Positions 1 to 64,000 of a stretch of DNA of 64,000 bases are shown piece by piece (positions within the stretch are counted from its first letter, which is position 1; every line of letters starts with the position of its first letter). The stretch covers positions 1 to 64,000 of IMG/VR virus record IMGVR_UViG_3300008448_000016. One strand, written 5' to 3'. The translations under genes were made by a program, and so were the position numbers. This stretch comes from a virus. Below the pieces are notes generated by a model that saw only the letters and a list, made by a program, of their open reading frames with translations, was not told the DNA's origin and did no database searches.

Positions 1-46
1 CACCATTTTTAATTTTTTCTAGTAATTTTTCTCCTGTAATTTCCAT
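1..46 (-). CDS. 5' end of an unidentified gene, cut by the window edge
   Basis: An ATG at 46-44 opens a frame reading MEITGEKLLEKIKNG that runs off the left edge. It begins 5 nt after the stop codon of the GIY-YIG endonuclease gene, so the two are probably co-transcribed. Too little is visible to name a function; the fragment looks like the start of a charged helix. Confidence 0.5.
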   Translation of the reverse strand, partial: MEITGEKLLEKIKNG

Positions 47-51
47 AATTT

Positions 52-720
52 TTAATTTACGTTTTTCCAACTTCTACCATTTTTTAATTCATAGAAAAAA
101 CCTTTTCTAATTTGCGGGTAGAGTTCTGTTAATTGTTTAATTTTTATCCCCTCATTTATTTTTTGTTTTATTTCCTTAACTAATTCAACCCCATATTTTG
201 AGTTTTTTTGTTTAGTTTCATAAATTTTACTAACTCGTTTTTCTTTTTCTTCTTTTGATATTGATCCCCAACCTTTTTTAACTGATAATCTTCTTTTTTC
301 TCGTTCTTCGTCCGCCTTGTCCCCATATAACTCTTCATAAGTTTTACCTTTGTGTGAGTTACCATTTTTAGTATTTTCCGAAATTTTTTTCCTTATTTCA
401 GGCGAATGAACATATCCTAAACACCCTTCACCACCAAATGTAGAATTTAATCCATTTTTATACGTTTTGAATTCGGTAATATAAAATTTTTCTCTTTCAT
501 AAATATTTAATACATTACATTCTTCAATTATTTCTATATTAAAATTTTCAACCCCATATTTTCTAATAGAATTACAAAATTTAGTATTAGAGTCAGTTTT
601 TAAACATCTGTAAACGTGTTCTTCAAATCTTTTATTTATAGAATTAATCGTACATCCAATATATTCTTTTTTGTTTATTAGATTTGTTATTTTATATATG
701 TGTCCTTTTTGTGTGCTCAT
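52..720 (-). CDS. GIY-YIG homing-type endonuclease
   Basis: A 222-residue protein with the GIY-YIG nuclease fold at the N-terminus. The paired motifs are HIY at residues 7-9 and YIG at 20-22, followed by the conserved Arg of the KRFEEHVY segment (R31) and an acidic helix near residues 57-70 expected to supply the metal-binding Glu. The rest is Lys-rich, with a segment near 105-125 (PEIRKKISENTKNG) resembling the NUMOD3 DNA-binding repeats of phage seg-type enzymes. Such enzymes cut one DNA site and spread by recombination, and this one sits free-standing between small genes of unknown role. The ATG at 720 is the only good start. The family call is firm; the target site is unknown. Confidence 0.9.
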   Translation of the reverse strand: MSTQKGHIYKITNLINKKEYIGCTINSINKRFEEHVYRCLKTDSNTKFCNSIRKYGVENFNIEIIEECNVLNIYEREKFYITEFKTYKNGLNSTFGGEGCLGYVHSPEIRKKISENTKNGNSHKGKTYEELYGDKADEEREKRRLSVKKGWGSISKEEKEKRVSKIYETKQKNSKYGVELVKEIKQKINEGIKIKQLTELYPQIRKGFFYELKNGRSWKNVN

Positions 721-766
721 TGGTGTCTTTTATTATAATTATCACCAAGTAGCGTAAAAAATAATA

Positions 767-1108
767 TTATTTTAATCTCATTAAATTTTTTATGAATAAT
801 ATAACCTCATCAAGTTGTATTACATCGTATATTATCTTTATCTTATAAGTAGTTTCCACTTCTGTTTTTGATAGGTAAATATAAATTCCTGATTGATGTC
901 TAAATATACCATCTAAATGAACTAAACTACCACCATATGACTTACTATTTAAATATTCAGTTGTAAATTTTTTGGTTAATAGAAGTTCAGGTGTTAATGG
1001 TATTGGATCCATACAATCAATCACACTATATACTTTACCAGTTTTAGTTAATAAGGATTTCAAGAAATCTTCAACCCTACTAAAATATTTTATTTCATTA
1101 TTTTCCAT
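767..1108 (-). CDS. hypothetical protein, 113 aa
   Basis: I do not recognise this protein. It is a soluble-looking alpha/beta protein without signal peptide or membrane segment, rich in Leu, Lys and Ile. It starts 6 nt downstream of the truncated last repeat of the CRISPR-like array, in the same orientation, so any transcript through the array would continue into it. It is followed by a 46-nt gap and then the GIY-YIG endonuclease gene. The start ATG at 1108 is the first in frame after the array. Confidence 0.6.
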   Translation of the reverse strand: MENNEIKYFSRVEDFLKSLLTKTGKVYSVIDCMDPIPLTPELLLTKKFTTEYLNSKSYGGSLVHLDGIFRHQSGIYIYLSKTEVETTYKIKIIYDVIQLDEVILFIKNLMRLK

Positions 1109-1114
1109 ATTAAA

Positions 1115-1271
1115 TCAAATTATAGGTTTCCTCCAACAGTTTCTGTAAATAAGAGATTCGTCTGTGCAGGGTGTGAGTCCCCTCAAATTATAGGTTTCCT
1201 CCAACGTGGAATAAGAGGAATACTGAAAATAGTAGGGTGTGAGTCCCCTCAAATTATAGGTTTCCTCCAAC
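1115..1271 (-). repeat. CRISPR-like mini-array: two full and one truncated 37-nt repeat, two ~30-nt spacers
   Basis: Read on the minus strand, a 37-nt sequence starting GTTGGAGGAAACC and ending GGACTCACACCC occurs at 1271-1235 and again at 1205-1169, with no mismatch. The first 23 nt recur at 1137-1115, where the repeat breaks off. One extra base after each full copy is also shared. Spacers are 1206-1234 (29 nt) and 1138-1168 (31 nt); they differ from each other and from the rest of the window as far as I could scan. The repeat is about half G+C in a strongly AT-rich genome and contains codons unusual here (AGG, CTC, CCC). By memory its beginning and its TTTGAGGGG core resemble type VI-B (Cas13b) direct repeats of Bacteroidota. 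No cas gene is in the window. The alternative is a repeated 3' coding cassette, because copies 1 and 2 read in frame with the gene upstream. Confidence 0.7.
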
Positions 1272-1504
1272 CATATCTTCAGGATATCCTGTATTTGTTG
1301 ATATTCCATACCAAAAATGGTTTCAAAAAGTAACCAAATTCTTTTATAACTCACATAAAAAAACCCATTTTTTTTATCATGACAATAAAATAATAACGGT
1401 AATCTATCCTTATCAATGTAAAATGTTTTATCACCTCTAACTACTTTAGTTAAATTACCAAACTCCTTGTTTAACCAATTTATTATAATGTTCTGTTTTT
1501 TCAT
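1115..1504 (-). CDS. small unknown protein whose 3' end runs into the repeat array
   Basis: Residues 1-78 look like an ordinary small alpha/beta protein (start MKKQNIIINWLNKEFG; YHD and FYVSY strands; a final helix near 66-80). From residue 79 the frame enters the array: the first repeat encodes LEETYNLRGLTP (79-90), the first spacer encodes an unrelated stretch (91-100), and the second repeat encodes the same 12 residues (101-112). The third, truncated repeat is read in another frame and supplies the TGA stop, because the spacing changes from 66 to 68 nt. So the protein either ends in the array by chance or its own 3' end is the first repeat unit. No promoter is seen between it and the DUF932 terminator 7 nt upstream. 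Function unknown; I recognise no domain. Confidence 0.6.
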   Translation of the reverse strand: MKKQNIIINWLNKEFGNLTKVVRGDKTFYIDKDRLPLLFYCHDKKNGFFYVSYKRIWLLFETIFGMEYQQIQDILKIWLEETYNLRGLTPYYFQYSSYSTLEETYNLRGLTPCTDESLIYRNCWRKPII

Positions 1505-1510
1505 ATTACC

Positions 1511-1536
1511 AAAAAAAGGAGGGTGATTAACCCTCC
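1511..1536 (-). terminator. intrinsic terminator after the DUF932 gene
   Basis: Arms GGAGGGT (1518-1524) and ACCCTCC (1530-1536) form a perfect 7-bp stem with a 5-nt loop. On the minus strand the stem is followed by seven T (complement of 1511-1517). It closes the single-gene unit 1544-2299. On the plus strand the same stem is followed by GTTGTTTTT, but no plus-strand gene ends here. Confidence 0.85.
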
Positions 1537-1543
1537 GTTGTTT

Positions 1544-2299
1544 TTAAATCATTTCTTCGGCAAGTTCCCAAAGTTTTGTGTTGATTGTATTAACCGCCAT
1601 AATACTTTTAAGATCTCGTAGTTTTGATTTACGACCCGTATTAGTTCGGTAGTCAAAACCTCCTCGTACAAACTTCTCTTGTACCACGTTGAATGTTGTC
1701 CACAAGTCGTTCTTATTGTCCTCCACACGATTTGGTGTAAGGATATCAACGAGTTGGTTGTCACTTGGGATTGACCCTTCCGCCCATCGGATTTTTGATG
1801 CTTTCTGAACGTATTGGATTTGTTCATCAATTGTGAGTTCTCGTTCCATCATTCGTCCAACAGATCCTTGGATCAATGGTAATTTCTTTGAGAACCCGTC
1901 CATCAATCGTTTTACATCGTCAAGTTCAAACCCGCTATGTCTTACGTTGAATTTGTCCGCAACTGATGTGGGAACCGTCAATCCGTTTGAGCAACATACT
2001 CTGTGTAATCCTGCGGAAACTGATAATGTTGACATTCCATTGTGAGAATTTTTAATGATTGCCTCAACCAATGTATCCCCTACAGGTGGAAGTTCTCCAT
2101 TGCGAAATCTTACTTGGTGTGTTGCGTGAATTCCTTTTCCTGTTTGTTTAACATCTGAAATTTGCCAACCTTCACGATCAAAATATTCAATAAGTTGGTC
2201 TGTAGGTACGAATACGTATTTATTAGACAACTTATTAGACGCTGATGTTGCAAAAATTGAGGGTGCCACTGATTTGATAAGTTCTGGTGTGTAGATCAT
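1544..2299 (-). CDS. DUF932 family protein
   Basis: A 251-residue protein of the DUF932 type common in phages and plasmids. The recognisable pieces are the central segment with STLSVSAGLHRVCCSNGL, where a Ser/Gly-rich strand leads into CSNGL, then VRHSG, and a C-terminal helical part. Biochemical role unknown; the family is often found on mobile DNA near replication or anti-defence genes. I place the start at 2299 (MIYTPELIK); the 22 further codons upstream would run through the promoter. It is a one-gene transcription unit with a host-type promoter at 2326-2355 and a strong terminator at 1511-1536, which suggests early expression by host RNA polymerase. Confidence 0.8.
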   Translation of the reverse strand: MIYTPELIKSVAPSIFATSASNKLSNKYVFVPTDQLIEYFDREGWQISDVKQTGKGIHATHQVRFRNGELPPVGDTLVEAIIKNSHNGMSTLSVSAGLHRVCCSNGLTVPTSVADKFNVRHSGFELDDVKRLMDGFSKKLPLIQGSVGRMMERELTIDEQIQYVQKASKIRWAEGSIPSDNQLVDILTPNRVEDNKNDLWTTFNVVQEKFVRGGFDYRTNTGRKSKLRDLKSIMAVNTINTKLWELAEEMI

Positions 2300-2325
2300 A
2301 ATATTTTGTTTTTTTAAGTATAAAA

Positions 2326-2355
2326 CAAAGATAGTAAATAATTTATAATAACCAA
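2326..2355 (-). promoter_or_regulatory. Bacteroidota-type promoter for the DUF932 gene
   Basis: The minus strand reads TTG (2355-2353), 19 nt, then TATCTTTG (2333-2326), matching the Bacteroidota housekeeping consensus TTTG/N19-21/TAnnTTTG. The start codon lies 26 nt further on. Confidence 0.75.
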
Positions 2356-2404
2356 CTAACATCAAAAAAAATTTTAAAATTATGGGGTGTTTATACCAAA
2401 CCCA

Positions 2405-2414
2405 TATATTTATA
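2405..2414 (+). promoter_or_regulatory. TATTTAT-type promoter candidate before the second GIY-YIG gene
   Basis: TATATTTATA ends 3 nt before the preferred start at 2418. Such a short distance would imply a leaderless transcript, so this copy is less certain than those before the structural genes. Confidence 0.35.
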
Positions 2415-2417
2415 TAT

Positions 2418-3197
2418 ATGAGATGTTATGTTTATTTACACAGAAGATTAGACAATAATGAAGTTTTTTATGTTGGTAGAGGAACCGTTAATATAAAAGC
2501 TAGTGGTAAATGTGATACCAACACATATAGTCGTGCTTATGCTATTCATAAACATAATAAATATTGGATTAGAATAACAAATAAAGTTTCTTGGTCGGTT
2601 GAGATTATTGAGGATTTTTTAACTTGGGATGAATCCATGTTATCAGAAATTAAATACATAAAAAAGTATGGTAGGAAAGATTTAAATGAGGGGACTTTAG
2701 TTAATTTTACAGATGGTGGTGAGGGATCTAAAGGTGTTATTGTTTCAGAATTAGTTAAATCAATACAAAAAAATCGGATGAGTTCAGATGACAATCCAAT
2801 GAAACTACAACATAATAAAATAAAACAAAGTATTAGAATGAAAAAAAATAATCCAATGAAAAATAATGAAACCAAAAAAAAAGTTAGTGAATCACAAAAA
2901 TCCATTTGGTTAAATGGGACTGAAAATCATCCAAGAAAAAATAAACCTAGAGAAGATTTGAGGTTGAGAAACCTAACTAATAATCCAACTAAAAACCCAG
3001 AAGTTATTGAGAAAATAAGACAATCAGCATTAATGAGGGATAATAAAGGCGGTAAAAGTCCTAACGCAAAAAAAGTAATGGACGTAAATTCAGGTAAAAC
3101 ATACACATCAATAAAAGAATGTATGGAAGGAATGGGTATTTCTCACACTTCAATTTATCGTTATTTAAAAAATGGTAAAGTTATTTATATTAATTAA
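2418..3197 (+). CDS. GIY-YIG homing endonuclease with NUMOD-type DNA-binding tail
   Basis: 259 residues from the start at 2418 (MRCYVYLHRR). The nuclease motifs are YVY (4-6) and FYVGRG (17-22), with R39 and an acidic patch near EIIED (about 60-66). The middle (about 120-190) contains repeats of the NPMK / ETKKKVSES kind typical of NUMOD3. The last 45 residues (from AKKVMDVNSGKTY) have the NUMOD1 form: a short beta strand and a helix-turn-helix ending in IYRYLKNGK. It is the only plus-strand gene in the first 6 kb and ends by overlapping the next convergent gene by 4 nt, as expected of a recent insertion. An upstream in-frame ATG at 2382 would run through the promoter-like motif, so I do not use it. 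Confidence 0.9.
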   Translation: MRCYVYLHRRLDNNEVFYVGRGTVNIKASGKCDTNTYSRAYAIHKHNKYWIRITNKVSWSVEIIEDFLTWDESMLSEIKYIKKYGRKDLNEGTLVNFTDGGEGSKGVIVSELVKSIQKNRMSSDDNPMKLQHNKIKQSIRMKKNNPMKNNETKKKVSESQKSIWLNGTENHPRKNKPREDLRLRNLTNNPTKNPEVIEKIRQSALMRDNKGGKSPNAKKVMDVNSGKTYTSIKECMEGMGISHTSIYRYLKNGKVIYIN

Positions 3198-3493
3198 TTT
3201 AATCCTATTAATCCGAACTTTGTTTTTTGGAAAAACTTATCAATACTATGTGCAACAACATTTCCTTCTCTCTCTACTTCACCAAACTTAAGTTCTAATA
3301 CAATATCAACTATTTGGGTTCTAGTTAAACTAATGTCTTCGCCATTTTTCAAATTATCCTCACACTTCTCTTTAACTTTCCTATAAAAGTCATCCTTTTG
3401 AACTTCTCCGATTAATTCCATTAGATCGTTTGGATTATTCTCAAAGAAATTAATTAGTTGCGATAGATAAATTTCAACGTCAACATTTCCCAT
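3194..3493 (-). CDS. hypothetical protein, 99 aa
   Basis: I do not recognise a named domain. The protein is mostly helical and acidic (FENNPNDLMELIGEV; LTRTQIVDIVLEL) with a final FGLIGLN strand. It has no signal peptide or membrane segment. It lies 12 nt downstream of the 614-aa WCT-motif gene in the same direction, so the two probably share a transcript, and it overlaps the convergent endonuclease gene by 4 nt. Confidence 0.65.
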   Translation of the reverse strand: MGNVDVEIYLSQLINFFENNPNDLMELIGEVQKDDFYRKVKEKCEDNLKNGEDISLTRTQIVDIVLELKFGEVEREGNVVAHSIDKFFQKTKFGLIGLN

Positions 3494-3505
3494 AATATTG
3501 TTTTT

Positions 3506-5350
3506 TTAAGATTCGTGATCAATGTGATAGAATCCGTCTCCTTCTTCCATCATTTTTCTTCTAAGTCTTTCCGGTATTTGAACATTCGGGCTTGATCCTG
3601 ACAATGAAATCAATTCCAAGAAATCAAGATCAGCCAAAGATTCAGGTAAAGATACCAAATTAGGATTATTCTGTAAAGTTAAGAACATTAAAGAATCTAT
3701 TTGTCCAATTTCTTCAGGTAATGTTTTAACACAATTTTCAAGAACCAACGCAATTAAGTTTTTGAACTTGGAAATTGATGGTGGTATATCCAAATTTAAA
3801 GTATCTGTTGATTTATTAACCAAAGTAAAATATGATATTGTATCAGGTAAATTTTTAAATAACTCATCAAAACCAAACAATGCGATGTATTTTGAGCTGT
3901 CATCGTTAGGATACTTAATATCAACTATTGAATCTCCTCCACTTGTTACTTGACCCGCATATTTAACTTTTAATTCCTCTTTCAAGTTTTTCAATGTTGG
4001 CATATTGATCAACGTAACATCCGCACTTGTAAGTTGTGATAAAGATTTTGTTCTCAAAGAATCAATCTTTCTTGCCAAATAATATTTAACAACTTCAGGT
4101 TCGGAGTTCTTAATCATATCACCAGTTAAATCCATACCCAATGAAATGTATTTCTTTTTAAGTTCAACAGGTAAATTAATATAAACATTAGGTCTGTTTG
4201 TTAGATTTGGACTTGATATTTCAAGCCAAAATTCAGCATCCTCAACAGATCCAAGTTCCTTAACCGCATCATCTTGGATGGAGATATTTTTGTACTTTCT
4301 CAATAACGCTTTTTCTCTATCAGTTAGAGGATCTGGAGTAAACAAATATTCTTTATCTGCCAATTTAGGAACTTTTTCTGAAATTGTTCTCCAATTCTCA
4401 ACTCTATGTCCTGAGAATCCTCCCGCCATATTTTTACCGTCAGCAATTCTTTTTCCACCGTAAGTATCAACAAGAATAACAACAGCAAAGTTTAGATCAT
4501 CATATGGTTTATCTCTATCAATAACATAATAAAGTGTTAGGTTGTTCTCCAAACGATAGTTATAGTAAAGGTTACCTCCACCTATTCTTGATGTACACCA
4601 AGGTCTACCATGTGCCAATCTAATACATTGTTCTTTCCCGTTTGGTTTAAAGATATATAAATTATCCTTATCATAGATAGTTTCAATATCACCAAAATCA
4701 TCTGTTTTCTTTGTTTGAGTATCATCACCATCAGGTAAATGGTCAAGCGCAGCCTCAAGATCATCAAATGACATTAATAAAATTGGTGGAGTTCCTGGTT
4801 CTAATCTATCATACAGATCAATATATCTTTCCACATATGATAATATCTGCTCATTAGTTAAGTCACTTCTTTCCTTTCTAAACTTATCATAAGCATATTT
4901 TGTAATTAGAGTTGGGAATTTGTTTTGAATTAATTCACTTAATCTTAAATATGAATATCTCATTAAATCTCTCTCACCTTTAGGAAGTAGATCTCTAATC
5001 TCCAAAAACTTTTTGATCAATCTCTTTACAACTCTTTGATCAGATCCTTTTACTTTTGGCATATACTTTTTGAACAACTCCCCTTCTTCTTTCTTGATTC
5101 TTTTAGACCTAATAGTAGAAACCAATTGTTCATAACTATATTTTGTAATATCTCTTTTTTCTGCTGGTAATCCGGCTTTGATCTTTTCAAAGTCGTTAAT
5201 ATATGTTTTAATTTGATCTTCAGCATCTTCAGTTTCCTTACTGAACTTTACAATTAGTTGATTCATCAATTTATTTGATATCTCGGTCAACTTCAACTTT
5301 GGGGTAACTTTTTCTTGTACTACGGATGATAAAATTTTTACTAATTCCAT
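3506..5350 (-). CDS. large unknown protein with WCT-motif domain and C-terminal leucine-rich repeats
   Basis: 614 residues. The first ~190 are helical with two similar halves, each containing an IxKYSYxQL or LMRYSYLRL motif. The middle (about 225-335) contains GRPWCTSRIGGGN followed by a Tyr-rich strand and YYVIDRDKPYDDLNFAVV. I have seen this WCT/Tyr/D arrangement in proteins of other large phages, where its role is unknown. The last ~100 residues resemble leucine-rich repeats (LPEEIGQIDSLMFLTLQNN; SLPESLADLDFLELISL), which usually bind proteins. A TATTTAT motif lies 15 nt before the ATG. No enzyme activity can be assigned; a protein-binding or virion-associated role is possible. Confidence 0.65.
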   Translation of the reverse strand: MELVKILSSVVQEKVTPKLKLTEISNKLMNQLIVKFSKETEDAEDQIKTYINDFEKIKAGLPAEKRDITKYSYEQLVSTIRSKRIKKEEGELFKKYMPKVKGSDQRVVKRLIKKFLEIRDLLPKGERDLMRYSYLRLSELIQNKFPTLITKYAYDKFRKERSDLTNEQILSYVERYIDLYDRLEPGTPPILLMSFDDLEAALDHLPDGDDTQTKKTDDFGDIETIYDKDNLYIFKPNGKEQCIRLAHGRPWCTSRIGGGNLYYNYRLENNLTLYYVIDRDKPYDDLNFAVVILVDTYGGKRIADGKNMAGGFSGHRVENWRTISEKVPKLADKEYLFTPDPLTDREKALLRKYKNISIQDDAVKELGSVEDAEFWLEISSPNLTNRPNVYINLPVELKKKYISLGMDLTGDMIKNSEPEVVKYYLARKIDSLRTKSLSQLTSADVTLINMPTLKNLKEELKVKYAGQVTSGGDSIVDIKYPNDDSSKYIALFGFDELFKNLPDTISYFTLVNKSTDTLNLDIPPSISKFKNLIALVLENCVKTLPEEIGQIDSLMFLTLQNNPNLVSLPESLADLDFLELISLSGSSPNVQIPERLRRKMMEEGDGFYHIDHES

Positions 5351-5364
5351 TTGATTGTTTTTTA

Positions 5365-5375
5365 CTATAAATATA
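5365..5375 (-). promoter_or_regulatory. TATTTAT-type promoter candidate
   Basis: Minus strand TATATTTATAG, 14 nt upstream of the ATG at 5350, in an otherwise featureless 50-nt gap. Confidence 0.45.
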
Positions 5376-5400
5376 ACAAAAATTAAAAATGTTTAACTAA

Positions 5401-6252
5401 TCAATAATTCATTATGAGTAACTCTTCTCCCATGTTTTGTTTCTCACCTTTTTTTGCCGATGCCGCCTTGGCAAATTGTTTCTTTTCCCATCTGTATTGA
5501 TCTTCAGGGAACCATTCGTGAAGTAGTTCAAAGTCATAATATGAAAGACTAAACTTACCTTTTATATTGTGTAATGTTTTGGCTAATCTCTCATGATCAT
5601 TTCTATCAAAGTCGTGATTTGAGTAATAATTCCCTTCTCCAACCACATAATAAGGCGGGTCAACATAAAAATATGTCGTTGAGGTATCATATTTTTCAAT
5701 TACGTTTTGGAAGTCCATATTTTCAACAAAATCTATTCTTTCAAACATTTTTTGCCAATTTTCATTTTTTAACTTATTTTTAAATGATGTGAATTTAGAG
5801 TGATATTTACCCTTTAAATCAATGAATTTAGATTTAGCAGGGTTAGATCCTGAAAATACTTGTGTTAATACATAAACATATTTGGCTGCGGTTTCATAAT
5901 CATAAGCTTTAACCCTGAAATTTTCATCAAATATTTCAGCCTGAAACCTGGCGAACAATTCTCCACAAATTGGATTAGTCGGGTAAACTCCTTTTTCTTG
6001 AATTAACAACTTCTCACATTCCTGAAGGAGTTGTTTATGATCCTTTAAGCATTGATACATATTATAATTCAATTTATTAAAATCGTTATAAACGACAGTT
6101 TTTAAATTTGGGTAGTCTTCCAAGTTCATTTTAAAAAATGTCCAAAATTGACCACTAAATGGTTCAACATACGTTTCAATATCTTTTGGGATATTAGGGA
6201 TTATTAATTGTGGGGCGATTTTTGACTTACCACCTATATAACTTACACACAT
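5401..6252 (-). CDS. D12-class DNA adenine-N6 methyltransferase
   Basis: 283 residues with the order of a Dam-like enzyme. The S-adenosylmethionine loop is near the start (SYIGGKSKIAPQL, 4-16; EPFSG, 30-34), and the catalytic DPPY is at 198-201. A variable region between them would read the DNA target. It transfers a methyl group to adenine in a short DNA site, most likely to protect phage DNA or mark it. The recognition site cannot be read from sequence. There is no partner restriction enzyme nearby, so it acts alone. It is followed by the 614-aa gene after 50 nt. Length and motifs are complete. Confidence 0.9.
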   Translation of the reverse strand: MCVSYIGGKSKIAPQLIIPNIPKDIETYVEPFSGQFWTFFKMNLEDYPNLKTVVYNDFNKLNYNMYQCLKDHKQLLQECEKLLIQEKGVYPTNPICGELFARFQAEIFDENFRVKAYDYETAAKYVYVLTQVFSGSNPAKSKFIDLKGKYHSKFTSFKNKLKNENWQKMFERIDFVENMDFQNVIEKYDTSTTYFYVDPPYYVVGEGNYYSNHDFDRNDHERLAKTLHNIKGKFSLSYYDFELLHEWFPEDQYRWEKKQFAKAASAKKGEKQNMGEELLIMNY

Positions 6253-6307
6253 AATTTATTTTTTCTTATAATTATAATTTATTTATAGTGGTAAATCAAT
6301 TCACTTT

Positions 6308-6317
6308 TATATTTATC
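6308..6317 (+). promoter_or_regulatory. TATTTAT-type promoter candidate for the 52-aa membrane protein
   Basis: TATATTTATC, 19 nt before the ATG at 6337, on the strand of this small gene. Confidence 0.4.
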
Positions 6318-6336
6318 TTAAATATTATTACTTACT

Positions 6337-6495
6337 ATGGAAAAGAAAAAAGCAACTCAAGTAACAGGTTGTAGAGTATGTAAAAAAGGTTTAAGTAAAA
6401 ATCAGTGGGGTATGGTTATAATCGGTTCATACATATTTGGGACATCGGTATATGGAACTATTGAAATAATAAAATTAGTGTACTCCCTATTTTAA
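6337..6495 (+). CDS. 52-aa membrane protein with Cys pair
   Basis: A short plus-strand frame of 52 codons. A basic N-terminus (MEKKKATQ) leads to a Cys pair GCRVCKKG (C12, C15), then one hydrophobic segment (about 24-42, [17 protein letters not shown]) and an Ile/Leu-rich tail. It would be a single-span membrane protein with the Cys pair on the cytoplasmic side. Its stop overlaps the stop of the convergent dnaJ by 4 nt. Its own TATTTAT motif and the clean fit between two genes argue that it is real. Role unknown. Confidence 0.6.
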
Positions 6496-7424
6496 TCCCT
6501 TTCAAATCTTACATGCTGATTAATTAGGAGATCCCCAATGACTTCATTTTTAAACCCTTTGGATTTAATTCTCAATGGTTTTGTTGTATCAAATACTTGT
6601 GGTAATTTAATAGATAAATCACCATCAGGATGTGGTATTACAAGAGTATCTTTTTTAAGATCTTCATAATTAAAATAAGCATTGTAAACCAAATGTTGTC
6701 CTAATTTTTCAAAATTATTATATGGAATCAACCTTACTCTAATAACCAAATTACCATAAATCCCATTCCTAAAATCACCAACACCTTGTAGTCTTACAAA
6801 TTGACCATCATCAATACCTTGAGGTAATTGTATTTCAACAGATTTCATTTCGTCTTTTGTTCCACTTCCATGACAATTATAACAAGGTTTAATAATCATT
6901 TGACCAGTACCATTACAAACATTACAAGCAACCTGAACTATTTGAACAAACATTCCTGAACCCATTTGTCTAATAGTATGACCTTGACCTCCACACCCAT
7001 TACAAACAACCTTATCTCCTCCACCACCATTACAAGGATCACATTTTATTTTTCTTTTGTATGTAATCTTTTTGTTTGAACCCAAATAAGATTCTATAAC
7101 ATTTACTTGAGTATCAATAACTAAATCATGAACTCTATTTCTTTCTCTTGTACCACCAAATGCTTGATCATACATTTTTTGAAATAAGTCATTATATCCT
7201 CCTCCGCCTTGACCAAATGGATTCTTTCTTTGGAAGTCATATTCTTTTCTCTTGTTTTCATCTCCTAATGAGTCATAAGCAACTGAAATCTTTTTAAATG
7301 TTTCTTCATCCCCACCTTTATCAGGATGGTTTTCTTTAGCTAATTTTCTATATGCTTTTTTTATGTCTTCTTGTGTTGCGTTTTCATCAACACCAAGTAT
7401 TTCATAATAATTTTCAGTATTCAT
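6492..7424 (-). CDS. dnaJ: DnaJ (Hsp40) co-chaperone
   Basis: 310 residues with the full type I order. The J domain has the HPD motif at 33-35, which stimulates the ATPase of DnaK. A short Gly-rich linker (68-76) follows, then four zinc-binding CxxC pairs (C128/C131, C141/C144, C167/C170, C181/C184), then the substrate-binding C-terminal domains, which are shorter than in cellular DnaJ (about 375 aa). It would recruit host DnaK to fold or assemble phage proteins. A host-type promoter (7470-7500) lies 45 nt before the ATG and overlaps the divergent gene start, so it may be made early. Confidence 0.95.
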
Positions 7425-7469
7425 TTATTTGTTGATTAAATTATATTTATAATTCACGATATTCAACTG

Positions 7470-7500
7470 CAAATATAGTAAAAAATGGACAACTATACAA
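7470..7500 (-). promoter_or_regulatory. Bacteroidota-type promoter for dnaJ
   Basis: Minus strand TTG (7500-7498), 20 nt, TATATTTG (7477-7470). The -33 part lies inside the first codons of the divergent gene at 7485. Confidence 0.65.
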
Positions 7501-8123
7501 TTGTACTTTTTAAAAATAAAGTAAAAAAAAGAATTATAAAGAAGTTCAAAACTTTTAATAATGCTAAAAAATTTTTTGATAAAATTAAAGAGGATAATAA
7601 ATCCGTTATTTTTGATGTTAAAACTGAAAATGGTAAATCATCTAATTATGAAATCACATTAGTAGGTAAAAAAACAAATGAAGGTAACCTATACGTGAGA
7701 GATGAATTTGGTAGACAGATTAAAATTGAGATTGAAGATCCTGATTTTAGTATATTAGAAATATCTCCATTTAAAAAAGAAGAATATATTTTTGATATTA
7801 AAAATTCAAAGAGGATACCAGTATCAATATTTTTAAGAAAATACCTACCTAAAGTTGGTGTTAAATTAGTTTCTAAAATAAATCATAAAATATCTGTTCA
7901 ACAGGATAGTAATATTGATCTTTTCTCATTAAAAAGTGAGGAAGATTGTGATAGATTTATTGATCTAATGTCTCAATATTTTATGGAACAAGGTAGGATA
8001 GATACAATTTGGGTTAAAGATACGTCAATTGAACAAAAAAAATATTTATACAATATTTTAGAATCTCAAGGTTATTCTAAATCAATTCTTTACCGAAGAT
8101 TTACCACTTTTTCTAAAGAATAA
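7485..8123 (+). CDS. hypothetical protein, 212 aa
   Basis: I do not recognise a named domain. The N-terminal 70 residues are very Lys-rich with a helix of the form KKFKTFNNAKKFFDKI and could touch nucleic acid; the rest is alpha/beta with a C-terminal helical segment. It is divergent from dnaJ and converges on the gene at 8082, overlapping its 3' end by 42 nt. Both frames look genuine by composition. The ATG at 7485 is the first in frame. Confidence 0.65.
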   Translation: MDNYTIVLFKNKVKKRIIKKFKTFNNAKKFFDKIKEDNKSVIFDVKTENGKSSNYEITLVGKKTNEGNLYVRDEFGRQIKIEIEDPDFSILEISPFKKEEYIFDIKNSKRIPVSIFLRKYLPKVGVKLVSKINHKISVQQDSNIDLFSLKSEEDCDRFIDLMSQYFMEQGRIDTIWVKDTSIEQKKYLYNILESQGYSKSILYRRFTTFSKE

Positions 8124-8405
8124 TCTATCCCAAATACTCTTTTTAATTGGTTCTATTTTTTTTGGTTCTTCTTTAACCAATGTGTTCTCTAAAACAAAAA
8201 TTATTTCAGTACCAGATAGATCAATCTTAAATTGTTCATACATACTATCCACGTCCCTGAAGTTTTTTTGTATTTTTTTATATTCTTTATAATCCAACTC
8301 AATAATTATGGCAGTTTTTCCATTTGGGAATAAGTTTTGTAACCCATCTGTAATTAGAGCTAATTTTTCAATCACCCCACTATTATTTTCTTTATTTTCT
8401 CCCAT
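8082..8405 (-). CDS. hypothetical protein, 107 aa
   Basis: Unknown. The protein has an alternating helix/strand pattern with a hydrophobic strand pair near GKTAIIIELDY and GTEIIFVLENT and a basic tail after residue 80 (IKKSIWDRLFF). It is the last gene of a tightly packed minus-strand group (9329 to 8082) in which neighbours overlap by up to 56 nt. Its start overlaps the end of the next gene upstream by 34 nt, which suggests translational coupling. Confidence 0.6.
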   Translation of the reverse strand: MGENKENNSGVIEKLALITDGLQNLFPNGKTAIIIELDYKEYKKIQKNFRDVDSMYEQFKIDLSGTEIIFVLENTLVKEEPKKIEPIKKSIWDRLFFRKSGKSSVKN

Positions 8406-8545
8406 AATGTTAATTTAGGTTTATTTACTACTGGTTGGACAATATCTTCTTTTTTAAATTGTTTGATCTCATTAAGAAATTTTAGTTTTTCTTTTTCAAC
8501 ATCAATCTTATCCTTTTCAATTTCACTCCTCAACCACTCTTGCAT
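8372..8545 (-). CDS. small coiled-coil protein
   Basis: About 57 residues from the start at 8545 (MQEWLRSEIEKDK); an ATG at 8578 would add 11 residues but increase the overlap with the upstream gene. The sequence is a long charged helix (KIDVEKEKLKFLNEIKQF) and a C-terminal amphipathic segment ending LWEKIKKIIVG, whose end resembles the IWDRLFF end of the next gene. This suggests the two small proteins share a C-terminal interaction motif. Function unknown. Confidence 0.5.
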   Translation of the reverse strand: MQEWLRSEIEKDKIDVEKEKLKFLNEIKQFKKEDIVQPVVNKPKLTLWEKIKKIIVG

Positions 8546-8963
8546 CCCTTCCGTGCGGCTCACTGTCTTCTTCATCATCTTCCAACTCTATTTTATTTTC
8601 ACCCATCTCAAACTTCAAAGATTGTAGGTTATTTAAATTTTGTCTTTCAAATATTGATTTTAACTCATTTACCTTTGATTGAAATAGTCTGTCTTTCTCT
8701 TCTCTCTCTTTATTATAAGCAATCACATTCTTAATACTATCAGTTATTTCATTAACAGATTGCTCGTTAAATTCGGCAACAAACGAAAAAAATCTATAAC
8801 CTACGGTATTTTTTTCATTTTCTACCACAGATTTTTCATTAACGTATTTTTTTGGTAATTTCCAATTTTCAGGAAAATGTATATCAAAAGATAAATAGTT
8901 TTTTAGTTTCCTTACAGATTGTAGGTAAGGAAATAATATGTTAAATTCGTTGAACAACCCCAT
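8523..8963 (-). CDS. hypothetical protein, 146 aa
   Basis: No domain recognised. There is a helical N-terminus (FNEFNILFPYLQSVRKL), a central strand region (YRFFSFVAEFNE), then a helix with charged residues and an acidic tail (LEDDEEDSEPHG). Soluble by composition. The ATG overlaps the final codon of the two-span membrane protein upstream, typical of a translationally coupled operon. Confidence 0.6.
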   Translation of the reverse strand: MGLFNEFNILFPYLQSVRKLKNYLSFDIHFPENWKLPKKYVNEKSVVENEKNTVGYRFFSFVAEFNEQSVNEITDSIKNVIAYNKEREEKDRLFQSKVNELKSIFERQNLNNLQSLKFEMGENKIELEDDEEDSEPHGRDARVVEE

Positions 8964-9154
8964 TAGTTAGTTTGTATTAAATAAGTTATTATGTAAGTAA
9001 TAAATAAACCCATAAAAATGGTTTCCCTACTACTAAAAACCAATTTTTCAGGGTTCTCTTGTAGTAGGGAAATAATAAACCTGAATACAGATCTAAAAAT
9101 AGCAACCAATGAAAAGACAAAAATGAATAAATATATTGTGTCTATACTAGTCAT
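8963..9154 (-). CDS. small two-span membrane protein
   Basis: 63 residues from the start at 9154 (MTSIDTIYLF). Two hydrophobic segments (about 5-30 and 44-61) flank a short polar loop (QENPEKLVFSSRE). I choose the start at 9154 because the histone-like gene upstream ends at 9156, leaving one base between the two genes; a longer frame from 9187 would overlap that gene. A holin-like role is possible for any small two-span phage protein, but it is far from the amidase and nothing specific supports this. Confidence 0.6.
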   Translation of the reverse strand: MTSIDTIYLFIFVFSLVAIFRSVFRFIISLLQENPEKLVFSSRETIFMGLFITYIITYLIQTN

Positions 9155-9155
9155 A

Positions 9156-9329
9156 TTAATCCTTTTTTCTTGCTTCCAAAACTTCACCTCTTAATTGTTG
9201 CAAAAGTGATTTCAATTCTTGAGATGTTTTTCTAACACGAGTTCCAGCGCTTTTGTTACCATTTTCAAATTTAGTAAAATCAACACTAAGTTCTTCTGTA
9301 AGAGTTTTAATTCTTTCTATTGTTTCCAT
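9156..9329 (-). CDS. histone H1-like DNA-binding protein (Hc1-like)
   Basis: A 57-residue frame reading METIERIKTLTEEL at the start, then KFENGNKSAGTRVRKTSQEL, and a basic C-terminus. The NKxAGTRxRKxxxxL core matches the small histone-H1-like proteins common in Bacteroidota chromosomes. They bind DNA through a Lys/Arg-rich helix and compact it. A phage copy could coat incoming or newly made phage DNA, or disturb host chromatin. It lies at the head of the packed operon 9329-8082. Complete for the family, which is usually 55-65 aa. Confidence 0.75.
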   Translation of the reverse strand: METIERIKTLTEELSVDFTKFENGNKSAGTRVRKTSQELKSLLQQLRGEVLEARKKD

Positions 9330-9395
9330 GTTCAATATAAAAAAAAGTTTATTTATGTTATTTCAAATCTACACCACAAATAGTTAATGTAAAGA

Positions 9396-9860
9396 TTATA
9401 GATTCATATTTTTATCTAATGATTTGTATATTGCGCTTATCATATCAAGATCAGATTTGGTAAAGGATTTATTTCTATCAAATAGATCTTTGAAGAATGT
9501 TCCTATTGAGTTCTTTATTTTTATTTCATTTTGATTATAAAATATATCAGTAAAGAAATTTAAAAAATACTCGTAATGTTCTCCTTTTTTATTAAAAACA
9601 ATTTCTTCTTTTTTAAAGTTTTTGATTGTTTGATCCCAACACCATTCAAAATGTTTTTTCTTATCCTCATCATTTAATAACAATTTAGTCTCACCGTTAT
9701 TATCATCACCAAGATATGTCTCAATTATTAATTGGTATAATGAAAAACTAAAATCATAATACAATTCCATTTTTTCAGGAATAATATTATTAACTCTAAA
9801 CCAAATATCAACATCTTCTTGGTTCATTGGCTTTGTAATGTAATTAAAAAAATTCTCCAT
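9396..9860 (-). CDS. hypothetical protein, 154 aa
   Basis: Unknown alpha-helical protein (VDIWFRVNNIIPEKMELYYDF; KHFEWCWDQTI). The pattern of Trp, Tyr and acidic residues resembles conserved unknown proteins I have seen in other large environmental phages, but I can assign no function. Its ATG (9860-9858) lies inside the 3' arm of a terminator hairpin formed with the intergenic region, so either the start is at 9827 (M12) or its translation depends on the hairpin opening. Confidence 0.65.
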   Translation of the reverse strand: MENFFNYITKPMNQEDVDIWFRVNNIIPEKMELYYDFSFSLYQLIIETYLGDDNNGETKLLLNDEDKKKHFEWCWDQTIKNFKKEEIVFNKKGEHYEYFLNFFTDIFYNQNEIKIKNSIGTFFKDLFDRNKSFTKSDLDMISAIYKSLDKNMNL

Positions 9861-9880
9861 AGAAACTAACCTATGGAGAA
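9846..9880 (-). terminator. intrinsic terminator that includes the next gene's start codon
   Basis: A perfect 10-bp stem, TTCTCCATAG (9853-9862) with CTATGGAGAA (9871-9880), has an 8-nt loop and is followed on the minus strand by seven T (complement of 9846-9852). It follows the stop of the 379-aa gene by 28 nt. The 3' arm contains the ATG of the gene that follows and the T-run encodes its Phe residues. Confidence 0.85.
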
Positions 9881-9908
9881 ATTATAATACACAATATTTT
9901 TTTGTAAA

Positions 9909-11048
9909 TTATTGAGTTTTTTTGGTGTAAGACATTAAGTTTTTAATTCTATCAAATTCCTCATTAAGTTTAATTCCCTTTTTTTCATCAATGGATTCTA
10001 CTTTAATGTCAATACCTTGACCGGCATTTTCACCAACACCATCAGTAACAGGCTGTTTTGATTTTCTATAAGCTTGTCTTTTTGCTTTGGCGTATTTATT
10101 GGCCTTTCTTTTCTTATTAATTTTTTCACCTAAATCAGTTTCAACTGCGTTTGCCCATTCAGGATTATTTCCGGTTCTTGACGATCCTTCAATATTATCT
10201 TTCATCCAATCTTCATCAGGATGTATTTCATCATAATCAAGATTTTCCATTCCTGGTCTCATAAAATCATCCAAAAATTCTTTTCCGTCATCAGACATCG
10301 TATATTTTTTAGCCTTCATTTTTTCAAGTTCTCCGTTTCCTTTTGGGAAATGTTTAGGGTTCATATCAAAATCTCCTTTAGATCCATCCTTTAGATAATC
10401 TTTCATTTTCTTTGCAAGAAGTTTCATATAATCATCCTCTTCCTTACCAGACCCTTTATGAGCCTTTTCATAATAAGTATATCCCGCCGGTGTTGGTGTA
10501 TTTTTAATATTATTTTCTTCTTTAATAATTCTTTCAATAATATCAACCATTTCATCTTCGGTAAATAAAGCACTATCCTCAATATTTTCTAATCTATATA
10601 AAACCTCATCATCATTTGATTCTTTTACGTGATATTTTTTACCATCAACTTCAAAAGTGTCTTTACCTTCTTTTTTCGCCCTTGAAAGTGCTCCAGTAAA
10701 AGCGTTGCCTTCCTCCATTTCATTTTCACCCATACTTGATTTCTTACCTTTTCTTAATAGTTTGAAATCTCCCGCATCTATTTTGTTATTCTTATTTAAA
10801 TCAAGTTTTCTTTGTTTTCCATGAAGTTTTTCCATCACCTCACCTTCTTTCATAGAACATTGTTCACAAACACTACCTTCCATAACTTCACCACCACATT
10901 GTTCACAAACACTACCTTCTTGTACATAATCAAATGAAGATCCAGGAGGATTAAATTTCAATTTTTCCATTATTTCGTTTGCCTTATCTTCCAAAGTTTC
11001 ATTTAAAACTTTTTTTAATAAATCATCAATATATTTATCTTTTCCCAT
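9909..11048 (-). CDS. unknown 379-aa protein with duplicated CxxC motif and EF-hand-like loop
   Basis: The N-terminal helix is followed by two copies of EGSVCEQC (C48/C51, C61/C64), a likely zinc knuckle pair made by internal duplication. Residues 83-94 (DLNKNNKIDAGD) fit a calcium-binding EF-hand or dockerin loop, with acidic or Asn ligands at positions 1, 3, 5, 9 and 12. The rest is charged and low in hydrophobics, suggesting an extended protein. A last segment near 358-379 has a coiled-coil-like helix. It pairs with the next gene upstream, which has a similar charged, repeat-containing build. A scaffold or internal virion protein is a guess only. A TATTTAT motif lies 12 nt before the start, as for structural genes. 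Confidence 0.6.
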   Translation of the reverse strand: MGKDKYIDDLLKKVLNETLEDKANEIMEKLKFNPPGSSFDYVQEGSVCEQCGGEVMEGSVCEQCSMKEGEVMEKLHGKQRKLDLNKNNKIDAGDFKLLRKGKKSSMGENEMEEGNAFTGALSRAKKEGKDTFEVDGKKYHVKESNDDEVLYRLENIEDSALFTEDEMVDIIERIIKEENNIKNTPTPAGYTYYEKAHKGSGKEEDDYMKLLAKKMKDYLKDGSKGDFDMNPKHFPKGNGELEKMKAKKYTMSDDGKEFLDDFMRPGMENLDYDEIHPDEDWMKDNIEGSSRTGNNPEWANAVETDLGEKINKKRKANKYAKAKRQAYRKSKQPVTDGVGENAGQGIDIKVESIDEKKGIKLNEEFDRIKNLMSYTKKTQ

Positions 11049-11060
11049 TTTGTTTTTTAT

Positions 11061-11070
11061 TATAAATATC
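11061..11070 (-). promoter_or_regulatory. TATTTAT-type promoter candidate
   Basis: Minus strand GATATTTATA, 12 nt before the ATG at 11048. Confidence 0.5.
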
Positions 11071-11071
11071 T

Positions 11072-12073
11072 TTATTTATTCAATTTTTTAAACTCATTAG
11101 AAATAATATCAATTATTAGATCTTTGTGAATATCATATTTATCACTTATTTCATTAATAACCTTATTTAAGGTTTGATTTTCAAAAATTTTAAGAGCTTT
11201 AATATCCCCTTGATTACAATATGGAAAACGTTTACATTTTTTTTTAACCTGAACGAATTTTCCTCCAGGTATTTGTGTTTTTGATTTTCCTCTCCAATGT
11301 TTTTTACTTGTAGTTTTTGCCCAAGCGGCGGGTGTTTCATACGCACCAACTCCAGCACCTGAAGATGTTGCCTCTTTAGTTTCAACTTTCTTTAATTTGT
11401 CATAATAATTAGGATCCTCAAACAAATGATCCAAAGCAATCTCTTTAGCCTCAGATTCATCATCAGTGTGTTCCGTTTCAACTTTAATACCTTTATTAAG
11501 TTGTTTTAATAGTTCTTTTTTAATCTCACCAATATCTTTTCCTTTTATTTTGTTTTTGTTCACTAAATCAGTAAAAGTTTTTTTATCTGCCTTTCCTCCT
11601 TTTAATTTTTCTTCTTTCATATCACCGAATAAAGGAGTATCGTACGCACCAACTCCACCTCCTGATGCCGTCGCTTCCTTGTTCTCATTTCTACTACCAA
11701 CAACACCTGAAACGGATCCTGTATATTTACCAACGGTATCATCTAAAGACACATCTTCATTGGTTTCCTTTCTAATAAATGATTTTAAAAAATCATTGAG
11801 TTCTTCAGAGTTCTTAAGTAATTTTTTTATTTCTTGTTTAATTTTATTATTACTTAATTTTTTGTTCTTAACTAATTCATAGACTTGTTTAAGTGTAACG
11901 CCATCTTTAAGATAATCAGAAGAAGACTCTCTTTTATCATTACCTTTATCCTCATTCTCATTCTGAGGTGCAAAGTCTTTTCTGGTTGATGTTAAATCAG
12001 ACCCCATAATACCCGCTAAAGCGGATTCTCTTCCTAATTGACTCTTAAATTGATCAATGATATTTGTTTCCAT
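11072..12073 (-). CDS. unknown 333-aa protein with two ATxSGxGVGAYxTP repeats
   Basis: A charged protein with helical blocks. A Gly-rich motif appears twice: EATASGGGVGAYDTP (133-147) and EATSSGAGVGAYETP (234-248). Between them are two similar Lys-rich helical segments (LVKNKKLSNNKIKQEIKKLL near 67-86 and LVNKNKIKGKDIGEIKKELL near 170-189), so the protein is built from at least one internal duplication. Near the C-terminus are CKRFPYCNQG Cys residues and an amphipathic helix. The Gly-rich motif may be a recognition or cleavage site, as it occurs twice at domain boundaries; this is inference. The last base is shared with the next gene's start. Confidence 0.6.
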   Translation of the reverse strand: METNIIDQFKSQLGRESALAGIMGSDLTSTRKDFAPQNENEDKGNDKRESSSDYLKDGVTLKQVYELVKNKKLSNNKIKQEIKKLLKNSEELNDFLKSFIRKETNEDVSLDDTVGKYTGSVSGVVGSRNENKEATASGGGVGAYDTPLFGDMKEEKLKGGKADKKTFTDLVNKNKIKGKDIGEIKKELLKQLNKGIKVETEHTDDESEAKEIALDHLFEDPNYYDKLKKVETKEATSSGAGVGAYETPAAWAKTTSKKHWRGKSKTQIPGGKFVQVKKKCKRFPYCNQGDIKALKIFENQTLNKVINEISDKYDIHKDLIIDIISNEFKKLNK

Positions 12074-12318
12074 TACACTCCTTTGAATCTTGATTCCCAG
12101 AAACTTCTTTGTTGATACATTATCGTGTAGAACTCTCTGAATGATTTTATGATTAAATCCTTGATGTCTTTTTCAAGTTTACCTCTTTTTACATCTTTTG
12201 AGATTTTATCCATTAATTTATCCTCAAACTGTTTGACAGTAGTTGATCCTAAGAAATCTTTTATTTCTTTTCTGATCATAGTTTCAATTTCTTTTTTATC
12301 AGATTGAGTAAGTGCCAT
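12073..12318 (-). CDS. hypothetical protein, 81 aa
   Basis: A short, highly charged helical protein (KKEIETMIRKEIKDFLG; KDIKDLIIKSFREFY) with a C-terminal aromatic segment (MYQQRSFWESRFKGV). It has no membrane segment. The compact helical build fits a small structural or assembly partner. It shares one base with the 333-aa gene and follows the next upstream gene after 2 nt, so the series 13576-11072 is one operon. Confidence 0.6.
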   Translation of the reverse strand: MALTQSDKKEIETMIRKEIKDFLGSTTVKQFEDKLMDKISKDVKRGKLEKDIKDLIIKSFREFYTIMYQQRSFWESRFKGV

Positions 12319-12320
12319 TT

Positions 12321-12953
12321 TTATTTTTTAAATTTAATTTTCCAATACATCCCTCCTTGTATTGAAAGTGTTTTAGCGTTATTATAACCTATTCCTAATG
12401 AGTATACTTTATCTTTTTTATCTTTTAACATTAAAGTTGGTCCGGCAAAGTTTATAATATCAACTTTATCAAATCCTATTACACCACCAAAATAAAATTC
12501 TAATCTTTTAACAGGTTCAACATAAACCACTTCTTTTATCTTAATTTTATTAACATTAACATCAAAATGTCTATTCAAAATTCTATTTTTAAATATTGTG
12601 TCTCTAATCGCAATATACCCTAAACTATCTTTAAGACGTAAAGTATCTTTGTATGTATATTTAGCATAATAGTCTTTCAATATTTCCGCAGTGTCAACAT
12701 TTGGTGGTACATTGACATAAATGGGTACATCAACATAAATTGTCTTTCCTGGTCTAAATATAGTATCGTGAGTCGGTACATATACGGTATCAATCTCTCT
12801 CTTAATAACTGTATATTTTTTACCGTTTATTTTAATGTTATCGTCTGGATTATTACCCGTACCTGTAGATGTACACATCCTCATTAACAATAAGACAATC
12901 ACCAATCCTATGATTGTTAAACTTTTAAGATCTAATTTTTTAATAAATTTCAT
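12321..12953 (-). CDS. membrane-anchored beta-rich protein, 210 aa
   Basis: Residues 12-26 form a single N-terminal membrane anchor after a basic start (MKFIKKLDLK). C27 follows but the preceding residues do not make a lipobox. The exported part has short beta strands with repeated DTxxxP and VYVPTHDTIF-type motifs, a Lys-rich middle, and a C-terminal half with alternating aromatic and small residues (FYFGGVIGFD; YSLGIGYNN; GGMYWKIKF) that looks like outer-membrane strands. It sits two genes downstream of the endolysin. An outer-membrane or spanin-like step in lysis is possible but unproven. Confidence 0.6.
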   Translation of the reverse strand: MKFIKKLDLKSLTIIGLVIVLLLMRMCTSTGTGNNPDDNIKINGKKYTVIKREIDTVYVPTHDTIFRPGKTIYVDVPIYVNVPPNVDTAEILKDYYAKYTYKDTLRLKDSLGYIAIRDTIFKNRILNRHFDVNVNKIKIKEVVYVEPVKRLEFYFGGVIGFDKVDIINFAGPTLMLKDKKDKVYSLGIGYNNAKTLSIQGGMYWKIKFKK

Positions 12954-13576
12954 TATTTCTCAGGTGTTTTCTTTTTAGCAGCAATAACTTTTGACCATTT
13001 TGATTTAAACTTCTCATAGAAAACTTGTAATTTATTTACAAAGTCAAGAAAATCATCATCAAGTTTGATCATCGTTCCGTTTATATATACCCCTTTTGAT
13101 TCTCCAATTGACAAGAAAAACTCAATATCAAGTTCAGTTACTTTACCCGACCACTCAACATTATTATCGTAAACGTTTAATTTATTGAAGTCCACAATCT
13201 CAGCCACTTCAGCAACAAACTCATCCATACTTTCTTGGAATGCTCTTTTATCATCAGTAGTTAACTGAACATCAGCCTCATCTGTCCCATGTAAAACCAA
13301 TATACCTCCAGATATTCTGTAAGCCTTTTTTCTTTCACTTTTTGAAGTCTCCTTTTCATCAGAATCGGCGGTTTCATATTCTGCTCTTTTTTCTAAATCT
13401 TTTAACGGATTAATTTTTGTAATTGGGTTAATCATTTCGGCATCTTCATCTCCTTCCTGTTCATTAATTAATCCATGACTTTTTTTAATGTCAGAAACTT
13501 GCTCTTGAAGGATATTACCACCCAACAAAGATCTTGTTGTTTTTAACATTTTTTGTATTTGCTCGTAATCACTCAT
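12953..13576 (-). CDS. hypothetical protein, 207 aa
   Basis: The protein has a disordered, acidic first third (LINEQEGDEDAEMINP; TADSDEKETSKSERKK), then a folded alpha/beta domain from about residue 87 (RISGGILVLHGTDEADVQL) and a Lys-rich end (KKKTPEK). I recognise no family. It overlaps the endolysin gene upstream by 8 nt and the membrane-anchored gene downstream by 1 nt. Confidence 0.6.
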   Translation of the reverse strand: MSDYEQIQKMLKTTRSLLGGNILQEQVSDIKKSHGLINEQEGDEDAEMINPITKINPLKDLEKRAEYETADSDEKETSKSERKKAYRISGGILVLHGTDEADVQLTTDDKRAFQESMDEFVAEVAEIVDFNKLNVYDNNVEWSGKVTELDIEFFLSIGESKGVYINGTMIKLDDDFLDFVNKLQVFYEKFKSKWSKVIAAKKKTPEK

Positions 13577-14165
13577 TTTCTATATAATTTATAAATTCAT
13601 CAAAATTAAATGCTGGACTTAAATCAGTGTATTCACTATTAAAATTACTTCTAGTGACTATTCCTTCATATTTTTCAACACCATTAACTCTAGTGTTGTG
13701 ACCTACACATTCTTTATTTATTGAAAGTTTATTTGTTAGCTCTTTACACAATTTTGCGGTTTGAATAACCTGTATTTCAGTGTATGGTTGCCAAAAAAAA
13801 TAGTCTCTCCATTTTTTTTCAAAAACCTTCTCATTATAAATATTACCAATCCAGTTAATGTGTGAATTTTTTAATGGTTGTTTTTCCAACCAACCTAAAT
13901 TTTCCAATGATATGACAATTGAATTCCTATTTACGTTTTGAGTTGGAAAGAAATTACTATGTTCGTTATCGTTCAATAACTTTATTATTTTACCCTCTCT
14001 ATCTACAATGTAATTTGGTATTTTATCGTATCTTCCATTGTACCTATATTTCAATGACATCAAATATGTATTAACTTCTCTTGATGTGTGAGTTAATATA
14101 ATTTGTTTTTTCTTCTTTTGTTTACCTGTTGGTTTGAAGTTTCCAAATTCAATAATATCAAACAT
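13569..14165 (-). CDS. endolysin: N-acetylmuramoyl-L-alanine amidase (Amidase_2)
   Basis: 198 residues with the Amidase_2 fold. The first zinc His is in ILTHTSRE (H26), the core strand is NSIVISLENLG (E88), and the second zinc ligand is in CVGHNTR (H156). It cuts the bond between N-acetylmuramic acid and L-alanine in peptidoglycan and releases progeny. There is no signal peptide, so a holin or other membrane factor is needed for export. The gene overlaps the upstream membrane protein gene by 8 nt, which makes that protein a candidate partner. No separate cell-wall binding domain is seen. Confidence 0.85.
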   Translation of the reverse strand: MFDIIEFGNFKPTGKQKKKKQIILTHTSREVNTYLMSLKYRYNGRYDKIPNYIVDREGKIIKLLNDNEHSNFFPTQNVNRNSIVISLENLGWLEKQPLKNSHINWIGNIYNEKVFEKKWRDYFFWQPYTEIQVIQTAKLCKELTNKLSINKECVGHNTRVNGVEKYEGIVTRSNFNSEYTDLSPAFNFDEFINYIENE

Positions 14166-15282
14166 CTTTCTTTGTGTATACTAATCTTTTAGTTTTTTTT
14201 TCTTCAGGAAAAAATACATCCTCTTGGAAAAATTCCTCATTATCTGATTTACTCTCAATTTCATATGGGGTAAACGCAAGTGCGGTTGGTTCTTCTAAAA
14301 CTTCTTCTTCAGTTGGTGGTGGAGGTAATTTACCTTCCTCTCTAAGTCTACGAACATTATCCCACACCTTTTTTGATTCTTTCTGTAAATCAGTCAATTG
14401 TTCAACTCTTTTTTCATCAATTACTTGGTCGGTACTTGGGGGATGGTTAGGGGTTACTTGAGGGGTTTCTTCATCTTTTTTCTTTACTTTAAAAGCTTGA
14501 TTTGTTGCAATAACAAGAGTTATCGCCAATGGATCAAACACAAATATTAAGATCAATATAAAAAGATTTGCGGTTCTTTTTATATCCCACCCAAGTACTT
14601 CACTTAAATATTTTATAGCACCAAGTTCACTTGATGACACTTCTTCAGACTCCATATCAAGTATCGTAACATCAAGTTCGGTAATACTATCATTAATCGC
14701 ATCAAACTTATTTCCAAGTTCATCTCTTCTTATTTGTGCCTGTTTTAATTGATCCTCAAATGTTTTTCTATTTGCATTATTTGCTCTTGTTATTAATTGT
14801 CCTGTTGTTCTATCAACACTTTGAGTTGTTGTATTTTTTGAAAGTCCATCCCTTAAGTTTGTTATGTCTCCGTCAAGTGTTCCTTTCTCTTTTGATATAT
14901 CTTTTTTTATTTCCTCAAATCTTTCTTTTTTAACCTCAATGTTTTTTATTTTCTTATTATTAATTTCAAGTTTTGCAATGTTCTGTTGGAATCCGCTACT
15001 CAATAATCCATAGATCCCCATTGAAGTTATTACGGATAATATAACAAGGGCAATTGTTAAATATATTTTTAAAATACCATAAGTTTCTTTCCATTTATCA
15101 TGAAGATAAGTCGCAATTGCGATTTTTGATATCTCCAAAAAGGATCCCATTACTATAACAGGAATCGCAACACCAATAAACACTATTGATAACCCATAAA
15201 CACTATAAAATGCCGCAGCACCCGATAAACCTAATGCACAGAACAATAAAAACCAAGGTAAAAATTTCTCTTTCATAATCAT
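14158..15282 (-). CDS. four-span membrane protein with long coiled coil
   Basis: 374 residues. Three hydrophobic spans near the N-terminus (about 8-27, 30-52, 70-95) are followed by a coiled coil (about 100-215, KKIKNIEVKKERFEEIKKD and similar) and a fourth span (238-260). The C-terminal ~110 residues are soluble, with Pro- and Glu-rich stretches. The coiled coil lies between spans 3 and 4, so it would stand on one side of the inner membrane as a large loop. The gene overlaps the endolysin by 8 nt. It could place or regulate lysis, but it is far larger than a holin. A start at 15276 (MKEKF) is also possible. A TATTTAT motif is at 15294-15303. Confidence 0.65.
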   Translation of the reverse strand: MIMKEKFLPWFLLFCALGLSGAAAFYSVYGLSIVFIGVAIPVIVMGSFLEISKIAIATYLHDKWKETYGILKIYLTIALVILSVITSMGIYGLLSSGFQQNIAKLEINNKKIKNIEVKKERFEEIKKDISKEKGTLDGDITNLRDGLSKNTTTQSVDRTTGQLITRANNANRKTFEDQLKQAQIRRDELGNKFDAINDSITELDVTILDMESEEVSSSELGAIKYLSEVLGWDIKRTANLFILILIFVFDPLAITLVIATNQAFKVKKKDEETPQVTPNHPPSTDQVIDEKRVEQLTDLQKESKKVWDNVRRLREEGKLPPPPTEEEVLEEPTALAFTPYEIESKSDNEEFFQEDVFFPEEKKTKRLVYTKKDV

Positions 15283-15293
15283 AAATTATAATC

Positions 15294-15303
15294 AATAAAT
15301 ATC
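15294..15303 (-). promoter_or_regulatory. TATTTAT-type promoter candidate for the lysis-associated operon
   Basis: Minus strand GATATTTATT, 11 nt before the ATG at 15282. It lies back to back with a similar motif on the plus strand at 15330. Confidence 0.4.
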
Positions 15304-15329
15304 AAAAAATAAAATAAAGAAGTTAATAT

Positions 15330-15339
15330 GATATTTATT
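15330..15339 (+). promoter_or_regulatory. TATTTAT-type promoter candidate
   Basis: GATATTTATT, 3 nt before the preferred start at 15343. The short distance is shared with the site at 2405. Confidence 0.35.
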
Positions 15340-15342
15340 ATT

Positions 15343-15738
15343 ATGTCAACGTTAGAGGGATTAATTAAAAAAACTTTATTACAGGAACAGAAATTTCATG
15401 AGATAAGTAATGAGATTACTTTTGATTTTGATTTATACCATGATGAATATGGTCATACGCAACAAAGAAAGTGGAGACATGGATCTGAACATAAAATAAG
15501 TGATTTTGATATTGTTAAACTACTTAAACAGGCTTCAGATGAAATTGTATATAATATTATTGACGGTAATATTAGACACAAAAGAAGATTTATTGTGTCA
15601 AGAGAGAAAGGGGATAACTTGAATCTTGTTATAGATCCTGAAAAAATAGAGTCCACATATTGGAATCTGATCGTTATCACGGTAATGAAAAAATCTGACT
15701 TTACTGTTGGTAAGGGTCAACTTCAAATTTTCGTATAA
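15343..15738 (+). CDS. hypothetical protein, 131 aa
   Basis: From the start at 15343 (MSTLEGLIKKTLLQ). The fold appears alpha/beta, with a His-rich patch (FDLYHDEYGHTQQRKWRHG) and ending in a strand pair (YWNLIVITVMKK; QLQIFV). The pattern His plus Arg followed by IxDxDIxKLL resembles unknown phage proteins with metal- or RNA-binding-like surfaces; I would not name it. An in-frame ATG at 15328 lies inside the promoter-like motif. It is an isolated plus-strand gene, convergent with the small RNA locus at 15737. Confidence 0.6.
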   Translation: MSTLEGLIKKTLLQEQKFHEISNEITFDFDLYHDEYGHTQQRKWRHGSEHKISDFDIVKLLKQASDEIVYNIIDGNIRHKRRFIVSREKGDNLNLVIDPEKIESTYWNLIVITVMKKSDFTVGKGQLQIFV

Positions 15739-15804
15739 AAACAAAACCACGGTGTTCTGACCGTGGTTGTTCTTAATGTATTCTGACATAAAGAACTTTT
15801 GTTT
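15737..15804 (-). ncRNA. candidate small RNA with its own promoter and terminator
   Basis: A promoter at 15811-15842 would start transcription near 15804. The next 68 nt fold into two hairpins. The first has arms 15796-15786 and 15779-15769 (10 of 11 pairs, 6-nt loop). The second is a perfect 9-bp stem, 15768-15760 with 15753-15745, followed by TTGTTTTT, an intrinsic terminator. A reading frame starting at 15789 passes straight through the terminator and into antisense of the gene at 15343, so a protein product is unlikely. The RNA ends on the stop codon of the convergent gene. Confidence 0.5.
15745..15768 (-). terminator. intrinsic terminator, mainly minus strand
   Basis: AACCACGGT (15745-15753) and ACCGTGGTT (15760-15768), 9 bp, loop of 6. 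The minus strand continues TTGTTTTT. It can also slow plus-strand transcripts leaving the gene that ends at 15738, though the plus-strand T-run is weak. Confidence 0.8.
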
Positions 15805-15810
15805 GTTTTA

Positions 15811-15842
15811 CAAAGATATATATTTTTTTTATTTTGCCAAAA
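15811..15842 (-). promoter_or_regulatory. Bacteroidota-type promoter of the candidate small RNA
   Basis: Minus strand TTTTG (15842-15838), 19 nt, TATCTTTG (15818-15811). The -33 part is inside the 3' end of the 130-aa gene. Confidence 0.7.
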
Positions 15843-16221
15843 TTTCTTCCAATTTTTTTACACGATTTGTAAAAGTTGTGTTGTAGAACCCCTCAAAATC
15901 ATTTTTAAGGTAATTAAATCTGATTTGAGTGCCTCCAGGTATTTTATTATACGCACTACCCCAATTCATTCCGTTATTAACCATATCAATCACTGATATA
16001 CTAATATATGATGTCCCAATATTACCGATGCGAACTGACACTTTCAGTTCAGAGTTGTATAGACCTCTTTCAAAGTCTTTTCCTCGTGGATCGGTTACAA
16101 ATCCTCTTTTTTTAAACTCCTCAATAACGAAATTAAACATATCTATATTGAAGTTTTTTTTAATTGAATTAATCTCTTTGGTCAACTCTTGTAGTTTTGT
16201 GATTTTTTCTGTTACCGTCAT
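15829..16221 (-). CDS. hypothetical protein, 130 aa
   Basis: An N-terminal helix (TEKITKLQELTKEINSIKK) leads to a beta-rich core with a KVSVRIGNIGTSYISISVID segment and an amphipathic C-terminal helix. Soluble. No family recognised. It has a strong host-type promoter 25 nt upstream (16246-16277), so it may be an early gene; small, early, stand-alone phage genes often act against host functions, but nothing here shows a target. Confidence 0.6.
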   Translation of the reverse strand: MTVTEKITKLQELTKEINSIKKNFNIDMFNFVIEEFKKRGFVTDPRGKDFERGLYNSELKVSVRIGNIGTSYISISVIDMVNNGMNWGSAYNKIPGGTQIRFNYLKNDFEGFYNTTFTNRVKKLEEILAK

Positions 16222-16245
16222 GTCTTATCTTATTTGTTTGTCTTA

Positions 16246-16277
16246 CAAAGATAATGGATATTATTTAATTGGCAAAA
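16246..16277 (-). promoter_or_regulatory. Bacteroidota-type promoter for the 130-aa gene
   Basis: Minus strand TTTTG (16277-16273), 19 nt, TATCTTTG (16253-16246). Spacing and both boxes match the promoter at 15811. Confidence 0.75.
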
Positions 16278-16284
16278 TATTTTT

Positions 16285-17085
16285 TTATAAATATTCAAAT
16301 AATTCTGAAGAGTCGTTTCTTAATTTACGTAATGCTTTCTCCTTAATTTGTCTAACTCTTTCCTTTGTAAGCCCAAAATCACTACCAATATCTTCTAAAG
16401 TTCTTGGTGTACCAGTCAATCCAAAATAATCCTCAACAATTATTCTTTCTCTCTCATCTAACACATCCAAAGTTTTCATCAATTTATCCTTTAGGAGATC
16501 TTTAGTATTAAATGCGGAATCAGGAGCGTCCGCATCCATATTTGGAATCATATCAATCAAAGTATCACCCTCTTCATTGATATTCATATCCAAGTCAATA
16601 GTACTAGGTAAGGTTGAAAACTTATCGGATAATTTACCTCCATTGTTTTCAATCTCCTTCTTAGATTTTTGTAATTCTTGAACCACATTAACCGGTAGTC
16701 GTATAGTTCTCGCATGATCATTAAGAGATTGAATGATTGACTGTTTAATCCACCAAACGGCATATGAAATAAGACGTAGATTTTTACTCCAATCAAAATT
16801 TTTGATCGCCTTTAACAACCCAAAATTACCTTCATTAATTAGATCAGGTAGAGGTAAACCTTGATTTTGATATTGTTTTGCCACAGTAATGACGAATCTC
16901 AAATTACCAATAAGTAATTCATGTTCAACTTCCTTTCTTTGACGTTCTGTCAAATTTTCAGACATCATAATTTTTGACAACTCCTTCTCTCTTTCAGGTG
17001 TCATCACTTTAATTCTTCTAATATCTTTCAAGTAATGAGATATCTCTTCTTGATTAATAGGTGCTCCTGTGTTCTTTTCTTTCAT
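16285..17085 (-). CDS. RNA polymerase sigma-70 family factor
   Basis: 266 residues in the order of a primary-type sigma factor without region 1.1. Region 2 spans about 60-131, with NLRFVITVAKQYQNQG, DLINEGNFGL and the promoter-melting segment SYAVWWIKQSI; region 3 follows with RLPVNV; region 4 has the helix-turn-helix near 229-256 (LEDIGSDFGLTKERVRQIK). It would redirect host RNA polymerase, most likely to the TATTTAT-type promoters of late genes. It resembles Bacteroidota RpoD more than T4 gp55, which suggests capture from a host. It is followed by the promoter of the 130-aa gene, and preceded by the 181-aa gene after 6 nt. Confidence 0.92.
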   Translation of the reverse strand: MKEKNTGAPINQEEISHYLKDIRRIKVMTPEREKELSKIMMSENLTERQRKEVEHELLIGNLRFVITVAKQYQNQGLPLPDLINEGNFGLLKAIKNFDWSKNLRLISYAVWWIKQSIIQSLNDHARTIRLPVNVVQELQKSKKEIENNGGKLSDKFSTLPSTIDLDMNINEEGDTLIDMIPNMDADAPDSAFNTKDLLKDKLMKTLDVLDERERIIVEDYFGLTGTPRTLEDIGSDFGLTKERVRQIKEKALRKLRNDSSELFEYL

Positions 17086-17091
17086 ATATAT

Positions 17092-17637
17092 TTATTTTGA
17101 ATATTCCTCCAACTTTTTTCTTTCAATATCACTTAATGAGTTAATACCATGATCCGCAATCTTATCAAGTAATTCATCCAATGTCATTTCACAAATAACT
17201 TCTTTCTTTTTTTTGCCAAAAGAATTATTAGTATCGTTTATCATTCCAATAAACACATCAAAAATCGCATCGTCATTCAATAAAACCTCATCTATTTCAA
17301 TTTCAATTCTGTTTTTATCTGTCTTATTTTTTTCAAGACCAACATCCAAAAGATGTTTCATCCTATCGTCATCAAAGTTAGATGAAATTTCTCCATTAAA
17401 AGGTAATAATACAAATAAAAATTCAGGGAAAGAATCAATTACCATGTCGGCATAAATTGTCATTTCCTGAAAACTCAAATCAGAATTAAAATGAAAAATA
17501 GCATTTTCATCACCAAAAACATATTTTATACTTGATCCATCAGTTGTAACTGGTTGTAGTTCTTTACCAATTTTTGTTGTGATGTCTTCACTATTGATGG
17601 ATTCACTTGATCCATAAACGAACATTAGATACTTCAT
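17092..17637 (-). CDS. hypothetical protein, 181 aa
   Basis: The first ~110 residues form an alpha/beta domain (MKYLMFVYGSSESI; FEFLFVLLPF-like strand). The last ~32 (LDELLDKIADHGINSLSDIE) resemble the short C-terminal helix-turn found at the end of several Bacteroidota proteins (DUF6576-like). The two parts are joined by a Lys-rich linker. It is the first gene of a unit with the sigma factor, so a regulatory role is possible. A partial host-type promoter at 17654-17661 lies 16 nt upstream. Confidence 0.6.
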   Translation of the reverse strand: MKYLMFVYGSSESINSEDITTKIGKELQPVTTDGSSIKYVFGDENAIFHFNSDLSFQEMTIYADMVIDSFPEFLFVLLPFNGEISSNFDDDRMKHLLDVGLEKNKTDKNRIEIEIDEVLLNDDAIFDVFIGMINDTNNSFGKKKKEVICEMTLDELLDKIADHGINSLSDIERKKLEEYSK

Positions 17638-17653
17638 ATTCTATTATTTCTTA

Positions 17654-17661
17654 CAAAGATA
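17654..17661 (-). promoter_or_regulatory. host-type -7 box for the 181-aa gene and sigma factor
   Basis: Minus strand TATCTTTG (17661-17654). No clear TTG is found at the expected distance upstream, so the promoter may be weak or need an activator. Confidence 0.5.
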
Positions 17662-17670
17662 ATTAAAAAA

Positions 17671-20052
17671 TTAAACTTGCTGATATATTTCTGAAATATT
17701 ATTTTCTTTTTTGATTTTTATTATGGAATCCGCCCATTGACTGATCATAGGATTATGGGTGATAACAAAAATTTTCTCAAAATACTCTTTTATTTTAATG
17801 AAAAATTCAGATACCATATCTAAATTATCATTTGATATTTTACCAAAAACCTCATCAAATACAACAACATTTGGTTTAGGTAAAGAACATATTTTACTTA
17901 AAACTGATCTCAAAGCCAAAGATGCAATTGTTCTTTCATATCCAGATCCTGATGTCATTAGTTTTTCAATACCCGTACTATTATCTATCATAATGAATTC
18001 AACCTCATTTTTATCATTAATCCTAATTTCTAATCTGAAGTATGAACTATCCTCCATTAATCTTTGTAATTCAGAATTTATCAAAGGCATCATTGTTTTC
18101 ATAATAATTTTTGATACACCATTTTTACCAAAAGCCTCCAAGTAAATCTTATAAAGTTTTTCTTTTTCAGACTCTTCATTTATTTTAATGATAGTCCTCA
18201 AGTTGGTTTCTATTTTAGATCTAAGATTATTAATTTCAAATTCGTTTGAAGTTATTTTATTTTTTTTATCTGCCTTTTCTCTTTCCAAATCATCAATTCT
18301 CATTCCAGCTTTAATCAACAAACCTTCAATTTTTTCATTTTCTTTAATTTTATCAAGAAGTTGGTTATATCTTTCCATTTTCTGATTGAGATTTTGGGTC
18401 TTCAAATCAAAACTTTCAACACTTAATTCGTATTTTTCTCTGATAAGTTTGTTTTTTTCATACTCATCAAATTCTTTTTTCAACCTTACAAATGTTTGTT
18501 CTATGCCTGTTAAAACCTGCATTGTTGTCCAAATTGTATCTTTTTGCATGATAAAACCATCAAGTTCTGAAATTTTTTGATTGGTGATCGCTGCGTTTAT
18601 TAACTCAATTCCACAATGTTCACATTTAATTCCACCTTCAACTGAAGTTTTTAATTTTTCAATTTCTTCAATTTTTGTTTCAAGTTGGATCAACTCTTTA
18701 TTTAAATTGTTATATTGTTCTTTTGCTTCGTCGTGTTTATCTTCGTGATAATATTCAGATGGTTCAATAACATTTATTTCATTCATTTTTTTAAGAACTT
18801 CATCTTTTTGATAATTCAATGAATTAATTTCTTCTTGAACTTTGGTTGGGTTTGTTTGCGCAATTTCATTATCAATATCTGTATGTTTTTTTCTCAACAT
18901 ATCATCGCGATAATTTTTACCCACCTTTAATTTTTCTTCAATATCAACAAGTTCAACATTAAGAGTTTTAATCTGATTATTAATATTATTAATGTCTTCC
19001 TCATACTGTTTATTGTCTTGTTTTAATTGTTCGGTATTATAAACATTTGATAACATTGATTTTGAAAAGTCCGAATACAATGTTTTTGCAACTTCTTCTT
19101 TTCTTTTTAAGAATTCAAGACCCATAAATCTTGAGAGGACTTGACCCCTAGCCGTAGGCTTGGAGTCAATGAGATCCTCAAGATTGGTTGCGGTGGTTAG
19201 AATCGTCATCAAAAAATCTTCTTTGGTTCCGATTGAGGACTTAATAAAGTTTTCAGTTTCTCTTCTTTGTTCACCAGTAAAATTCTGTAAACTCCCATCC
19301 GCAAGTTTTTTGAAAAAGTCCAATTCAGTTTTAACATTCCACTCACCTTTTTTGGACATTTTTCTTTCAATGTTTCTTACTATGATATACTCTTCACCAT
19401 CAATAATAACATCTCCCTTAACAACAACCTTATCCTTGTTTGTAAATCTATTAAAGATTTCCTCTGCCTTTGTCGTTTTTGTTGTTTCGTTAAAGAATAA
19501 AAACATTAGTAGATCCACACTTAATACCGTTTTACCCCCAAAATTTGGTGGATTTGATTCAATAATAGTTATACCATTACATTTGTCAAAATCAATTTTT
19601 TGGTTATCACCATAAGATAGGAAATTAGAAAACTCAATGTTTTTAATATACCATTTTTTGAATGATGTTGCTTCATCATAGGATTCAGAAACTTTATTTT
19701 CAACAATATTATTAATTGATAATATCTCATCAGTTTGAGATTCAAATCCTTTTGATTTTAAAAATTCACGAAGTAGATCAATCTGATAATTACTATCCAT
19801 TATGTTGACGGATACATCAACACTTTGCATAGTATCTTGCTCAACATTTTTAACTTTAGTTACTACATTTACATTTGTTGAGTTGTACTTTTTCTGAAAA
19901 TATTGTTTTACACTTTTTATCTTGTCTTGCGTAAAATTTTCTTGTATATCTTCCCATACAACTTGTATTGTTGGGTTTTGAAATTCAGAAAAATCTAAAT
20001 CGTTTATCATAATTTTATAATTAAATGGTTTTGGTGGATTAAATAGATCCAT
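17671..20052 (-). CDS. SbcC/Rad50-like recombination nuclease subunit (T4 gp46-like)
   Basis: 793 residues. A Rad50-type ATPase begins near residue 134 (WYIKNIEFSNFLSYG). The phosphate loop is ESNPPNFGGKT (165-175), where the usual first Gly is replaced. A long coiled coil carries a zinc hook (CEHCG, about 476-480). The second ATPase half has the signature TSGSGYERT near 700 and Walker B PNVVVFDEVFG near 730. About 133 residues precede the ATPase and have no counterpart in ordinary SbcC. With the SbcD-like protein at 21471 it makes the DNA-end processing complex used in recombination-dependent replication. The two genes are separated by four small genes. Confidence 0.92.
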   Translation of the reverse strand: MDLFNPPKPFNYKIMINDLDFSEFQNPTIQVVWEDIQENFTQDKIKSVKQYFQKKYNSTNVNVVTKVKNVEQDTMQSVDVSVNIMDSNYQIDLLREFLKSKGFESQTDEILSINNIVENKVSESYDEATSFKKWYIKNIEFSNFLSYGDNQKIDFDKCNGITIIESNPPNFGGKTVLSVDLLMFLFFNETTKTTKAEEIFNRFTNKDKVVVKGDVIIDGEEYIIVRNIERKMSKKGEWNVKTELDFFKKLADGSLQNFTGEQRRETENFIKSSIGTKEDFLMTILTTATNLEDLIDSKPTARGQVLSRFMGLEFLKRKEEVAKTLYSDFSKSMLSNVYNTEQLKQDNKQYEEDINNINNQIKTLNVELVDIEEKLKVGKNYRDDMLRKKHTDIDNEIAQTNPTKVQEEINSLNYQKDEVLKKMNEINVIEPSEYYHEDKHDEAKEQYNNLNKELIQLETKIEEIEKLKTSVEGGIKCEHCGIELINAAITNQKISELDGFIMQKDTIWTTMQVLTGIEQTFVRLKKEFDEYEKNKLIREKYELSVESFDLKTQNLNQKMERYNQLLDKIKENEKIEGLLIKAGMRIDDLEREKADKKNKITSNEFEINNLRSKIETNLRTIIKINEESEKEKLYKIYLEAFGKNGVSKIIMKTMMPLINSELQRLMEDSSYFRLEIRINDKNEVEFIMIDNSTGIEKLMTSGSGYERTIASLALRSVLSKICSLPKPNVVVFDEVFGKISNDNLDMVSEFFIKIKEYFEKIFVITHNPMISQWADSIIKIKKENNISEIYQQV

Positions 20053-20055
20053 TTG

Positions 20056-20301
20056 TTATTCATTAACACTTTCTTCGTTTGTTACAGAAATTTCAGTTGT
20101 TTGTTCTTCTTGACCATCAACAAATTCAAAGTTCAATGGTTTATCACCCATTTGAATATTCAATTCCTCATTTTGCTGAAGTTTGTCCATTTCTTCCTTT
20201 AGGAGTTTATTAAATTGTCTTTGCACTTTAGTTTTTTCCTCAGAAATTCTTTGATTTCTTTTTGCAACTTTTTTTCTGTGTTCTTTGGTTTTCTTACCCA
20301 T
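20056..20301 (-). CDS. small highly charged protein, 81 aa
   Basis: The first ~35 residues are strongly basic (KTKEHRKKVAKRNQRISEEK), the rest acidic (EEMDKLQQNEELN; DGQEEQTTEISV). The two halves suggest a helix that binds nucleic acid or an acidic partner. It lies 3 nt upstream of the gp46-like gene and is probably translated with it. No family recognised. Confidence 0.55.
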   Translation of the reverse strand: MGKKTKEHRKKVAKRNQRISEEKTKVQRQFNKLLKEEMDKLQQNEELNIQMGDKPLNFEFVDGQEEQTTEISVTNEESVNE

Positions 20302-20327
20302 CGTTTTTATTTTTGATTGTTTAAAAA

Positions 20328-20438
20328 TTATTCCTCTTCTTCGGTCTCATCCTCTTTTGAAATGGCGATCTTAATCGTTTCAGGAAATATCTGATTAATT
20401 CCTACCCCAACTTGTACTTCAATGTAATTTTCTTCCAT
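20328..20438 (-). CDS. 36-aa acidic mini-protein
   Basis: A short frame with ATG at 20438 encodes MEENYIEVQVGVGINQIFPE and a Glu-rich end (DETEEEE). It fills the gap between the 119-aa membrane protein and the 81-aa protein and keeps the operon spacing (10 and 26 nt). Composition matches neighbouring genes. Function unknown. Confidence 0.5.
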   Translation of the reverse strand: MEENYIEVQVGVGINQIFPETIKIAISKEDETEEEE

Positions 20439-20448
20439 TTTTTTTTAA

Positions 20449-20808
20449 TTATAAAACATTATTATTTGGTCTATTTTCTTCAAACCATTCTATTATTGCA
20501 TTTATCGCCCATACCGATCCTGATGATAAAATACCATCAAAAAACCAACTAATACCTACTGGTGTTCCAAATAAATCAAATGTTGGTGAAAATATAACCA
20601 ACGATAAAAACCATCCTCCGTGAAATCCAAAACACATAGGACAAGATAGAATTCCAGATATAAATTCACCAAATGGTCTTAATGGGGCGTATTCATTTTC
20701 TCCCCATTTTTTAAAAAAATTTCTTAATCCCGCAAAAATTGAGGAAAAAACCATAATGTTCATAAGCCCATAACTTAAAATGAACCATGTTAAAATGTTA
20801 ATTGTCAT
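20449..20808 (-). CDS. membrane protein with CPMC motif, 119 aa
   Basis: Hydrophobic segments at about 5-28, 47-72 and 83-105. The second begins with SCPMCFGFHGGW (C56, C59), a pattern found in DUF1360-type membrane proteins whose function is unknown. An amphipathic stretch between spans 1 and 2 carries the charges (RNFFKKWGENEY). It lies 1 nt downstream of the coiled-coil gene. A role in the host membrane during infection is likely but unspecified. Confidence 0.65.
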   Translation of the reverse strand: MTINILTWFILSYGLMNIMVFSSIFAGLRNFFKKWGENEYAPLRPFGEFISGILSCPMCFGFHGGWFLSLVIFSPTFDLFGTPVGISWFFDGILSSGSVWAINAIIEWFEENRPNNNVL

Positions 20809-20809
20809 A

Positions 20810-21514
20810 TTATAATCTTTGTGTTAAATTTGACCCCTTAAGATAAACTGCACCTTGACTTACCTTAATTGATTCTAATTGTTTATTTATTGTTTCCAAT
20901 TCTTTTATTTTTTCTTCTTTTAATGATAGTTCTTTTCTCAATTTCTGTAAAGTATCGGATAACATTTTTAATTTTTCATTATTCTCCACTTCCTTTATTA
21001 CTTCTACTTCTTTAATGATCTCAACCGGTGGTTTGTCTAAAAGAATGTCTAAATTACGTCTAAGTTCGTCTAATTCTTTATCCTTTTTAGACATTTCATT
21101 CATCAATTCGGCAACTTTTTTTCCAAGTTCATCTTCTGTTGTTTTGTCACAAATATATTCTACTTTTGTGACAACTTTTTCCACAACAACTTCCTTAATC
21201 ACTTCAACAGGAACCTCAACAATTTTTTCAACCTCTCTGATGACTTCAACAGGTATTTCCACTCGTTTTTCAACTATTACCTCTTTTTCCACCCATTTTT
21301 CTTCAATCCCGTCTATTTTTAAGTGTTTTTCACCTTCATTAAGTGTTTCTCCCAATAATCCATACTTTTCAATATTGAACCCTGATTCAAAACATTTCTT
21401 TATAAACCCGTTAACATCTTCAATATTATTGAGTTTACAATATGCAGACACTGCCTGCACTATTTTGTTACTAAAGATTTTTGAGTAATTCGGTTCCATT
21501 TTCAATATCTTCAA
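20810..21514 (-). CDS. coiled-coil protein with EVxVEVIKE repeats, 234 aa
   Basis: An N-terminal ~70 residues fold into a small helical domain (VSAYCKLNNIEDVNGFIKKC). Residues ~78-115 repeat a short Val/Glu unit (VEVIREVEKIVEVPVEVIKE) that predicts an extended beta or stalk. The rest is a coiled coil with heptads (MNEMSKKDKELDELRRNLD; LRKELSLKEEKIKELE). The gene overlaps the gp47-like gene by 44 nt from the first ATG, or 29 nt from the ATG at 21499. It may be a structural linker; no enzymatic motif is seen. Confidence 0.65.
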   Translation of the reverse strand: MKILKMEPNYSKIFSNKIVQAVSAYCKLNNIEDVNGFIKKCFESGFNIEKYGLLGETLNEGEKHLKIDGIEEKWVEKEVIVEKRVEIPVEVIREVEKIVEVPVEVIKEVVVEKVVTKVEYICDKTTEDELGKKVAELMNEMSKKDKELDELRRNLDILLDKPPVEIIKEVEVIKEVENNEKLKMLSDTLQKLRKELSLKEEKIKELETINKQLESIKVSQGAVYLKGSNLTQRL

Positions 21515-22250
21515 ATGATTTTATGGAAAATTTCAAAAATGGTCTTGGGTTGAATAGGTCAACATAACTGTACTGATTGGTTTCCACATCATAAATACCA
21601 TATCCATGTCTTCCAATACTTTCACCAACATTCTGCTGTATTGTTGATCCAATCATATACCCTTTACCTGTTTTAAAACTAAACTCTTGTCTTTTATGGA
21701 TATCCCCACACAATACAATATCAAGACCATCAAATTTTTCCATATCATACGCATGATCTCCGAAATCATATCCAAGATCTGTCGTCATTCCTTGTATTGG
21801 TCCATGAAATAACCCTACTTTAATCCCTGTTGCAACATTCAAATCAGGTGGAATGTTCCCTTGATACTGTGAATAAACACACCAACTTATATTCTCATCT
21901 TCATACACACCCCTACCTTTGTAGTAGTAAATATTTGGGTTATCAAGTGAAGAAATAATTGGCGTTAAAGCGTCAAGCCTTTCTGTGTTATTCACAAGAA
22001 AGTCGTGATTTCCAGGAATAATGATAATTTTTGCAATTTTCACACATTCTGATAATATCCAACTAACCATATCAATAAGTTCTGGTGTTAGTTGATTTTT
22101 TGAATGAACTAAATCTCCAGTAAAGACAATCCTATCCGGTTTTAATTCTTTCCACTGACTAATCGCATCTTCCATAATTGATTTATACAAGTCGTGGTCT
22201 TTGAACAATCTTAAATGAAGATCTGAAAAGTGCACTAATTTATTTACCAT
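21471..22250 (-). CDS. SbcD/Mre11-like exonuclease subunit (T4 gp47-like)
   Basis: 259 residues with all calcineurin-type phosphoesterase motifs: FSDLHLR (D10, H12), FTGDLVHSK (45-46), PGNHDF (80-83), FHG (H149) and CGDIHKRQ (H185). These bind two metal ions and cut DNA ends. It partners the gp46-like ATPase at 17671. Length is short for SbcD but normal for phage gp47. The 3' end overlaps the coiled-coil gene; the start overlaps the 244-aa gene by 11 nt. Confidence 0.92.
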   Translation of the reverse strand: MVNKLVHFSDLHLRLFKDHDLYKSIMEDAISQWKELKPDRIVFTGDLVHSKNQLTPELIDMVSWILSECVKIAKIIIIPGNHDFLVNNTERLDALTPIISSLDNPNIYYYKGRGVYEDENISWCVYSQYQGNIPPDLNVATGIKVGLFHGPIQGMTTDLGYDFGDHAYDMEKFDGLDIVLCGDIHKRQEFSFKTGKGYMIGSTIQQNVGESIGRHGYGIYDVETNQYSYVDLFNPRPFLKFSIKSFEDIENGTELLKNL

Positions 22251-22974
22251 CTTTTGATTTTTTAAACATTTCTTTTAGTTTGTTTTCAAATTCCTCTGCT
22301 TTGGAGATTCTGTCTTCAATCTCCTTATTTTTTTTCAAAATATTATCAAGCCTTTCTTTTGTTTCATTATCATCTGATTCATTCTTTTTTAAATCAATAT
22401 CATACTCTTTTACTTCGGTATTCTCACCATCTTCAACAACTTCAAATAAACCTCTAACTAAAACAGCCCGAAAACCTTTAGTTTTGTATTCTTCTGGGTT
22501 GTCCAATACATCATCCAATAACTTGTGTATATCATTTCTTAATGTTAATTCATCATTAACCCCTGATATGTCTTGAGACATTTCGGGTGACCAAGTTAGT
22601 AAAATGTGTTTTCTTGGTTCAAATGTTGATGGGTCATAAATTGTTGGTCCCATAGCGGCACCATTCTTAACAGGTTTAAGTAATTGATTTGGGTCATACA
22701 TTTCAGGCGTTAAATTTAGTGACAATAGATAACATTTACCTTTAAATTTCATAAGGTCTGACAACTTAATTGTATATGGTTTCAATCCCTCACCATTTCT
22801 AGATTTAACTATAGGATATTCAATAATTTCTAAAGACTCACATTCTTTAAATTCGTCAGTATTCATTATAATATCTTTGTATTTTTCTAAATTTTTACCA
22901 TACAAAGTGTTATCCATATATACATCTTCTTTTTTGGTTAATTTTACAATTTCAATTAATTCTTTTAATTTCAT
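22240..22974 (-). CDS. hypothetical protein, 244 aa
   Basis: An alpha/beta N-terminal domain (about 1-175) includes a conserved-looking loop VKNGAAMGPTIYDPSTFEP and strands KGKCYLLSLNL and HILLTWSPEM. The last ~45 residues are a coiled coil (LDNILKKNKEIEDRISKAEEF). It may bind another protein through the coil. No family recognised. It overlaps the downstream gp47-like gene by 11 nt and shares 4 nt with the 88-aa gene upstream, so all belong to one recombination/replication operon. Confidence 0.6.
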   Translation of the reverse strand: MKLKELIEIVKLTKKEDVYMDNTLYGKNLEKYKDIIMNTDEFKECESLEIIEYPIVKSRNGEGLKPYTIKLSDLMKFKGKCYLLSLNLTPEMYDPNQLLKPVKNGAAMGPTIYDPSTFEPRKHILLTWSPEMSQDISGVNDELTLRNDIHKLLDDVLDNPEEYKTKGFRAVLVRGLFEVVEDGENTEVKEYDIDLKKNESDDNETKERLDNILKKNKEIEDRISKAEEFENKLKEMFKKSKDGK

Positions 22975-23237
22975 ATTACATTTTTTGGTTGACGATCTGA
23001 ATTATCGTCTTGTTTATTTGTTCCACAATATATTTCATATGGTGGTCTAAATGGGTCATTTGGTCTTGGGAAGGGGTTAACTGGTACCGGTATTGTATAA
23101 GGTTCTGCAATTCCAATTTTTGGTTCATCTCTAACTTCTCCCATCTTTTCAACAATTGGTGAGATATCTATATGTTTATTTTCTAATTTACCATATAGAT
23201 ACCCTTCCAACCAAATATAAAATTCTTTATGTGTCAT
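22971..23237 (-). CDS. hypothetical protein, 88 aa
   Basis: A helical start (HKEFYIWLEGYLYGKLE) is followed by a Pro-rich stretch (IPVPVNPFPRPNDPFRPP) and a polar end with Asn/Asp. The N-terminal helix pattern with WLEGYL resembles small phage proteins with a similar Pro-rich tail; function unknown. ATG and the upstream TGA overlap (ATGA). Confidence 0.6.
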   Translation of the reverse strand: MTHKEFYIWLEGYLYGKLENKHIDISPIVEKMGEVRDEPKIGIAEPYTIPVPVNPFPRPNDPFRPPYEIYCGTNKQDDNSDRQPKNVI

Positions 23238-23380
23238 ACAAGCTCTCTATTATAAAGGTTTACAAGTATTATTCTAGCAAATTTAAATTCTTTAACCCTA
23301 TTTAAATTTAATCCATAGGTATTTGCAACCATCTTTAGATGGGGATACGCTTCCGATATTGTCATCTTACCTATTTCCAT
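23234..23380 (-). CDS. 48-aa protein
   Basis: A frame from ATG 23380 encodes MEIGKMTISEAYPHLKMVAN followed by a basic helical end (NRVKEFKFARIILVNLYNRELV). Its TGA overlaps the ATG of the next gene and its start is 1 nt after the end of the zinc-ribbon gene, which fits the packed operon. The helical, basic composition would suit a nucleic-acid or protein adaptor. No family recognised. Confidence 0.6.
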   Translation of the reverse strand: MEIGKMTISEAYPHLKMVANTYGLNLNRVKEFKFARIILVNLYNRELV

Positions 23381-23381
23381 T

Positions 23382-23594
23382 TTAATCAAATAATTGAAAA
23401 TCAATATTAACATGACCGCATCCGTTACACATATAAGTCGGAAATGGCACCATAGTATCTTCTGGACTACCTGTTAAAAGTTTAGGTACTTTTTTTAACA
23501 TGACAACTTCTTTGAAGAACTTTCCGTGACACTTTTCACAGTGAACTGTTTCTTGTGTTCTTAAATCAATTTTTGGTCTAATAATATCTTCCAT
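23382..23594 (-). CDS. zinc-ribbon protein, 70 aa
   Basis: Two Cys pairs, HCEKC (C19, C22) and MCNGCG (C56, C59), make a complete zinc ribbon around a hydrophobic core. Such small ribbons bind nucleic acid or protein. Located in the recombination/replication operon, 1 nt from both neighbours. Exact target unknown. Confidence 0.7.
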   Translation of the reverse strand: MEDIIRPKIDLRTQETVHCEKCHGKFFKEVVMLKKVPKLLTGSPEDTMVPFPTYMCNGCGHVNIDFQLFD

Positions 23595-23595
23595 C

Positions 23596-23850
23596 TTATT
23601 CTTCTATTAAATAAAGTTCATATTTTTCATCAAATTGTTCGTCTTTGATAACGTATTTACCGAATTCAAATTCATTCGCTAAAGACCCTTCATACCCATC
23701 TTTAATTTCAAATTCATGCAAATTATCTTTAAGATATTCTAAAGCGTCTTTATCTGACATACCTTCAAGTTCGGGGTAATCTTCTTTATTGACCTCAATT
23801 TCGTCATAAAGTTCGTAAACCGTATAAGTTTTACTCATTCTGATTTTCAT
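23596..23850 (-). CDS. hypothetical protein, 84 aa
   Basis: Acidic alpha/beta protein (VYELYDEIEVNKEDYPELEG; LKDNLHEFEIKDGYEG). The mix of acidic residues and beta strands could mimic DNA, but this is only a possibility. It is followed 1 nt later by the zinc-ribbon gene. Its ATG overlaps the TGA of a short frame upstream. Confidence 0.55.
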   Translation of the reverse strand: MKIRMSKTYTVYELYDEIEVNKEDYPELEGMSDKDALEYLKDNLHEFEIKDGYEGSLANEFEFGKYVIKDEQFDEKYELYLIEE

Positions 23851-23936
23851 TTTACTATATAGTTGATGTTTATTTTACCTATTTGATAATCCCAAGTGGT
23901 GTTATACCACCAAGCAATTGTAATCTCTGATTCCAT
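23847..23936 (-). CDS. possible 29-aa mini-protein
   Basis: A frame from ATG 23936 reads MESEITIAWWYNTTWDYQIG and ends with a TGA that overlaps the ATG of the next gene. The four-base overlap and the fit to the gap favour a real gene; the length is too short to be sure. Aromatic-rich. Confidence 0.35.
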   Translation of the reverse strand: MESEITIAWWYNTTWDYQIGKININYIVK

Positions 23937-23958
23937 AATGTAATATAATTTATTAAGT

Positions 23959-24816
23959 TTATTTTGTCAAATACTTTTTAATATCCATATTCAATATTGT
24001 ATTAATAACATCTTTTGGTATTCTAAATTCTTCAAATTTACCATCATCACTTAAATGAACAATAATACAACCATACAACTTAATATGTTCGTATTTAGAT
24101 CCTTTCAACATATCTAAGAATAGTTTACCATAAAAAGGTAATTGTGTAAAATAATGACCAAGAGCAGTATCATCAATATTGTTAAAAGGATACTTCATTT
24201 TTTTTGTAAAATTGTTTGCCTCAAAGTTTTTCTTTTTGTTTGTCTTATAATCCGTTATAACGATACCAATTTCAGTTTTTTCTTTATTAAAAAATAACCA
24301 ACCAGTATCCGCTTGTCCGGTATATTCTAATTCATTAGAACCAAAAACAATCTCGGTATCAAGTAATACCCCCCCTCTTTCTTTCATCAATTCTAAAAAG
24401 TTTGTCCCCGCATGAATCATTGAGTCACCTTTTAAAATTTGTGTAAAATCACAATCAAAAATTGGTTGTCTAACTTCTTTATCAATCCCAAACATCTCTA
24501 AAGATTTTTGTTCAAGAAAAAAGTGAACTCTAGAACCCATATTTGTTGAGTATGTTCCAGCATCTGCCCACTCTTTCAATAATCTATCCTTTTCTTCTGG
24601 ATCCCCTTTAGCCTTTTTATGTGCAATACCTTCAGAATCAAATTCTTCATAAAATAATTTCATGACTTTTGACACAGAAGGCCAATCAGATCTAAGATTA
24701 CCATCAAGATCTTTCATTGTATATGTGTGAGTATCTTCCTCAAAAGTAAGACACAATTCATTTTGTTTGTTTTTGATGATTTCGTTTATTTCATCTCTTA
24801 TTTTATATAAATCCAT
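23959..24816 (-). CDS. PD-(D/E)XK superfamily nuclease (RecB-like)
   Basis: 285 residues. The visible motifs are GSRVHFFLE (95-102, motif I helix), LLDTEIVF (E155), GQAD (167-170), and DYKT (189-192) as the catalytic core D-x-K, followed by a Q-x-PFYG motif near 240. These resemble RecB/Cas4-type exonucleases of phages that process DNA ends. No Cas4 Cys cluster is present. It lies next to the primase and in the same operon as gp46/47-like genes. Its function is probably DNA-end trimming or repair. Confidence 0.8.
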   Translation of the reverse strand: MDLYKIRDEINEIIKNKQNELCLTFEEDTHTYTMKDLDGNLRSDWPSVSKVMKLFYEEFDSEGIAHKKAKGDPEEKDRLLKEWADAGTYSTNMGSRVHFFLEQKSLEMFGIDKEVRQPIFDCDFTQILKGDSMIHAGTNFLELMKERGGVLLDTEIVFGSNELEYTGQADTGWLFFNKEKTEIGIVITDYKTNKKKNFEANNFTKKMKYPFNNIDDTALGHYFTQLPFYGKLFLDMLKGSKYEHIKLYGCIIVHLSDDGKFEEFRIPKDVINTILNMDIKKYLTK

Positions 24817-24817
24817 A

Positions 24818-25720
24818 TTAATCTCTTATTTCATAATAATATTCATCAATCTGTCCTTTTAAATCACAGACATCTCTATCTTTGGGTAATTTTAAAATTT
24901 TAACTTTACCCCACAATTTTCCGCCATTTAATTCGTGATATAATTTAACAGCGTTATTCCAAGCATCACCATCAAGACATATGATAACATTTCCATTCGC
25001 CTTTTCATAGATTGTTTCAAACAATAATTCCGACATATGTTTACCCAACATTACAACAGGATTGTCCAAGAACATACCATCAAATGCTCCCTCAACAAGA
25101 TAGATATCTTTATTCCAATCAATTAAGTTTTCCCAAAAAATAATCTTTTCTTTCTCTGCCTCAGGATTACGATATTTGGCTCTACTATTTGGATCCCAAC
25201 TTCTACCAATATAATAATTTAACTCACCATTTAAACCATATGATGGAATTATAATTCTACCAGCATGACTTCCTTTATCACAAAAACCAATTTGATATTT
25301 TTCAATCATATAATCGGAAATTCCCCGATTATGTAGGTAATTTATGGCTTGTTTTCTAACAGGATATACGGGATGGGAGTCTTTGAATAGAGTAAAGTTA
25401 TCAGGTAGAACTACTTTTGGTTTTTTTACTTTAACTATTTTTTCTCTATTATCAGGACATAAAACTCTGAATAATTTTTTTTGTTTCTTATTACCATATA
25501 GATCAAACAATTTTCCAAGATGCCCGTGAGTACCTTCAGTATCCCCACACGCCCAACAGTGGAACACATTGTTAAAATAATTAACTTCCAAATTGTGTTT
25601 ATTTCTTCCTTCATCACATTGAGGACAATTAAAGGAAATTTGGCCGCGATTTGGGTAATGTAACCCATGATCACCAAAAACTTCTTCCAACAACTCAACA
25701 AGTGATTCATTTTCATCCAT
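24818..25720 (-). CDS. DNA primase, TOPRIM type with zinc finger
   Basis: 300 residues. The zinc-binding domain has NCPQC (C32, C35) and HCWAC (C55, C58). The TOPRIM active site has VEGAFDGM (209-216, catalytic Glu) and CLDGDA (248-253, metal-binding Asp). It makes RNA primers for lagging-strand synthesis. No helicase domain is fused, so a partner helicase must lie outside this window. Shorter than bacterial DnaG (about 600 aa) and similar in size to T4 gp61. The start at 25720 is 73 nt from the divergent fibre gene. Confidence 0.9.
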   Translation of the reverse strand: MDENESLVELLEEVFGDHGLHYPNRGQISFNCPQCDEGRNKHNLEVNYFNNVFHCWACGDTEGTHGHLGKLFDLYGNKKQKKLFRVLCPDNREKIVKVKKPKVVLPDNFTLFKDSHPVYPVRKQAINYLHNRGISDYMIEKYQIGFCDKGSHAGRIIIPSYGLNGELNYYIGRSWDPNSRAKYRNPEAEKEKIIFWENLIDWNKDIYLVEGAFDGMFLDNPVVMLGKHMSELLFETIYEKANGNVIICLDGDAWNNAVKLYHELNGGKLWGKVKILKLPKDRDVCDLKGQIDEYYYEIRD

Positions 25721-25778
25721 ATATCATAATATAAGTTTAAAATATCAATTAATCAACTTCACAAGTTTTTGTCTTCCA

Positions 25779-25789
25779 TTATATTTATG
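25779..25789 (+). promoter_or_regulatory. TATTTAT-type promoter candidate for the plus-strand fibre island
   Basis: TTATATTTATG, 4 nt before the ATG at 25794. Nearly identical to the site before the gp25-like gene on the other strand (63471-63480). Confidence 0.5.
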
Positions 25790-25793
25790 TAAG

Positions 25794-26015
25794 ATGCCAA
25801 CAGATATCACAATAACCAATATTTCAGGTTCAACACCATTTGATGTATACGTTTGTAATACAGGACTAACAACTTGTATCTACGTTTCAACAATTACAAG
25901 TGGTGATTTACCTTACACATTTGAGATTCCCCCAGTATATTTAACCCTGACTGATTTTGTTGTTAAAGTGGTGGATGATGATGAATGTATAATTTTTGAT
26001 ACAGTAACCGTATAA
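25794..26015 (+). CDS. small structural domain protein, 73 aa
   Basis: A single beta-sandwich-like module (DITITNISGSTPFDVYVCN; CIYVSTI; PYTFEIPP; VVKVVDDDECIIFD). The same pattern forms the N-terminus of the 402-aa fibre protein at 27130 and the whole of the 101-aa protein at 45691. Two Cys in the YVCN and TTCIY positions recur in all three. It likely attaches fibres or decorates them. It opens the plus-strand fibre island and is 2 nt from the next gene. Confidence 0.6.
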   Translation: MPTDITITNISGSTPFDVYVCNTGLTTCIYVSTITSGDLPYTFEIPPVYLTLTDFVVKVVDDDECIIFDTVTV

Positions 26016-26017
26016 AT

Positions 26018-27127
26018 ATGTTAACTTGCGCAACAGAATATTGTATTAGTGGGACGGGAACCAACTATGATGGTGGTTATTTTTCCGCGGGAACTTATGA
26101 TGGTTATGACTATTATACAGGGGACACATATACATTATATTATTCAACAGGACAAACAAGATGGTGTTTGGCAACTTCATTAGGTGATCCAACTTGTTTA
26201 TTGTTTGGTAAATCACCTTGTTTGTCAGTTTGTCCAGATCTTTGTGAGGACTTCTTTAATGTTGGCCCTTGTCCTTCACCAACACCATCACCTACACCAC
26301 CTTGTAATGTGGATTTTGATGCAATATTTGATTGTGATGTACCAGTCACACCATCACCAACACCTACTGTTACACCCACATCAACTTTAACTCCAACCCC
26401 AACTCCAACATCTCCTTGTGGTGGTAGAGGAATTGCGGTAAGTGGTTTGACATATACTCCAACCCCAACACCAACGGCAACTCAAACCCCAACACCATCC
26501 CCTGAAGTTACCAGACCTTGTAATTATACAGGTATTGCTACTTTTAACACATTGGATGATTATATTAGATGTGCAACAAGTAAACAATTTAGAGATTGTG
26601 CGAATGGGTATGTATATTCAACAAGTGATGTTGTTTTAAATCCAACAGGTGGGACTCCAACTATTGGTATGGTATATGACGCAACAATTAATGAGATAAA
26701 CGTTTGTGTTGTATATATTGGAAATATAGATACAATTAGTGGTGTTGAAAGTATCACATTAAATAGTGAACTTGGTCTTGAGGTAGATGGTGGATGTAGT
26801 ACTTGCGTTCCAACGACAACTCCAACCCCTACACCAACTGTTACTCCAACACCAACACTAACACCATCACCAACACCACAAGTTTGTTGTGAATACCAAG
26901 TAACGAATTTATTATTTAGTGCAAATACATTCGGTATTACAAATTGTACAACAAATTTAGGTCAGATCGTAAACATAAACGGAGGATCTACAATAACCGT
27001 AAAATCAAATACGGTTCCTGTTGGTAATTCAATCAATGTTGTATTTATTGATTGCCCTTGTGTTACTCCAACGGTAACTCCAACAAACACTCCAACTCCT
27101 TCATCAACTGAAAGTATTATAATGTAA
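26018..27127 (+). CDS. Cys-rich fibre protein with Pro/Thr linkers, 369 aa
   Basis: Small Cys-rich modules are joined by linkers of alternating Pro and Thr. The linkers are near 86-95, 112-135, 147-165, 264-285 and 347-365 (for example TPTPTPTVTPTPT). Such linkers form stiff extended rods, as in bacterial cell-surface proteins. No catalytic motif. It probably forms part of a long adhesin fibre on the virion and binds a host surface structure. The DNA behind the linkers is repetitive (ACACCAAC-type units), which makes the gene prone to length change. Confidence 0.65.
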   Translation: MLTCATEYCISGTGTNYDGGYFSAGTYDGYDYYTGDTYTLYYSTGQTRWCLATSLGDPTCLLFGKSPCLSVCPDLCEDFFNVGPCPSPTPSPTPPCNVDFDAIFDCDVPVTPSPTPTVTPTSTLTPTPTPTSPCGGRGIAVSGLTYTPTPTPTATQTPTPSPEVTRPCNYTGIATFNTLDDYIRCATSKQFRDCANGYVYSTSDVVLNPTGGTPTIGMVYDATINEINVCVVYIGNIDTISGVESITLNSELGLEVDGGCSTCVPTTTPTPTPTVTPTPTLTPSPTPQVCCEYQVTNLLFSANTFGITNCTTNLGQIVNINGGSTITVKSNTVPVGNSINVVFIDCPCVTPTVTPTNTPTPSSTESIIM

Positions 27128-27129
27128 TA

Positions 27130-28338
27130 ATGACTGAAATACAAATAACAGGGGCAACGGGAACACCTCCATATTCGGTATATGTTTGTGATCAAACATT
27201 ATCATATTGTTATCTTGTAACAGGATCCACAACAATACCTCCAACATTTACATTTAACCCTCCTCCTCCATTGGATGGTGCGGTTTCAATAATTGTTAAA
27301 ATAATTGATTCAACGGGTTGTGAGTACTTTGAACCTTTTTCTTGTCCCGTTACTCCAACTCCAACACCAACATATACTCCAACACCAACTCCAACACCAA
27401 CAGATCTATGTTATTGCATAACCGCAGTTAACACAGGCATGACAACAGGTTCATTCTACTATGTGGATTGTGATGGAGTACTAATTGAAAAAATTCCGGT
27501 TCCGGCAGATATGACAATATATGTTTGTGGTTCTAATCCAACATTACCTGACCAAGTTTCCATAACGGTTGGTGGTCTATGTATTTCAAATAGTTGTCCA
27601 GATCCTACACCAACCCCAACAACAACACCTACAAATACACCAACGATATCATTAACACCAACTAACACACCTACAAATACGCCAACAATTTCCGTAACAC
27701 CTACAATATCGTTAACACCTACAAATACACCAACTAACACTCCTACGGTTACTCCATCTTCAACTCCAACAACAGGATTTGCATACCTAATAATTGAACC
27801 ATTGACCGCATCCACATCAATAGGGAATTATATGTATTCAAATAGTTCACCTCAATTCTTTGGGTTCTCAAACACAACTCAACCTAGCGTAAACGCTATT
27901 GATTTTGATAATGAACTTAATTTATATCTTGACTATTCTGGTTGGACAAATGGTGAATTACCAACTATTATAACATCAAACGTACCACAAGTGACAGGAG
28001 GTGTTGATTCATTTGGTAATCCTATTGTTTCATACAATTTTGAAACTGTTCAGGTCTCTGCTGGAACGATATCAACAAACGCATGGTATACTTGGTTAAT
28101 CCCAATAGGTTTAACTAATTTTAATTATCAGAGTGAAATTGATGTTAGCTTATCAAATCCAAATATTTTTACAAGTGTTTTAACCGAACCAACAATAAGT
28201 GTTAACACATTTACATATACAGGATCAACAATACCTCCTGTTACTTATAGAGTTTATACAACGTATCCATCTAATGATTTCTTGTTAGATAATACATTAA
28301 ACGATATTTATTTTAGAGGTAGTGTAGTAAGCCCGTAA
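27130..28338 (+). CDS. fibre/adhesin protein with Pro/Thr linkers, 402 aa
   Basis: Residues 1-75 are a module like the whole 73-aa protein at 25794. A Pro/Thr linker follows (TPTPTPTYTPTPTPT), then a second small Cys-containing domain (about 93-158), a long Thr/Pro/Asn repeat (NTPTISLTPTNTPTNTP-like, about 160-215), and a C-terminal beta-rich domain (about 217-402). The repeat DNA has units of about 12-24 nt with third-base changes, so the protein sequence is under selection. Probably part of the same fibre as its neighbours. Confidence 0.65.
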   Translation: MTEIQITGATGTPPYSVYVCDQTLSYCYLVTGSTTIPPTFTFNPPPPLDGAVSIIVKIIDSTGCEYFEPFSCPVTPTPTPTYTPTPTPTPTDLCYCITAVNTGMTTGSFYYVDCDGVLIEKIPVPADMTIYVCGSNPTLPDQVSITVGGLCISNSCPDPTPTPTTTPTNTPTISLTPTNTPTNTPTISVTPTISLTPTNTPTNTPTVTPSSTPTTGFAYLIIEPLTASTSIGNYMYSNSSPQFFGFSNTTQPSVNAIDFDNELNLYLDYSGWTNGELPTIITSNVPQVTGGVDSFGNPIVSYNFETVQVSAGTISTNAWYTWLIPIGLTNFNYQSEIDVSLSNPNIFTSVLTEPTISVNTFTYTGSTIPPVTYRVYTTYPSNDFLLDNTLNDIYFRGSVVSP

Positions 28339-28344
28339 TTATGT

Positions 28345-30096
28345 ATGTTTCCATATAAGAATCCAATAACACCGATACAAATAATTGGCACACAAAGTGT
28401 GTCAAGAGATAAGTCTTTTGGTACAAATTTTAGTACCCTATCTACAGGTGGATACATGGAAGTATATTCACTTGATCAATTATATTATACAATACCACCC
28501 TCAACATACGGAGCAATTAATTTTTCAGGTAATTCAATACCTATAATGTTTTCAAAGGGTAGTGGGACGACATTTTCATTAGACACTCTAACTTTAAGTC
28601 CTGATAATATTTCTTCGGGTAGAAGAAAAATTGGTATGTTGGTTTATGTAAAAAATGAGGATCAAGTATATCAATACAACATTGATAACTATGAGTCTTT
28701 ATGGAATTCAGCCACAGGAGCAACAGGTGTTGGTGGGTCAACAGTTGTAATATCAGATTTTGGTACAACAGTAAAGGCAAATTCACCTGAAGGTATTGCA
28801 TTTATTAGTGGTTGGACTGCAAATACTATTGATGGTGTTAGTGGAGTAACTAGACCTAATGCTGTTTGGAAAAAATATTATGGAAATAATCTTTCAATAA
28901 CGGGAGGATCCTATAGTATGGGTACACTCACGTTAGTTAACATAACGGGAGGTACAGTAAATATAACAGGTATTTCAGGTGGTAGCGGTGGTGATTCCAT
29001 TACTGGGGGTACATTTAATTATAACACGGGGACATTATCTTTAAATTCAACAGGAGGTACAATAACCATAACAGGTTTTACAGATGTTTATGTAACTGGT
29101 GGGACATATAACAATTCAACGGGAATCGCAACTTTTACAAACAATACAGGCGGAACATTTAATGTTAGTGGATTTACAACAGGCGGAACATCTGGGACTG
29201 ATGTATTTGTAACAGGAGGAACATATTCATCAGGAACTGCAATATTTACAAATAATACGGGAGGGACATTTAATGTTTCAGGATTTTACACGGGAGGAAC
29301 TGATGTATTTGTAACAGGAGGGACTTATTCTGCAGGAACAATAACTTTTACAAACATAACAGGGGGTACTTTTGACGTAACAGGATTAACAACAGGATCA
29401 ACATCAGTCATTAGTGGTGAATATTTACCTTTAAGTGGTGGTACAGTAACCGGTAATACAATTTTCACCCAAGGTTTAACTGCGACAACAATATCTGCAA
29501 CAACATATCAAAATTTACCTTTGGATGTTTTTGTAACAGGAGGAACGTATTCAGGTGGTACTGCGATTTTTACTAATAATACTGGAGGCACATTTACTGT
29601 TACAGGTTTTACAACAGGTGGAACGTCAGGTGTTGATGTATTTGTTACGGGTGGTACGTATTCAAATGGAACTGCGATTTTTACAAATAATACGGGAGGT
29701 ACATTTAATGTAAGTGGTTTTACATCTACAGGCGTCACTCTAGGATCTTTTGGTATAACGATAGATGGTGGTGGGTCTGTTATTACAACAGGGTTGAAGA
29801 ATTATTTATCTTTACCTTATAATGGATATATTACAGGATGGGTAATAATTGGGGATCAGTCTGGATCCACTTCTGTTGATATATGGAAAGATTCTTATGG
29901 TAATTTTCCACCTACAGTTGCAGATTCAATAACAGGAGGAAACTATCCTTCATTAAGTTCTCAACAAATTAATCAAGACACCACTTTAAGTGGATGGACA
30001 ACTAATTTTTCGGTTGGTGATATAGTTGCTTTTAATGTTTTATCGGCATCAACCGTAACAAAAATAAATTTAACAATTAATGTTATAAAAACATAA
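28345..30096 (+). CDS. fibre protein with GTF(N/T)VSGF-type repeats, 583 aa
   Basis: The N-terminal ~185 residues form a globular domain. Then come Gly/Thr-rich repeats of about 28-35 residues, with a core of DVFVTGGTYSSGTAIFTNN followed by TGGTFNVSGF, four good copies and several partial ones (about 190-470). These predict a triple-stranded beta rod. A C-terminal domain (about 470-583) probably carries the tip. The repeat sequence is well conserved at protein level while codons differ. A tail fibre or whisker is the most likely role. Confidence 0.7.
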   Translation: MFPYKNPITPIQIIGTQSVSRDKSFGTNFSTLSTGGYMEVYSLDQLYYTIPPSTYGAINFSGNSIPIMFSKGSGTTFSLDTLTLSPDNISSGRRKIGMLVYVKNEDQVYQYNIDNYESLWNSATGATGVGGSTVVISDFGTTVKANSPEGIAFISGWTANTIDGVSGVTRPNAVWKKYYGNNLSITGGSYSMGTLTLVNITGGTVNITGISGGSGGDSITGGTFNYNTGTLSLNSTGGTITITGFTDVYVTGGTYNNSTGIATFTNNTGGTFNVSGFTTGGTSGTDVFVTGGTYSSGTAIFTNNTGGTFNVSGFYTGGTDVFVTGGTYSAGTITFTNITGGTFDVTGLTTGSTSVISGEYLPLSGGTVTGNTIFTQGLTATTISATTYQNLPLDVFVTGGTYSGGTAIFTNNTGGTFTVTGFTTGGTSGVDVFVTGGTYSNGTAIFTNNTGGTFNVSGFTSTGVTLGSFGITIDGGGSVITTGLKNYLSLPYNGYITGWVIIGDQSGSTSVDIWKDSYGNFPPTVADSITGGNYPSLSSQQINQDTTLSGWTTNFSVGDIVAFNVLSASTVTKINLTINVIKT

Positions 30097-30099
30097 GAT

Positions 30100-33000
30100 A
30101 TGGCTAAAAATTTAATAGAGTTTGATGCTTATAGTGCTGATGTTGTTGATTATAATAATTATAACTCAACAAAAACAGTTTTAGGCCCTGATATATATAA
30201 ATTTACGGGTGCAACAACAAGTGATTATTATATTTCACCAAATCCAACAACATTTAGAGATATAACACAAGATACAGGTGTTAATAACTGGGGAGATATA
30301 GACGTAATACCATATACCGGAAATACTCAATGGTTATTCGCACTAAAGGGTTTTGATGCTTCGGTCGCAACAACAGACATTGCAATGTATGAATTTGATA
30401 AATCAAATTTCACTTACAGTTATGTTGGTGCAATTTCTTGCGCAAACTTAGATAGTTCCAACCTTAGAATTCAACACGCAATAAAAGCAAGTTTAAATTA
30501 TTACACAGGAGGCACAGTTCAAGTAAACGGGACTTCAGTTACAGGGACAAGTACTGATTGGATTAGTAATAGGATTGCCGTAGGATCAAGGATTGGATTT
30601 GGATCAAATGACCCGTCTCAAATCACTCAATGGTATAGAATTAGTGGTTATACAAACATGACAACACCTTCAGTTTCAAATGGAGCAATACATTGTGTAA
30701 GGGTTGATAATTCAGGGAAAATTTATATCGGAGGAGATTTTACAACATACAATGGAGTTAGTACTAATAGGATTGCCAGATTAAATTCAAACGGAACCAT
30801 AGACACTTCATTTAGCACATCAGGATTTAATTCAACAGTTAGGGTGATTAAATTTGACTCATCCGGTAAATTATATGTTGGTGGTGATTTCACTCAATAT
30901 AGTGGACAGACAAATAACCGAATAATAAAATTAAATACTGATGGTACTAAAGATACCTCATTTGACAATACTTCAGGTTTTAATAGTACTGTTTATGATA
31001 TTCAATTTGACTCTACCGGATCCTTATGGGTGGGAGGTGCTTTTACAACTTACAGTGGGGTTTCTTCACCATATTTAGCAAAACTCACAACAGGTGGAAC
31101 TAGGGATGTTAGTTATTCAACAACAAATAGTCCAAACACAAATGTTAATACAATTGCTGTTGATAATAATAATGATGTCTATATTGGTGGTAACTTTACT
31201 CAAGTTGGTGCGGTGGCAAATAACTCAAGATACATTGCAAAAATTTTAAAAACAGGTGGTACTGATTCCACTTTTGTTGTTGGTGCGGCTGGTTCGTCTA
31301 ATGCTTTTGATGGTGTAGTTTTTACGATTCATTATAAATCTTCTACAAATACAATTATTGCGGGTGGTTCATTTGGTAGTTGGAAGGGGTCAAGTAATAT
31401 ACATTTAACTGAATTATCCTCAACGGGTAACGCCATTATTACATCGGCATCACCTTCTGCTGTACAACCATATTCAATGGTGGTTGATTCGTCAAATAAT
31501 ATTTATATTAACACAAATCAATTTACCACAACTAAAAGAAATATCAATACATTAACCGCGGATCCAAATTTTTTATTTAATTTAACTTCCGCAGCAAACG
31601 CTGTAAGTTATTCAAATAATGCAATGGCATTAAGTCCTAGTGAAGATAGGTTATATTTAACAACATCTAATACGGCAATAGATAATGGAATCGTTTGTGT
31701 TGAAACAACGGGAGGAACAAGAGATCCTAATTTTATAACAACCACAGACTATATATCACAAAGGATCTCATTAAATAGTTCTGCCGGTGTTTTTTCCACA
31801 GGAACTCCTTACGTTATTGAGGAACTAAAATTATTTACGTATAGAACAGGCACCGGGCCTTTTATGATACAAGGACTTGCAAAACAAGATTTTACAATAT
31901 CCCCAACCTCAATTGTAACTCCTGTTTTCAATTACGCTGCATTATCTAAAGGTATGTATGAATTAGAAGATTGTAACTATACTGTCGCTAGAGGCCCTAA
32001 CTATGTTGCCACTTTTACAAACACAATAAAAGATAATTATATTACAGGTGTAATAAGTGCAAATACTCAATATCTTTATGTAATTAATAGTACAGGAAGA
32101 ATAGCAAGATTTAATATTAAAAGTCCAACAATAAATCAAATTGGTGATAGTAGTGGTCGTATTAAATTTAACACTTTTAGTCAATTAATTGAAAGCACAA
32201 ACGCAGTTCTTGATACCACAGGATCTGCCCCAAATACATATTCAACAGGTAAATTTACAATATCAACAATGCAATCAGGAAGTGCTCAAGGAGTTGAGTC
32301 GTTTTATATGGACGGTTCAGGTGTTATTCAATCACCAATAGAATCTTTCTCAAACGAGGCAACACTTTCATTTAGTGTAATGTCTGAGGTTCCTCCAGGG
32401 TCAACAACCACTTATGCTGCGGCAGGAAACGTAGGTAGAGTATATTATATGCCTGAAATTGATAGATTAATTGTTTTAAACACATCAACAACGGCAAAAA
32501 GTTATATAACAGGATATAGAACAAACTTACAACAACCAACATTGGTGAGTACCTTTTATGGTAGAGAAACTTATAATAATTTAGCATATGAAAATTCATT
32601 TGATTTGGCATTTTTATTTAATGGAGGTCAACTACAAGGAAATACATCAAACGCTAATGCACCTAAATATCCTGACACATTAGGAACTGGATTCTTTGGG
32701 TCTGTTTGTAATGGTGTTTTACATTTATGTAGACCTTTAAATACCATACAAAATAACCTATATTCCGTACCATTATCTTGTGAGGCAAAATATGTTGACA
32801 CATCTAATAATGTTTTTATTAGCCCAAAATATACTTTACCAAACGTAATTTCAATTACAGGGTTATTTGTTAATACTCTTAAAGAGTATGGAAGTTACCC
32901 ATTTGCATTACCACCAGAACCAATTGTTATTGATTATAGAACTACAGGAATTGATGATAATTCAGGATCTTGGACAACGTTTACTTCAGTTGAGGATTTA

Positions 33001-33444
33001 AATAATGATATAATCTGTGAAGGTGTTTTAGATGACATAACAATACAATTTAGATTTTCATATAAAGTTGCTGGCAATACTTGCTTAGTGAATAGAATAT
33101 ATGGGTTTAGTTTATTATATGAAGATGATAGAACTGATTCTCATTACAGTCCATCCGTCGCTAAAACAAATTTAAATAATAGAATATTTGCGTGGAGACA
33201 AGATTCCTTATGGAATGGTAATATTCCCGATCTTAAATTAAGATTATATAATTCAACAAATAACAATATTGTATTTTATGATACGGTATCAACCTCATCT
33301 TCAGGAACATGGGAGTATTCAACAGATGGGAATACTTGGCAGTCTTGGGCATCATCGGCAGATACAGTCGGTAATTATATTCGTTATGTTGCCGATTTTG
33401 TACCTTCAGGAATAAAATTAAGAGTAGGATTAAATAAAATATAA
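30100..33444 (+). CDS. 1114-aa fibre protein with an inserted delta-60 beta-propeller
   Basis: The N-terminus (MAKNLIEFDAYSADVVDYNN) and C-terminus (ending with YVADFVPSGIKLRVG) align along their length with the 721-aa protein that follows. Between about residue 187 and 555 is an extra region with tandem delta-60 repeats (KIYIGGDFTTYNGVSTNRIA; KLYVGGDFTQYSGQTNNRI; DVYIGGNFTQVG), a family forming beta-propellers. Each repeat is about 45-55 residues and ends in Asp-Thr-Ser-Phe. The propeller probably binds a protein or sugar on the host. The paralogue joins directly across this gap. Structural; no signal peptide. Confidence 0.75.
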   Translation: MAKNLIEFDAYSADVVDYNNYNSTKTVLGPDIYKFTGATTSDYYISPNPTTFRDITQDTGVNNWGDIDVIPYTGNTQWLFALKGFDASVATTDIAMYEFDKSNFTYSYVGAISCANLDSSNLRIQHAIKASLNYYTGGTVQVNGTSVTGTSTDWISNRIAVGSRIGFGSNDPSQITQWYRISGYTNMTTPSVSNGAIHCVRVDNSGKIYIGGDFTTYNGVSTNRIARLNSNGTIDTSFSTSGFNSTVRVIKFDSSGKLYVGGDFTQYSGQTNNRIIKLNTDGTKDTSFDNTSGFNSTVYDIQFDSTGSLWVGGAFTTYSGVSSPYLAKLTTGGTRDVSYSTTNSPNTNVNTIAVDNNNDVYIGGNFTQVGAVANNSRYIAKILKTGGTDSTFVVGAAGSSNAFDGVVFTIHYKSSTNTIIAGGSFGSWKGSSNIHLTELSSTGNAIITSASPSAVQPYSMVVDSSNNIYINTNQFTTTKRNINTLTADPNFLFNLTSAANAVSYSNNAMALSPSEDRLYLTTSNTAIDNGIVCVETTGGTRDPNFITTTDYISQRISLNSSAGVFSTGTPYVIEELKLFTYRTGTGPFMIQGLAKQDFTISPTSIVTPVFNYAALSKGMYELEDCNYTVARGPNYVATFTNTIKDNYITGVISANTQYLYVINSTGRIARFNIKSPTINQIGDSSGRIKFNTFSQLIESTNAVLDTTGSAPNTYSTGKFTISTMQSGSAQGVESFYMDGSGVIQSPIESFSNEATLSFSVMSEVPPGSTTTYAAAGNVGRVYYMPEIDRLIVLNTSTTAKSYITGYRTNLQQPTLVSTFYGRETYNNLAYENSFDLAFLFNGGQLQGNTSNANAPKYPDTLGTGFFGSVCNGVLHLCRPLNTIQNNLYSVPLSCEAKYVDTSNNVFISPKYTLPNVISITGLFVNTLKEYGSYPFALPPEPIVIDYRTTGIDDNSGSWTTFTSVEDLNNDIICEGVLDDITIQFRFSYKVAGNTCLVNRIYGFSLLYEDDRTDSHYSPSVAKTNLNNRIFAWRQDSLWNGNIPDLKLRLYNSTNNNIVFYDTVSTSSSGTWEYSTDGNTWQSWASSADTVGNYIRYVADFVPSGIKLRVGLNKI

Positions 33445-33445
33445 T

Positions 33446-35611
33446 ATGTATAAAAATTTTATTGAATATAATTTTGATACTCAGTCGGTTGACTATCCTC
33501 TTAATTACGATTCCACAAAATTGAATTTGGGGTATTTAATGGAAAAAAATACCGATTCATATGGAGACATTTACGTAACCCCATATGAACCTTTTTTTAT
33601 AAGAGGTTATGAGGTTGTAAGACAGTTTTCAACGGTATATAACGACCAAATTAATTCATTAGGGTTTTTAAAATATAATTCAGACGTAAACTGGATTATA
33701 TATAACCATGGTACAGAAAATACGGGAAATGTGGCTAAAAGATTTTTTTTAGGTACATACACAAAATCCACAAAAGAATTTAATAATATTGGTAGTATTA
33801 CGGTTAACGCACCAAATAATGCTTCACATACCTCATATTCTATAACACCATCTATGGAATATCATACTGGCGGTACTGTAAGTGTTAATTCAACAATTGT
33901 TAGTGGTGATAGTACTTCTTGGGTTACCAATGGTGTATGTGCGGGCAATAGAATTGGCTTCGGATCAACAATATCAAGTGCAATTACTAAATGGTATGAA
34001 ATTACATCAGTATCGGCTAATACAGTTTTAATTATAGGTAAAGAATATAGTACTGATGGCGAAACTAATGGTTTATCATATTCCGCAGGTACTCCATATG
34101 TAATTGAGGATTTTAGATTAATTTATACCAATTATGGGGTTGCAACAGCATCAATTAGAAGTATTATGATTACTAAAGGTTTAAGATATGAACTTTTCAG
34201 ACCAACTCCAACTGTTATTCCTGTTGCAACAACCGTAGATAACATAAGGGCAGGATACAGAATAATAGATGCAACAGGAACTACCGCATCATTCATACCA
34301 ATTGGTCTTATAATGGAAGATAAAACGTCTTTTACTAACCAAGAATTATATAGTTTGAGTTATCTATCATCCACAACATCATCCATACAAAAATTCAACA
34401 TAAGATCACCATTAACAGTTGTTGGTGGAGTTTCAAATTCTCCATTTTTATTAACAACAGGATCTCAATCCCATGGAGGAACAAATATGGGATTCTTCAA
34501 TTCATTTATCAAAGGAACTAATAATAATTATTATATAAATTATTACACAAGGATTGGTAGAGTAATTCCTGCAAATATAGTTAGTGGATCAACAACTTTT
34601 ATTTCAGACACTATGGTTGAGAACCCTCCTGGGTCTGCGGTTACTTTTAGTACCAGTTCACAATTACAAGGGTTCCACTATTTAGAAAAATCACAAAGAT
34701 TTTATATACCAAATTTACAAGGAACATTTAGGCATTATGTTACCCCATACATTAGTGGTTCAACCACCACTTTTGAGAGAGTTGCATTAACAAATGACAC
34801 AGTCCAAACAAACACATATACGGTGTTTAGTATTGATGAGCCTACAGCTAACTATATTAGCTCACCAATAAGATCATATTATTTTGATGAGTTGTCATAC
34901 ATTGTTAGGGATGTAGCAACTAATAATAATATCATATACGCATTACCTTTAGAGGCAGACAAACAATATCATACAACAACAAATGCTTATATTATAACAC
35001 CAGAGTTTTCTACACCATCAGCAACAACATATAATAAAATTTATGTTAAATCAAAATCATATTTTAATGAAGATAGATTTATTGTCCCAACAGAAAATTT
35101 TGACATTTATTATAGAACTTCAGGAATAACTGCAGACACAGGATCTTGGGTATTAGTTGGCCAAAACGGAGATATTTCTTCCTCATCAGGTTCAAGCATT
35201 CAATTTAAACTAACATTTAAAACAATCGGTAATAATTGTATTCCATCAAAAATATATGGAATTTCAATGTCCTATTACGAAAATAACACCCCACTTTCAA
35301 CAACATATTACGACCCATCAATTGAAAATACAAATATTGGGTCTCAAATTTTTTCTTGGAGGCAAAGTTCTATATTCAATGACCAAATACCAAATCTTAA
35401 TATTAATATTTATAATGTAACTGGTAGTACATTACTATTAAGTGATAGTGTTAGTGGATCAACAAATGGTATTTGGCAATATTCATCAAATGATGGTAAT
35501 ACATGGAATTCATGGTCATCATCGGCAAATACTGTGGGTAATTATATTAGATATAGTGCAAGTACCTTATCCGCATCAGGATTAATAGTTAAACCAATAT
35601 TATACACATGA
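33446..35611 (+). CDS. 721-aa fibre protein, paralogue of the preceding gene
   Basis: Shares the start pattern (KNFIEYNFDTQSVDY), the middle block with GGTVSVNSTIVSGDSTSW, the YVIEDFRL stretch, and the C-terminal segment (FSWRQSSIFNDQIPNLN) with the 1114-aa protein. It lacks the propeller, so it shows the ancestral frame. Beta-rich, low in Cys. Both genes lie side by side and were made by duplication. Its stop overlaps the ATG of the 53-aa gene (ATGA). Confidence 0.7.
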   Translation: MYKNFIEYNFDTQSVDYPLNYDSTKLNLGYLMEKNTDSYGDIYVTPYEPFFIRGYEVVRQFSTVYNDQINSLGFLKYNSDVNWIIYNHGTENTGNVAKRFFLGTYTKSTKEFNNIGSITVNAPNNASHTSYSITPSMEYHTGGTVSVNSTIVSGDSTSWVTNGVCAGNRIGFGSTISSAITKWYEITSVSANTVLIIGKEYSTDGETNGLSYSAGTPYVIEDFRLIYTNYGVATASIRSIMITKGLRYELFRPTPTVIPVATTVDNIRAGYRIIDATGTTASFIPIGLIMEDKTSFTNQELYSLSYLSSTTSSIQKFNIRSPLTVVGGVSNSPFLLTTGSQSHGGTNMGFFNSFIKGTNNNYYINYYTRIGRVIPANIVSGSTTFISDTMVENPPGSAVTFSTSSQLQGFHYLEKSQRFYIPNLQGTFRHYVTPYISGSTTTFERVALTNDTVQTNTYTVFSIDEPTANYISSPIRSYYFDELSYIVRDVATNNNIIYALPLEADKQYHTTTNAYIITPEFSTPSATTYNKIYVKSKSYFNEDRFIVPTENFDIYYRTSGITADTGSWVLVGQNGDISSSSGSSIQFKLTFKTIGNNCIPSKIYGISMSYYENNTPLSTTYYDPSIENTNIGSQIFSWRQSSIFNDQIPNLNINIYNVTGSTLLLSDSVSGSTNGIWQYSSNDGNTWNSWSSSANTVGNYIRYSASTLSASGLIVKPILYT

Positions 35612-35769
35612 TAGATGATATAACATATGATTCATTAATCTTTATATATGAAACACCTGAAAGTACCCCAGGTGGGGTTACTCTTGGGTACAGTTATGAT
35701 GGTGATAATTTTGACTTTCAACAAACCAGTGGTGGTACGGGTGAAGTTAGTTTTATTTTTATAAGTTAA
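35608..35769 (+). CDS. 53-aa protein
   Basis: A frame from ATG 35608 reads MIDDITYDSLIFIYETPEST and continues beta-rich (GVTLGYSYDGDNFDFQQTSG) to ISTAA-like end residues FIFIS. The ATG overlaps the TGA of the 721-aa gene, a typical coupled start. It probably is a small structural accessory of the fibre genes. No family recognised. Confidence 0.55.
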   Translation: MIDDITYDSLIFIYETPESTPGGVTLGYSYDGDNFDFQQTSGGTGEVSFIFIS

Positions 35770-35772
35770 ATT

Positions 35773-35967
35773 ATGGAAAAAATTTTACTAGAAAAAGGAG
35801 AAATATTACACAATGAACCAAATAGGGTTGTTTGTGTTAGTGGTGAATATGAATATGATGAAATGGTATTAGTCGGTGAATTAAATAACCCAATATATCC
35901 ACCTGATTTCCCATTATATCAATATCCGGCATATTATATTAAGTATGGAATATATCAACCCGAATAA
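35773..35967 (+). CDS. hypothetical protein, 64 aa
   Basis: A short beta-rich protein with a Tyr/Pro-rich second half (NPIYPPDFPLYQYPAYYIKYG). No known family. It lies 3 nt after the 53-aa gene and is the last gene of the plus-strand island, next to the convergent resolvase-like gene. A structural accessory role fits its position. Confidence 0.55.
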   Translation: MEKILLEKGEILHNEPNRVVCVSGEYEYDEMVLVGELNNPIYPPDFPLYQYPAYYIKYGIYQPE

Positions 35968-35974
35968 TTAATAT

Positions 35975-36022
35975 AATCGTCTAATTATATGATATTTAAA
36001 ATTATCGTTTAATTAGATGATT
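35975..36022. terminator. possible bidirectional terminator between convergent genes
   Basis: AATCGTCTAATTA (35975-35987) pairs with TAATTAGATGATT (36010-36022), 12 of 13 bases, loop of 22. AT-rich, no T-run on either side, so it may only be a weak barrier. Confidence 0.3.
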
Positions 36023-36627
36023 TACCAAATTTCTCTTGATCTCATATATCCTAAAACACAAGTATATGCATCAGTTTGATCAAAGTTTTCTTTCTTGAGA
36101 GTATTATTTTTGGTGTATAACCATTGGATCTGTGGTTCCTTTTTTGCAACTAATTCCCAAATTATCATTTTCTTATCAACATCTTTTGGTAATCCTCCAA
36201 ATAATACAAATTTCTTTTTATCATTTTCCTTAACCAATTCAGGGAATGCAAATTTTCTTGAATTATAGGTTGATATAAATTCAGGAACAATACCTAAAAC
36301 ATCATATATTTCTTTACATATCAATGTATTAAACCTTAATAATGTTTGTATTGTATATACGTTATTTGAATTTAATAATGGTTCTTCAATGATTACGTTT
36401 ACAATACCCAAATTTTTATATTCCAATAATTTTGTTTTAAAAATTTCAGATTTTAAAATAAGCTCTAACATCTTATTATCACCAAAATCTTTAGCTTTTG
36501 GTCTTGGTGAAACGTGAGATAACTCTAAAAGTTCTTTTGTTTGTATATCAAATAAAGCCCAACCTATAGTTCTTGTTGAGACATCTAATCCTAATATCTT
36601 GGGTGAGTTCTTAATATTTTTTGCCAT
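36022..36627 (-). CDS. RuvC-like RNase H-fold nuclease (Holliday junction resolvase-type)
   Basis: 201 residues. The RNase H-fold motifs are GLDVSTRTIGWA (13-24, first Asp D15), VIIEEP (79-83) and the C-terminal DQTDAYTCVLG (183-193) with two more Asp residues. Together they give the metal-binding acidic set of RuvC-type enzymes. It would cleave branched DNA during recombination or packaging. It stands alone between the fibre island and the tail block. RuvC-family membership is well supported; the exact substrate is inferred. Confidence 0.75.
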   Translation of the reverse strand: MAKNIKNSPKILGLDVSTRTIGWALFDIQTKELLELSHVSPRPKAKDFGDNKMLELILKSEIFKTKLLEYKNLGIVNVIIEEPLLNSNNVYTIQTLLRFNTLICKEIYDVLGIVPEFISTYNSRKFAFPELVKENDKKKFVLFGGLPKDVDKKMIIWELVAKKEPQIQWLYTKNNTLKKENFDQTDAYTCVLGYMRSREIW

Positions 36628-36677
36628 AAAAAAATTATTTATTAATAATATAATGACTAATAAAAAAAATTAAAGTT

Positions 36678-39113
36678 TTAGAAATCTAACTTGACCACAA
36701 ATTGCTGAATACCTTGTCTTAAAACAGGTGATTGTAATTTAGAGACAACCAAAACATCTTTGTTTCTATCAAGTAATGCAATTTCACTAATATATAATGG
36801 ATTACCTTGTGTCCAAGTAGGATTTGTACTTCTAAGGAACTCAGCATTACTTAAATTGACCTTGTATTTCATTTCGTAAATTGTTGCTTGGATGTCAGTC
36901 TCAAATGATCCATAGAAATAATATTCATCACCGAAATTAAGTGTTTGACCCGTTGCTCCAATTTGTGGCAATGAAATATAATTATTAAGATTATATGTCG
37001 GTGCGGTATTATATAAATCAGGTGTAATAACAAATGTAGTTCCTGTTAATCCATTTTCAGTTAAATAACCATTTATTGTAGATCCTGAAAGTGATGAGGT
37101 AAAATCAATGATCTTCCAATTCGCAGGATTTGGTCTTGTTCCTGTAGTTACTTTTTGACATAATATTTCAAAGTTAGTTGCATAATAACCATTAGGAACA
37201 ACACAAGATGTAATACATTCACTACCGGCACTAAATGATGGTTGAACCAAACATTTAAATTCTTCTCCGAATCTAACCGCAACATTTTTGGTTGTATCAG
37301 GATTACAATCATTATTATTTCCTGTTATCTTTGAGTAATAATTACAATGTAGTGAGTTTGTAAATCCTGTCGGATTTGACAATCTATAAGTAACGAACAT
37401 AGTTTCATTACTTCCTGTCAAAATTCCATCAATGGTTGTTGTTGATTGACCACAAGTGTTAGGAGTGATCAAAGATATTTGTGGTGCGGTTAATGTCCAG
37501 TTTCTATTTGACTTATAAGACATTGCCGCAATAATTTCTTCATCGTCAATAACAATTATTTTACTATCAGGGAAAACTTTACCAACTCTACTTGGGTATC
37601 CGTCAGCATTTGCATGAGTATCCCAAAGATGATAATATCTAATTCCTGGTTGGTTCATTCCTGAATTCTTTGTTGATTCAATATAATGAACTTCAAATAA
37701 ATTCTTATCCTCAAATCCCGCAGGATCTACCCAAAAAGTTTCACCAAAACAACATTGTGAATTCTTGTGCCACATAAGCCAAGGAACGTGTAATTTAAAG
37801 TTTCTTGCTTGTCCTGTAGTGTCTTCAGGGTTTGTTGGATCATAAGGTTCAAGAGCAAATTTTTCACCATAGAAGAAATCAATTGTTTGATTAGTATAGT
37901 GAATGATCGCAATTGCCTTTTGTTCACTAGGTGTTACTGTTATTTTCTCATCAAACGAGTTATAATAGTAAACAGAACTAGTGTCTCTACTTCCTAATGT
38001 GGAAGCATAACCCAAATATTCTTTAGTCCCCAAATAATCTTTGGATCCAAAATAATTATAACCTTGATATACAGATGGTATCAAACCTGCCGGATTTTCA
38101 CTCCAAGGAATGTTCATGTTCCAAACCTTTACATCAAATTGATCTATATCACAAACAGATTCAAAATTAATTACATCCTGACTCCAATGTGGGCCTGGTG
38201 TAATACTATCATATATCGTTGTCATGTTTGGTGGATATATTAATACTCTTGAATAACAATTACCTGAGAAATTTGATAAATCAGGGGTATTTCTATCCAA
38301 TGTAACAACATTACCACAAATACCAACAATCTTATATGTCATCATAGGATAACAACTCTCAAGAGACATTAAACAATCAGGTAGTGGTGGTGGTGGGCAA
38401 GCAGGACTTGACGATGGAGTTACACAAGGAGTTTTTGTTGGTGTTGGTGTTGCAGTTGGCGTACACTCAATATTATTTGTACTACTTGGTGTTGGGGTAG
38501 AAGTCGGTGTTGAATAGGGGGACGCTGTCGGCGTAGGTGTTGGTACATTATAACAAATTTGATTGGTGTCTGATTTACCATCAAAATATATTGTTATAAG
38601 ATCCCCAACTGAAGGTGTTGTTGATGTATTATAACTAACACCCGAAAAAATCAATGTTATTTCACTTGACCCACTAAGTTGACCTAAATTTACAACATAA
38701 TTAGAATTTATAACATAATTGTCATTAGTTAAAGCACTCCAATTTATCGTTGTTGCGGTTGTATTACCCGTAAAAAATCCCCTTAATGGAGCCCTATTAA
38801 AAACAGGTTCAATATCTGAATCCATATATGGTATACCATATGTATTCCCATTACTACTATCAACAAAATAAGGGTATTTAACACTTTGTCTATTTGATTG
38901 AGGTATTCCAGCACTATTTTGTGTATTAAATGGTGGTTCTAAAACCATACTATATGGTTGATTATAACTGCTAGGTAATGCGTTGTATGATACTTCACTA
39001 TCTCCAATTTGGAAATAAGCAATATTAAAATTACCTTCAGACAATTTTTGTCTTCCTGTGTCGGTTACTCTAGTATTTACTAAACCCGATGTATTTTTAA
39101 GTATATATGCCAT
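36678..39113 (-). CDS. virion structural protein with Pro/Thr linker, 811 aa
   Basis: The N-terminal ~110 residues (LVNTRVTDTGRQKLSEGNFN) match a conserved start I have seen in structural proteins of related large phages, probably the attachment to the baseplate or fibre base. A Pro/Thr/Ser-rich linker at about 190-250 (TPTPTASPYSTPTSTPTPSS) joins it to a Cys-containing beta region and a large C-terminal domain. Probably a baseplate-proximal fibre. No enzymatic motif. Confidence 0.65.
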   Translation of the reverse strand: MAYILKNTSGLVNTRVTDTGRQKLSEGNFNIAYFQIGDSEVSYNALPSSYNQPYSMVLEPPFNTQNSAGIPQSNRQSVKYPYFVDSSNGNTYGIPYMDSDIEPVFNRAPLRGFFTGNTTATTINWSALTNDNYVINSNYVVNLGQLSGSSEITLIFSGVSYNTSTTPSVGDLITIYFDGKSDTNQICYNVPTPTPTASPYSTPTSTPTPSSTNNIECTPTATPTPTKTPCVTPSSSPACPPPPLPDCLMSLESCYPMMTYKIVGICGNVVTLDRNTPDLSNFSGNCYSRVLIYPPNMTTIYDSITPGPHWSQDVINFESVCDIDQFDVKVWNMNIPWSENPAGLIPSVYQGYNYFGSKDYLGTKEYLGYASTLGSRDTSSVYYYNSFDEKITVTPSEQKAIAIIHYTNQTIDFFYGEKFALEPYDPTNPEDTTGQARNFKLHVPWLMWHKNSQCCFGETFWVDPAGFEDKNLFEVHYIESTKNSGMNQPGIRYYHLWDTHANADGYPSRVGKVFPDSKIIVIDDEEIIAAMSYKSNRNWTLTAPQISLITPNTCGQSTTTIDGILTGSNETMFVTYRLSNPTGFTNSLHCNYYSKITGNNNDCNPDTTKNVAVRFGEEFKCLVQPSFSAGSECITSCVVPNGYYATNFEILCQKVTTGTRPNPANWKIIDFTSSLSGSTINGYLTENGLTGTTFVITPDLYNTAPTYNLNNYISLPQIGATGQTLNFGDEYYFYGSFETDIQATIYEMKYKVNLSNAEFLRSTNPTWTQGNPLYISEIALLDRNKDVLVVSKLQSPVLRQGIQQFVVKLDF

Positions 39114-39119
39114 TTGTTA

Positions 39120-39128
39120 TATAAATAC
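39120..39128 (-). promoter_or_regulatory. TATTTAT-type promoter candidate
   Basis: Minus strand GTATTTATA, 6 nt before the ATG at 39113. Confidence 0.5.
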
Positions 39129-39144
39129 TATATTTTCTATTTTA

Positions 39145-40707
39145 TTACAACACCAATGGGGGGTTTACTATTGCAACATCACAACATTCACACCCATTAA
39201 TTTCCACATTGTTTAAATTTAACGTATAAGAATGTTTTTCTGACAAACAAGGAGTATCAGGATCAAGTAATGGATTAAGTGTTGTCACATTATTTATTGT
39301 ACCATTAACAGTTGTTCCTTGTATCATCGTAATATTACCCCAAGTTTTTGTTGTTACACTATTAGTTGATGTTGGATTTGGTATTGCAAAATTATTACAT
39401 CCTTTACCTAACAATGTTTGTATATTTTGTGTTGATTGTGATGTTACGGAAATAGGTGATCCATTAACATTCACAACAACATTATCATTATAGGTATATG
39501 CGCTGAATACAGGTGAAACCGTAAAATCACTTACATGAACCAAATCAAATGTTACCGAGGATCCAACAGGTAATGAAGGTGTTACCGATACATTAAATGT
39601 ATTTCCAATATTATTCAAAGTTAATGTTATAACATATGTTTGATTTGGTGGTGGAAAATTTAAAGTTGCGGTTTGATTAAAAGTTTGACCCGAAGAATCT
39701 ATTACTGAAGTTGAATAAATTCCACCACATAGGTTTTGGAATATTGGTTGATTATTGAAATAATTAACCCCATTTATTGAGTATTGGTATGGAGGTACTC
39801 CGTCAATAATATCAAAAACTATACTTCCGTCACATCCACAGGTTGGTTGATTAATAGTGAGATTATATCTTAATATATCTTGTGTCCCACAATTACCTTC
39901 AGTTAGAGATATTGACTGTATTTGGTATGGTAAAGTTACACCTATCGTATTCCATCCCGTTAATGGCGGAACCGCAGGATTTAAATTAACCAATGTATAT
40001 GGTAATCCTGTTATTTCCCACTGATTATTTATGGAATCCCAACGTATTAATTTAAAAGTATCTGAGGAGATCCAACTAGGTTTTCCACCATAATAACCAT
40101 TAAATGTAAAATCAATAACTTCCAATAATGAAACTTTTCCAAATCTACCTTTAATAACCAAACATAGATCAGGGAATGCCGGTATAGGGGTAGGTGTTGG
40201 TGTTGGCGTAACGCTAGGTGTTGGTGTATCTCCCGTTAAAACACATATTGTGTTTGCAGTAAAATCACCATAATAATCTATAACCGTTGCAGAATATTCT
40301 CCAACACCCAAATTTGTTATAGTTTGTGAATGGCTTCCATTTTCCCAATTTATATAATAAGGTGGTGTTCCTCCTGTGATTAATAAACTTACAGTTCCAT
40401 CTGTTGATCCTGGATGTGTTGGTTGATCCACAAAACATTGGACTCCCATTGGAAATATTGTTAGGACGTTACATTCATTTTGATATTTAAGTGTTTCTCC
40501 CGGACAAGTTCCATCAACACATAGTCCTTTTACCTCAAAATTTATATCAAGACATGATGTAATCGGATCAAAATCTTGACTACAAATATTATATGTAACT
40601 CCACTTAAAAATGTTTCAGTTACGGTTCCACCAGTACAATTGTTGTACGTTAATTCGTACTCACTTAAACTCGCAAAACTAAACTCTAAACAATAACAAT
40701 TTGACAT
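39145..40707 (-). CDS. fibre protein with SprB-like repeats and Pro/Thr linker, 520 aa
   Basis: Cys-rich N-terminal domain, then an SprB-like repeat (GGTPPYYINWENGSHSQTIT, about 112-155). A short Pro/Thr linker follows (TPTPSVTPTPTPTPIP). Next come a beta domain and a second SprB-like repeat (DGVPPYQYSINGVNYF). SprB repeats occur in Flavobacteriia gliding adhesins, where they build extended surface fibres. A phage protein with such modules could bind a host surface layer. Structural role inferred from position. Confidence 0.65.
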   Translation of the reverse strand: MSNCYCLEFSFASLSEYELTYNNCTGGTVTETFLSGVTYNICSQDFDPITSCLDINFEVKGLCVDGTCPGETLKYQNECNVLTIFPMGVQCFVDQPTHPGSTDGTVSLLITGGTPPYYINWENGSHSQTITNLGVGEYSATVIDYYGDFTANTICVLTGDTPTPSVTPTPTPTPIPAFPDLCLVIKGRFGKVSLLEVIDFTFNGYYGGKPSWISSDTFKLIRWDSINNQWEITGLPYTLVNLNPAVPPLTGWNTIGVTLPYQIQSISLTEGNCGTQDILRYNLTINQPTCGCDGSIVFDIIDGVPPYQYSINGVNYFNNQPIFQNLCGGIYSTSVIDSSGQTFNQTATLNFPPPNQTYVITLTLNNIGNTFNVSVTPSLPVGSSVTFDLVHVSDFTVSPVFSAYTYNDNVVVNVNGSPISVTSQSTQNIQTLLGKGCNNFAIPNPTSTNSVTTKTWGNITMIQGTTVNGTINNVTTLNPLLDPDTPCLSEKHSYTLNLNNVEINGCECCDVAIVNPPLVL

Positions 40708-40723
40708 TTAAATGGTGTTTTAT

Positions 40724-40732
40724 AATAAATAA
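40724..40732 (-). promoter_or_regulatory. TATTTAT-type promoter candidate
   Basis: Minus strand TTATTTATT, 16 nt before the ATG at 40707. Lies in an 86-nt gap between two fibre genes with no other feature. Confidence 0.4.
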
Positions 40733-40793
40733 TCAATTAACCTATTTTTGAGGTAATTAATTAAAATAATATTCATAAATCCTTAAAAGTGAA

Positions 40794-42446
40794 TTATGGA
40801 ACGTAATATATTCTATTAGAGTCAGTTGAGCAATAATAAACAGATCCTGATGGTAATCCACCAGCACCATCTTGTAGATCCACAATTGATAAACAATTCA
40901 TAAATGTTGTATTGTCTCTATCTGTTGTAATACCATTACCTACTATGAATGAACAATTATTTGAAATAGTATTTCCTGATCCCCCTAATATTCCAGTATG
41001 TACTCCATTTGACGTATTGTACCCACCTCCACCAATAAAAGAATAATTACCGTTTGTGAAATTACTAATACCTCCAACAACTGTTGATGCACTTCCACTT
41101 GACGTATTACTTTGCCCCCCTAAAATAATTGAGTATCTGCTGTTAGATGTATTACACTCACCTCCAACAACAACACTATAACAACAATTAGAAGTATTTT
41201 TATATCCACCACCAACAATTGAGCAATCACCTATTATCGTGTTAAAAATACCACCCGCAATTGTGGATCCAATAGTTGATCCTGTTGAGGTAATTGTATT
41301 ACCACTACCACCAGCAATTGTAGATATTGAAGATCCTGATGTTAAAATTTTATTTAATCTACCACCCCCAATTGTTGATCCATAACTTGATAAAGTATTT
41401 GTAGTTCCGCCACCAATAAACGAAAATTCACCAAAAGATTCATTTCCAACACCTCCCCCAACGAATGAATAAATTCCATCTGATATGTTTCCATAACCAC
41501 CAACTACAACTGAGTGCAATTTACTTGATATATTAGTACTTCCACCAACTACCACCGATAAATTACCATTTGATGTATTAGAATCACCACCACCTATAAA
41601 AGAAACACATCCATTAGATGTGTTATTTGTACCACCAACTATAGTACTATAATTTACTTGGGGGGATATTGTATTTCCTCCCCCACCACCTATGAATGAA
41701 CTAACATCCGATCCAATAAAATTACTACCTCCTCCAACAATAGTATTAGTGCTTTCACCTGTTATAACATTTAAAAATCCTCCTCCGATAAAATTATATG
41801 CTGACGGTGTAAATGAGTTACTAAAAACATTAATGGTATTTTGTTGTCCTCCACCAATAAAATTTAAACCACTATAATAATATGAAGAATATGATGAGAT
41901 GGTATTTTGTTGTCCCCCACCAATAAAGTCACCACCAATAATAGAATAATACGATGATGTTGTATTTTGAGCCCCTCCCGCTATTGTTGATGTATACCCA
42001 AATGAAGTATTACAATATCCACCACTAAGTGTAGATAAAACACCTTCAGAAGTATTACAATACCCCCCACTAAGTGTTGAGAAATCTCCATAAGCGGTAT
42101 TTTTAGTACCACCCCCAACTGTTGATTTTGATCCACACGCAAAATTGCTACATCCACCCCCAATTGTGGAATAAGTATTTAAAGCAGTATTACATCTACC
42201 TCCACTAACAGTTGAGTAATCACAACAAGCATTATTATTATTTGCACATCTTTCTGTGGATCCAACTCCATCGCCCAAAATCATAATTGTTGATCCTGTT
42301 ATTGTATTCATAACTTGTCCAATTGTGGCTTTATATGAAGATCCTGCAGGATTTTGTGATATGTCTGTTGGGATTACAATATGAACAAGATCGTTAAGTG
42401 TAACTCCTGTTACTAATACTCTATCGGTTAATTTTTGTGTTGGCAT
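40794..42446 (-). CDS. fibre protein with YadA-head-like repeats, 550 aa
   Basis: The N-terminal ~75 residues (MPTQKLTDRVLVTGV; NPAGSSYKATIGQV) align with the start of the 654-aa protein at 43692 and probably dock on the same base. The rest consists of many repeats of 14-24 residues with the core GGxxNTxxGxxSxIxGG, the pattern of the left-handed beta-roll of trimeric autotransporter heads. Each repeat carries small, polar or Gly residues. It would form a trimeric rod for host binding. No catalytic site. The repeat DNA differs by codon, so the protein pattern is selected. Confidence 0.75.
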   Translation of the reverse strand: MPTQKLTDRVLVTGVTLNDLVHIVIPTDISQNPAGSSYKATIGQVMNTITGSTIMILGDGVGSTERCANNNNACCDYSTVSGGRCNTALNTYSTIGGGCSNFACGSKSTVGGGTKNTAYGDFSTLSGGYCNTSEGVLSTLSGGYCNTSFGYTSTIAGGAQNTTSSYYSIIGGDFIGGGQQNTISSYSSYYYSGLNFIGGGQQNTINVFSNSFTPSAYNFIGGGFLNVITGESTNTIVGGGSNFIGSDVSSFIGGGGGNTISPQVNYSTIVGGTNNTSNGCVSFIGGGDSNTSNGNLSVVVGGSTNISSKLHSVVVGGYGNISDGIYSFVGGGVGNESFGEFSFIGGGTTNTLSSYGSTIGGGRLNKILTSGSSISTIAGGSGNTITSTGSTIGSTIAGGIFNTIIGDCSIVGGGYKNTSNCCYSVVVGGECNTSNSRYSIILGGQSNTSSGSASTVVGGISNFTNGNYSFIGGGGYNTSNGVHTGILGGSGNTISNNCSFIVGNGITTDRDNTTFMNCLSIVDLQDGAGGLPSGSVYYCSTDSNRIYYVP

Positions 42447-42464
42447 TTTTAAATTTTTTTTTGT

Positions 42465-43685
42465 TTATAAATAATATAATATTTCCGCAGTACCTAAAAA
42501 TGTTGCACTTGCACTTAATGGTGTTATACACACCCACATTTCGTCAAGTGTTCCGTCAACATTAGAACCAACTCTAATTTGATTGTCATCCACTCTAATC
42601 GTTGTAAGTGCCGATGTCCCTGATTCACCAATTAAGGATGACATAATGTGACCTGGTGATGTTATTGTTGTTGTCACAGTTCCGTTGTAAACTGAGTATT
42701 GGAATGGTGAATTTGGTATGTCTGTCCAACTTGGTGTTACGGATAATGTGGGGTTAAACTCAATAGTTACTAAGTAATTATCGTTTGAGGTGTTTAAAAT
42801 ACTCAAACTACTGTATTGTGATGTCACTGATTTATAACCTTGTTTAAGCCTATAACCAATATATGGATATTTTGTACCTGATGAATTTAAATCTGCCGTT
42901 GTTGAGTTTATAACACCTACGGTTGAGTATAGTCCGTTTAATGCACCTTCAGTCGATACTTGTGAACATATCATATCAAAATAACCTGAACCAACCCCAA
43001 CCTGTCTTATTTCATACCTGATAGGTTGATTTGGTGATGACATATAAACATTTGGTTCATTATTTGCACAATTATGTTCAGTGAAATAAATTAATATACC
43101 CGATAAATCCAAACCAAATCTCATTCTACCAACACCTAACCATTGATAATCAACTGACATTAAATTAGTGTTAGTCCAATTTATCCCTGTTGGGTCAAAT
43201 TCATTACTGTTCCATGTGGTTGTTGCCGCAGTGTAAACTGTAGTGCCCGACCTCCATATCTGAAAGCTTATTTGATTTGTAACCCCATTACTTTCCAAAA
43301 AGTATCCATCAAAAACAGAATTGTATGGTGACCCTGTTATTGTTGTAAAAGCCCCAACCCTTTTTATGACATTTGTTTCTAACTGAAAATTTGAGAAACT
43401 CGCTTGAAATAATTGACTCTTACCTGGTTGATAAATTGGGTGTGTTTTACCTTGTCTAATAACTAAATCATTATTTGCGGATGTTGACATTCTAACTCTT
43501 GCGTATTCTTGGTTAAAAATGGATGTTGCAGTTCCTGCGGTTACCTCATTAATTTGTAATGGATTTTTATCATATACGTGTTTAATATCCACTAAATTTT
43601 GAACTGCGGCGGTTCTTAATCTACCAAAAGCATCAATATTTGGACTATCCGAATAAGCAACTTTATTGTTAAAAATGAACGACAT
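42465..43685 (-). CDS. virion structural protein, 406 aa
   Basis: A beta-rich protein starting MSFIFNNKVAYSDSPNIDAF. I have seen similar starts (VAYSDSP-x-D-x-FGRLR) in structural proteins of other large phages but cannot give a precise role. It lies between the two YadA-like fibre genes, which suggests it is part of their base or a head/tail decoration made at the same time. No signal peptide or Cys. Its start is 6 nt after the end of the 654-aa gene. Confidence 0.65.
   Translation of the reverse strand: MSFIFNNKVAYSDSPNIDAFGRLRTAAVQNLVDIKHVYDKNPLQINEVTAGTATSIFNQEYARVRMSTSANNDLVIRQGKTHPIYQPGKSQLFQASFSNFQLETNVIKRVGAFTTITGSPYNSVFDGYFLESNGVTNQISFQIWRSGTTVYTAATTTWNSNEFDPTGINWTNTNLMSVDYQWLGVGRMRFGLDLSGILIYFTEHNCANNEPNVYMSSPNQPIRYEIRQVGVGSGYFDMICSQVSTEGALNGLYSTVGVINSTTADLNSSGTKYPYIGYRLKQGYKSVTSQYSSLSILNTSNDNYLVTIEFNPTLSVTPSWTDIPNSPFQYSVYNGTVTTTITSPGHIMSSLIGESGTSALTTIRVDDNQIRVGSNVDGTLDEMWVCITPLSASATFLGTAEILYYL
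42466..42474 (-). promoter_or_regulatory. TATTTAT-type promoter candidate
   Basis: Minus strand TTATTTATA, 19 nt before the ATG at 42446, overlapping the last codons of the 406-aa gene. Confidence 0.45.
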
Positions 43686-43691
43686 ATTATT

Positions 43692-45656
43692 TTATATTAA
43701 ATACCAATTTCCGTTTCTTACCATTATTGTAAGAGACATATAGTTTATATTCATATCAACGTATGAATTATTATCAATTAATCCTGATGCCGGTGTTAAT
43801 CTTATTCTATAAGAACCTGAAGTACCTGCCTCATCCTTTATTATTAATATATATCCATCTTTAGCAACTGTTGATGGTAAAGTTAGATCCACATTTGAAC
43901 TTCCGCTAACACCCCAATATGTTTTATCCCAACTAATTGTTTGTGATGTTGTTATTGCGGTTGTTGGATAATATTCAAATACAGCATTTAAAGCTCTTGT
44001 TTTAACAACGCCTGTTGATACGTCTCTAACCAAGAAATTTGTGTTTGTTGGGTCTGAATCTGGAGTATTTTGTAATCCAAGATAATTAGTGTGTAAAGTA
44101 CATGCCGAAACAGAATATACCCCTTTACCAACGGCAGCAGAATAATCATGTGTAATGGTATTACCGCTTCCACCAATAATTGTTGACCCACTTGATAAAA
44201 TAGTATTTAAATAACCCCCACTAATTGTTGAACCTGTTGATAAAATTGTATTACATTCTCCACCAGAAATTGTTGTGAAATCAGATATTAACACATTAAA
44301 CCTACCACCACTAATTGTTGAGAAATATCCTGATGAGGTATTACATCTACCTCCCCCTATTGTTATACCATTATTTGACCCTATATTTTGAATCCCTCCC
44401 CCAATAGTTGACCCATAACCACTTAATGTATTATAATTACCTCCCCCTATTGTACCTCCATTATCAATCACTAAATTTAAATAACCACCACCTATTGTGG
44501 CTCCAAGACCTATTGCAGAGTTATGATACCCACCACTTACGGTGGAAAAAAAACAAATTGATTTATTATTATAACCACCACTAACTGTACTTAGATCACA
44601 TAAAGTTGTATTAGAATATCCACCACTTACTGTTGTATAGCAACCCGATGATGTGTTTTTAAGTCCTCCACCAATTACAGAATAATCACCCGTTCCTAAA
44701 TTTTGTCTACCACCACTAATAACAGAAAATAGACCTCCATCAACAGGTATTGGGTCTACAATAAATGACCAATCGGTAGTATTTATAGTTCCACCTGTTG
44801 TATTATTTGCAAAACCACCACCAATTGTTATCCCTGCGGAAGTACATTCATCTATTGGTGAATATGTTATATTCCAATTACCACCACCAATTGACGATAA
44901 TCTTGATGTTGTTTTGTTTTTACAACCACCAACTATTGTTGATAAATATGATGATGTTGTATTTCTAATCCCACCACCAATAAATGAAGATAACCCAGCT
45001 GCAGTATTTCCATTACCACCACCAATTGTTGATTCATAACCCAATGCTTGGTTACCGTTTTGAGGGCAAGATCCCCCTCCACCAGCCACAGTTGATCCAT
45101 TACCTATTGCAATATTATAATTACCCCCTCCAATTGTTGATGAGTATCCTGATGCCGTGTTGAAGTACCCTCCACTTATAGTTGTTCCTCCATAAGCAGA
45201 TACACTATTAAAAGATCCTCCACCAATTGTTGATCCAAAATAACTATCAACAATATTAAAAAACCCACCGTTTATCGTGTTTGCTCCAGTTCCTGAAGCA
45301 GTATTATACCCTCCCCCACCTATCACATTATAACCATAGTAAGCACTTGCGGTATTTCCTGATCCACCCGCAACAACACTATAATTTCCTATGGATGTGT
45401 TATCTAAACCACCACTAACGGTAGAGTAATCACCAACCGCATCATTATTATTACCACATCTCTCAACGGATCCAACACCAGTACTCAATACCATTACAGA
45501 TGTTCCACCTGTTAAAGCCGATATAACTTGACCAAAAGTTGCCTTATAGGATGACCCAGCAGGATTACCTTGGGATAAATCATTAGGATCAACAATATGA
45601 AATAAATCTGTTAGATTTACTCCTGTTGCCGGTATTTGATCTGTTAAAAATGCCAT
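43692..45656 (-). CDS. fibre protein with YadA-head-like repeats, 654 aa
   Basis: Paralogue of the 550-aa protein. The N-terminal docking domain (FLTDQIPATGVNLTDLFHIV; NPAGSSYKATFGQV; GSVERCGNNNDAVGDYSTVS) is shared, then comes the repeat rod (STVSGGxxNTSxGxYS). Unlike the paralogue, it ends with a distinct domain of about 150 residues (ending YMSLTIMVRNGNWYLI) that may be the receptor-binding tip. Two such rods encoded around one structural gene suggest a fibre of two rod types. Confidence 0.75.
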   Translation of the reverse strand: MAFLTDQIPATGVNLTDLFHIVDPNDLSQGNPAGSSYKATFGQVISALTGGTSVMVLSTGVGSVERCGNNNDAVGDYSTVSGGLDNTSIGNYSVVAGGSGNTASAYYGYNVIGGGGYNTASGTGANTINGGFFNIVDSYFGSTIGGGSFNSVSAYGGTTISGGYFNTASGYSSTIGGGNYNIAIGNGSTVAGGGGSCPQNGNQALGYESTIGGGNGNTAAGLSSFIGGGIRNTTSSYLSTIVGGCKNKTTSRLSSIGGGNWNITYSPIDECTSAGITIGGGFANNTTGGTINTTDWSFIVDPIPVDGGLFSVISGGRQNLGTGDYSVIGGGLKNTSSGCYTTVSGGYSNTTLCDLSTVSGGYNNKSICFFSTVSGGYHNSAIGLGATIGGGYLNLVIDNGGTIGGGNYNTLSGYGSTIGGGIQNIGSNNGITIGGGRCNTSSGYFSTISGGRFNVLISDFTTISGGECNTILSTGSTISGGYLNTILSSGSTIIGGSGNTITHDYSAAVGKGVYSVSACTLHTNYLGLQNTPDSDPTNTNFLVRDVSTGVVKTRALNAVFEYYPTTAITTSQTISWDKTYWGVSGSSNVDLTLPSTVAKDGYILIIKDEAGTSGSYRIRLTPASGLIDNNSYVDMNINYMSLTIMVRNGNWYLI

Positions 45657-45670
45657 TAATCTTTTTTATT

Positions 45671-45679
45671 TATAAATAC
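45671..45679 (-). promoter_or_regulatory. TATTTAT-type promoter candidate
   Basis: Minus strand GTATTTATA, 14 nt before the ATG at 45656. Confidence 0.5.
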
Positions 45680-45690
45680 AAGTTAGTTTG

Positions 45691-45996
45691 TTATTGGAAT
45701 TGATAAATATCATAGTTCATAAAATAAAAATAGTCCCCATCTTGGAATTGTTTTCCTTTTGGTGGTAGGTCAACACAATTTAAAATCATAAATTTCTCAC
45801 ATCCCACACCATCAATAATTTTAACACCAATTGCTGGTGCCATATCAAATGCCGGTGGTAATACAATAGTTGCTGATGGTGGAATTGCGGTATTTACTGT
45901 TGCAACCAATATACAACCATTACCATAAACATTACAAACATAAATTTCATATGGTAATGTAATACCCGTAACATTATTTATTACTAATTGACCCAT
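45691..45996 (-). CDS. small structural domain protein, 101 aa
   Basis: A beta module with the pattern TGITLPYEIYVCN...CILVATV...IGVKIIDGVGCEKF, shared with the 73-aa protein at 25794 and the first 75 residues of the 402-aa protein at 27130. It adds a C-terminal tail (QFQDGDYFYFMNYDIYQFQ) that resembles the end of the adjacent 741-aa protein (FQDDVEFLFMDNINYVFQ). The shared tail suggests both dock on the same partner. Its ATG shares a base with the stop of the larger gene. Confidence 0.6.
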   Translation of the reverse strand: MGQLVINNVTGITLPYEIYVCNVYGNGCILVATVNTAIPPSATIVLPPAFDMAPAIGVKIIDGVGCEKFMILNCVDLPPKGKQFQDGDYFYFMNYDIYQFQ

Positions 45997-48221
45997 TATT
46001 GGAATACATAATTTATATTATCCATAAATAAAAATTCAACATCATCTTGGAATATCTTTGTGTCTCCACCGCAGAATACACAAGAAATGTCATAATTAAT
46101 TATTAAATTTATAACAACATTCGCATCATCAAGTTGGTTTATTGTTGTTGGTTGACAAGCTGTTCCTCCAGTTATACATCCACTTTTTATAATGATTTGA
46201 TTTGTTTCAATATTTGCAACAACACTTGTTATACCACTAAAAGAATAAAGTAGATCGGTTATCGCTGTTACCCACTCCTCATCGGTAGGATAATCATTCA
46301 TTGTTGATGCGGTGTAGAAAATACTTTGTTGATTCACACCATTAACCGTAACATCAGCAGTAAATGTGGCGGAATTTAATATACAACCCGTATCACCACT
46401 TGTTAGATCAAAATATCCTTCATTAAACATTTGTAAAACACCTCTTCTTCCCGATACCCCAGTATTTCTAAATTTATCCGCACAAACATTATAGATCTCG
46501 TATCCTGTAAATAATGTTGTTCCATTCAATGTAGTTGTTCTTGTAAATGAACATCCATTATTATCAATAACTTGTAATGAATATGTCCCTGCGGTTAATC
46601 CTGTTACCGTTGTTCCTGTTTGACCATTAACGTTCGGAGACCAATTAAGTGTAAATGGTGGAACCCCACTTGTTATTAAAGCTGAAAGTTCTCCGTCATT
46701 ACCTACCAATGGTTGGACATTGAAAAAGTCAAAATAAACTCCGACTGACCCTGTAATATAAACGGTTTCAGTTTGACTACATCCTCCCGCATCTGTTACT
46801 ATTATATTGTAAAATCCTTGTGATAAATTATTAAACGACGATACCGGCCCTGAAGGAAATCCTGTTACTTCATATGTATATGGTAATGTACCCCCCGATG
46901 AAGCCAATATATGAATTGATCCATTATTAAGACCACAAGTTGTTCCCGTTGTACTAGCAGTAATTGTAAAAAGATTTGTATTACTTACGGTTGTTGTTCC
47001 CGTATATATACAAGTACCATTACTAACTTCAACAGTATAATTTCCTGAAGGTACTGAAGGGAATGTATTACTAACACCTGCAGTATTTATTGATACCGTG
47101 TTTCCTGAACTATCAATTAAAACATAAGTAAAAGTTCCTGATGGTGACCCAGCATTTATTAAAACGTCTATAGATCCATCATTATTATTACAGTTTGAGT
47201 TTGTGGTTGTTATTGAGACTACTGAAAACCCATTTGGCGTTATTAATTCAACACTATCAATATCTGTACAAAGTCCCGCATCGGTAACCATCACAGTTAA
47301 TATTCCTGATGATAAACCTGTAAATGTAATCGTATTTGAAAAAGTTACTTCAACATATCCATTTGAACCTGAAAAATAATATGGTGGAGTACCTCCAACA
47401 ACCAACACCTCAACCTCACCATCATTGGAAAAACAAGAAGGTGATGTGGTTGTAAATGAAACGATATTTGGTGCGGATGCGGTAGTTACAACCGCATTTT
47501 GACTTATTGAGCACCCATTGGAATCAGTAACAGTAACAGTATAAACACCATTTGTTAAACCTGTAATAAATGAAGTTGTTTCTCCTCCAGGTAGCCAAGA
47601 ATAGGTATATGGAGGATTTCCTGTTTGTCCGGTAACATATATTTTACCCGTACCTAATAACGATTCACAATTACTATCATTAATAACATAAGTACCATAT
47701 GTAAATGTGGTAGATGATTTTACAATACAAGATTCACTTTTACCTGTACATCCACCACCGTCATCACCAACAACATAGTAAGTTCCGGCAGATAAGAATG
47801 GGAATATGTGCGTTGCACCAACATTTGTTGCCGAATCAATTAGATTATCATTTATATCATATAAATAAAAATCAGCACCTGATAGATAAACATTTTGTGT
47901 TATTGCGGTTATAGATCCATTAGAATCACCACAACTTGTATTTTCACTATCTATTGAAACACAAGTTCCTGAAGAAATATAAATAGGATACGTAACCGCA
48001 CTAAATGAAGCGTCGGTAATTGTAATTGAGTATTCACCAGCAGGAATACCTGTAACAGAATATAAAGTTGTTGTACCTGAAGTTGGGAAATACCCTGTAG
48101 TTGGTGCGGTTTCAAAGACCGAAAATGGTGATGATGTTCCTGTTATATCAAAATAAATTGCACCAACCCCAGAATTACTACAGTCTCCCGTTACAGAATA
48201 ATTATATACTGATATACTCAT
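45996..48221 (-). CDS. fibre protein with tandem SprB-like repeats, 741 aa
   Basis: At least seven repeats of about 75-85 residues. Each has a core of the type GxPPYTYSWxPGG, then ITGLTNGVYTVTVTDSNGC and a Cys before the next repeat. This is the pattern of the SprB family from the gliding adhesins of Flavobacteriia, and it forms chains of Ig-like domains. A C-terminal part contains several Cys and a docking tail. Likely a long extended fibre that reaches the host surface. Confidence 0.75.
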   Translation of the reverse strand: MSISVYNYSVTGDCSNSGVGAIYFDITGTSSPFSVFETAPTTGYFPTSGTTTLYSVTGIPAGEYSITITDASFSAVTYPIYISSGTCVSIDSENTSCGDSNGSITAITQNVYLSGADFYLYDINDNLIDSATNVGATHIFPFLSAGTYYVVGDDGGGCTGKSESCIVKSSTTFTYGTYVINDSNCESLLGTGKIYVTGQTGNPPYTYSWLPGGETTSFITGLTNGVYTVTVTDSNGCSISQNAVVTTASAPNIVSFTTTSPSCFSNDGEVEVLVVGGTPPYYFSGSNGYVEVTFSNTITFTGLSSGILTVMVTDAGLCTDIDSVELITPNGFSVVSITTTNSNCNNNDGSIDVLINAGSPSGTFTYVLIDSSGNTVSINTAGVSNTFPSVPSGNYTVEVSNGTCIYTGTTTVSNTNLFTITASTTGTTCGLNNGSIHILASSGGTLPYTYEVTGFPSGPVSSFNNLSQGFYNIIVTDAGGCSQTETVYITGSVGVYFDFFNVQPLVGNDGELSALITSGVPPFTLNWSPNVNGQTGTTVTGLTAGTYSLQVIDNNGCSFTRTTTLNGTTLFTGYEIYNVCADKFRNTGVSGRRGVLQMFNEGYFDLTSGDTGCILNSATFTADVTVNGVNQQSIFYTASTMNDYPTDEEWVTAITDLLYSFSGITSVVANIETNQIIIKSGCITGGTACQPTTINQLDDANVVINLIINYDISCVFCGGDTKIFQDDVEFLFMDNINYVFQ

Positions 48222-51220
48222 TAATTACATAAAAGATTAAAGTTTATTCCCACATTTAATGTAAATGTTTGTGTTTCACTTAATGGAATACAATTATTAT
48301 TATAAACCGTAAATGTATTATTACCTGTTATAACATAACTCAAACCATAGTCTTGTAAAGTAACAAAACTCGTTTGTACCGCTCCAGTCCAAGCCGCCTC
48401 TGTTGGTACAGATAAAGGATTATTATATCCCAATCCATTAAAGAATGGGTAATTTATAATGTCAGTACCATTAAAGTTAACGTTAACATACCATGTTGTT
48501 TGTAGTGTTGTTAAATCACAATCACCTAATGTTAATCCATTTGATATTAAGAATGGTTTTAAAGTTGCACCTAGAATTCCACCAAAATTGGTTATTCTTG
48601 ATCCTTCTTCCCAAGGATATAAAGGACAAGTTAATGCTTGTATAGGACAATCATATTGGAATATTTGTCCAACCAATAAACAAGGATTACAAGGTACAAG
48701 AACAATCTGACAACCCATTTGTCTTCTCCATACAAATTTTTGTCTGTGGAATATTGAGTTCTCATACTTAACCCCTGTATTCCATATTGTTGTTGCCGGA
48801 ACCATTTGTTCAATCAATCTGATCCAGTAATCACCCAATCCATTCACATAATCAATCATTGTTTGATATGTAAAATTATCGTTATCAACACCAGCTAAAG
48901 ACATTGATTCAAGATATTTCCAATATATTGATTGTAATGTTGGATATCCTCCTGTTTTACCATCAGTTATAAATTGTCTGTTTCTAACATTAATCGTATT
49001 ATGCCAAAAACTTTGAGCAAACTCAAAAAATGTTTTTTGTTTTGGTTTTGGTACGATTTCAGTCCAATCAATACCCCCTCTTGATGGGTATGGTGTGTTT
49101 GGATTAGGATCACAATAGGTTGGTGGTACATATCTTAAACCTTGTTCTGGTATTGGGAAATTATATGTTCTTGACATATTCCATACATCATAAACTAAAC
49201 CTTGTGATGGGTTCATAAATATATCAACGTTTTTAACGTTCAATACCAATCTTTCATCACCAACAGGATAATAAGCGTTAAATCCTCCATCAGAACTTTT
49301 TCTTAATCTACTTTCATTAATGATCCAACTTTTCTTATTATCTATTGTTTTTCTAATTTTATATCCAACTTCCATATAAGGGAATTGTCTATACCTTTGA
49401 AGATACTCATCACCATAATTAAATGGTAATAAAGTTGTTTGATAGTCAGGATTTTGACCTGTAAATGTTGATAAAGTAATATCAACTTGAGCTGGCATTC
49501 TATGTTGAGGTGTTGACTCTATCCAACCACCTCCTATTTGGAAATAATAACTTTCGCTGTCTAACGGCATACTTGGATATCCAAAAGAATCCATTGGATA
49601 ATCGGATCTTCTTACACTTATGTCTTGCGTTGTTATATTAGTGGTAAATCCTGTATATTGGACACCCATGATTGAGTAGATGTCCGTAGTGTCTAATGTT
49701 GGTGTGTATTGGACGTATGTTCCTCCTGTCAATTGTGCGTATTGCTCTCCAAATTGATTTAGATTTATTTTTTGATCGGCAACATATACATACTCATTAA
49801 ATTCTGTGATTGCATCAGGAGCTCCAATTAATCTCAATAAAATCTCAATTGATTTTCTTGTTCCCTTTGACTTGAATAGGTATGCGGAATTTAAAATTAA
49901 ATTTCTATAATATTGATAATTTAATTCTTCAGGTGTTTGTCCCTTTGAGAGTCCTGTAAAAGTGTTCTCACCACTACTAAAGACAGAATTTAATAATTGT
50001 TCATTTGTGATTGGTGAGATGTTATCTTTCCATCCTAATGTCAATGCCAAATTTTTTAATAATTGTGATGGAATATCGTTCTTAACCGTATAGTTAACTG
50101 AATTCATAAATGCCAACGCACTTATAAATTGTTTGGTTTCATCAAAACTTCTACCATAGATCTGAAGCATTTTTTCAACTTTTTGATCTTGGGTATCAAA
50201 CTCTTTTATTGCACCTGCCGTTAAAAATCTTGAAACTAAATTTGTACGGTACTCATCCAAACTTTCTGCAATCTCATTAAGATTCAATAAATATTGATTA
50301 AAATCAGTACCAGATATTGATATATTCCAACTACCATTAACAGGAAATCTTGCAACTTTTACCGTTAAAGTATATCCACCAGATTCATTTTCAACAGGGG
50401 TGTTAAAATATGCTGTATATTTTGGACTTACATCTCTATTCAATAAAAAATTCTCAACTTTATCAAAATCCTCATTGAAAACCTTATTAACATAAAAATC
50501 TGTTGGTCGTATTATGATAGTATCATATGATTGTTGTCCACTAAAAGGATTACCTTCAATATATAATTTTAATACTGTATCTGTTTCGGTTGTTGGTATT
50601 AATGAGTTAATAGTATAAACCTCATCATTTATAATGACCCCATATTTAGGATATTCTAATGTTATATCTCTCAATGGTGATACAGAAAATTCTCTTAGTT
50701 GTAAATTTCTTGCAGCATCAATAGTATAATCAATATCCAATGGATTTCTAATAGATTCCAATGGTATTTCAAAATATGTTTCATTTTCAACACTATCATA
50801 TTGTATGTTAATTGCAGTTTTTGTAATATTATATTGTGTTGTTGCTGAATATATTTCTAATGCCGCAGGGTAAAAATTTATTATTTTTGTAACGGATACC
50901 GACATTCTTTTTGCTAGCGATCCATACAATGTAAAGTTTGTTATTTCACTTAAATCGTAATTAGGATATACTTGAAAATTTTTAGCAACAAGGAGTTTTG
51001 ATTGTTCAATATCTGAGATATTTAACGTACTCAAGGATATTGGATCAGAAAATGTTCCAATAGTAAAAGTTCTGTTAACCTTTTCAGTAACGTTTGTTGT
51101 AAACTCAAAATTCGCTTGCGTAAGTCCTCCACCGGCAACTAATTGTACCCCAACCAAATTGTCAGAAAAACTACCTTCACCGCTTGCTTGTGGTGGGCAA
51201 GTATATTTTGTAACCGCCAT
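48221..51220 (-). CDS. tail/baseplate protein, 999 aa
   Basis: A multi-domain structural protein. The middle contains a helical segment (EKMLQIYGRSFDETKQFISA; KSIEILLRLIGAPDAITEF) that resembles the helical part of phage tail protein I (P2 gpI) and related baseplate proteins. The N-terminal ~330 residues are beta-rich. Near the C-terminus is a Cys motif (VPCNPC). Between 51220 and 48221 it shares one base with both neighbours. Baseplate assembly or fibre attachment is likely. No hydrolase motif. Confidence 0.65.
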   Translation of the reverse strand: MAVTKYTCPPQASGEGSFSDNLVGVQLVAGGGLTQANFEFTTNVTEKVNRTFTIGTFSDPISLSTLNISDIEQSKLLVAKNFQVYPNYDLSEITNFTLYGSLAKRMSVSVTKIINFYPAALEIYSATTQYNITKTAINIQYDSVENETYFEIPLESIRNPLDIDYTIDAARNLQLREFSVSPLRDITLEYPKYGVIINDEVYTINSLIPTTETDTVLKLYIEGNPFSGQQSYDTIIIRPTDFYVNKVFNEDFDKVENFLLNRDVSPKYTAYFNTPVENESGGYTLTVKVARFPVNGSWNISISGTDFNQYLLNLNEIAESLDEYRTNLVSRFLTAGAIKEFDTQDQKVEKMLQIYGRSFDETKQFISALAFMNSVNYTVKNDIPSQLLKNLALTLGWKDNISPITNEQLLNSVFSSGENTFTGLSKGQTPEELNYQYYRNLILNSAYLFKSKGTRKSIEILLRLIGAPDAITEFNEYVYVADQKINLNQFGEQYAQLTGGTYVQYTPTLDTTDIYSIMGVQYTGFTTNITTQDISVRRSDYPMDSFGYPSMPLDSESYYFQIGGGWIESTPQHRMPAQVDITLSTFTGQNPDYQTTLLPFNYGDEYLQRYRQFPYMEVGYKIRKTIDNKKSWIINESRLRKSSDGGFNAYYPVGDERLVLNVKNVDIFMNPSQGLVYDVWNMSRTYNFPIPEQGLRYVPPTYCDPNPNTPYPSRGGIDWTEIVPKPKQKTFFEFAQSFWHNTINVRNRQFITDGKTGGYPTLQSIYWKYLESMSLAGVDNDNFTYQTMIDYVNGLGDYWIRLIEQMVPATTIWNTGVKYENSIFHRQKFVWRRQMGCQIVLVPCNPCLLVGQIFQYDCPIQALTCPLYPWEEGSRITNFGGILGATLKPFLISNGLTLGDCDLTTLQTTWYVNVNFNGTDIINYPFFNGLGYNNPLSVPTEAAWTGAVQTSFVTLQDYGLSYVITGNNTFTVYNNNCIPLSETQTFTLNVGINFNLLCN

Positions 51221-52128
51221 TATCCTGTTATGTTTGTAAAGTTCTTAGTAAAGTCAATGTTATTACCTCTATCTTGTCTAACCTCATACAATAAGTCATT
51301 GAATTGATCTCTAATCTCATACAAATTGTATTGTTTAAAGATGTTGTTATTATTGTCGTAAATAGTATAAATTCCGTCATCAATTGATTTAGTTTGATTA
51401 CCATAAAGAGCAATCGCAAGTGTTGATATATCGTGTTCAACTATTTCAATTTCAGTTGTTATAGGATTAAAAAATGTGTTTGATATGACAATATCTTGAT
51501 TTGGTTGTCCTATAAATGGAGTTGCGTTTGGTTTATTAGTTGGTGATGATGATGGTGATAATGTACAAAAAACTAAATTTGTTACCCCTTCAGTATATCT
51601 ATATCTTATAGATTTTTGTGATGTATTTGTTAAATTCTGTATAACAGGTTCACAATAAAATGATGAGGTAATCATTCTAAAGAAATTAGGTATTTTCGTA
51701 CCATCGGAATTTAAATACTCTACTCTAAATCCAATTAATCCTTGATTAACGAACTTATTTCTAAATTGTGTTGGGACATTATTAACATCAATCACAATAC
51801 CTTTTACGTTAGGTAATGCCGATAAAATTCCACAATCAGTAATTCTTGTTCTTATCTCCGCAGGTCTGATATATAAAGTATAAATTCCTAACTTATTAAA
51901 TTGATCTGCAGGTAATTTTAAATTATATAAACCACCCAATATTTCAACATTAGCGTTTCCACCAGTTTCATTATTGTTAAAATATGGTCGTAAAATTGTT
52001 TTTGCATCCAATTTTGTTAATACAAAATTATCAGTATCGTCTCTGCTTGGTGTATAGTTTAAAATGATATCAACATCATCAGGACTAACATCAGCGGGTC
52101 TTATTGTTCCGTAACTACCTGTCGCCAC
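51220..52128 (-). CDS. virion structural protein, 302 aa
   Basis: A beta-rich protein starting with the alternative codon GTG at 52128 (MATGSYGTIRPADVSPDDVD). Segment LRPYFNNNETGGNANVEILG then strands (YNLKLPADQFNKLGIYTLYI) suggest a small beta-sandwich; the C-terminus has an EIRDQFNDLLYEV helix. Probably a wedge or fibre-attachment protein, by its position between baseplate genes. No family recognised. Confidence 0.6.
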   Translation of the reverse strand: MATGSYGTIRPADVSPDDVDIILNYTPSRDDTDNFVLTKLDAKTILRPYFNNNETGGNANVEILGGLYNLKLPADQFNKLGIYTLYIRPAEIRTRITDCGILSALPNVKGIVIDVNNVPTQFRNKFVNQGLIGFRVEYLNSDGTKIPNFFRMITSSFYCEPVIQNLTNTSQKSIRYRYTEGVTNLVFCTLSPSSSPTNKPNATPFIGQPNQDIVISNTFFNPITTEIEIVEHDISTLAIALYGNQTKSIDDGIYTIYDNNNNIFKQYNLYEIRDQFNDLLYEVRQDRGNNIDFTKNFTNITG

Positions 52129-52163
52129 AATTTTTATTTTTAAATTTTGTTTATCGTTTTAAA

Positions 52164-52172
52164 TATAAATAC
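52164..52172 (-). promoter_or_regulatory. TATTTAT-type promoter candidate
   Basis: Minus strand GTATTTATA, 35 nt before the GTG at 52128. Confidence 0.4.
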
Positions 52173-52178
52173 TTAAAA

Positions 52179-53351
52179 TCATTGTTTTTCTACATTAAAA
52201 AATCCGTATCCGTACTTCTCTAAATCACCAACATTGTCCACCTCACCCAATCTTTCCACATATTCTAACGCAGACATTTTTCCTCTTTCAATAAAGACAT
52301 TTGATATTATTTCAGGTTGATCTATAACATTTATTAATGCTTCATTTTTGGTTATTGCCGATAATATTAGATCATCTTGTGTAAAACCTGAAGATTGTAT
52401 CACATATAATGTTGTTCCATCAGGATAATCATAATAATCCACACCATTTATGGTATATGCAATGTATTCATTATTAGGATCCGTCCCCCAATATGTCCCA
52501 ACAGTATTTGAAGTACCAGTTACTTCAATCCCAAGTTTAAATTTACCTCCCGATAGTGCGTATTTAGGCCCGTATTGAGCAAGATCGTTAACGGATGATT
52601 GAGTATATCCTGTTATAATAAAAGGAACCGTAGTATAGTTATAACTATAAAAATCATTTATGTCTGTATTTGAGTCTCCTGTAAATATGTAATCATAATT
52701 TATTGGGGTTGCACTCCAATTACCATTAAAAGATGTAAAAGTTGCAACACCAAAAGGATCCAAATTTGGTACAAACACATATGGAACCGTGATTGTTTTT
52801 GAAACTTGTGATATTCCCCAAGGTGATGTTGCATTTATTGTTATTACATATTGACCATTCCCAATAGGATAGTTGTGTGTTATCGGTAAAGCACCACTTA
52901 ATGTTTGTACTGTGGATCCATCTCCCCAATCAATGGTAAATGTCGTTACATTCAAAAATGTTTTAAACTCAAGATCGGATGTGTTATAGACATAATAGGT
53001 ATATGGACTACCCGTTGTTGCCGAAAATATGAAATTCGTAACAACATCTTTTTGTAGGATAGCACCATCAAATACAGAGTAGTACCCATAATCAACCGCG
53101 GTCTGTGTGAACAATAATGGTATCGTCAAACCTGTCATCACAGAAGTACCTCCTGATGCCCCAGATAACACATATGTCATTCCTGTATACACACCTGTAG
53201 TACCTGATATTGTATTTTCGGTAATTGCGGTGATAGGACAACAAGGATCAATATCATAGTTATATTCAATCCCATCTATATAATTTATTGTTAATAGATC
53301 GGATTTAATATTTTCGGGCGATATTTTAAAATAATATTTTTGTTCTACCAT
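52179..53351 (-). CDS. virion structural protein with PKD-like domain, 390 aa
   Basis: An N-terminal beta domain, then a PKD-like Ig domain near residues 130-190, with the typical FTIDWGDGS, THNYPIGNGQYVITI and TITVPYV strands. PKD domains act as spacers or protein-binding modules in surface proteins. The C-terminal ~180 residues form another beta domain and a helix (MSALEYVERLGEVDNVGDLEK). It probably extends from the baseplate. No enzyme motif. Confidence 0.65.
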   Translation of the reverse strand: MVEQKYYFKISPENIKSDLLTINYIDGIEYNYDIDPCCPITAITENTISGTTGVYTGMTYVLSGASGGTSVMTGLTIPLLFTQTAVDYGYYSVFDGAILQKDVVTNFIFSATTGSPYTYYVYNTSDLEFKTFLNVTTFTIDWGDGSTVQTLSGALPITHNYPIGNGQYVITINATSPWGISQVSKTITVPYVFVPNLDPFGVATFTSFNGNWSATPINYDYIFTGDSNTDINDFYSYNYTTVPFIITGYTQSSVNDLAQYGPKYALSGGKFKLGIEVTGTSNTVGTYWGTDPNNEYIAYTINGVDYYDYPDGTTLYVIQSSGFTQDDLILSAITKNEALINVIDQPEIISNVFIERGKMSALEYVERLGEVDNVGDLEKYGYGFFNVEKQ

Positions 53352-53352
53352 A

Positions 53353-54171
53353 TTACACAGGATTTACATATTCATACCATACAATAGGTAATGAGTCTAA
53401 CCCAACTCTTTGAACTAAATTTGTTGGATTAAAAACCTCATAAGTTTTATTATTATAATTTAAATTAACTTTATAGTAGAAATAATTTTCACCATTAAAG
53501 GTAAAAGGACTTGCTATTTGGAATTGTGGTGTGTTAATCATGGTGGTGAAAACCCCGGTTCTTCCGTTAAAGAACTTAGCGGACATATAGAATTCAGATA
53601 GATCTATGAAATCTCTACTTCTTAACCAATAAATAAAAAACCCTTCTTTATCCCCAATAAAATCTAATTTCATTTTTGGTTTTTTAACATTAACATTAGG
53701 TAATGTTTGTGATATTGATATATTTTCGGTAAAACCTTGCTGAACGGGCAAAATTATTGTGAAATAATTTTTTTGTGTTGTTGGGTTTGCCGTATCATAA
53801 AAATCCAATTTGAAGAAGGACTTCGTAAATGGTTTTCTATAGTAATATAATTCTTCACCCGTAAATCCATCAACTTGATAACTATCCACATAATCAGTTA
53901 TATTGGCGGTTGGTATATTTGCGGTACTACCACTATAAAAATAAAATTCATAATTTATTGATGTCTTTTCAACATTTTGTTCAAAATAAGTATTGTGTGA
54001 AAATCTATCAATTTCAAAATCATTAGCCAAACCAATAACTTCTTCCAATACGGTTTTTTGATATTCTTCAACACTATCTTCCCTACCACTGAAATCCCAC
54101 TTAATTTCAATAGGAATATCTATCTGTCTATCAAGACTAGATTGTAGTATTTTATATTTACTCACACTCAT
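53353..54171 (-). CDS. virion structural protein, 272 aa
   Basis: A beta-rich protein with a helical first third (EEYQKTVLEEVIGLANDFEI). The middle strands include YFTIILPVQQGF and MKLDFIGDKEGFFIYWL, a pattern of alternating aromatic and charged residues. Short gaps on both sides (1 nt and an overlap of 14 nt) place it in the baseplate operon. No named family. Confidence 0.6.
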   Translation of the reverse strand: MSVSKYKILQSSLDRQIDIPIEIKWDFSGREDSVEEYQKTVLEEVIGLANDFEIDRFSHNTYFEQNVEKTSINYEFYFYSGSTANIPTANITDYVDSYQVDGFTGEELYYYRKPFTKSFFKLDFYDTANPTTQKNYFTIILPVQQGFTENISISQTLPNVNVKKPKMKLDFIGDKEGFFIYWLRSRDFIDLSEFYMSAKFFNGRTGVFTTMINTPQFQIASPFTFNGENYFYYKVNLNYNNKTYEVFNPTNLVQRVGLDSLPIVWYEYVNPV

Positions 54172-55900
54172 CTATTGTCGGGTCATCAATTTCGTTTATA
54201 AACTGATTGGCAGTTTGAGATCCTTCAGGTATTAATCTAAATATGGTATTAACAAAAGGATAGTGTTTACCATTCATAAATGGATAATCAACCCCAAGTC
54301 CATCACCATCAATGAACCCATAAGGATATAAATCTCTCCATCTAAAACTATTAGATAAATTAGAATAGAATGAATAATCAGGTATATCAACAATTTCCAA
54401 AGATTCCCCTTCCTCAATGTAATCCGAAAATACTCTAATCGTTATTGGGTTGTGAGGTTTATAATAATACCCAAATTGATTGTTAACATTTATTGTATTA
54501 TTTAATGAGAACCAAAAAGGGTTGAAGGTTATTTTATGATATAGATCAGATATTACCCTTTCTGTTTGTTCGTACGAATTAAACTCACAGAAATCCCCAT
54601 CAATAATATCGTCAACTTGTAAGTTTTCATGATATATAAATGGCCCGGTTGGTGGGGTGGTTTGACTAAAATATGTGTTAGTAGGTATTGTGGTATTAGA
54701 TGAAGAGTTTGCAACATCCCACCAAGGTGATGGTTGTCCATAAAATAATGGGAGATTAAACTCATACCCTTGTTTAAGTTCTTTTGTCCATCCAAAATAA
54801 CCTCTCCATATTGTTGTAAAATATAATTCCGTTAGTGGTCGTTTTTGATTGTCCACCAAATCACTTATATCAATATCAACATTAAAGGATAATGTGTATG
54901 CTTGCCCACCTTCTTTAACGGAAGACCTAGCAATATTATTAGGAGTTAAAACCGCTGGTTCATATTTAATTTTTGAGTTAAATATGTTTTGTTCAAATCC
55001 AGCCTTAACCAAAATCGCATCTTCAGAATTTGTTAAAATCTTATGTCTTCTTACATAATAAGTTGAAATTGTTTCAGACTCATTATCGTTGTTTATCACT
55101 CTTTTAAATGTCCCTGTATTTCCCTGTAAAAATGTTGTTCCCGTATATCCAACATTACTTATGTTGAAAACAAACTCTTCACTACCAAACCCAGGATTAC
55201 CTAAACTTGATATTAGGAAAAGATCTTGACCATTATAATCAAAAGATAATTTAACATATTCCCCAACAGAAAGTCCGTGAGGCATCACACATCTAAATGA
55301 TATATTTCTTGTATTATTATTACTTCCCGTATCAATTATAAATGGTATACCATCAGATACCGTCCAAACCCATGATACCGATGTTTGTGGATCAATCGCC
55401 TGTAAAGTCCTATTACTAACATTTTCATATGCATAACTCAAATAATGCGTCCAATTATAGGTTGTCGCACTTTTGTTAACGAATGTTAAATGATTGTTCG
55501 GTGGTTGGGTGTATCCTACATTATTATTGTCAGTTCTGATGAAATCAAATTCAAAATATTGAGGATGTCCTTCCCACGGAGAAGATGGGTTTGATAGTGA
55601 AGAAACCGCATTATTAACCGCATTGGTATAATATAAATTATTTTTAAATGGTGTATATGAAACGGATCCAACATATTCATTTTTAAATATGAATGAAAAT
55701 TTTGTAACAGGTCTAAATATGTTTGATTTTTCTCGTTCATCAATAAAAACCTGCTGAAGATTTAAATCAACACTACGATCAAACTCAACATTCTCCTTAT
55801 GTGTTTGTTCCAATACAACATTTGGTGATAAAATCGTATTAGGAGATGTTTTGTATCTTAATGACCCTAAAATTATTCTTGTTTCATCATCAATTCCCAT
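54158..55900 (-). CDS. virion structural protein, 580 aa
   Basis: A large beta-rich protein (LRYKTSPNTILSPNVVLEQT start; many Tyr/Phe-containing strands such as YFTTIWRGYFGW). It has no transmembrane segment, signal or known repeat. It overlaps its downstream neighbour by 14 nt and shares one base with the 1729-aa gene. Tail or baseplate component by position. I cannot name a family. Confidence 0.6.
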   Translation of the reverse strand: MGIDDETRIILGSLRYKTSPNTILSPNVVLEQTHKENVEFDRSVDLNLQQVFIDEREKSNIFRPVTKFSFIFKNEYVGSVSYTPFKNNLYYTNAVNNAVSSLSNPSSPWEGHPQYFEFDFIRTDNNNVGYTQPPNNHLTFVNKSATTYNWTHYLSYAYENVSNRTLQAIDPQTSVSWVWTVSDGIPFIIDTGSNNNTRNISFRCVMPHGLSVGEYVKLSFDYNGQDLFLISSLGNPGFGSEEFVFNISNVGYTGTTFLQGNTGTFKRVINNDNESETISTYYVRRHKILTNSEDAILVKAGFEQNIFNSKIKYEPAVLTPNNIARSSVKEGGQAYTLSFNVDIDISDLVDNQKRPLTELYFTTIWRGYFGWTKELKQGYEFNLPLFYGQPSPWWDVANSSSNTTIPTNTYFSQTTPPTGPFIYHENLQVDDIIDGDFCEFNSYEQTERVISDLYHKITFNPFWFSLNNTINVNNQFGYYYKPHNPITIRVFSDYIEEGESLEIVDIPDYSFYSNLSNSFRWRDLYPYGFIDGDGLGVDYPFMNGKHYPFVNTIFRLIPEGSQTANQFINEIDDPTIDECE

Positions 55901-58900
55901 TAGTCTTCTGCTGTATCTATATATAGTTTTATAAACCTATTTAATGCGGTTTTACCATTCTTTAACCCAAAATAAAAATGATTTGGAGTCCCAACAATAA
56001 CAGGATTGGCAATTGGTGGTGTGCTTATAACAGGATTACCACTTGAATCAAAATTAGTTATGAACCCGTAATAAATATTAGGGAATGATCCTCCCATTAA
56101 TGCGGTTTTAAAATAATCATCATTAGACGCATCTAACCCTTGATACCTTTGACTATAGAACCCTGTACCTGTTTGATTACCATTTGCAGTGGTAAACCAA
56201 TTATTATCTTCATTACCGAAAATACTATTACTACTTTCTATTTTCCATTTATACAATGGTACTTCTTGAGATTTAGGATAACCATATATTGTCTGTAATA
56301 ATGGTGAGAAATTGTATATGTTAATTCCCGGAGACAAAGCTCTTCTATTTCTATACTCACTATTATTTGTTACTCCTGTTGCATTATAGAACACACCAAA
56401 GACAGGCCCGGTTGAGTCTTGACCAACATATACAGTATTGTCATCATAATTTCCACTTATAAATGGATTTATTTGATATTCAGAATTTATTGAGAATGAT
56501 TGAGCGACATCCCCATCTATTCTTTGTCCTGTTCTTGAGAAGAATTGATTGATTGATGCGGATCCTGCTTGGAACAATTGTTGTCCCCAAGTTGCGTTAA
56601 CTAATCTTGAAATTATCCCTAATTGTAAAACATCCGAACTGTCATTATATGATGTACTCATAAAAGAATTACCAATATACCTACCTTCAAATTCAGATGA
56701 TGAGCATATTTCAGAGATAAATTCATCTCTCTTACCCATATCTAAAATAGTTGTTGGGAAAAGTATCTGTCTTGAATTTGCGGAATCATCAGGAGATGAT
56801 GTACCAAATATTGATGTTGGTATTGGAGATGGCGCACCTATAAAATCATTACCATTCCAAGGAGAACTACGATAATAGAAATTATTACTTACATCATTAT
56901 AGATAACAATATCATCACAGTATTTATAACGAGCTTGACCTAAAGAATTAAATACCGTTTGTTTATTAAATGACGGCATATATAGAGTACCATTTATCCA
57001 ATTGTTTTGGAACATATGACTAAACACCCCTCTACAAGCCGCAAACATAACATTAAATCTTGCTTTCCATTCTAAAAATAAATTTATGTCGTTTCCAAGT
57101 TCCGCAACATACGGCTTATTTAAAAGATAATAACAACCGCCAACAACTTTATCAATTTGATCACAACTACTATTAACAGTAAAACCAGTTCCGTATCCTG
57201 TATAACATTCTAAACTAACCATATTTTCACAAGTTAAAGACGTGAATAAGGTTGGGTTTCCATCAACATCAGAAATATTACCAGATGAAGTATCTGAAGT
57301 TATATTAACAGTTTCGGTAAATCCAATAACACCTTCGTCAGGTATTTTATAATATGTGAAATTGTTATTTTGATGAAGAGCAAAATAATTATTAGTACCT
57401 TGATCAACAGAAGTTGAGATAGGTAATCTATCACTTCTCATTACAATTTTAAGTCTATCGTTAAAATTTAATGTTCCCATATATGGGAAAGCTCCGCTAG
57501 GGGCATATAAAAGATATGCTGGCGAATATAAATGCCAATATGTTAATGGAGATCCAACATCAGGTGTTGGATCTGATGTTGAAGTATATATAAATGACCC
57601 TCCACCAACATAATAATTTGTTAATGGTTGATAATACGCCGAAGAAATAGGTAATAATCTATTTGAAAATGTTATTGTGTTATCGGTATTCAATATGACC
57701 CCTAATGGTGTTTCAGTTGGTGACCCATTGTCAGTGAAATTAGTCCAAAAACTAACCCCACCTATAGCTGAATCATCGGTACACAAATAATAATAAGGTA
57801 ATTCTGACCCTGTGCTTGGGTTATTATTATATTGCGTTAAATCAGGTAAAAACCCATAAGATGGATAAAATAATTGATTATTATTAAATGCCGCGGTGTT
57901 ATTGTATCTATTATGTATTGCAGGTGTTGTTCCTCCAATAAAACCTCGTATTGGGATATTAAGTTTAAAATTTCCTGTAATAACTTTTTGACCCCAACCT
58001 AATCCAAATATTTTAGATAAATCATAACTTATATTTTGTCTTTGGGTATATGTGTCAACTCCTCTTACATAAAATATGATACCCAAATTTCTATAGTTTT
58101 GGATTTGTTGTATTGCATTTTTTGATGAACTATAAATCCCGTAACCTAAAGAAGTATCTGTTTCATCAAACCATTCCCCCCATGTGTATCTGGTTAAATG
58201 AAGAATATAATTATCTCTAAAACTATTACCACCACCTATTGATGTATCAAGGAAGTCACCTACAGTCATTCCTGTTATACACTGAAAATATTCAATATCA
58301 GAAGCAAAACCATAATAACTCTCATTGGTATCTTGTATTATGTTAATTGTTACGGGTGGTAAATTTGTTGACATCGTTGGGTCATTATAATTACCACTAA
58401 TAATTTGTGTTGATCCTGTAAATGTAGTTCCCGTTATTGAAGTGTTATTAAATTGATTTGTTACCGTTAAACCTGTTAACCTATTCCAATCCCCACTTAA
58501 TGATGGATTTTGGAATGATAGAATATCCCCTGACTGAATTCCAGTTATAACATTTGGATCTACTAACGTAACAAAAACCTGATCATAAATATCCGCAGAC
58601 CCGTTAACACTATATTTCATAACATTAAAGTTATTGAAATATTTATCCCTTAAATTAAATGAATTCATTTTTTGAGAGAGAGTTTCCGTTAAAGGATAAC
58701 CATACAATTCACTACCATTACTCGCTTTATCTGTTATGAATTGTCTTGGAGCTCTTTTAATTGTAACGGTAGGATCCGAATCATCAATACCCGAAAAAAT
58801 TGATAACCAATCGTTTTGAGCTCCTTGAGCAAGACTAGGATAACTGTTTTGTATAAATGAATAATTAGGTGGACTATTTAATGCGTTTGATGGATTTAAA

Positions 58901-61089
58901 CCAAAGAACAGAGACCTAGTATTAATATCCGCTAAAAATGATGAATTACTATCAACCGCAACCGAACCTGATGGATTTGTTCCTTCACCCTCAACCTCAT
59001 CATACTCAGTTTTTTTATCTTCACAAGTACAACTATCACAATCGGGATATGATATCATTGGTAATGCAAGTCTTGTAAAGTTTTTTACCTTTAAAATCGC
59101 CGGAACAACAATTGCATTGAATAATGCAATTAATCCAAGATAGAACAACAATTTTAAAGCGTTTACCGCAATTAATCCAACCGCAGGGAACGCTCCAACC
59201 ATTGACGCCCCCGCTTCGTAAGCACTAAATATTAACCAAGCGTTTACCCCAAATATAAAAAACCACTTTAAAACAGGCCATATCAATGCAATAATATGCG
59301 CCAAAGATAATAGAACTATTATCGGAAACGTTAAAATATTTAAAAAAATACTTGTAATAAATTGCAAGAAATCAAAATTTCTTTGTCCGTCATTTACGGG
59401 AAATTTATTATTTTCACTCTGACAAGATCTTTCAGTTATTTCTTTAATACCTAAATGTCTTGATCTATTTGTACCATTTTTATATCTATCAATAAATGAA
59501 CTTACAGTATAAATTTTATTATAATGAAATTCATAAAAAGTGTCCTCACAATCAATTGCCGATTGTTTATCAACATAATCATCCCAATCCAAACTAAACG
59601 CATATGATTTTATTACTTGAAAATAATCTTCAGGGTAATATGTAAACACAATACTTTGTGGTTGAGTAGGGTCAACAGGATTTGATGTTATCTGAACAGT
59701 ATTGTTAACAAGTGGTAGTGGAATACTTTCAAAACTCCCACCATAAGGAACACCATTTATTTCAATTGAGAAATTTTCTTGATTATTTATCGCATTACTG
59801 AAAACTAACCCACCTTGTGGTATTGTAATTGTTACAACAGTAACACCCACCGCAAATTGGAAATCATAATTTAATGTGGGTAATGATGTTGGGTCAGTAT
59901 TTGGGTTTGACCATCCGTGTTCTTTCACATTAGGAACAAGATAATTACCTCTCATGAAGTTATTATTCAATCCTTCTTCATTCTGCCATTTTACTTTAAA
60001 TCTATATTTTGACTTTGTTGGGATACCGACAGTAGGATCATTTGATATAACTTGCTCACCAAATTCATTTGTTGTTATATAATCCAAATTCATTGGTAAA
60101 TTTGTTAACCAAGTACCATCTCCATCTATAATTTTTCCATCTTCCTCCAAAACATATTGTTCAAGAATAGGATCCCCATTTTGATCCGTTTCAATCGTTT
60201 GTCTTATTGATAATATCTGACCTGGCCCTGCAACCAAATCACACATATTACCTGTATTAATTTTTGGTTTACAATTTTTCTTAAGCGAATCTTCATTTGC
60301 GGTTGAGACAACTGAACCCATGAAAACTGAAGTAGGTTGTATATTTACATTTGCGGATCCTGTTAAGTCAAAATCAACTCTTGTAATTCCTAATAAACAT
60401 ATCTCAGGTTCTCCCCATAATGGTTGTACTTCAACTATTTTATTTAATGTCACTAGTTGTGGTAGTTCTCTTAAGTTAGTTGATGATTTAAATTTATTAC
60501 CATTAACTTGTGATTCTGTTGCAATTCCGGCATTTATTAGATCTTGTGGTGATAATGAAAAACAACCAATGTCAGATAAATCAACATCCATAAACACGGT
60601 TTGAGTTCCTGTTGGAACTCCGAATATCATATAATCACCACTTTCATTTGTTTTTACGGTAAATTTATAATATTTATCATACACCTCAACCAATGGACTA
60701 TTAACTAAAACATCTTCTCTTGATGGAAATGTTCCTGTTGCGGCGTGTCCTTGATATGATGGTTCATATGGTAATAAATTATATCTATATCCATCTTCAT
60801 TCACATCATCAAGAGATGTATATGGATATAATTCAGAAATAATTGGATTATTTTGATCTTCTTCTGATATTGGAATAAAGATTGAAACTTTTGCATTTGG
60901 GACACCAAATCCACCATTAACTAATACTCTACCAACAACAACACCATAATCAGAACAAACTCTTGTATATATATCACTTTGGAGTATCTTAAGTGATAAG
61001 ATCTCCAAGTATTCAAAATCCTGATCTAATTGTATTTTAATGGACTTATCAACACCCGGTTGTGTCCTTATTCTATATGATTTAGGCAT
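55900..61089 (-). CDS. very large virion protein (1729 aa) with internal membrane segments
   Basis: I choose ATG 61089 rather than the TTG one codon upstream. The N-terminal ~160 residues resemble a carboxypeptidase-regulatory-like beta fold (GVPNAKVSIFIP; GDYMIFGVPTGTQTVFMDVD). Residues ~580-668 contain three to four strongly hydrophobic spans (PIIVLLSLAHIIALIW; FFIFGVNAWLIFSAY; ALKLLFYLGLIALFNAIVV), then a Cys cluster (CDSCTC). The remaining ~1050 residues are beta-rich with no known family. Membrane segments inside a tail protein suggest it is ejected into or through the host membrane, or that it helps assembly. The gene lies directly before gp6-like and gp25-like genes. Confidence 0.65.
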   Translation of the reverse strand: MPKSYRIRTQPGVDKSIKIQLDQDFEYLEILSLKILQSDIYTRVCSDYGVVVGRVLVNGGFGVPNAKVSIFIPISEEDQNNPIISELYPYTSLDDVNEDGYRYNLLPYEPSYQGHAATGTFPSREDVLVNSPLVEVYDKYYKFTVKTNESGDYMIFGVPTGTQTVFMDVDLSDIGCFSLSPQDLINAGIATESQVNGNKFKSSTNLRELPQLVTLNKIVEVQPLWGEPEICLLGITRVDFDLTGSANVNIQPTSVFMGSVVSTANEDSLKKNCKPKINTGNMCDLVAGPGQILSIRQTIETDQNGDPILEQYVLEEDGKIIDGDGTWLTNLPMNLDYITTNEFGEQVISNDPTVGIPTKSKYRFKVKWQNEEGLNNNFMRGNYLVPNVKEHGWSNPNTDPTSLPTLNYDFQFAVGVTVVTITIPQGGLVFSNAINNQENFSIEINGVPYGGSFESIPLPLVNNTVQITSNPVDPTQPQSIVFTYYPEDYFQVIKSYAFSLDWDDYVDKQSAIDCEDTFYEFHYNKIYTVSSFIDRYKNGTNRSRHLGIKEITERSCQSENNKFPVNDGQRNFDFLQFITSIFLNILTFPIIVLLSLAHIIALIWPVLKWFFIFGVNAWLIFSAYEAGASMVGAFPAVGLIAVNALKLLFYLGLIALFNAIVVPAILKVKNFTRLALPMISYPDCDSCTCEDKKTEYDEVEGEGTNPSGSVAVDSNSSFLADINTRSLFFGLNPSNALNSPPNYSFIQNSYPSLAQGAQNDWLSIFSGIDDSDPTVTIKRAPRQFITDKASNGSELYGYPLTETLSQKMNSFNLRDKYFNNFNVMKYSVNGSADIYDQVFVTLVDPNVITGIQSGDILSFQNPSLSGDWNRLTGLTVTNQFNNTSITGTTFTGSTQIISGNYNDPTMSTNLPPVTINIIQDTNESYYGFASDIEYFQCITGMTVGDFLDTSIGGGNSFRDNYILHLTRYTWGEWFDETDTSLGYGIYSSSKNAIQQIQNYRNLGIIFYVRGVDTYTQRQNISYDLSKIFGLGWGQKVITGNFKLNIPIRGFIGGTTPAIHNRYNNTAAFNNNQLFYPSYGFLPDLTQYNNNPSTGSELPYYYLCTDDSAIGGVSFWTNFTDNGSPTETPLGVILNTDNTITFSNRLLPISSAYYQPLTNYYVGGGSFIYTSTSDPTPDVGSPLTYWHLYSPAYLLYAPSGAFPYMGTLNFNDRLKIVMRSDRLPISTSVDQGTNNYFALHQNNNFTYYKIPDEGVIGFTETVNITSDTSSGNISDVDGNPTLFTSLTCENMVSLECYTGYGTGFTVNSSCDQIDKVVGGCYYLLNKPYVAELGNDINLFLEWKARFNVMFAACRGVFSHMFQNNWINGTLYMPSFNKQTVFNSLGQARYKYCDDIVIYNDVSNNFYYRSSPWNGNDFIGAPSPIPTSIFGTSSPDDSANSRQILFPTTILDMGKRDEFISEICSSSEFEGRYIGNSFMSTSYNDSSDVLQLGIISRLVNATWGQQLFQAGSASINQFFSRTGQRIDGDVAQSFSINSEYQINPFISGNYDDNTVYVGQDSTGPVFGVFYNATGVTNNSEYRNRRALSPGINIYNFSPLLQTIYGYPKSQEVPLYKWKIESSNSIFGNEDNNWFTTANGNQTGTGFYSQRYQGLDASNDDYFKTALMGGSFPNIYYGFITNFDSSGNPVISTPPIANPVIVGTPNHFYFGLKNGKTALNRFIKLYIDTAED

Positions 61090-61104
61090 CAATTAATCTT
61101 TTTT

Positions 61105-61113
61105 GATAAATAG
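61105..61113 (-). promoter_or_regulatory. TATTTAT-type promoter candidate for the 1729-aa gene
   Basis: Minus strand CTATTTATC, 15 nt before the ATG at 61089. Confidence 0.45.
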
Positions 61114-61162
61114 TTTATTTCCTATTTTCAAAAAATAATTCTTTTATTGTAAAAATAAATCA

Positions 61163-63001
61163 TCAAGAGAAATTCACCGTAGCAAGATTAAGAACTCTAA
61201 CATTAATATCTGTGTTAGGGTATCTTATTTGATATATTTGGGTCGGTTCTGCAAATATAGTATCAGCAACTAACCCTATCTCTCTTGTTGTAGGATCAGA
61301 ATATGATTGTGAAGTTTGTGATGATGAATATTGACCCCCAACTTGATTAAAGAACTTCATGTCAGAAATACTAATAACCCCATTTTCACTTTGTATTTGT
61401 CTTCTTAATTCTGAAACATATACATTTTCACCCATTTGCCTTTGTAAGGGGCTAAAATAATTTGTTATAAGTTCAATAATTTTTGCAACCACAACTCCTT
61501 GATTTTGACTTGCATCAAGAACCACATCAACATTAACACTCAAATCAATAACATTTGCCGATTCAATTGAGATATAATCGTTTATCATTCTATAGTTTGA
61601 TAAATAATTTGCAACATTATTTTTTAATGTGTTTGATATAACTTCAGTTAATTTACCTGTTGAGTCGTATGATAACATTTTAACTTTAATTTTATTATTT
61701 TCTTCGGTAATTGCAACTTTACCAGGAGCACCAAATTGTGAAGGCATATTTCTTATAATTGATTCATAATCATTAATCGTAACCGCCCTATTTTGAGCGG
61801 CAAAGTTATAACTAACATATTGTCTAACTTCCTCCGTTGTCGGAGCATTTGATCCTCCGATTGCTGCGGTAACATTGTTACAAGTTAAAGAATTAACGAC
61901 AGTTGTGTTTGTTGATTCAGAAGGCCCATTCACAAAAAATGACACAGTTCCAATCTGATTTATAACGTTAACACCTAAATTGGTTGCTTGCCCACCACCA
62001 ACTCTATATTGTACAAACAAGGTTGTATTTGCCTTTAATGCGGATCCAAGGGCTAAATTATTTATATACTTACTTAAATCCAAATTAAAACCATTTCTCG
62101 CAAATTCTCTTAATTGTTCATCAGCGGAAACATTACCACCACCAAAAGTCATTTTTAAGAAACCTTCAGGAGTATATTCAGTTATAAATTTACTATCTGT
62201 TGTTATATATTTCCCAACTTTAACCCCTGGTTGATCTGACACTTTTGTTGGGTCTTCAATGAAGACTCTGTTTTCTGCTAACGCAGGAACTTCATACCAC
62301 CTGTTATTTAATCCCAAGAATTCTTGAGCTGTCGGTACATTAGTATATTGTGTCCCATCTTTTAATAAAACACTTGTTATACCTAATACATTTTTTTCAG
62401 GTAAAAATAATTCAAAGAATGGTTTAATATCATTTGGACTTATTGTTCTTTTGAATACCTTTGTAATTCCATTTACAACAACTTCTCGTTTAACTATGGT
62501 GTAGTTTAGTAATTTACCACTACCATCAAAATTAGGTATTTTTAGTCTATTTGGGGATCCTTCAGCATTTACCGCAGAAGAAAAATCAATATCATAAACC
62601 GTTTCAAATGGTTGACCAGCCCCATTAACCTGTGATCCTCTTCTTAATATTCCACAATATCTTAAATCTTCTTTATCACCAAACGCAGGAACTGTAATTG
62701 AGAAATCAACCAAAGCAACAGATGGTCTTTGTCCCGGTATTTTTAAACCATAAGTTCTTGCAATATTATATATTGATGATTTTTGTTGAGCATATTGTAA
62801 TACAGTTTCTTGTATACTTCTATCAATATTAAAATGTAGGTTATCAGTAACCGCAGCATTTAAATCTAATAGAACGGAGAAAATACCCGCATCATTGAAG
62901 TTTTGGATTAGATCGGGGTAATAAGTTCTTGTAAAATTAATTAATTCGGTTCTTATCCCTTGAAAATCTCTGGTTGTATATGATATTTTTTTGTTTGCCA
63001 T
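61163..63001 (-). CDS. baseplate wedge protein, gp6 / baseplate J-like
   Basis: 612 residues. The C-terminal half has the baseplate J-like fold, including RAVTINDYESIIRNMPSQFG and the later QRQMGENVYVSELRRQIQS. The N-terminus (ISYTTRDFQGIRTELINFTR) is the start usual for T4 gp6. It forms the ring-like part of the baseplate wedge together with the gp25-like protein encoded 5 nt upstream. Length matches T4 gp6 (660 aa). The best-supported structural call in the window together with gp25. Confidence 0.9.
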   Translation of the reverse strand: MANKKISYTTRDFQGIRTELINFTRTYYPDLIQNFNDAGIFSVLLDLNAAVTDNLHFNIDRSIQETVLQYAQQKSSIYNIARTYGLKIPGQRPSVALVDFSITVPAFGDKEDLRYCGILRRGSQVNGAGQPFETVYDIDFSSAVNAEGSPNRLKIPNFDGSGKLLNYTIVKREVVVNGITKVFKRTISPNDIKPFFELFLPEKNVLGITSVLLKDGTQYTNVPTAQEFLGLNNRWYEVPALAENRVFIEDPTKVSDQPGVKVGKYITTDSKFITEYTPEGFLKMTFGGGNVSADEQLREFARNGFNLDLSKYINNLALGSALKANTTLFVQYRVGGGQATNLGVNVINQIGTVSFFVNGPSESTNTTVVNSLTCNNVTAAIGGSNAPTTEEVRQYVSYNFAAQNRAVTINDYESIIRNMPSQFGAPGKVAITEENNKIKVKMLSYDSTGKLTEVISNTLKNNVANYLSNYRMINDYISIESANVIDLSVNVDVVLDASQNQGVVVAKIIELITNYFSPLQRQMGENVYVSELRRQIQSENGVISISDMKFFNQVGGQYSSSQTSQSYSDPTTREIGLVADTIFAEPTQIYQIRYPNTDINVRVLNLATVNFS

Positions 63002-63006
63002 AACAA

Positions 63007-63465
63007 TTATATATTAATGATCACAAAATCACTTGATTCAAATGCTGAATTTGTGTTTTTATAATCTATTCTTATTTTTGCGGTATGTTCCAATTGAGAT
63101 ATGTTTGGTACGGTATACTCTCTATTACCTTCACCATTCACATAAGTCCCTTTGTTTTCCTCCCCATCGGAAGCGTCGGTTATTTTTATATTAGTTATTG
63201 TTATTCCAGGTAAATAGGTTTCAACCGATTGTCTTATTTCTGATTCAATTTCACTGAACGTAGGCCCATCTAATGGTTCAAAAATGTATTCATACAATCT
63301 ACTACCAAAATCAGGTAAAAAATATCTAGTACCTTTTTTACTTAAAAGTAGATGAACCAAATTATTTCTTATTTCCTCATCAGGTGTGTCAGAACAATCC
63401 AAATATTTACCAACGTAAGAATCTAAAAAAGGAAAACTAATACCATATGTAATACCATTTGCCAT
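63007..63465 (-). CDS. baseplate wedge protein gp25-like (GPW_gp25)
   Basis: 152 residues. The conserved core is KKGTRYFLPDFGSRLYEYIF (44-62), followed by helices (FSEIESEIRQSVETYLPG) and a C-terminal beta domain (AKIRIDYKNT). It joins the sheath to the baseplate and starts sheath assembly. The N-terminus (MANGITYGISFPFLDSY) is typical. A TATTTAT motif lies 5 nt before the ATG, so this is the likely first gene of the late tail operon. Confidence 0.9.
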   Translation of the reverse strand: MANGITYGISFPFLDSYVGKYLDCSDTPDEEIRNNLVHLLLSKKGTRYFLPDFGSRLYEYIFEPLDGPTFSEIESEIRQSVETYLPGITITNIKITDASDGEENKGTYVNGEGNREYTVPNISQLEHTAKIRIDYKNTNSAFESSDFVIINI

Positions 63466-63470
63466 ATAAC

Positions 63471-63480
63471 ATAAATATAC
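63471..63480 (-). promoter_or_regulatory. TATTTAT-type promoter candidate for the tail operon
   Basis: Minus strand GTATATTTAT, 5 nt before the ATG at 63465 and just after the terminator at 63504-63532, so a new transcript must begin here. Confidence 0.55.
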
Positions 63481-63503
63481 TGTTAGAATATTTTTAATTA
63501 AAT

Positions 63504-63532
63504 AAAAAAATCACAACTCATTGTTGTGATTT
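63504..63532 (-). terminator. intrinsic terminator after the DUF5522-like gene
   Basis: AAATCACAAC (63508-63517) pairs perfectly with GTTGTGATTT (63523-63532), 10 bp, loop of 5. On the minus strand a run of seven T (63510-63504) partly overlaps the stem's end. The gene's TGA stop lies in the loop. Confidence 0.85.
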
Positions 63533-63745
63533 CTGTAAGTTTGTAGTACCTCTCTGATGTCTAGGTTCATATGGACAATTTAAACATCCACTACCGCAAC
63601 ATTTACCTCTTCTTATGTGATAAGATTCGGTCATAACCATTCTTCCTTCTTTATCGTAGTAAAAATCACTTGGAAGGAGTTTGGGTGTTACAAACTCCTT
63701 CACAAATAATTCTTGTATCCAATCTTTAGATGAGTGAACTGTCAT
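63518..63745 (-). CDS. DUF5522-like small Cys-rich protein
   Basis: 75 residues. The segment SDFYYDKEGRMVMTESYHI followed by RRGKCCGSGCLNCPYEP matches the DUF5522 family of small Bacteroidota proteins. Four Cys (49, 50, 54, 57) probably bind a metal. Function unknown in the host. A phage copy suggests capture from Bacteroidota. It follows the ribonucleotide reductase gene after 3 nt and ends at the terminator. Confidence 0.75.
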   Translation of the reverse strand: MTVHSSKDWIQELFVKEFVTPKLLPSDFYYDKEGRMVMTESYHIRRGKCCGSGCLNCPYEPRHQRGTTNLQKSQQ

Positions 63746-63748
63746 AAC

Positions 63749-64000
63749 TTATACTATTTCACAAGCTCCACCGGCACAAGCCGCCTCACCACGAAGATCT
63801 GTATTATCTTGTAATTCAACAACCTTTGTTAAATCTACATCATTTAATGTATTAAGTAATTTTTCAAAGGTTTCTTTATCACAATCCTCAAACGGTGCTT
63901 GGGTATATGTCCCACCATTATAGGGTAATACCGAAAGACCATTATAATGATCTCTGTTATTCCACATCCAATCACCAACAAGATCCCACTCATCTTCCTT
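63749..64000 (-). CDS. C-terminal end of class II (adenosylcobalamin) ribonucleotide reductase, partial
   Basis: The frame is open to the right edge (reading KEDEWDLVGDWMWNNRDHYN at the visible start) and ends EAACAGGACEIV. The WxWNNRDHYNGLSVLPYNGGTY segment matches the C-terminal part of adenosylcobalamin-dependent ribonucleoside-triphosphate reductases, and the final C-x4-C pair passes electrons to the active site. It makes deoxynucleotides for phage replication. An ATG at 63967 is internal, not a start. Confidence 0.75.
   Translation of the reverse strand, partial: KEDEWDLVGDWMWNNRDHYNGLSVLPYNGGTYTQAPFEDCDKETFEKLLNTLNDVDLTKVVELQDNTDLRGEAACAGGACEIV

What the first reader, a model, noticed from the sequence alone, without database searches (positions are those of the whole stretch)
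1115..1271. CRISPR-like mini-array without cas genes, with a repeat resembling type VI-B (Cas13b) direct repeats
Seen directly: two identical 37-nt copies (1235-1271, 1169-1205), a third copy cut at 23 nt (1115-1137), and two unique inserts of 29 and 31 nt. A truncated last repeat, constant repeat length and near-constant spacing are the signs of a CRISPR array. The repeat is much richer in G+C than its surroundings. From memory, its start GTTGGA and TTTGAGGGG core resemble Cas13b direct repeats of Bacteroidota. Phages can carry small arrays that target rivals, or solitary repeats that act as RNA anti-CRISPRs; a decoy for a host Cas13b effector is one inference. The array may equally be a new kind of repeat-spacer element tied to a small gene.
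Basis: partly seen in the sequence, partly recalled or inferred. Interest (0 to 1): 0.9.

Follow-up and report, generated by a model that had tools for sequence, protein, structure and literature searches.

The report
Phage gene ending in repeat-spacer array
In a large group of uncultured phages, a small gene ends in a 36-base stretch that is copied again and again downstream, each copy separated by a different ~30-base piece of outside DNA, like a CRISPR memory array but with no known CRISPR genes and with a protein gene as its starting point; no such system was found described in the papers searched.

Summary
Across IMG/VR, relatives of the small gene at window 1115-1504 (-) (123 instances recovered, 81 non-redundant) end in the same design: 36-nt repeat, ~30-nt unique spacer, further copies, then a truncated ~22-nt copy; period 64-69. 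The first repeat is the gene's own 3' end. Five findings make it CRISPR-like and not a protein repeat. (1) Spacer lengths break the reading frame. (2) Synonymous sites in the repeat are strongly constrained. (3) Repeats match the gene copy near the gene and decay away from it (33 arrays, rho 0.64), and shared spacers sit at the far end. (4) Phages with 95-99% identical flanks carry wholly different spacers, and one near-identical pair differs by exactly one unit. (5) Spacers are foreign: none match 44 virus records, and one matches a Flavobacterium IS3 transposase gene, 29/30 over its full length. No Cas1, reverse transcriptase, Nop or TnpB was found in 15 virus records. The repeat was not found in phage or plasmid collections. 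The protein (AF2 pLDDT 93) has no solved relative. The Cas13b resemblance is not supported. Best reading: a gene-anchored CRISPR-like array filled in trans by a Cas1-Cas2-type integrase. What it does (guide RNAs or variable protein tails) is open.

The parts
1115..1504 (-). Small gene (129-aa ORF). Residues 1-90 are the conserved domain (1235-1504); the rest is translated spacer/repeat and ends in the stop inside the truncated repeat
   Evidence: AF2 model pLDDT 92.9, a-b-b-b-a-a
1236..1271 (-). Repeat copy 1 (R1, 36 nt): the gene's own 3' end, coding (W)LEETYNLRGLTP
   Evidence: synonymous-site constraint
1206..1235 (-). Spacer 1, 30 nt, CTACTATTTTCAGTATTCCTCTTATTCCAC
   Evidence: no match elsewhere in own genome
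1170..1205 (-). Repeat copy 2, identical to R1
1138..1169 (-). Spacer 2, 32 nt, CTGCACAGACGAATCTCTTATTTACAGAAACT
1115..1137 (-). Terminal truncated repeat (R', 23 nt), ending at TTTGA, a stop codon in this frame; the next gene starts a few bases further on
   Evidence: same truncation point in most relatives
767..1108 (-). Next gene (113 aa), directly after the array; the same start follows R' in L043, L047, L058, L060
   Evidence: a weak PHROG 10066 match only

Best explanation
It is a gene-anchored, CRISPR-like repeat-spacer array carried by phages, probably of Bacteroidota. The small gene plays the part that a leader and first repeat play in CRISPR. A ~30-bp piece of outside DNA is inserted at a fixed point (third base of the Trp codon of WLEETY), and the 36-bp gene end is duplicated so the gene stays intact apart from its variable tail. 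Older units move outward and decay, and the array is closed by a 22-23-nt remnant. Shown: the anatomy, the polarity, the rapid spacer turnover, and that spacers do not come from the virus records that carry them. Supported by one strong match: spacers come from host-side DNA, here a Flavobacterium IS element. Inferred (about 0.55): capture by a ruler-type integrase such as Cas1-Cas2, acting in trans because none was found in the phages; host Cas1-Cas2 is the best candidate (36-bp repeats in Flavobacterium type II-C and VI-B, and proven in-trans adaptation, PMC8092290). Inferred (about 0.35): the array transcript gives guide-like RNAs against host or mobile-element DNA, with the small protein or a host effector as partner.
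For: R-S-R anatomy in 90 distinct gene ends with a period peak at 65-68. Spacers 28-33 nt, mostly 29-31. Polarity: repeat mismatch to the gene copy rises with distance, rho 0.64, p 3e-12; second copy 0.21 against terminal copy 2.8 mismatches, p 5e-6. Distal spacers are shared while proximal ones differ in three locus families. L029 lacks exactly the first unit of L028/L030, with flanks 99.85-99.95% identical. L048, L050 and L054 have 95-99% identical flanks and no spacer in common. Foreign origin: spacers match only arrays in 44 virus records; GC is above own phage, p 3e-5; full-length 29/30 match to an IS3 orfA in Flavobacterium plasmid NZ_CP109997.1, the best of only three hits at E<=10 in 7.3 Gb. 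Nucleotide-level constraint: Leu TTG 0.87 against background 0.14 (p 5e-44), Arg AGG 24/24, ending at the spacer edge. R' covaries with its own R.
Against: No Cas1 in 15 virus records, so the integrase is hypothetical. Repeats differ between paralogous genes of one phage, which a sequence-specific host integrase would not obviously tolerate. Only one spacer has a solid source; chromosomes could not be searched. The recognised sources read in the sense direction of the gene, which would not suit mRNA targeting. No conserved RNA fold in the repeat. Spacers are open in the gene's reading frame more often than in others (93/121, p 3e-4), which a pure guide array does not predict.
Confidence: 0.45

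Rival explanations
1. A tail-variation machine. The array stores alternative C-terminal tails; adding or deleting the first unit swaps the ~10-residue tail of the small protein, much as a diversity-generating system varies a binding surface. The downstream units are silent cassettes.
For: Spacers are open in the gene's frame in 93/121 cases against about 60% in other frames, p 3e-4. The L028/L029 difference would swap the tail. Many copies stop inside spacer 1 or R'.
Against: The first spacer, the one translated now, is not more open than later ones (48/67 against 45/54). Spacer length ignores the frame (28-33 nt), so downstream repeats fall out of frame. Constraint on synonymous sites is not needed for tails. 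No reverse transcriptase.
Confidence: 0.22
2. A sink or by-product of host adaptation. Host Cas1-Cas2 inserts spacers off-target into a gene end that resembles a leader-repeat junction; the phage gains at most a decoy that diverts adaptation, and the spacers have no use of their own.
For: 36-bp repeat and polarity as in Flavobacterium type II-C/VI-B, where Cas1-Cas2 acts in trans on unlike leaders and repeats (PMC8092290); spacers foreign to the phage.
Against: Long-term nucleotide constraint in the repeat and a family of up to 16 domain copies in one genome argue for use. Self-spacers from the infecting phage would be expected and none was seen.
Confidence: 0.15
3. Cassettes made by recombination or polymerase template switching at the gene end, without an integrase.
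For: T4-like phages recombine freely (own knowledge); no integrase found in the phage; concerted R and R'.
Against: Insert length is held to 28-33 nt, 108 of 121 at 29-31 nt, and growth is polar; template switching predicts variable lengths and no polarity.
Confidence: 0.1
4. A type VI-B (Cas13b) mini-array or decoy, as first proposed.
For: 36-nt repeat, 30-nt spacer, GTTG start, GAGGGG core.
Against: Similarity to a published Cas13b repeat fragment is not significant; the repeat is gene-specific and protein-coding; no Rfam CRISPR match; the one matched spacer is sense to its source gene.
Confidence: 0.04
5. An ordinary tandem protein repeat.
For: The first copy is coding and some units stay in frame.
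Against: Units of 65, 67 and 68 nt break the frame; codons are constrained; spacers unrelated.
Confidence: 0.02

Closest known systems
Virus-borne mini-CRISPR arrays without cas genes (Sulfolobales portogloboviruses, PMC6858448)
   Same: Short virus-borne repeat-spacer arrays, no viral cas genes, spacer turnover at the same site in related viruses, presumed host-run acquisition.
   Different: There the leader and repeat copy those of the host and lie between genes. Here leader and first repeat are a conserved protein gene, repeats are private to each gene copy, and several arrays can sit in one genome.
Flavobacterium type II-C and VI-B CRISPR loci (PMC8092290)
   Same: 36-bp repeats, GTTG motif, presumed host phylum, in-trans adaptation known.
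   Different: No cas genes, coding repeat, repeat sequence differs and varies; newest units lie at the GTTGG end, whereas in F. columnare the GTTGT end is leader-distal.
Phage CRISPR arrays lacking cas in huge phages (PMC7162821)
   Same: Compact arrays in large phages without acquisition genes, some spacers matching host genes (one to glycyl-tRNA synthetase).
   Different: Those have CRISPR repeats like the host's or lie beside cas genes; they are not reported inside a gene end.
TIGR-Tas (PMC12045711)
   Same: Phage-borne interspaced arrays with truncated end repeats beside a protein gene; repeats specific to each locus.
   Different: TIGR has two repeats and two short spacers per unit and a Nop-domain protein; neither is present here.
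TnpB/IscB OMEGA RNAs (own knowledge)
   Same: Non-coding element overlaps the 3' end of the protein gene (TnpB).
   Different: No TnpB/Cas12f match; many spacers per locus instead of one guide.
VIPR (PMC13142463, preprint)
   Same: Phage-borne repeat-based guide RNA idea.
   Different: VIPR has a RAMP protein and GGY/NN repeats; neither seen here.

Membership tests
CRISPR array | Near-identical direct repeats with unique spacers of uniform length | tested here: met
CRISPR array | Polarised growth at a leader end with decay at the far end | tested here: met
   the leader is a protein gene
CRISPR array | Spacers from foreign or mobile DNA | tested here: inconclusive
   one strong match to an IS3 gene; no self matches; most sources unknown
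CRISPR array | Associated cas genes | tested here: not met
   no Cas1 in 15 virus records; HNH_4 only in ORFs of 167-172 aa, too short for Cas9; the host could not be tested
CRISPR array | Transcribed and processed to guide RNAs | not testable with these tools
   needs RNA from infected cells
Type VI-B array | Cas13b-type repeat | tested here: not met
   p = 0.09 against a published fragment; no conserved hairpin; no Rfam match
Virus-borne mini-CRISPR array | Repeat and leader match those of the host's CRISPR | not tested
   bacterial chromosomes were out of reach; repeat absent from plasmids and phages
TIGR-Tas | Nop-domain Tas protein | tested here: not met
OMEGA (TnpB) | TnpB-like nuclease gene | tested here: not met
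   small protein has no Pfam match
Diversity-generating retroelement | Reverse transcriptase | tested here: not met
VIPR | RAMP-fold protein and GGY/NN repeats | tested here: not met
   no significant fold match to any solved structure; repeat sequence lacks the pattern
Tandem protein repeat | Units in frame, codons free | tested here: not met

The most novel reading that the evidence does not exclude
A new class of virus-borne acquired-memory element: one short stretch of DNA is at once the end of a protein gene and the repeat of a growing spacer array, and the small protein of unseen fold is the partner that binds the repeat, in DNA during capture or in RNA during use, so that the phage writes pieces of its host's or rivals' DNA behind its own gene and uses them as guides.
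Probability: 0.25. Interest if true: 0.97.

Novelty: categorically new. Interest (0 to 1): 0.88.

Why it matters
CRISPR-type arrays are expected to have a non-coding leader and cas genes. Here the starting point is a protein gene, the repeat is coding, each gene copy has its own repeat, and the arrays still grow from one end with ruler-length foreign inserts. If capture is by host Cas1-Cas2, phages have turned host adaptation into a tool or a decoy. If not, an unknown capture enzyme exists. Either answer is directly testable, and the open question of how repeat-spacer arrays first arise could be studied on it.

Tried and rejected
Protein repeat: rejected (frame breaks, codon constraint). Cas13b kinship: tested, not supported. 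Rfam CRISPR families: no match at gathering and only chance at E<=10. Conserved hairpin in the repeat: RNAalifold gives none for 46 repeats. Spacers against own and related virus records: only arrays; the single extra hit (G040:35215) proved to be another array with a homologous terminal spacer. Spacers against INPHARED phages: none. Degenerate search for the TWDDHDYGF spacer in GTDB genomes: nothing; for the AMLPQNVGPF spacer in IMG/VR: only itself; IS3 spacer core in IMG/VR: only itself. Domain in GTDB species genomes: none; in INPHARED phages: none. Arrays without the gene: a pattern search for repeat-spacer-repeat found only contigs already known. Family, order or phylum searches of bacterial genomes were not possible from a virus record, so the eye-read resemblances of spacers to GlyRS (RPETAQDIFV), PhoD-like (TWDDHDYGF) and a CTGTYTATV adhesin-like motif remain unverified.

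Full report
1. Observation. The two identical copies and the truncated third copy are present on the minus strand at 1271-1115, with starts 66 and 68 nt apart; shuffles give none. The window is the first 64 kb of a 107,236-base virus record. The array is identical in another IMG/VR contig (L001). The first copy is the 3' end of a 90-aa reading frame that then runs into the spacers.

2. A second array and a family. Searching the whole record with 23 nt of the repeat gave a second array at 98266-98489 on the other strand, with a related but different repeat and the same period, behind a gene that joins a superoxide-dismutase-like domain to the same 90-aa domain. The domain has no Pfam, PHROG, PADLOC or PDB sequence relative. 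It occurs in about 65 IMG/VR loci, up to 16 copies per record and in records up to 304 kb. The scan of 84,980 GTDB species genomes found none, nor did INPHARED phages. AlphaFold2 gives a confident a-b-b-b-a-a fold (pLDDT 92.9) whose only close structural matches are unnamed proteins of uncultured Caudovirales phages.

3. Anatomy. In 90 distinct gene ends examined, the last 36 nt, starting at the third base of the Trp codon of (W)LEETYNLxGVTP, typically recur downstream. Up to 7 full copies were seen (L032), most arrays close with a ~22-nt truncated copy, and many single genes keep repeat, spacer, truncated repeat. Some diverged copies show no array. Repeat periods across all loci peak at 65-68. 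Non-redundant spacers (121) are 28-33 nt with a mode of 30. Because 29-, 31- and 32-nt spacers are common, later copies fall out of frame: the unit is kept at the nucleotide level.

4. Nucleotide constraint. In 81 non-redundant genes the repeat codons are fixed far beyond the codon use of the same genes: Leu TTG 0.87 against 0.14 (p 5e-44), Arg AGG 24/24 against 0.08, Gly GGA 0.73 against 0.21, Thr ACA 0.92 against 0.50. Constraint starts a few codons before the repeat and stops at the wobble base that is the first base of the spacer. Shared ancestry inflates these p-values, but codons -8 to -6 upstream show no such bias.

5. Dynamics. Copies next to the gene are identical or nearly so to it and differ more the further they lie (33 arrays, rho 0.64, p 3e-12; a few of the 33 are the same locus in near-identical viruses). 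In three locus families the gene-distal spacer is shared while gene-proximal spacers differ. L028 and L029 are 99.85-99.95% identical in flanks and differ by exactly the first unit; the direction, gain or loss, cannot be told. L048, L050 and L054 have flanks 95-99% identical and no spacer in common. The terminal truncated repeat follows the sequence of its own gene copy.

6. Origin of spacers. None of the roughly 100 spacers searched matches anything but arrays in 44 virus records, the window's own included. Spacer GC is above that of the carrying locus (p 3e-5) and coding-frame signal exceeds shuffles. One spacer (L033) matches over its full 30 nt with one mismatch to the orfA of an IS3-family transposase in a Flavobacterium plasmid, sense strand; it is the best of three hits at E<=10 in 7.3 Gb. 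Three others read by eye like GlyRS, PhoD-like and adhesin motifs; this is a lead only. It echoes a GlyRS-matching phage spacer reported in huge phages (PMC7162821).

7. Machinery. No Cas1, reverse transcriptase, Nop or TnpB/Cas12f domain in 15 larger virus records; HNH_4 hits lie in 167-172-aa ORFs, too short for Cas9. The 36-bp repeat and its GTTG motif agree with Flavobacterium type II-C and VI-B loci, where Cas1-Cas2 is known to act in trans on unlike leaders (PMC8092290). The repeat itself was not found in plasmids or phages, and Cas13b kinship is not supported. Repeat hairpins are not conserved.

8. Function. A guide-type use needs transcripts and a partner, neither testable here. A tail-varying use is favoured by the excess of spacers open in the gene's frame (93/121 against about 60%, p 3e-4) but disfavoured because the currently translated first spacer is no more open than the rest and because spacer length ignores the frame. 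I therefore hold the capture mechanism (ruler-type integrase in trans) as the better-supported part and leave the use open, leaning to guide RNA.

9. Verdict. It works like a CRISPR array in anatomy and growth. It is not shown to be one: no cas genes are present, the repeat is coding and private to each gene, and processing is untested. No system with these features was found in the papers searched.

Noticed in passing
window 52-720 (-) and 2382-3197 (+): A GIY-YIG homing endonuclease (52-720, PHROG 314) lies two genes from the array; a second ORF of similar look (2382-3197) lies on the other side of the DUF932 gene.
   Followed up: partly
L005:155-1555 (genome 96920-98320): One ORF joins an HExxH-bearing N-terminal part, an Fe/Mn superoxide-dismutase-like fold and the array-bearing domain: an odd fusion for a phage protein.
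   Followed up: partly
L083 / G035 (261-kb record): Sixteen copies of the domain in one virus, several in tandem rows, many with only a remnant array or none: a large paralogous family.
   Followed up: partly
L040:2746 and L038:3160: Repeat, spacer and truncated repeat lie inside a longer fused reading frame, so the array remnant serves as coding linker there.
   Followed up: no
L054, L055, L070 spacers: Some spacers hold inverted repeats (for example AACTTGTAAG-TATTC-CTTACAAGTT), as if taken from terminators.
   Followed up: no
terminal repeat of most arrays (for example window 1115-1137): The truncated copy ends at TTTRA and gives stop codons in two reading frames, perhaps why it is kept.
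   Followed up: no
window 17671-20052 (-) and 61163-63001 (-): SbcC-like nuclease subunit and baseplate wedge proteins: the phage looks like a T4-like myovirus.
   Followed up: no

Follow-up and report, generated by a model that had tools for sequence, protein, structure and literature searches.

Diversity-generating retroelements give a phage gene a hypervariable C-terminal end, and orphan Rhs/CdiA tips are silent C-terminal cassettes that share a stretch with a gene and can be swapped into it. CRISPR arrays combine 36-nt repeats, unique inserts of about 30 nt, a degenerate terminal repeat and old inserts shared at the far end. Virus-borne mini-CRISPR arrays are the nearest CRISPR comparison for the locus that we describe (Medvedeva 2019, PMC6858448). 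RNA anti-CRISPRs, or solitary repeat units, are CRISPR-like phage repeats that occur without cas genes, and type VI is excepted from the types among which they were found (Camara-Wilpert 2023, PMC10651486).

We analyzed arrays at the ends of phage genes that resemble CRISPR arrays in each of the respects listed above. In our main reading, to which we give a probability of about 0.5, the final 36 nt of a phage gene would serve as the repeat of a gene-end array, and each unit would add about 30 nt of captured foreign DNA. Unlike CRISPR arrays, gene-end arrays have a coding first repeat that follows a protein motif, and no cas genes, protospacers or conserved fold were found. With RNA anti-CRISPRs they share a CRISPR-like phage repeat without cas genes; they differ in that their units form arrays inside a gene family and in that the repeat does not share the fold of its supposed model. 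Like orphan Rhs/CdiA tips, gene-end arrays have, downstream of the gene, potentially swappable modules with a stretch in common with it, but these modules measure 66 nt, yield a tail of about ten residues and are foreign in composition.

The window, the whole stretch of DNA analyzed here, covers bases 1-64000 of a 107,236-base IMG/VR virus record (IMGVR_UViG_3300008448_000016), and the array gene lies on its minus strand (Table 1), which the preliminary description had left unstated. As that description had it, residues 79-90 and 101-112 of the 129-aa ORF both read LEETYNLRGLTP, the copies are spaced by 66 and then 68 nt, and the third copy is out of frame and supplies the stop. The ORF runs from the domain through repeat 1, insert 1, repeat 2 and insert 2 to a C-terminal WRKPII, which is the truncated third repeat translated in a different frame. 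Repeat 1 encodes the final 12 residues of the domain, and repeat length in this array is 36-38 nt. The 22-nt core of insert 2 had a sole match in viral_contigs, contig 3300032093_000500, with which the present contig agrees letter for letter in the part compared. A gene that starts like the next gene downstream (MENEIKYF) also follows the arrays of two other loci (L008 and L009). Homing endonuclease-like genes flank the array region at 52-720 (minus strand) and 2382-3197 (plus strand); both matched phrog_314, and the one at 52-720 also matched GIY-YIG PF01541.

Table 1. Features of the array gene, of the second locus in the same contig and of example arrays of family 2 (window positions unless another sequence is named)
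Feature	Position	Strand	Basis or remark
Whole ORF, 129 aa	1115-1504	-	ORF list and sequence reading
Conserved domain, about 90 residues, ends WLEETYNLRGLTP	1235-1504	-	ORF, relatives, structure model
Repeat 1, 36 nt, within gene, GTTGGAGGAAACCTATAATTTGAGGGGACTCACACC	1236-1271	-	
Insert 1, 30 nt, read as YYFQYSSYST between both full repeats	1206-1235	-	
Repeat 2, 36 nt, same letters as repeat 1, in frame	1170-1205	-	
Insert 2, 32 nt	1138-1169	-	
Terminal repeat, only first 23 nt kept; final three bases are stop codon TGA	1115-1137	-	
Next gene, 113 aa, begins 6 nt past array	767-1108	-	weak PHROG 10066
Same domain behind iron/manganese superoxide dismutase	contig 98,042-98,302 (outside window)		Sod_Fe_C 2.1e-40
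Single ORF: HEWVH part, superoxide dismutase, array domain	L004:2921-4321 = contig 96,920-98,320	+	
Family-2 example	L234:6237-7376	+	more in L235-L298
Family-2 example	L159:13868-14623	+	
Family-2 example	L152:16066-16986	+	

Gene and array recur together, as the preliminary description had suggested. Relatives of the domain (family 1) were found at 9 loci of viral contigs first and at 69 in a later search. We counted as a further copy any match of at least 15 of 22 positions to the 5' part of a gene's own repeat, 58-79 nt downstream, and left out copies with a domain match that stopped short of model position 91, copies without the W anchor and identical copies. In the first set, 63 of 109 distinct relatives carried a further copy, as against 7 of 2180 shuffled controls, so the recurrence of the repeat is not due to chance. 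In a larger body of sequence, with copies too close to a sequence end left out as well, at least one further copy of the gene's own end followed 64 of 114 distinct domain copies; this gave 103 distinct inserts, among which a few orthologous near-copies remain and which come from sequences that overlap. Relatives without a repeat, a sign of accidental adjacency according to the preliminary description, do exist, since 50 of the 114 lack a clear second copy. The adjacency is nonetheless not accidental, because a weak remnant (at least 13 of 22) stands at the right place in 15 of those 50, compared with 5 of 50 and 6 of 50 in control zones.

Distinct arrays could be read in 45 sequences for family 1 and in 39 for a second family described below, and they consist of near-identical direct repeats at regular spacing with unique inserts that hardly vary in length. 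Unit length keeps within narrow limits: it is 65-68 nt in 101 of 105 family-1 units (search range 58-79), with inserts of 29-32 nt in 99 of 103. No array of the first set exceeds five units. A scan of the phage DNA that made no reference to the gene looked for split repeats with spacings of 40-120 nt and peaked at 65-67 nt, where 79 of 165 families fell, not all of them independent. Gene plus array had been suggested to be undescribed, and Pfam, PHROGs, PADLOC and paper searches (open-access text only) indeed gave no described family for it and nothing on gene-end arrays in phages. Even without capture, the array type is widespread and has no family named by these databases.

Most later repeats are copied from the end of their own gene, which bears out the proposal that the copied part is the end of the coding sequence. 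Among 44 later full repeats, 33 are closest to their own repeat 1 (24 are identical to it), 2 tie and 9 are nearer another locus; the mean match is 35.0/36 to the own gene end and 24.6/36 to other gene ends. Mismatches to repeat 1 rise with distance from the gene, at 0.69, 1.22, 2.25 and 2.0 for units 1-4 (n = 29, 9, 4 and 2). The inserts are new, as had been suggested, and mutually unrelated: their similarity is 0.356 within arrays (65 pairs), 0.346 between arrays and 0.347 for shuffled letters. Another conceivable origin of such a locus is a plain tandem duplication of the gene end, through slippage or unequal crossing-over, after which the inserts drift. Units do stand in tandem, and their number varies between close phages. 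However, inserts of the same array are as unlike as shuffled letters while neighboring repeats are often identical, and since repeats match their own gene and the inserts of one array are unrelated, duplication followed by drift is contradicted; we regard it as very improbable.

A second locus in the same contig carries the domain behind a superoxide dismutase (SOD). Its repeats start at 98,266, 98,333 and 98,400, 67 nt apart, and are followed by a degenerate final copy. Repeats 1 and 2 of this locus are identical and differ from those of the 1504-1115 locus at six of 36 positions; because the SOD repeats agree mutually and differ from the ones in the window, each locus repeats its own gene end. 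This contig, L048 and L050 have the first unit of the SOD locus, which their close relatives L049 and L200 lack. Its presence is independent of the downstream haplotype, which argues that some unit changes are losses or recombination. In the fusion ORF at 96,920-98,320, LISE and TINE stand between the parts. We take the HEWVH motif to be metallopeptidase-like; with LISE and TINE at its junctions, the ORF presumably resembles the head polyproteins that T4-type proteases cleave. SOD insert 2 has a 20-nt match in a GC-rich contig (L203, reverse strand, near base 4364), in a gene that we assume to be ADP-ribosyltransferase-like (motif IVYRGF); the match ends at the query-word ends, with flanks that disagree, and was set aside as chance.

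Units differ between close phages at other loci as well. A gene-distal insert is common to L026, L030, L045 and the SOD loci, and the gene-proximal end differs; another distal insert is common to L029, L046 and L047, with three extra units before it in L046. Conserved distal and differing proximal units would fit growth beside the gene and are not proof of it, and direct support for a gain rather than a loss of units is weak. Clear sharing of inserts in family 1 occurs only at seemingly corresponding array positions. At L030 (3629-3962, plus strand), three adjacent inserts begin alike (AACTTGG or TACTTGG) and then diverge, as if the copied stretch sometimes exceeded the 36-nt repeat.

The preliminary description held that the unit is conserved as DNA rather than as protein. 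For family 1 this is not fully right, as stops are scarcer in the gene frame of the inserts (32 of 949 codons) than in their five other frames (286 of 4829; Fisher p 0.001). Later inserts taken alone show the same (11 of 380 versus 114 of 1930; p 0.018), as though they had once been first inserts. The family-1 tail is not under strict coding control, because 17 of 64 first inserts hold a stop and, of the other 47, 25 run into repeat 2 out of frame; in the examples examined, the out-of-frame repeat itself supplies the stop (VGRDL and WxxPII ends). The best reading is that the array in part rewrites the protein tail of its own gene. A diversity-generating retroelement acting on the gene end would likewise make the C-terminus encoded by a phage gene variable. 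Here, however, no reverse transcriptase was found in 48 phage records, many of them fragments, and no template repeat: for the five inserts of this contig there was no template differing only at A, and the best A-rich stretches had 1 to 4 other mismatches. The inserts are also unrelated and without a common backbone, so that we find a retroelement hardly conceivable.

Family 2 was met first in L234, a contig found through one insert. Its domain, in which the elements follow each other as in the family-1 domain, is perhaps a distant relative of the latter (hhalign probability only 9.5%, E 0.0034). In L234, a small domain is followed by 12 repeats (at least 62% DNA identity) of the type VEDTI(D/Q)NGVKET in a single frame, with inserts of about ten residues, and family-2 proteins consist of the domain and up to 12 or more modules. 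A scan with three family-2 domains gave 64 loci. We read 268 distinct units from 39 sequences: every spacing (268/268) is divisible by 3, 217 measure 66 nt, and no stop occurs among 2555 insert codons. With its arrays read in a single frame, family 2 speaks against the idea of conservation as DNA and not as protein.

The 235 insert peptides of family 2 form 194 clusters, 35 of which occur in at least two loci (close relatives counted apart) and 159 in one. Modules have been shuffled between phages, because clusters are shared across loci in different orders; the same module stands in different arrays, as in exchangeable cassettes, and units differ also in mid-array. Compared with Pfam and PHROG, the family-2 protein gave chance-level scores only; tape-measure proteins from unrelated phages match it weakly, and its structure model (pLDDT 36) is unusable.

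We compared the composition of the 103 family-1 inserts with 1000 fragment sets from the same sequences that carry the arrays. The inserts have a G+C content of 0.353 versus 0.312 for own-phage fragments (z 4.3) and a GpC ratio of 1.006 versus 0.526 (z 5.9), so that the strong depletion of the phages is absent. The phage excess of CC is missing as well (z -3.8), CpG stands at z 2.4 and the other six ratios lie within 1.6 sd. A first-order Bacteroidota model beats the own-phage model on the inserts by 27.9 log units, while on random phage fragments the phage model is better by 43.8 log units (sd 10.0); the Bacteroidota baseline is small (14 loci, 56 kb pooled, 30-40% G+C), and the AG and AT ratios of the inserts fit the phages better than this baseline. 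Strand skew is absent from family-1 inserts (AT -0.015, GC -0.007) but present in their flanks, at 0.064 and 0.261 on the coding strand just upstream and at 0.098 and 0.071 downstream. Insert composition is flat across codon positions, and depletion of TpA with an excess of AA argues against random untemplated letters. Fragments of foreign DNA captured in either orientation would look like this.

The two families differ in how composition relates to age. Young family-2 inserts, those between near-consensus repeats, are 30 nt long in 41 of 43 cases within units of exactly 66 nt in 41 of 43, and are foreign-like (+0.243 per 30 nt, se 0.203). Old ones, whose neighboring repeats have diverged, come in various lengths and score like phage DNA (-0.494, se 0.082; random phage -0.432), a contrast that we read as a probable age gradient. 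Family 1 has none, its first inserts in multi-unit arrays (-0.083, se 0.185) being no more foreign-like than terminal ones (0.317, se 0.157). Family-2 inserts show strand skews of 0.109 and 0.103, as expected of sequence kept in frame.

These data also bear on whether tails are exchanged without any capture. As with silent C-terminal cassettes, identical repeats at paralogous or sister-phage loci might recombine homologously and so reshuffle old modules, whose inserts would have arisen slowly by ordinary mutation. Such exchange is supported by the 35 family-2 clusters found in several loci in differing orders, by the first SOD-locus unit, which comes and goes, and by tandem array genes that a partial repeat separates. 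Yet family-1 repeats mostly follow their own gene end and not a shared pool, the inserts are non-phage in composition and strand-neutral, and the young inserts of family 2 are the least phage-like. In addition, the 159 other clusters are confined to one locus each, and 51 of 105 family-1 unit lengths are not divisible by 3. We consider reshuffling alone possible, but rather unlikely.

Searches for the origin of the inserts yielded no source. Family-1 inserts gave 29 matches outside arrays in 2.2 Mb of related, partly redundant phage DNA, versus 21 for reversed inserts; family-2 inserts of at least 24 nt (of 250) gave 54 matches in 2.6 Mb, versus 39 when reversed. Five single insert cores matched only array-carrying contigs in viral_contigs, plus the 20-mer match of SOD insert 2 described above, and two inserts compared with phages and one with plasmids returned a single weak match, 24 of 27 in a Klebsiella phage (E 0.2), which was attributed to chance. 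One insert that we had assumed to be recognizable as a Bacteroidota repeat was found in 0 of 395 genomes at 3 mismatches and was dropped.

The arrays might instead be used through RNA, as a mini-CRISPR or an RNA anti-CRISPR that mimics the 36-nt type VI-B (Cas13b) repeat of Bacteroidota with its 30-nt spacers. Type VI-B arrays of Bergeyella, Riemerella and Capnocytophaga have the repeat length, 66-nt period and orientation of gene-end arrays; for the Bergeyella Cas13b array, repeat length, spacing and orientation are equal, and its repeat has at least 22 of 36 letters in common with 22 distinct phage repeats. On both strands of 560 kb of phage DNA, these repeats are the best sites for the Bergeyella repeat (25/36 versus 24/36 elsewhere) and for that of Capnocytophaga (26/36 versus 24/36), but the Riemerella repeat ties with the best other site (24/36 each), and the significance of the type VI-B match is inflated because type VI-B was singled out for the comparison.

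Gene-end arrays nevertheless differ from type VI-B arrays in fold, coding nature and effector gene. Cas13b repeats fold (z -3.4 and -2.1) while six phage repeats do not (z -0.86 to 0.74), and no base pair is conserved among 29 phage repeats. Run on 395 Bacteroidota genomes, a profile of the phage repeat gave only partial matches at scattered sites and picked up no array, not even the Bergeyella one. Cas13b exceeded the NCBIfam cut-off in 3 of the 395 genomes and in 0 of 12 large phage records; Cas1 was found in 0 of 48 domain-holding phage records, many of them fragments (control positive in 9 of 14 genomes), and Cas2 in 0 of the 12 large records (control positive in 7 of 14). No protospacers were found, and family 2 is in frame throughout. 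Type VI-B mimicry, once favored, has been weakened by the fold, profile and effector searches, and RNA-guided use now appears improbable.

If gene-end arrays do capture foreign DNA, a new unit would enter beside the gene, with the first repeat duplicated around the captured fragment. The new insert would then become the translated C-terminal tail and the previous tail would move downstream as an archive, from which recombination between identical repeats could remove or swap units. Insertion might be carried out by a length-measuring integrase, perhaps the CRISPR adaptation enzymes of the host, to which the gene end may happen to resemble a leader followed by a repeat. The benefit could be fast renewal of the tail of a small protein, possibly packaged in the head and injected, that meets changing host targets. 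We tentatively propose that large phages, probably of Bacteroidota, could take up about 30 bp of host-like DNA by a route other than CRISPR-Cas, in either orientation and with duplication of a 36-nt site, and express the captured DNA as protein. Were this so, the array would keep its record in peptides and not in guide RNAs, and in family 2 twelve or more captured peptides, each of about 10 residues, would make up one protein. Capture would also mean that the geometry of CRISPR adaptation can have protein as its product, which would be a new source of protein sequence and a new place to seek integrases, and would offer a testable case of how a hypervariable phage protein originates.

The family-1 domain is predicted to form a helix, four strands and two helices (model pLDDT 87). 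It matched no Pfam, PHROG or PADLOC family beyond chance level and no PDB fold at E <= 0.001 (best 0.35); BFVD structures matched two uncharacterized phage proteins at E 8e-4 and a third at 1e-3. Among 50,697 phage records there was no relative at E 0.01, and another member used as query gave a weak partial match at E 0.3. With Rfam, nothing at the 1504-1115 locus reached the cut-off of any family.

Most of 15 fused copies of the domain have INE, ITE, FNE or FTE preceding it, and many unfused copies begin MKIIITE. To us, the INE-type sites and MKIIITE starts recall T4 prohead-protease sites and injected head proteins. T4 internal head proteins carry a capsid-targeting leader, and some relatives of the array gene similarly start with MKIIITE or follow an INE site; the 131 ORFs of this contig, unlike those T4 proteins, have no such leader (0/131), a comparison known here from sequence motifs. 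The MKIIITE-like leader occurs in 75 of 2589 ORFs in 80 stretches of related records (L118-L197), and it is perhaps head-targeting in part of the phage group.

GpC is strongly depleted in related phage stretches (ratio about 0.55), compared with 1.09 in six Bacteroidota loci, perhaps through base modification or restriction avoidance. Elsewhere in the window, units of 102 and 111 nt are tandemly repeated at 29197-29724; they read TDVFVTGGTYS and possibly lie within a structural gene.
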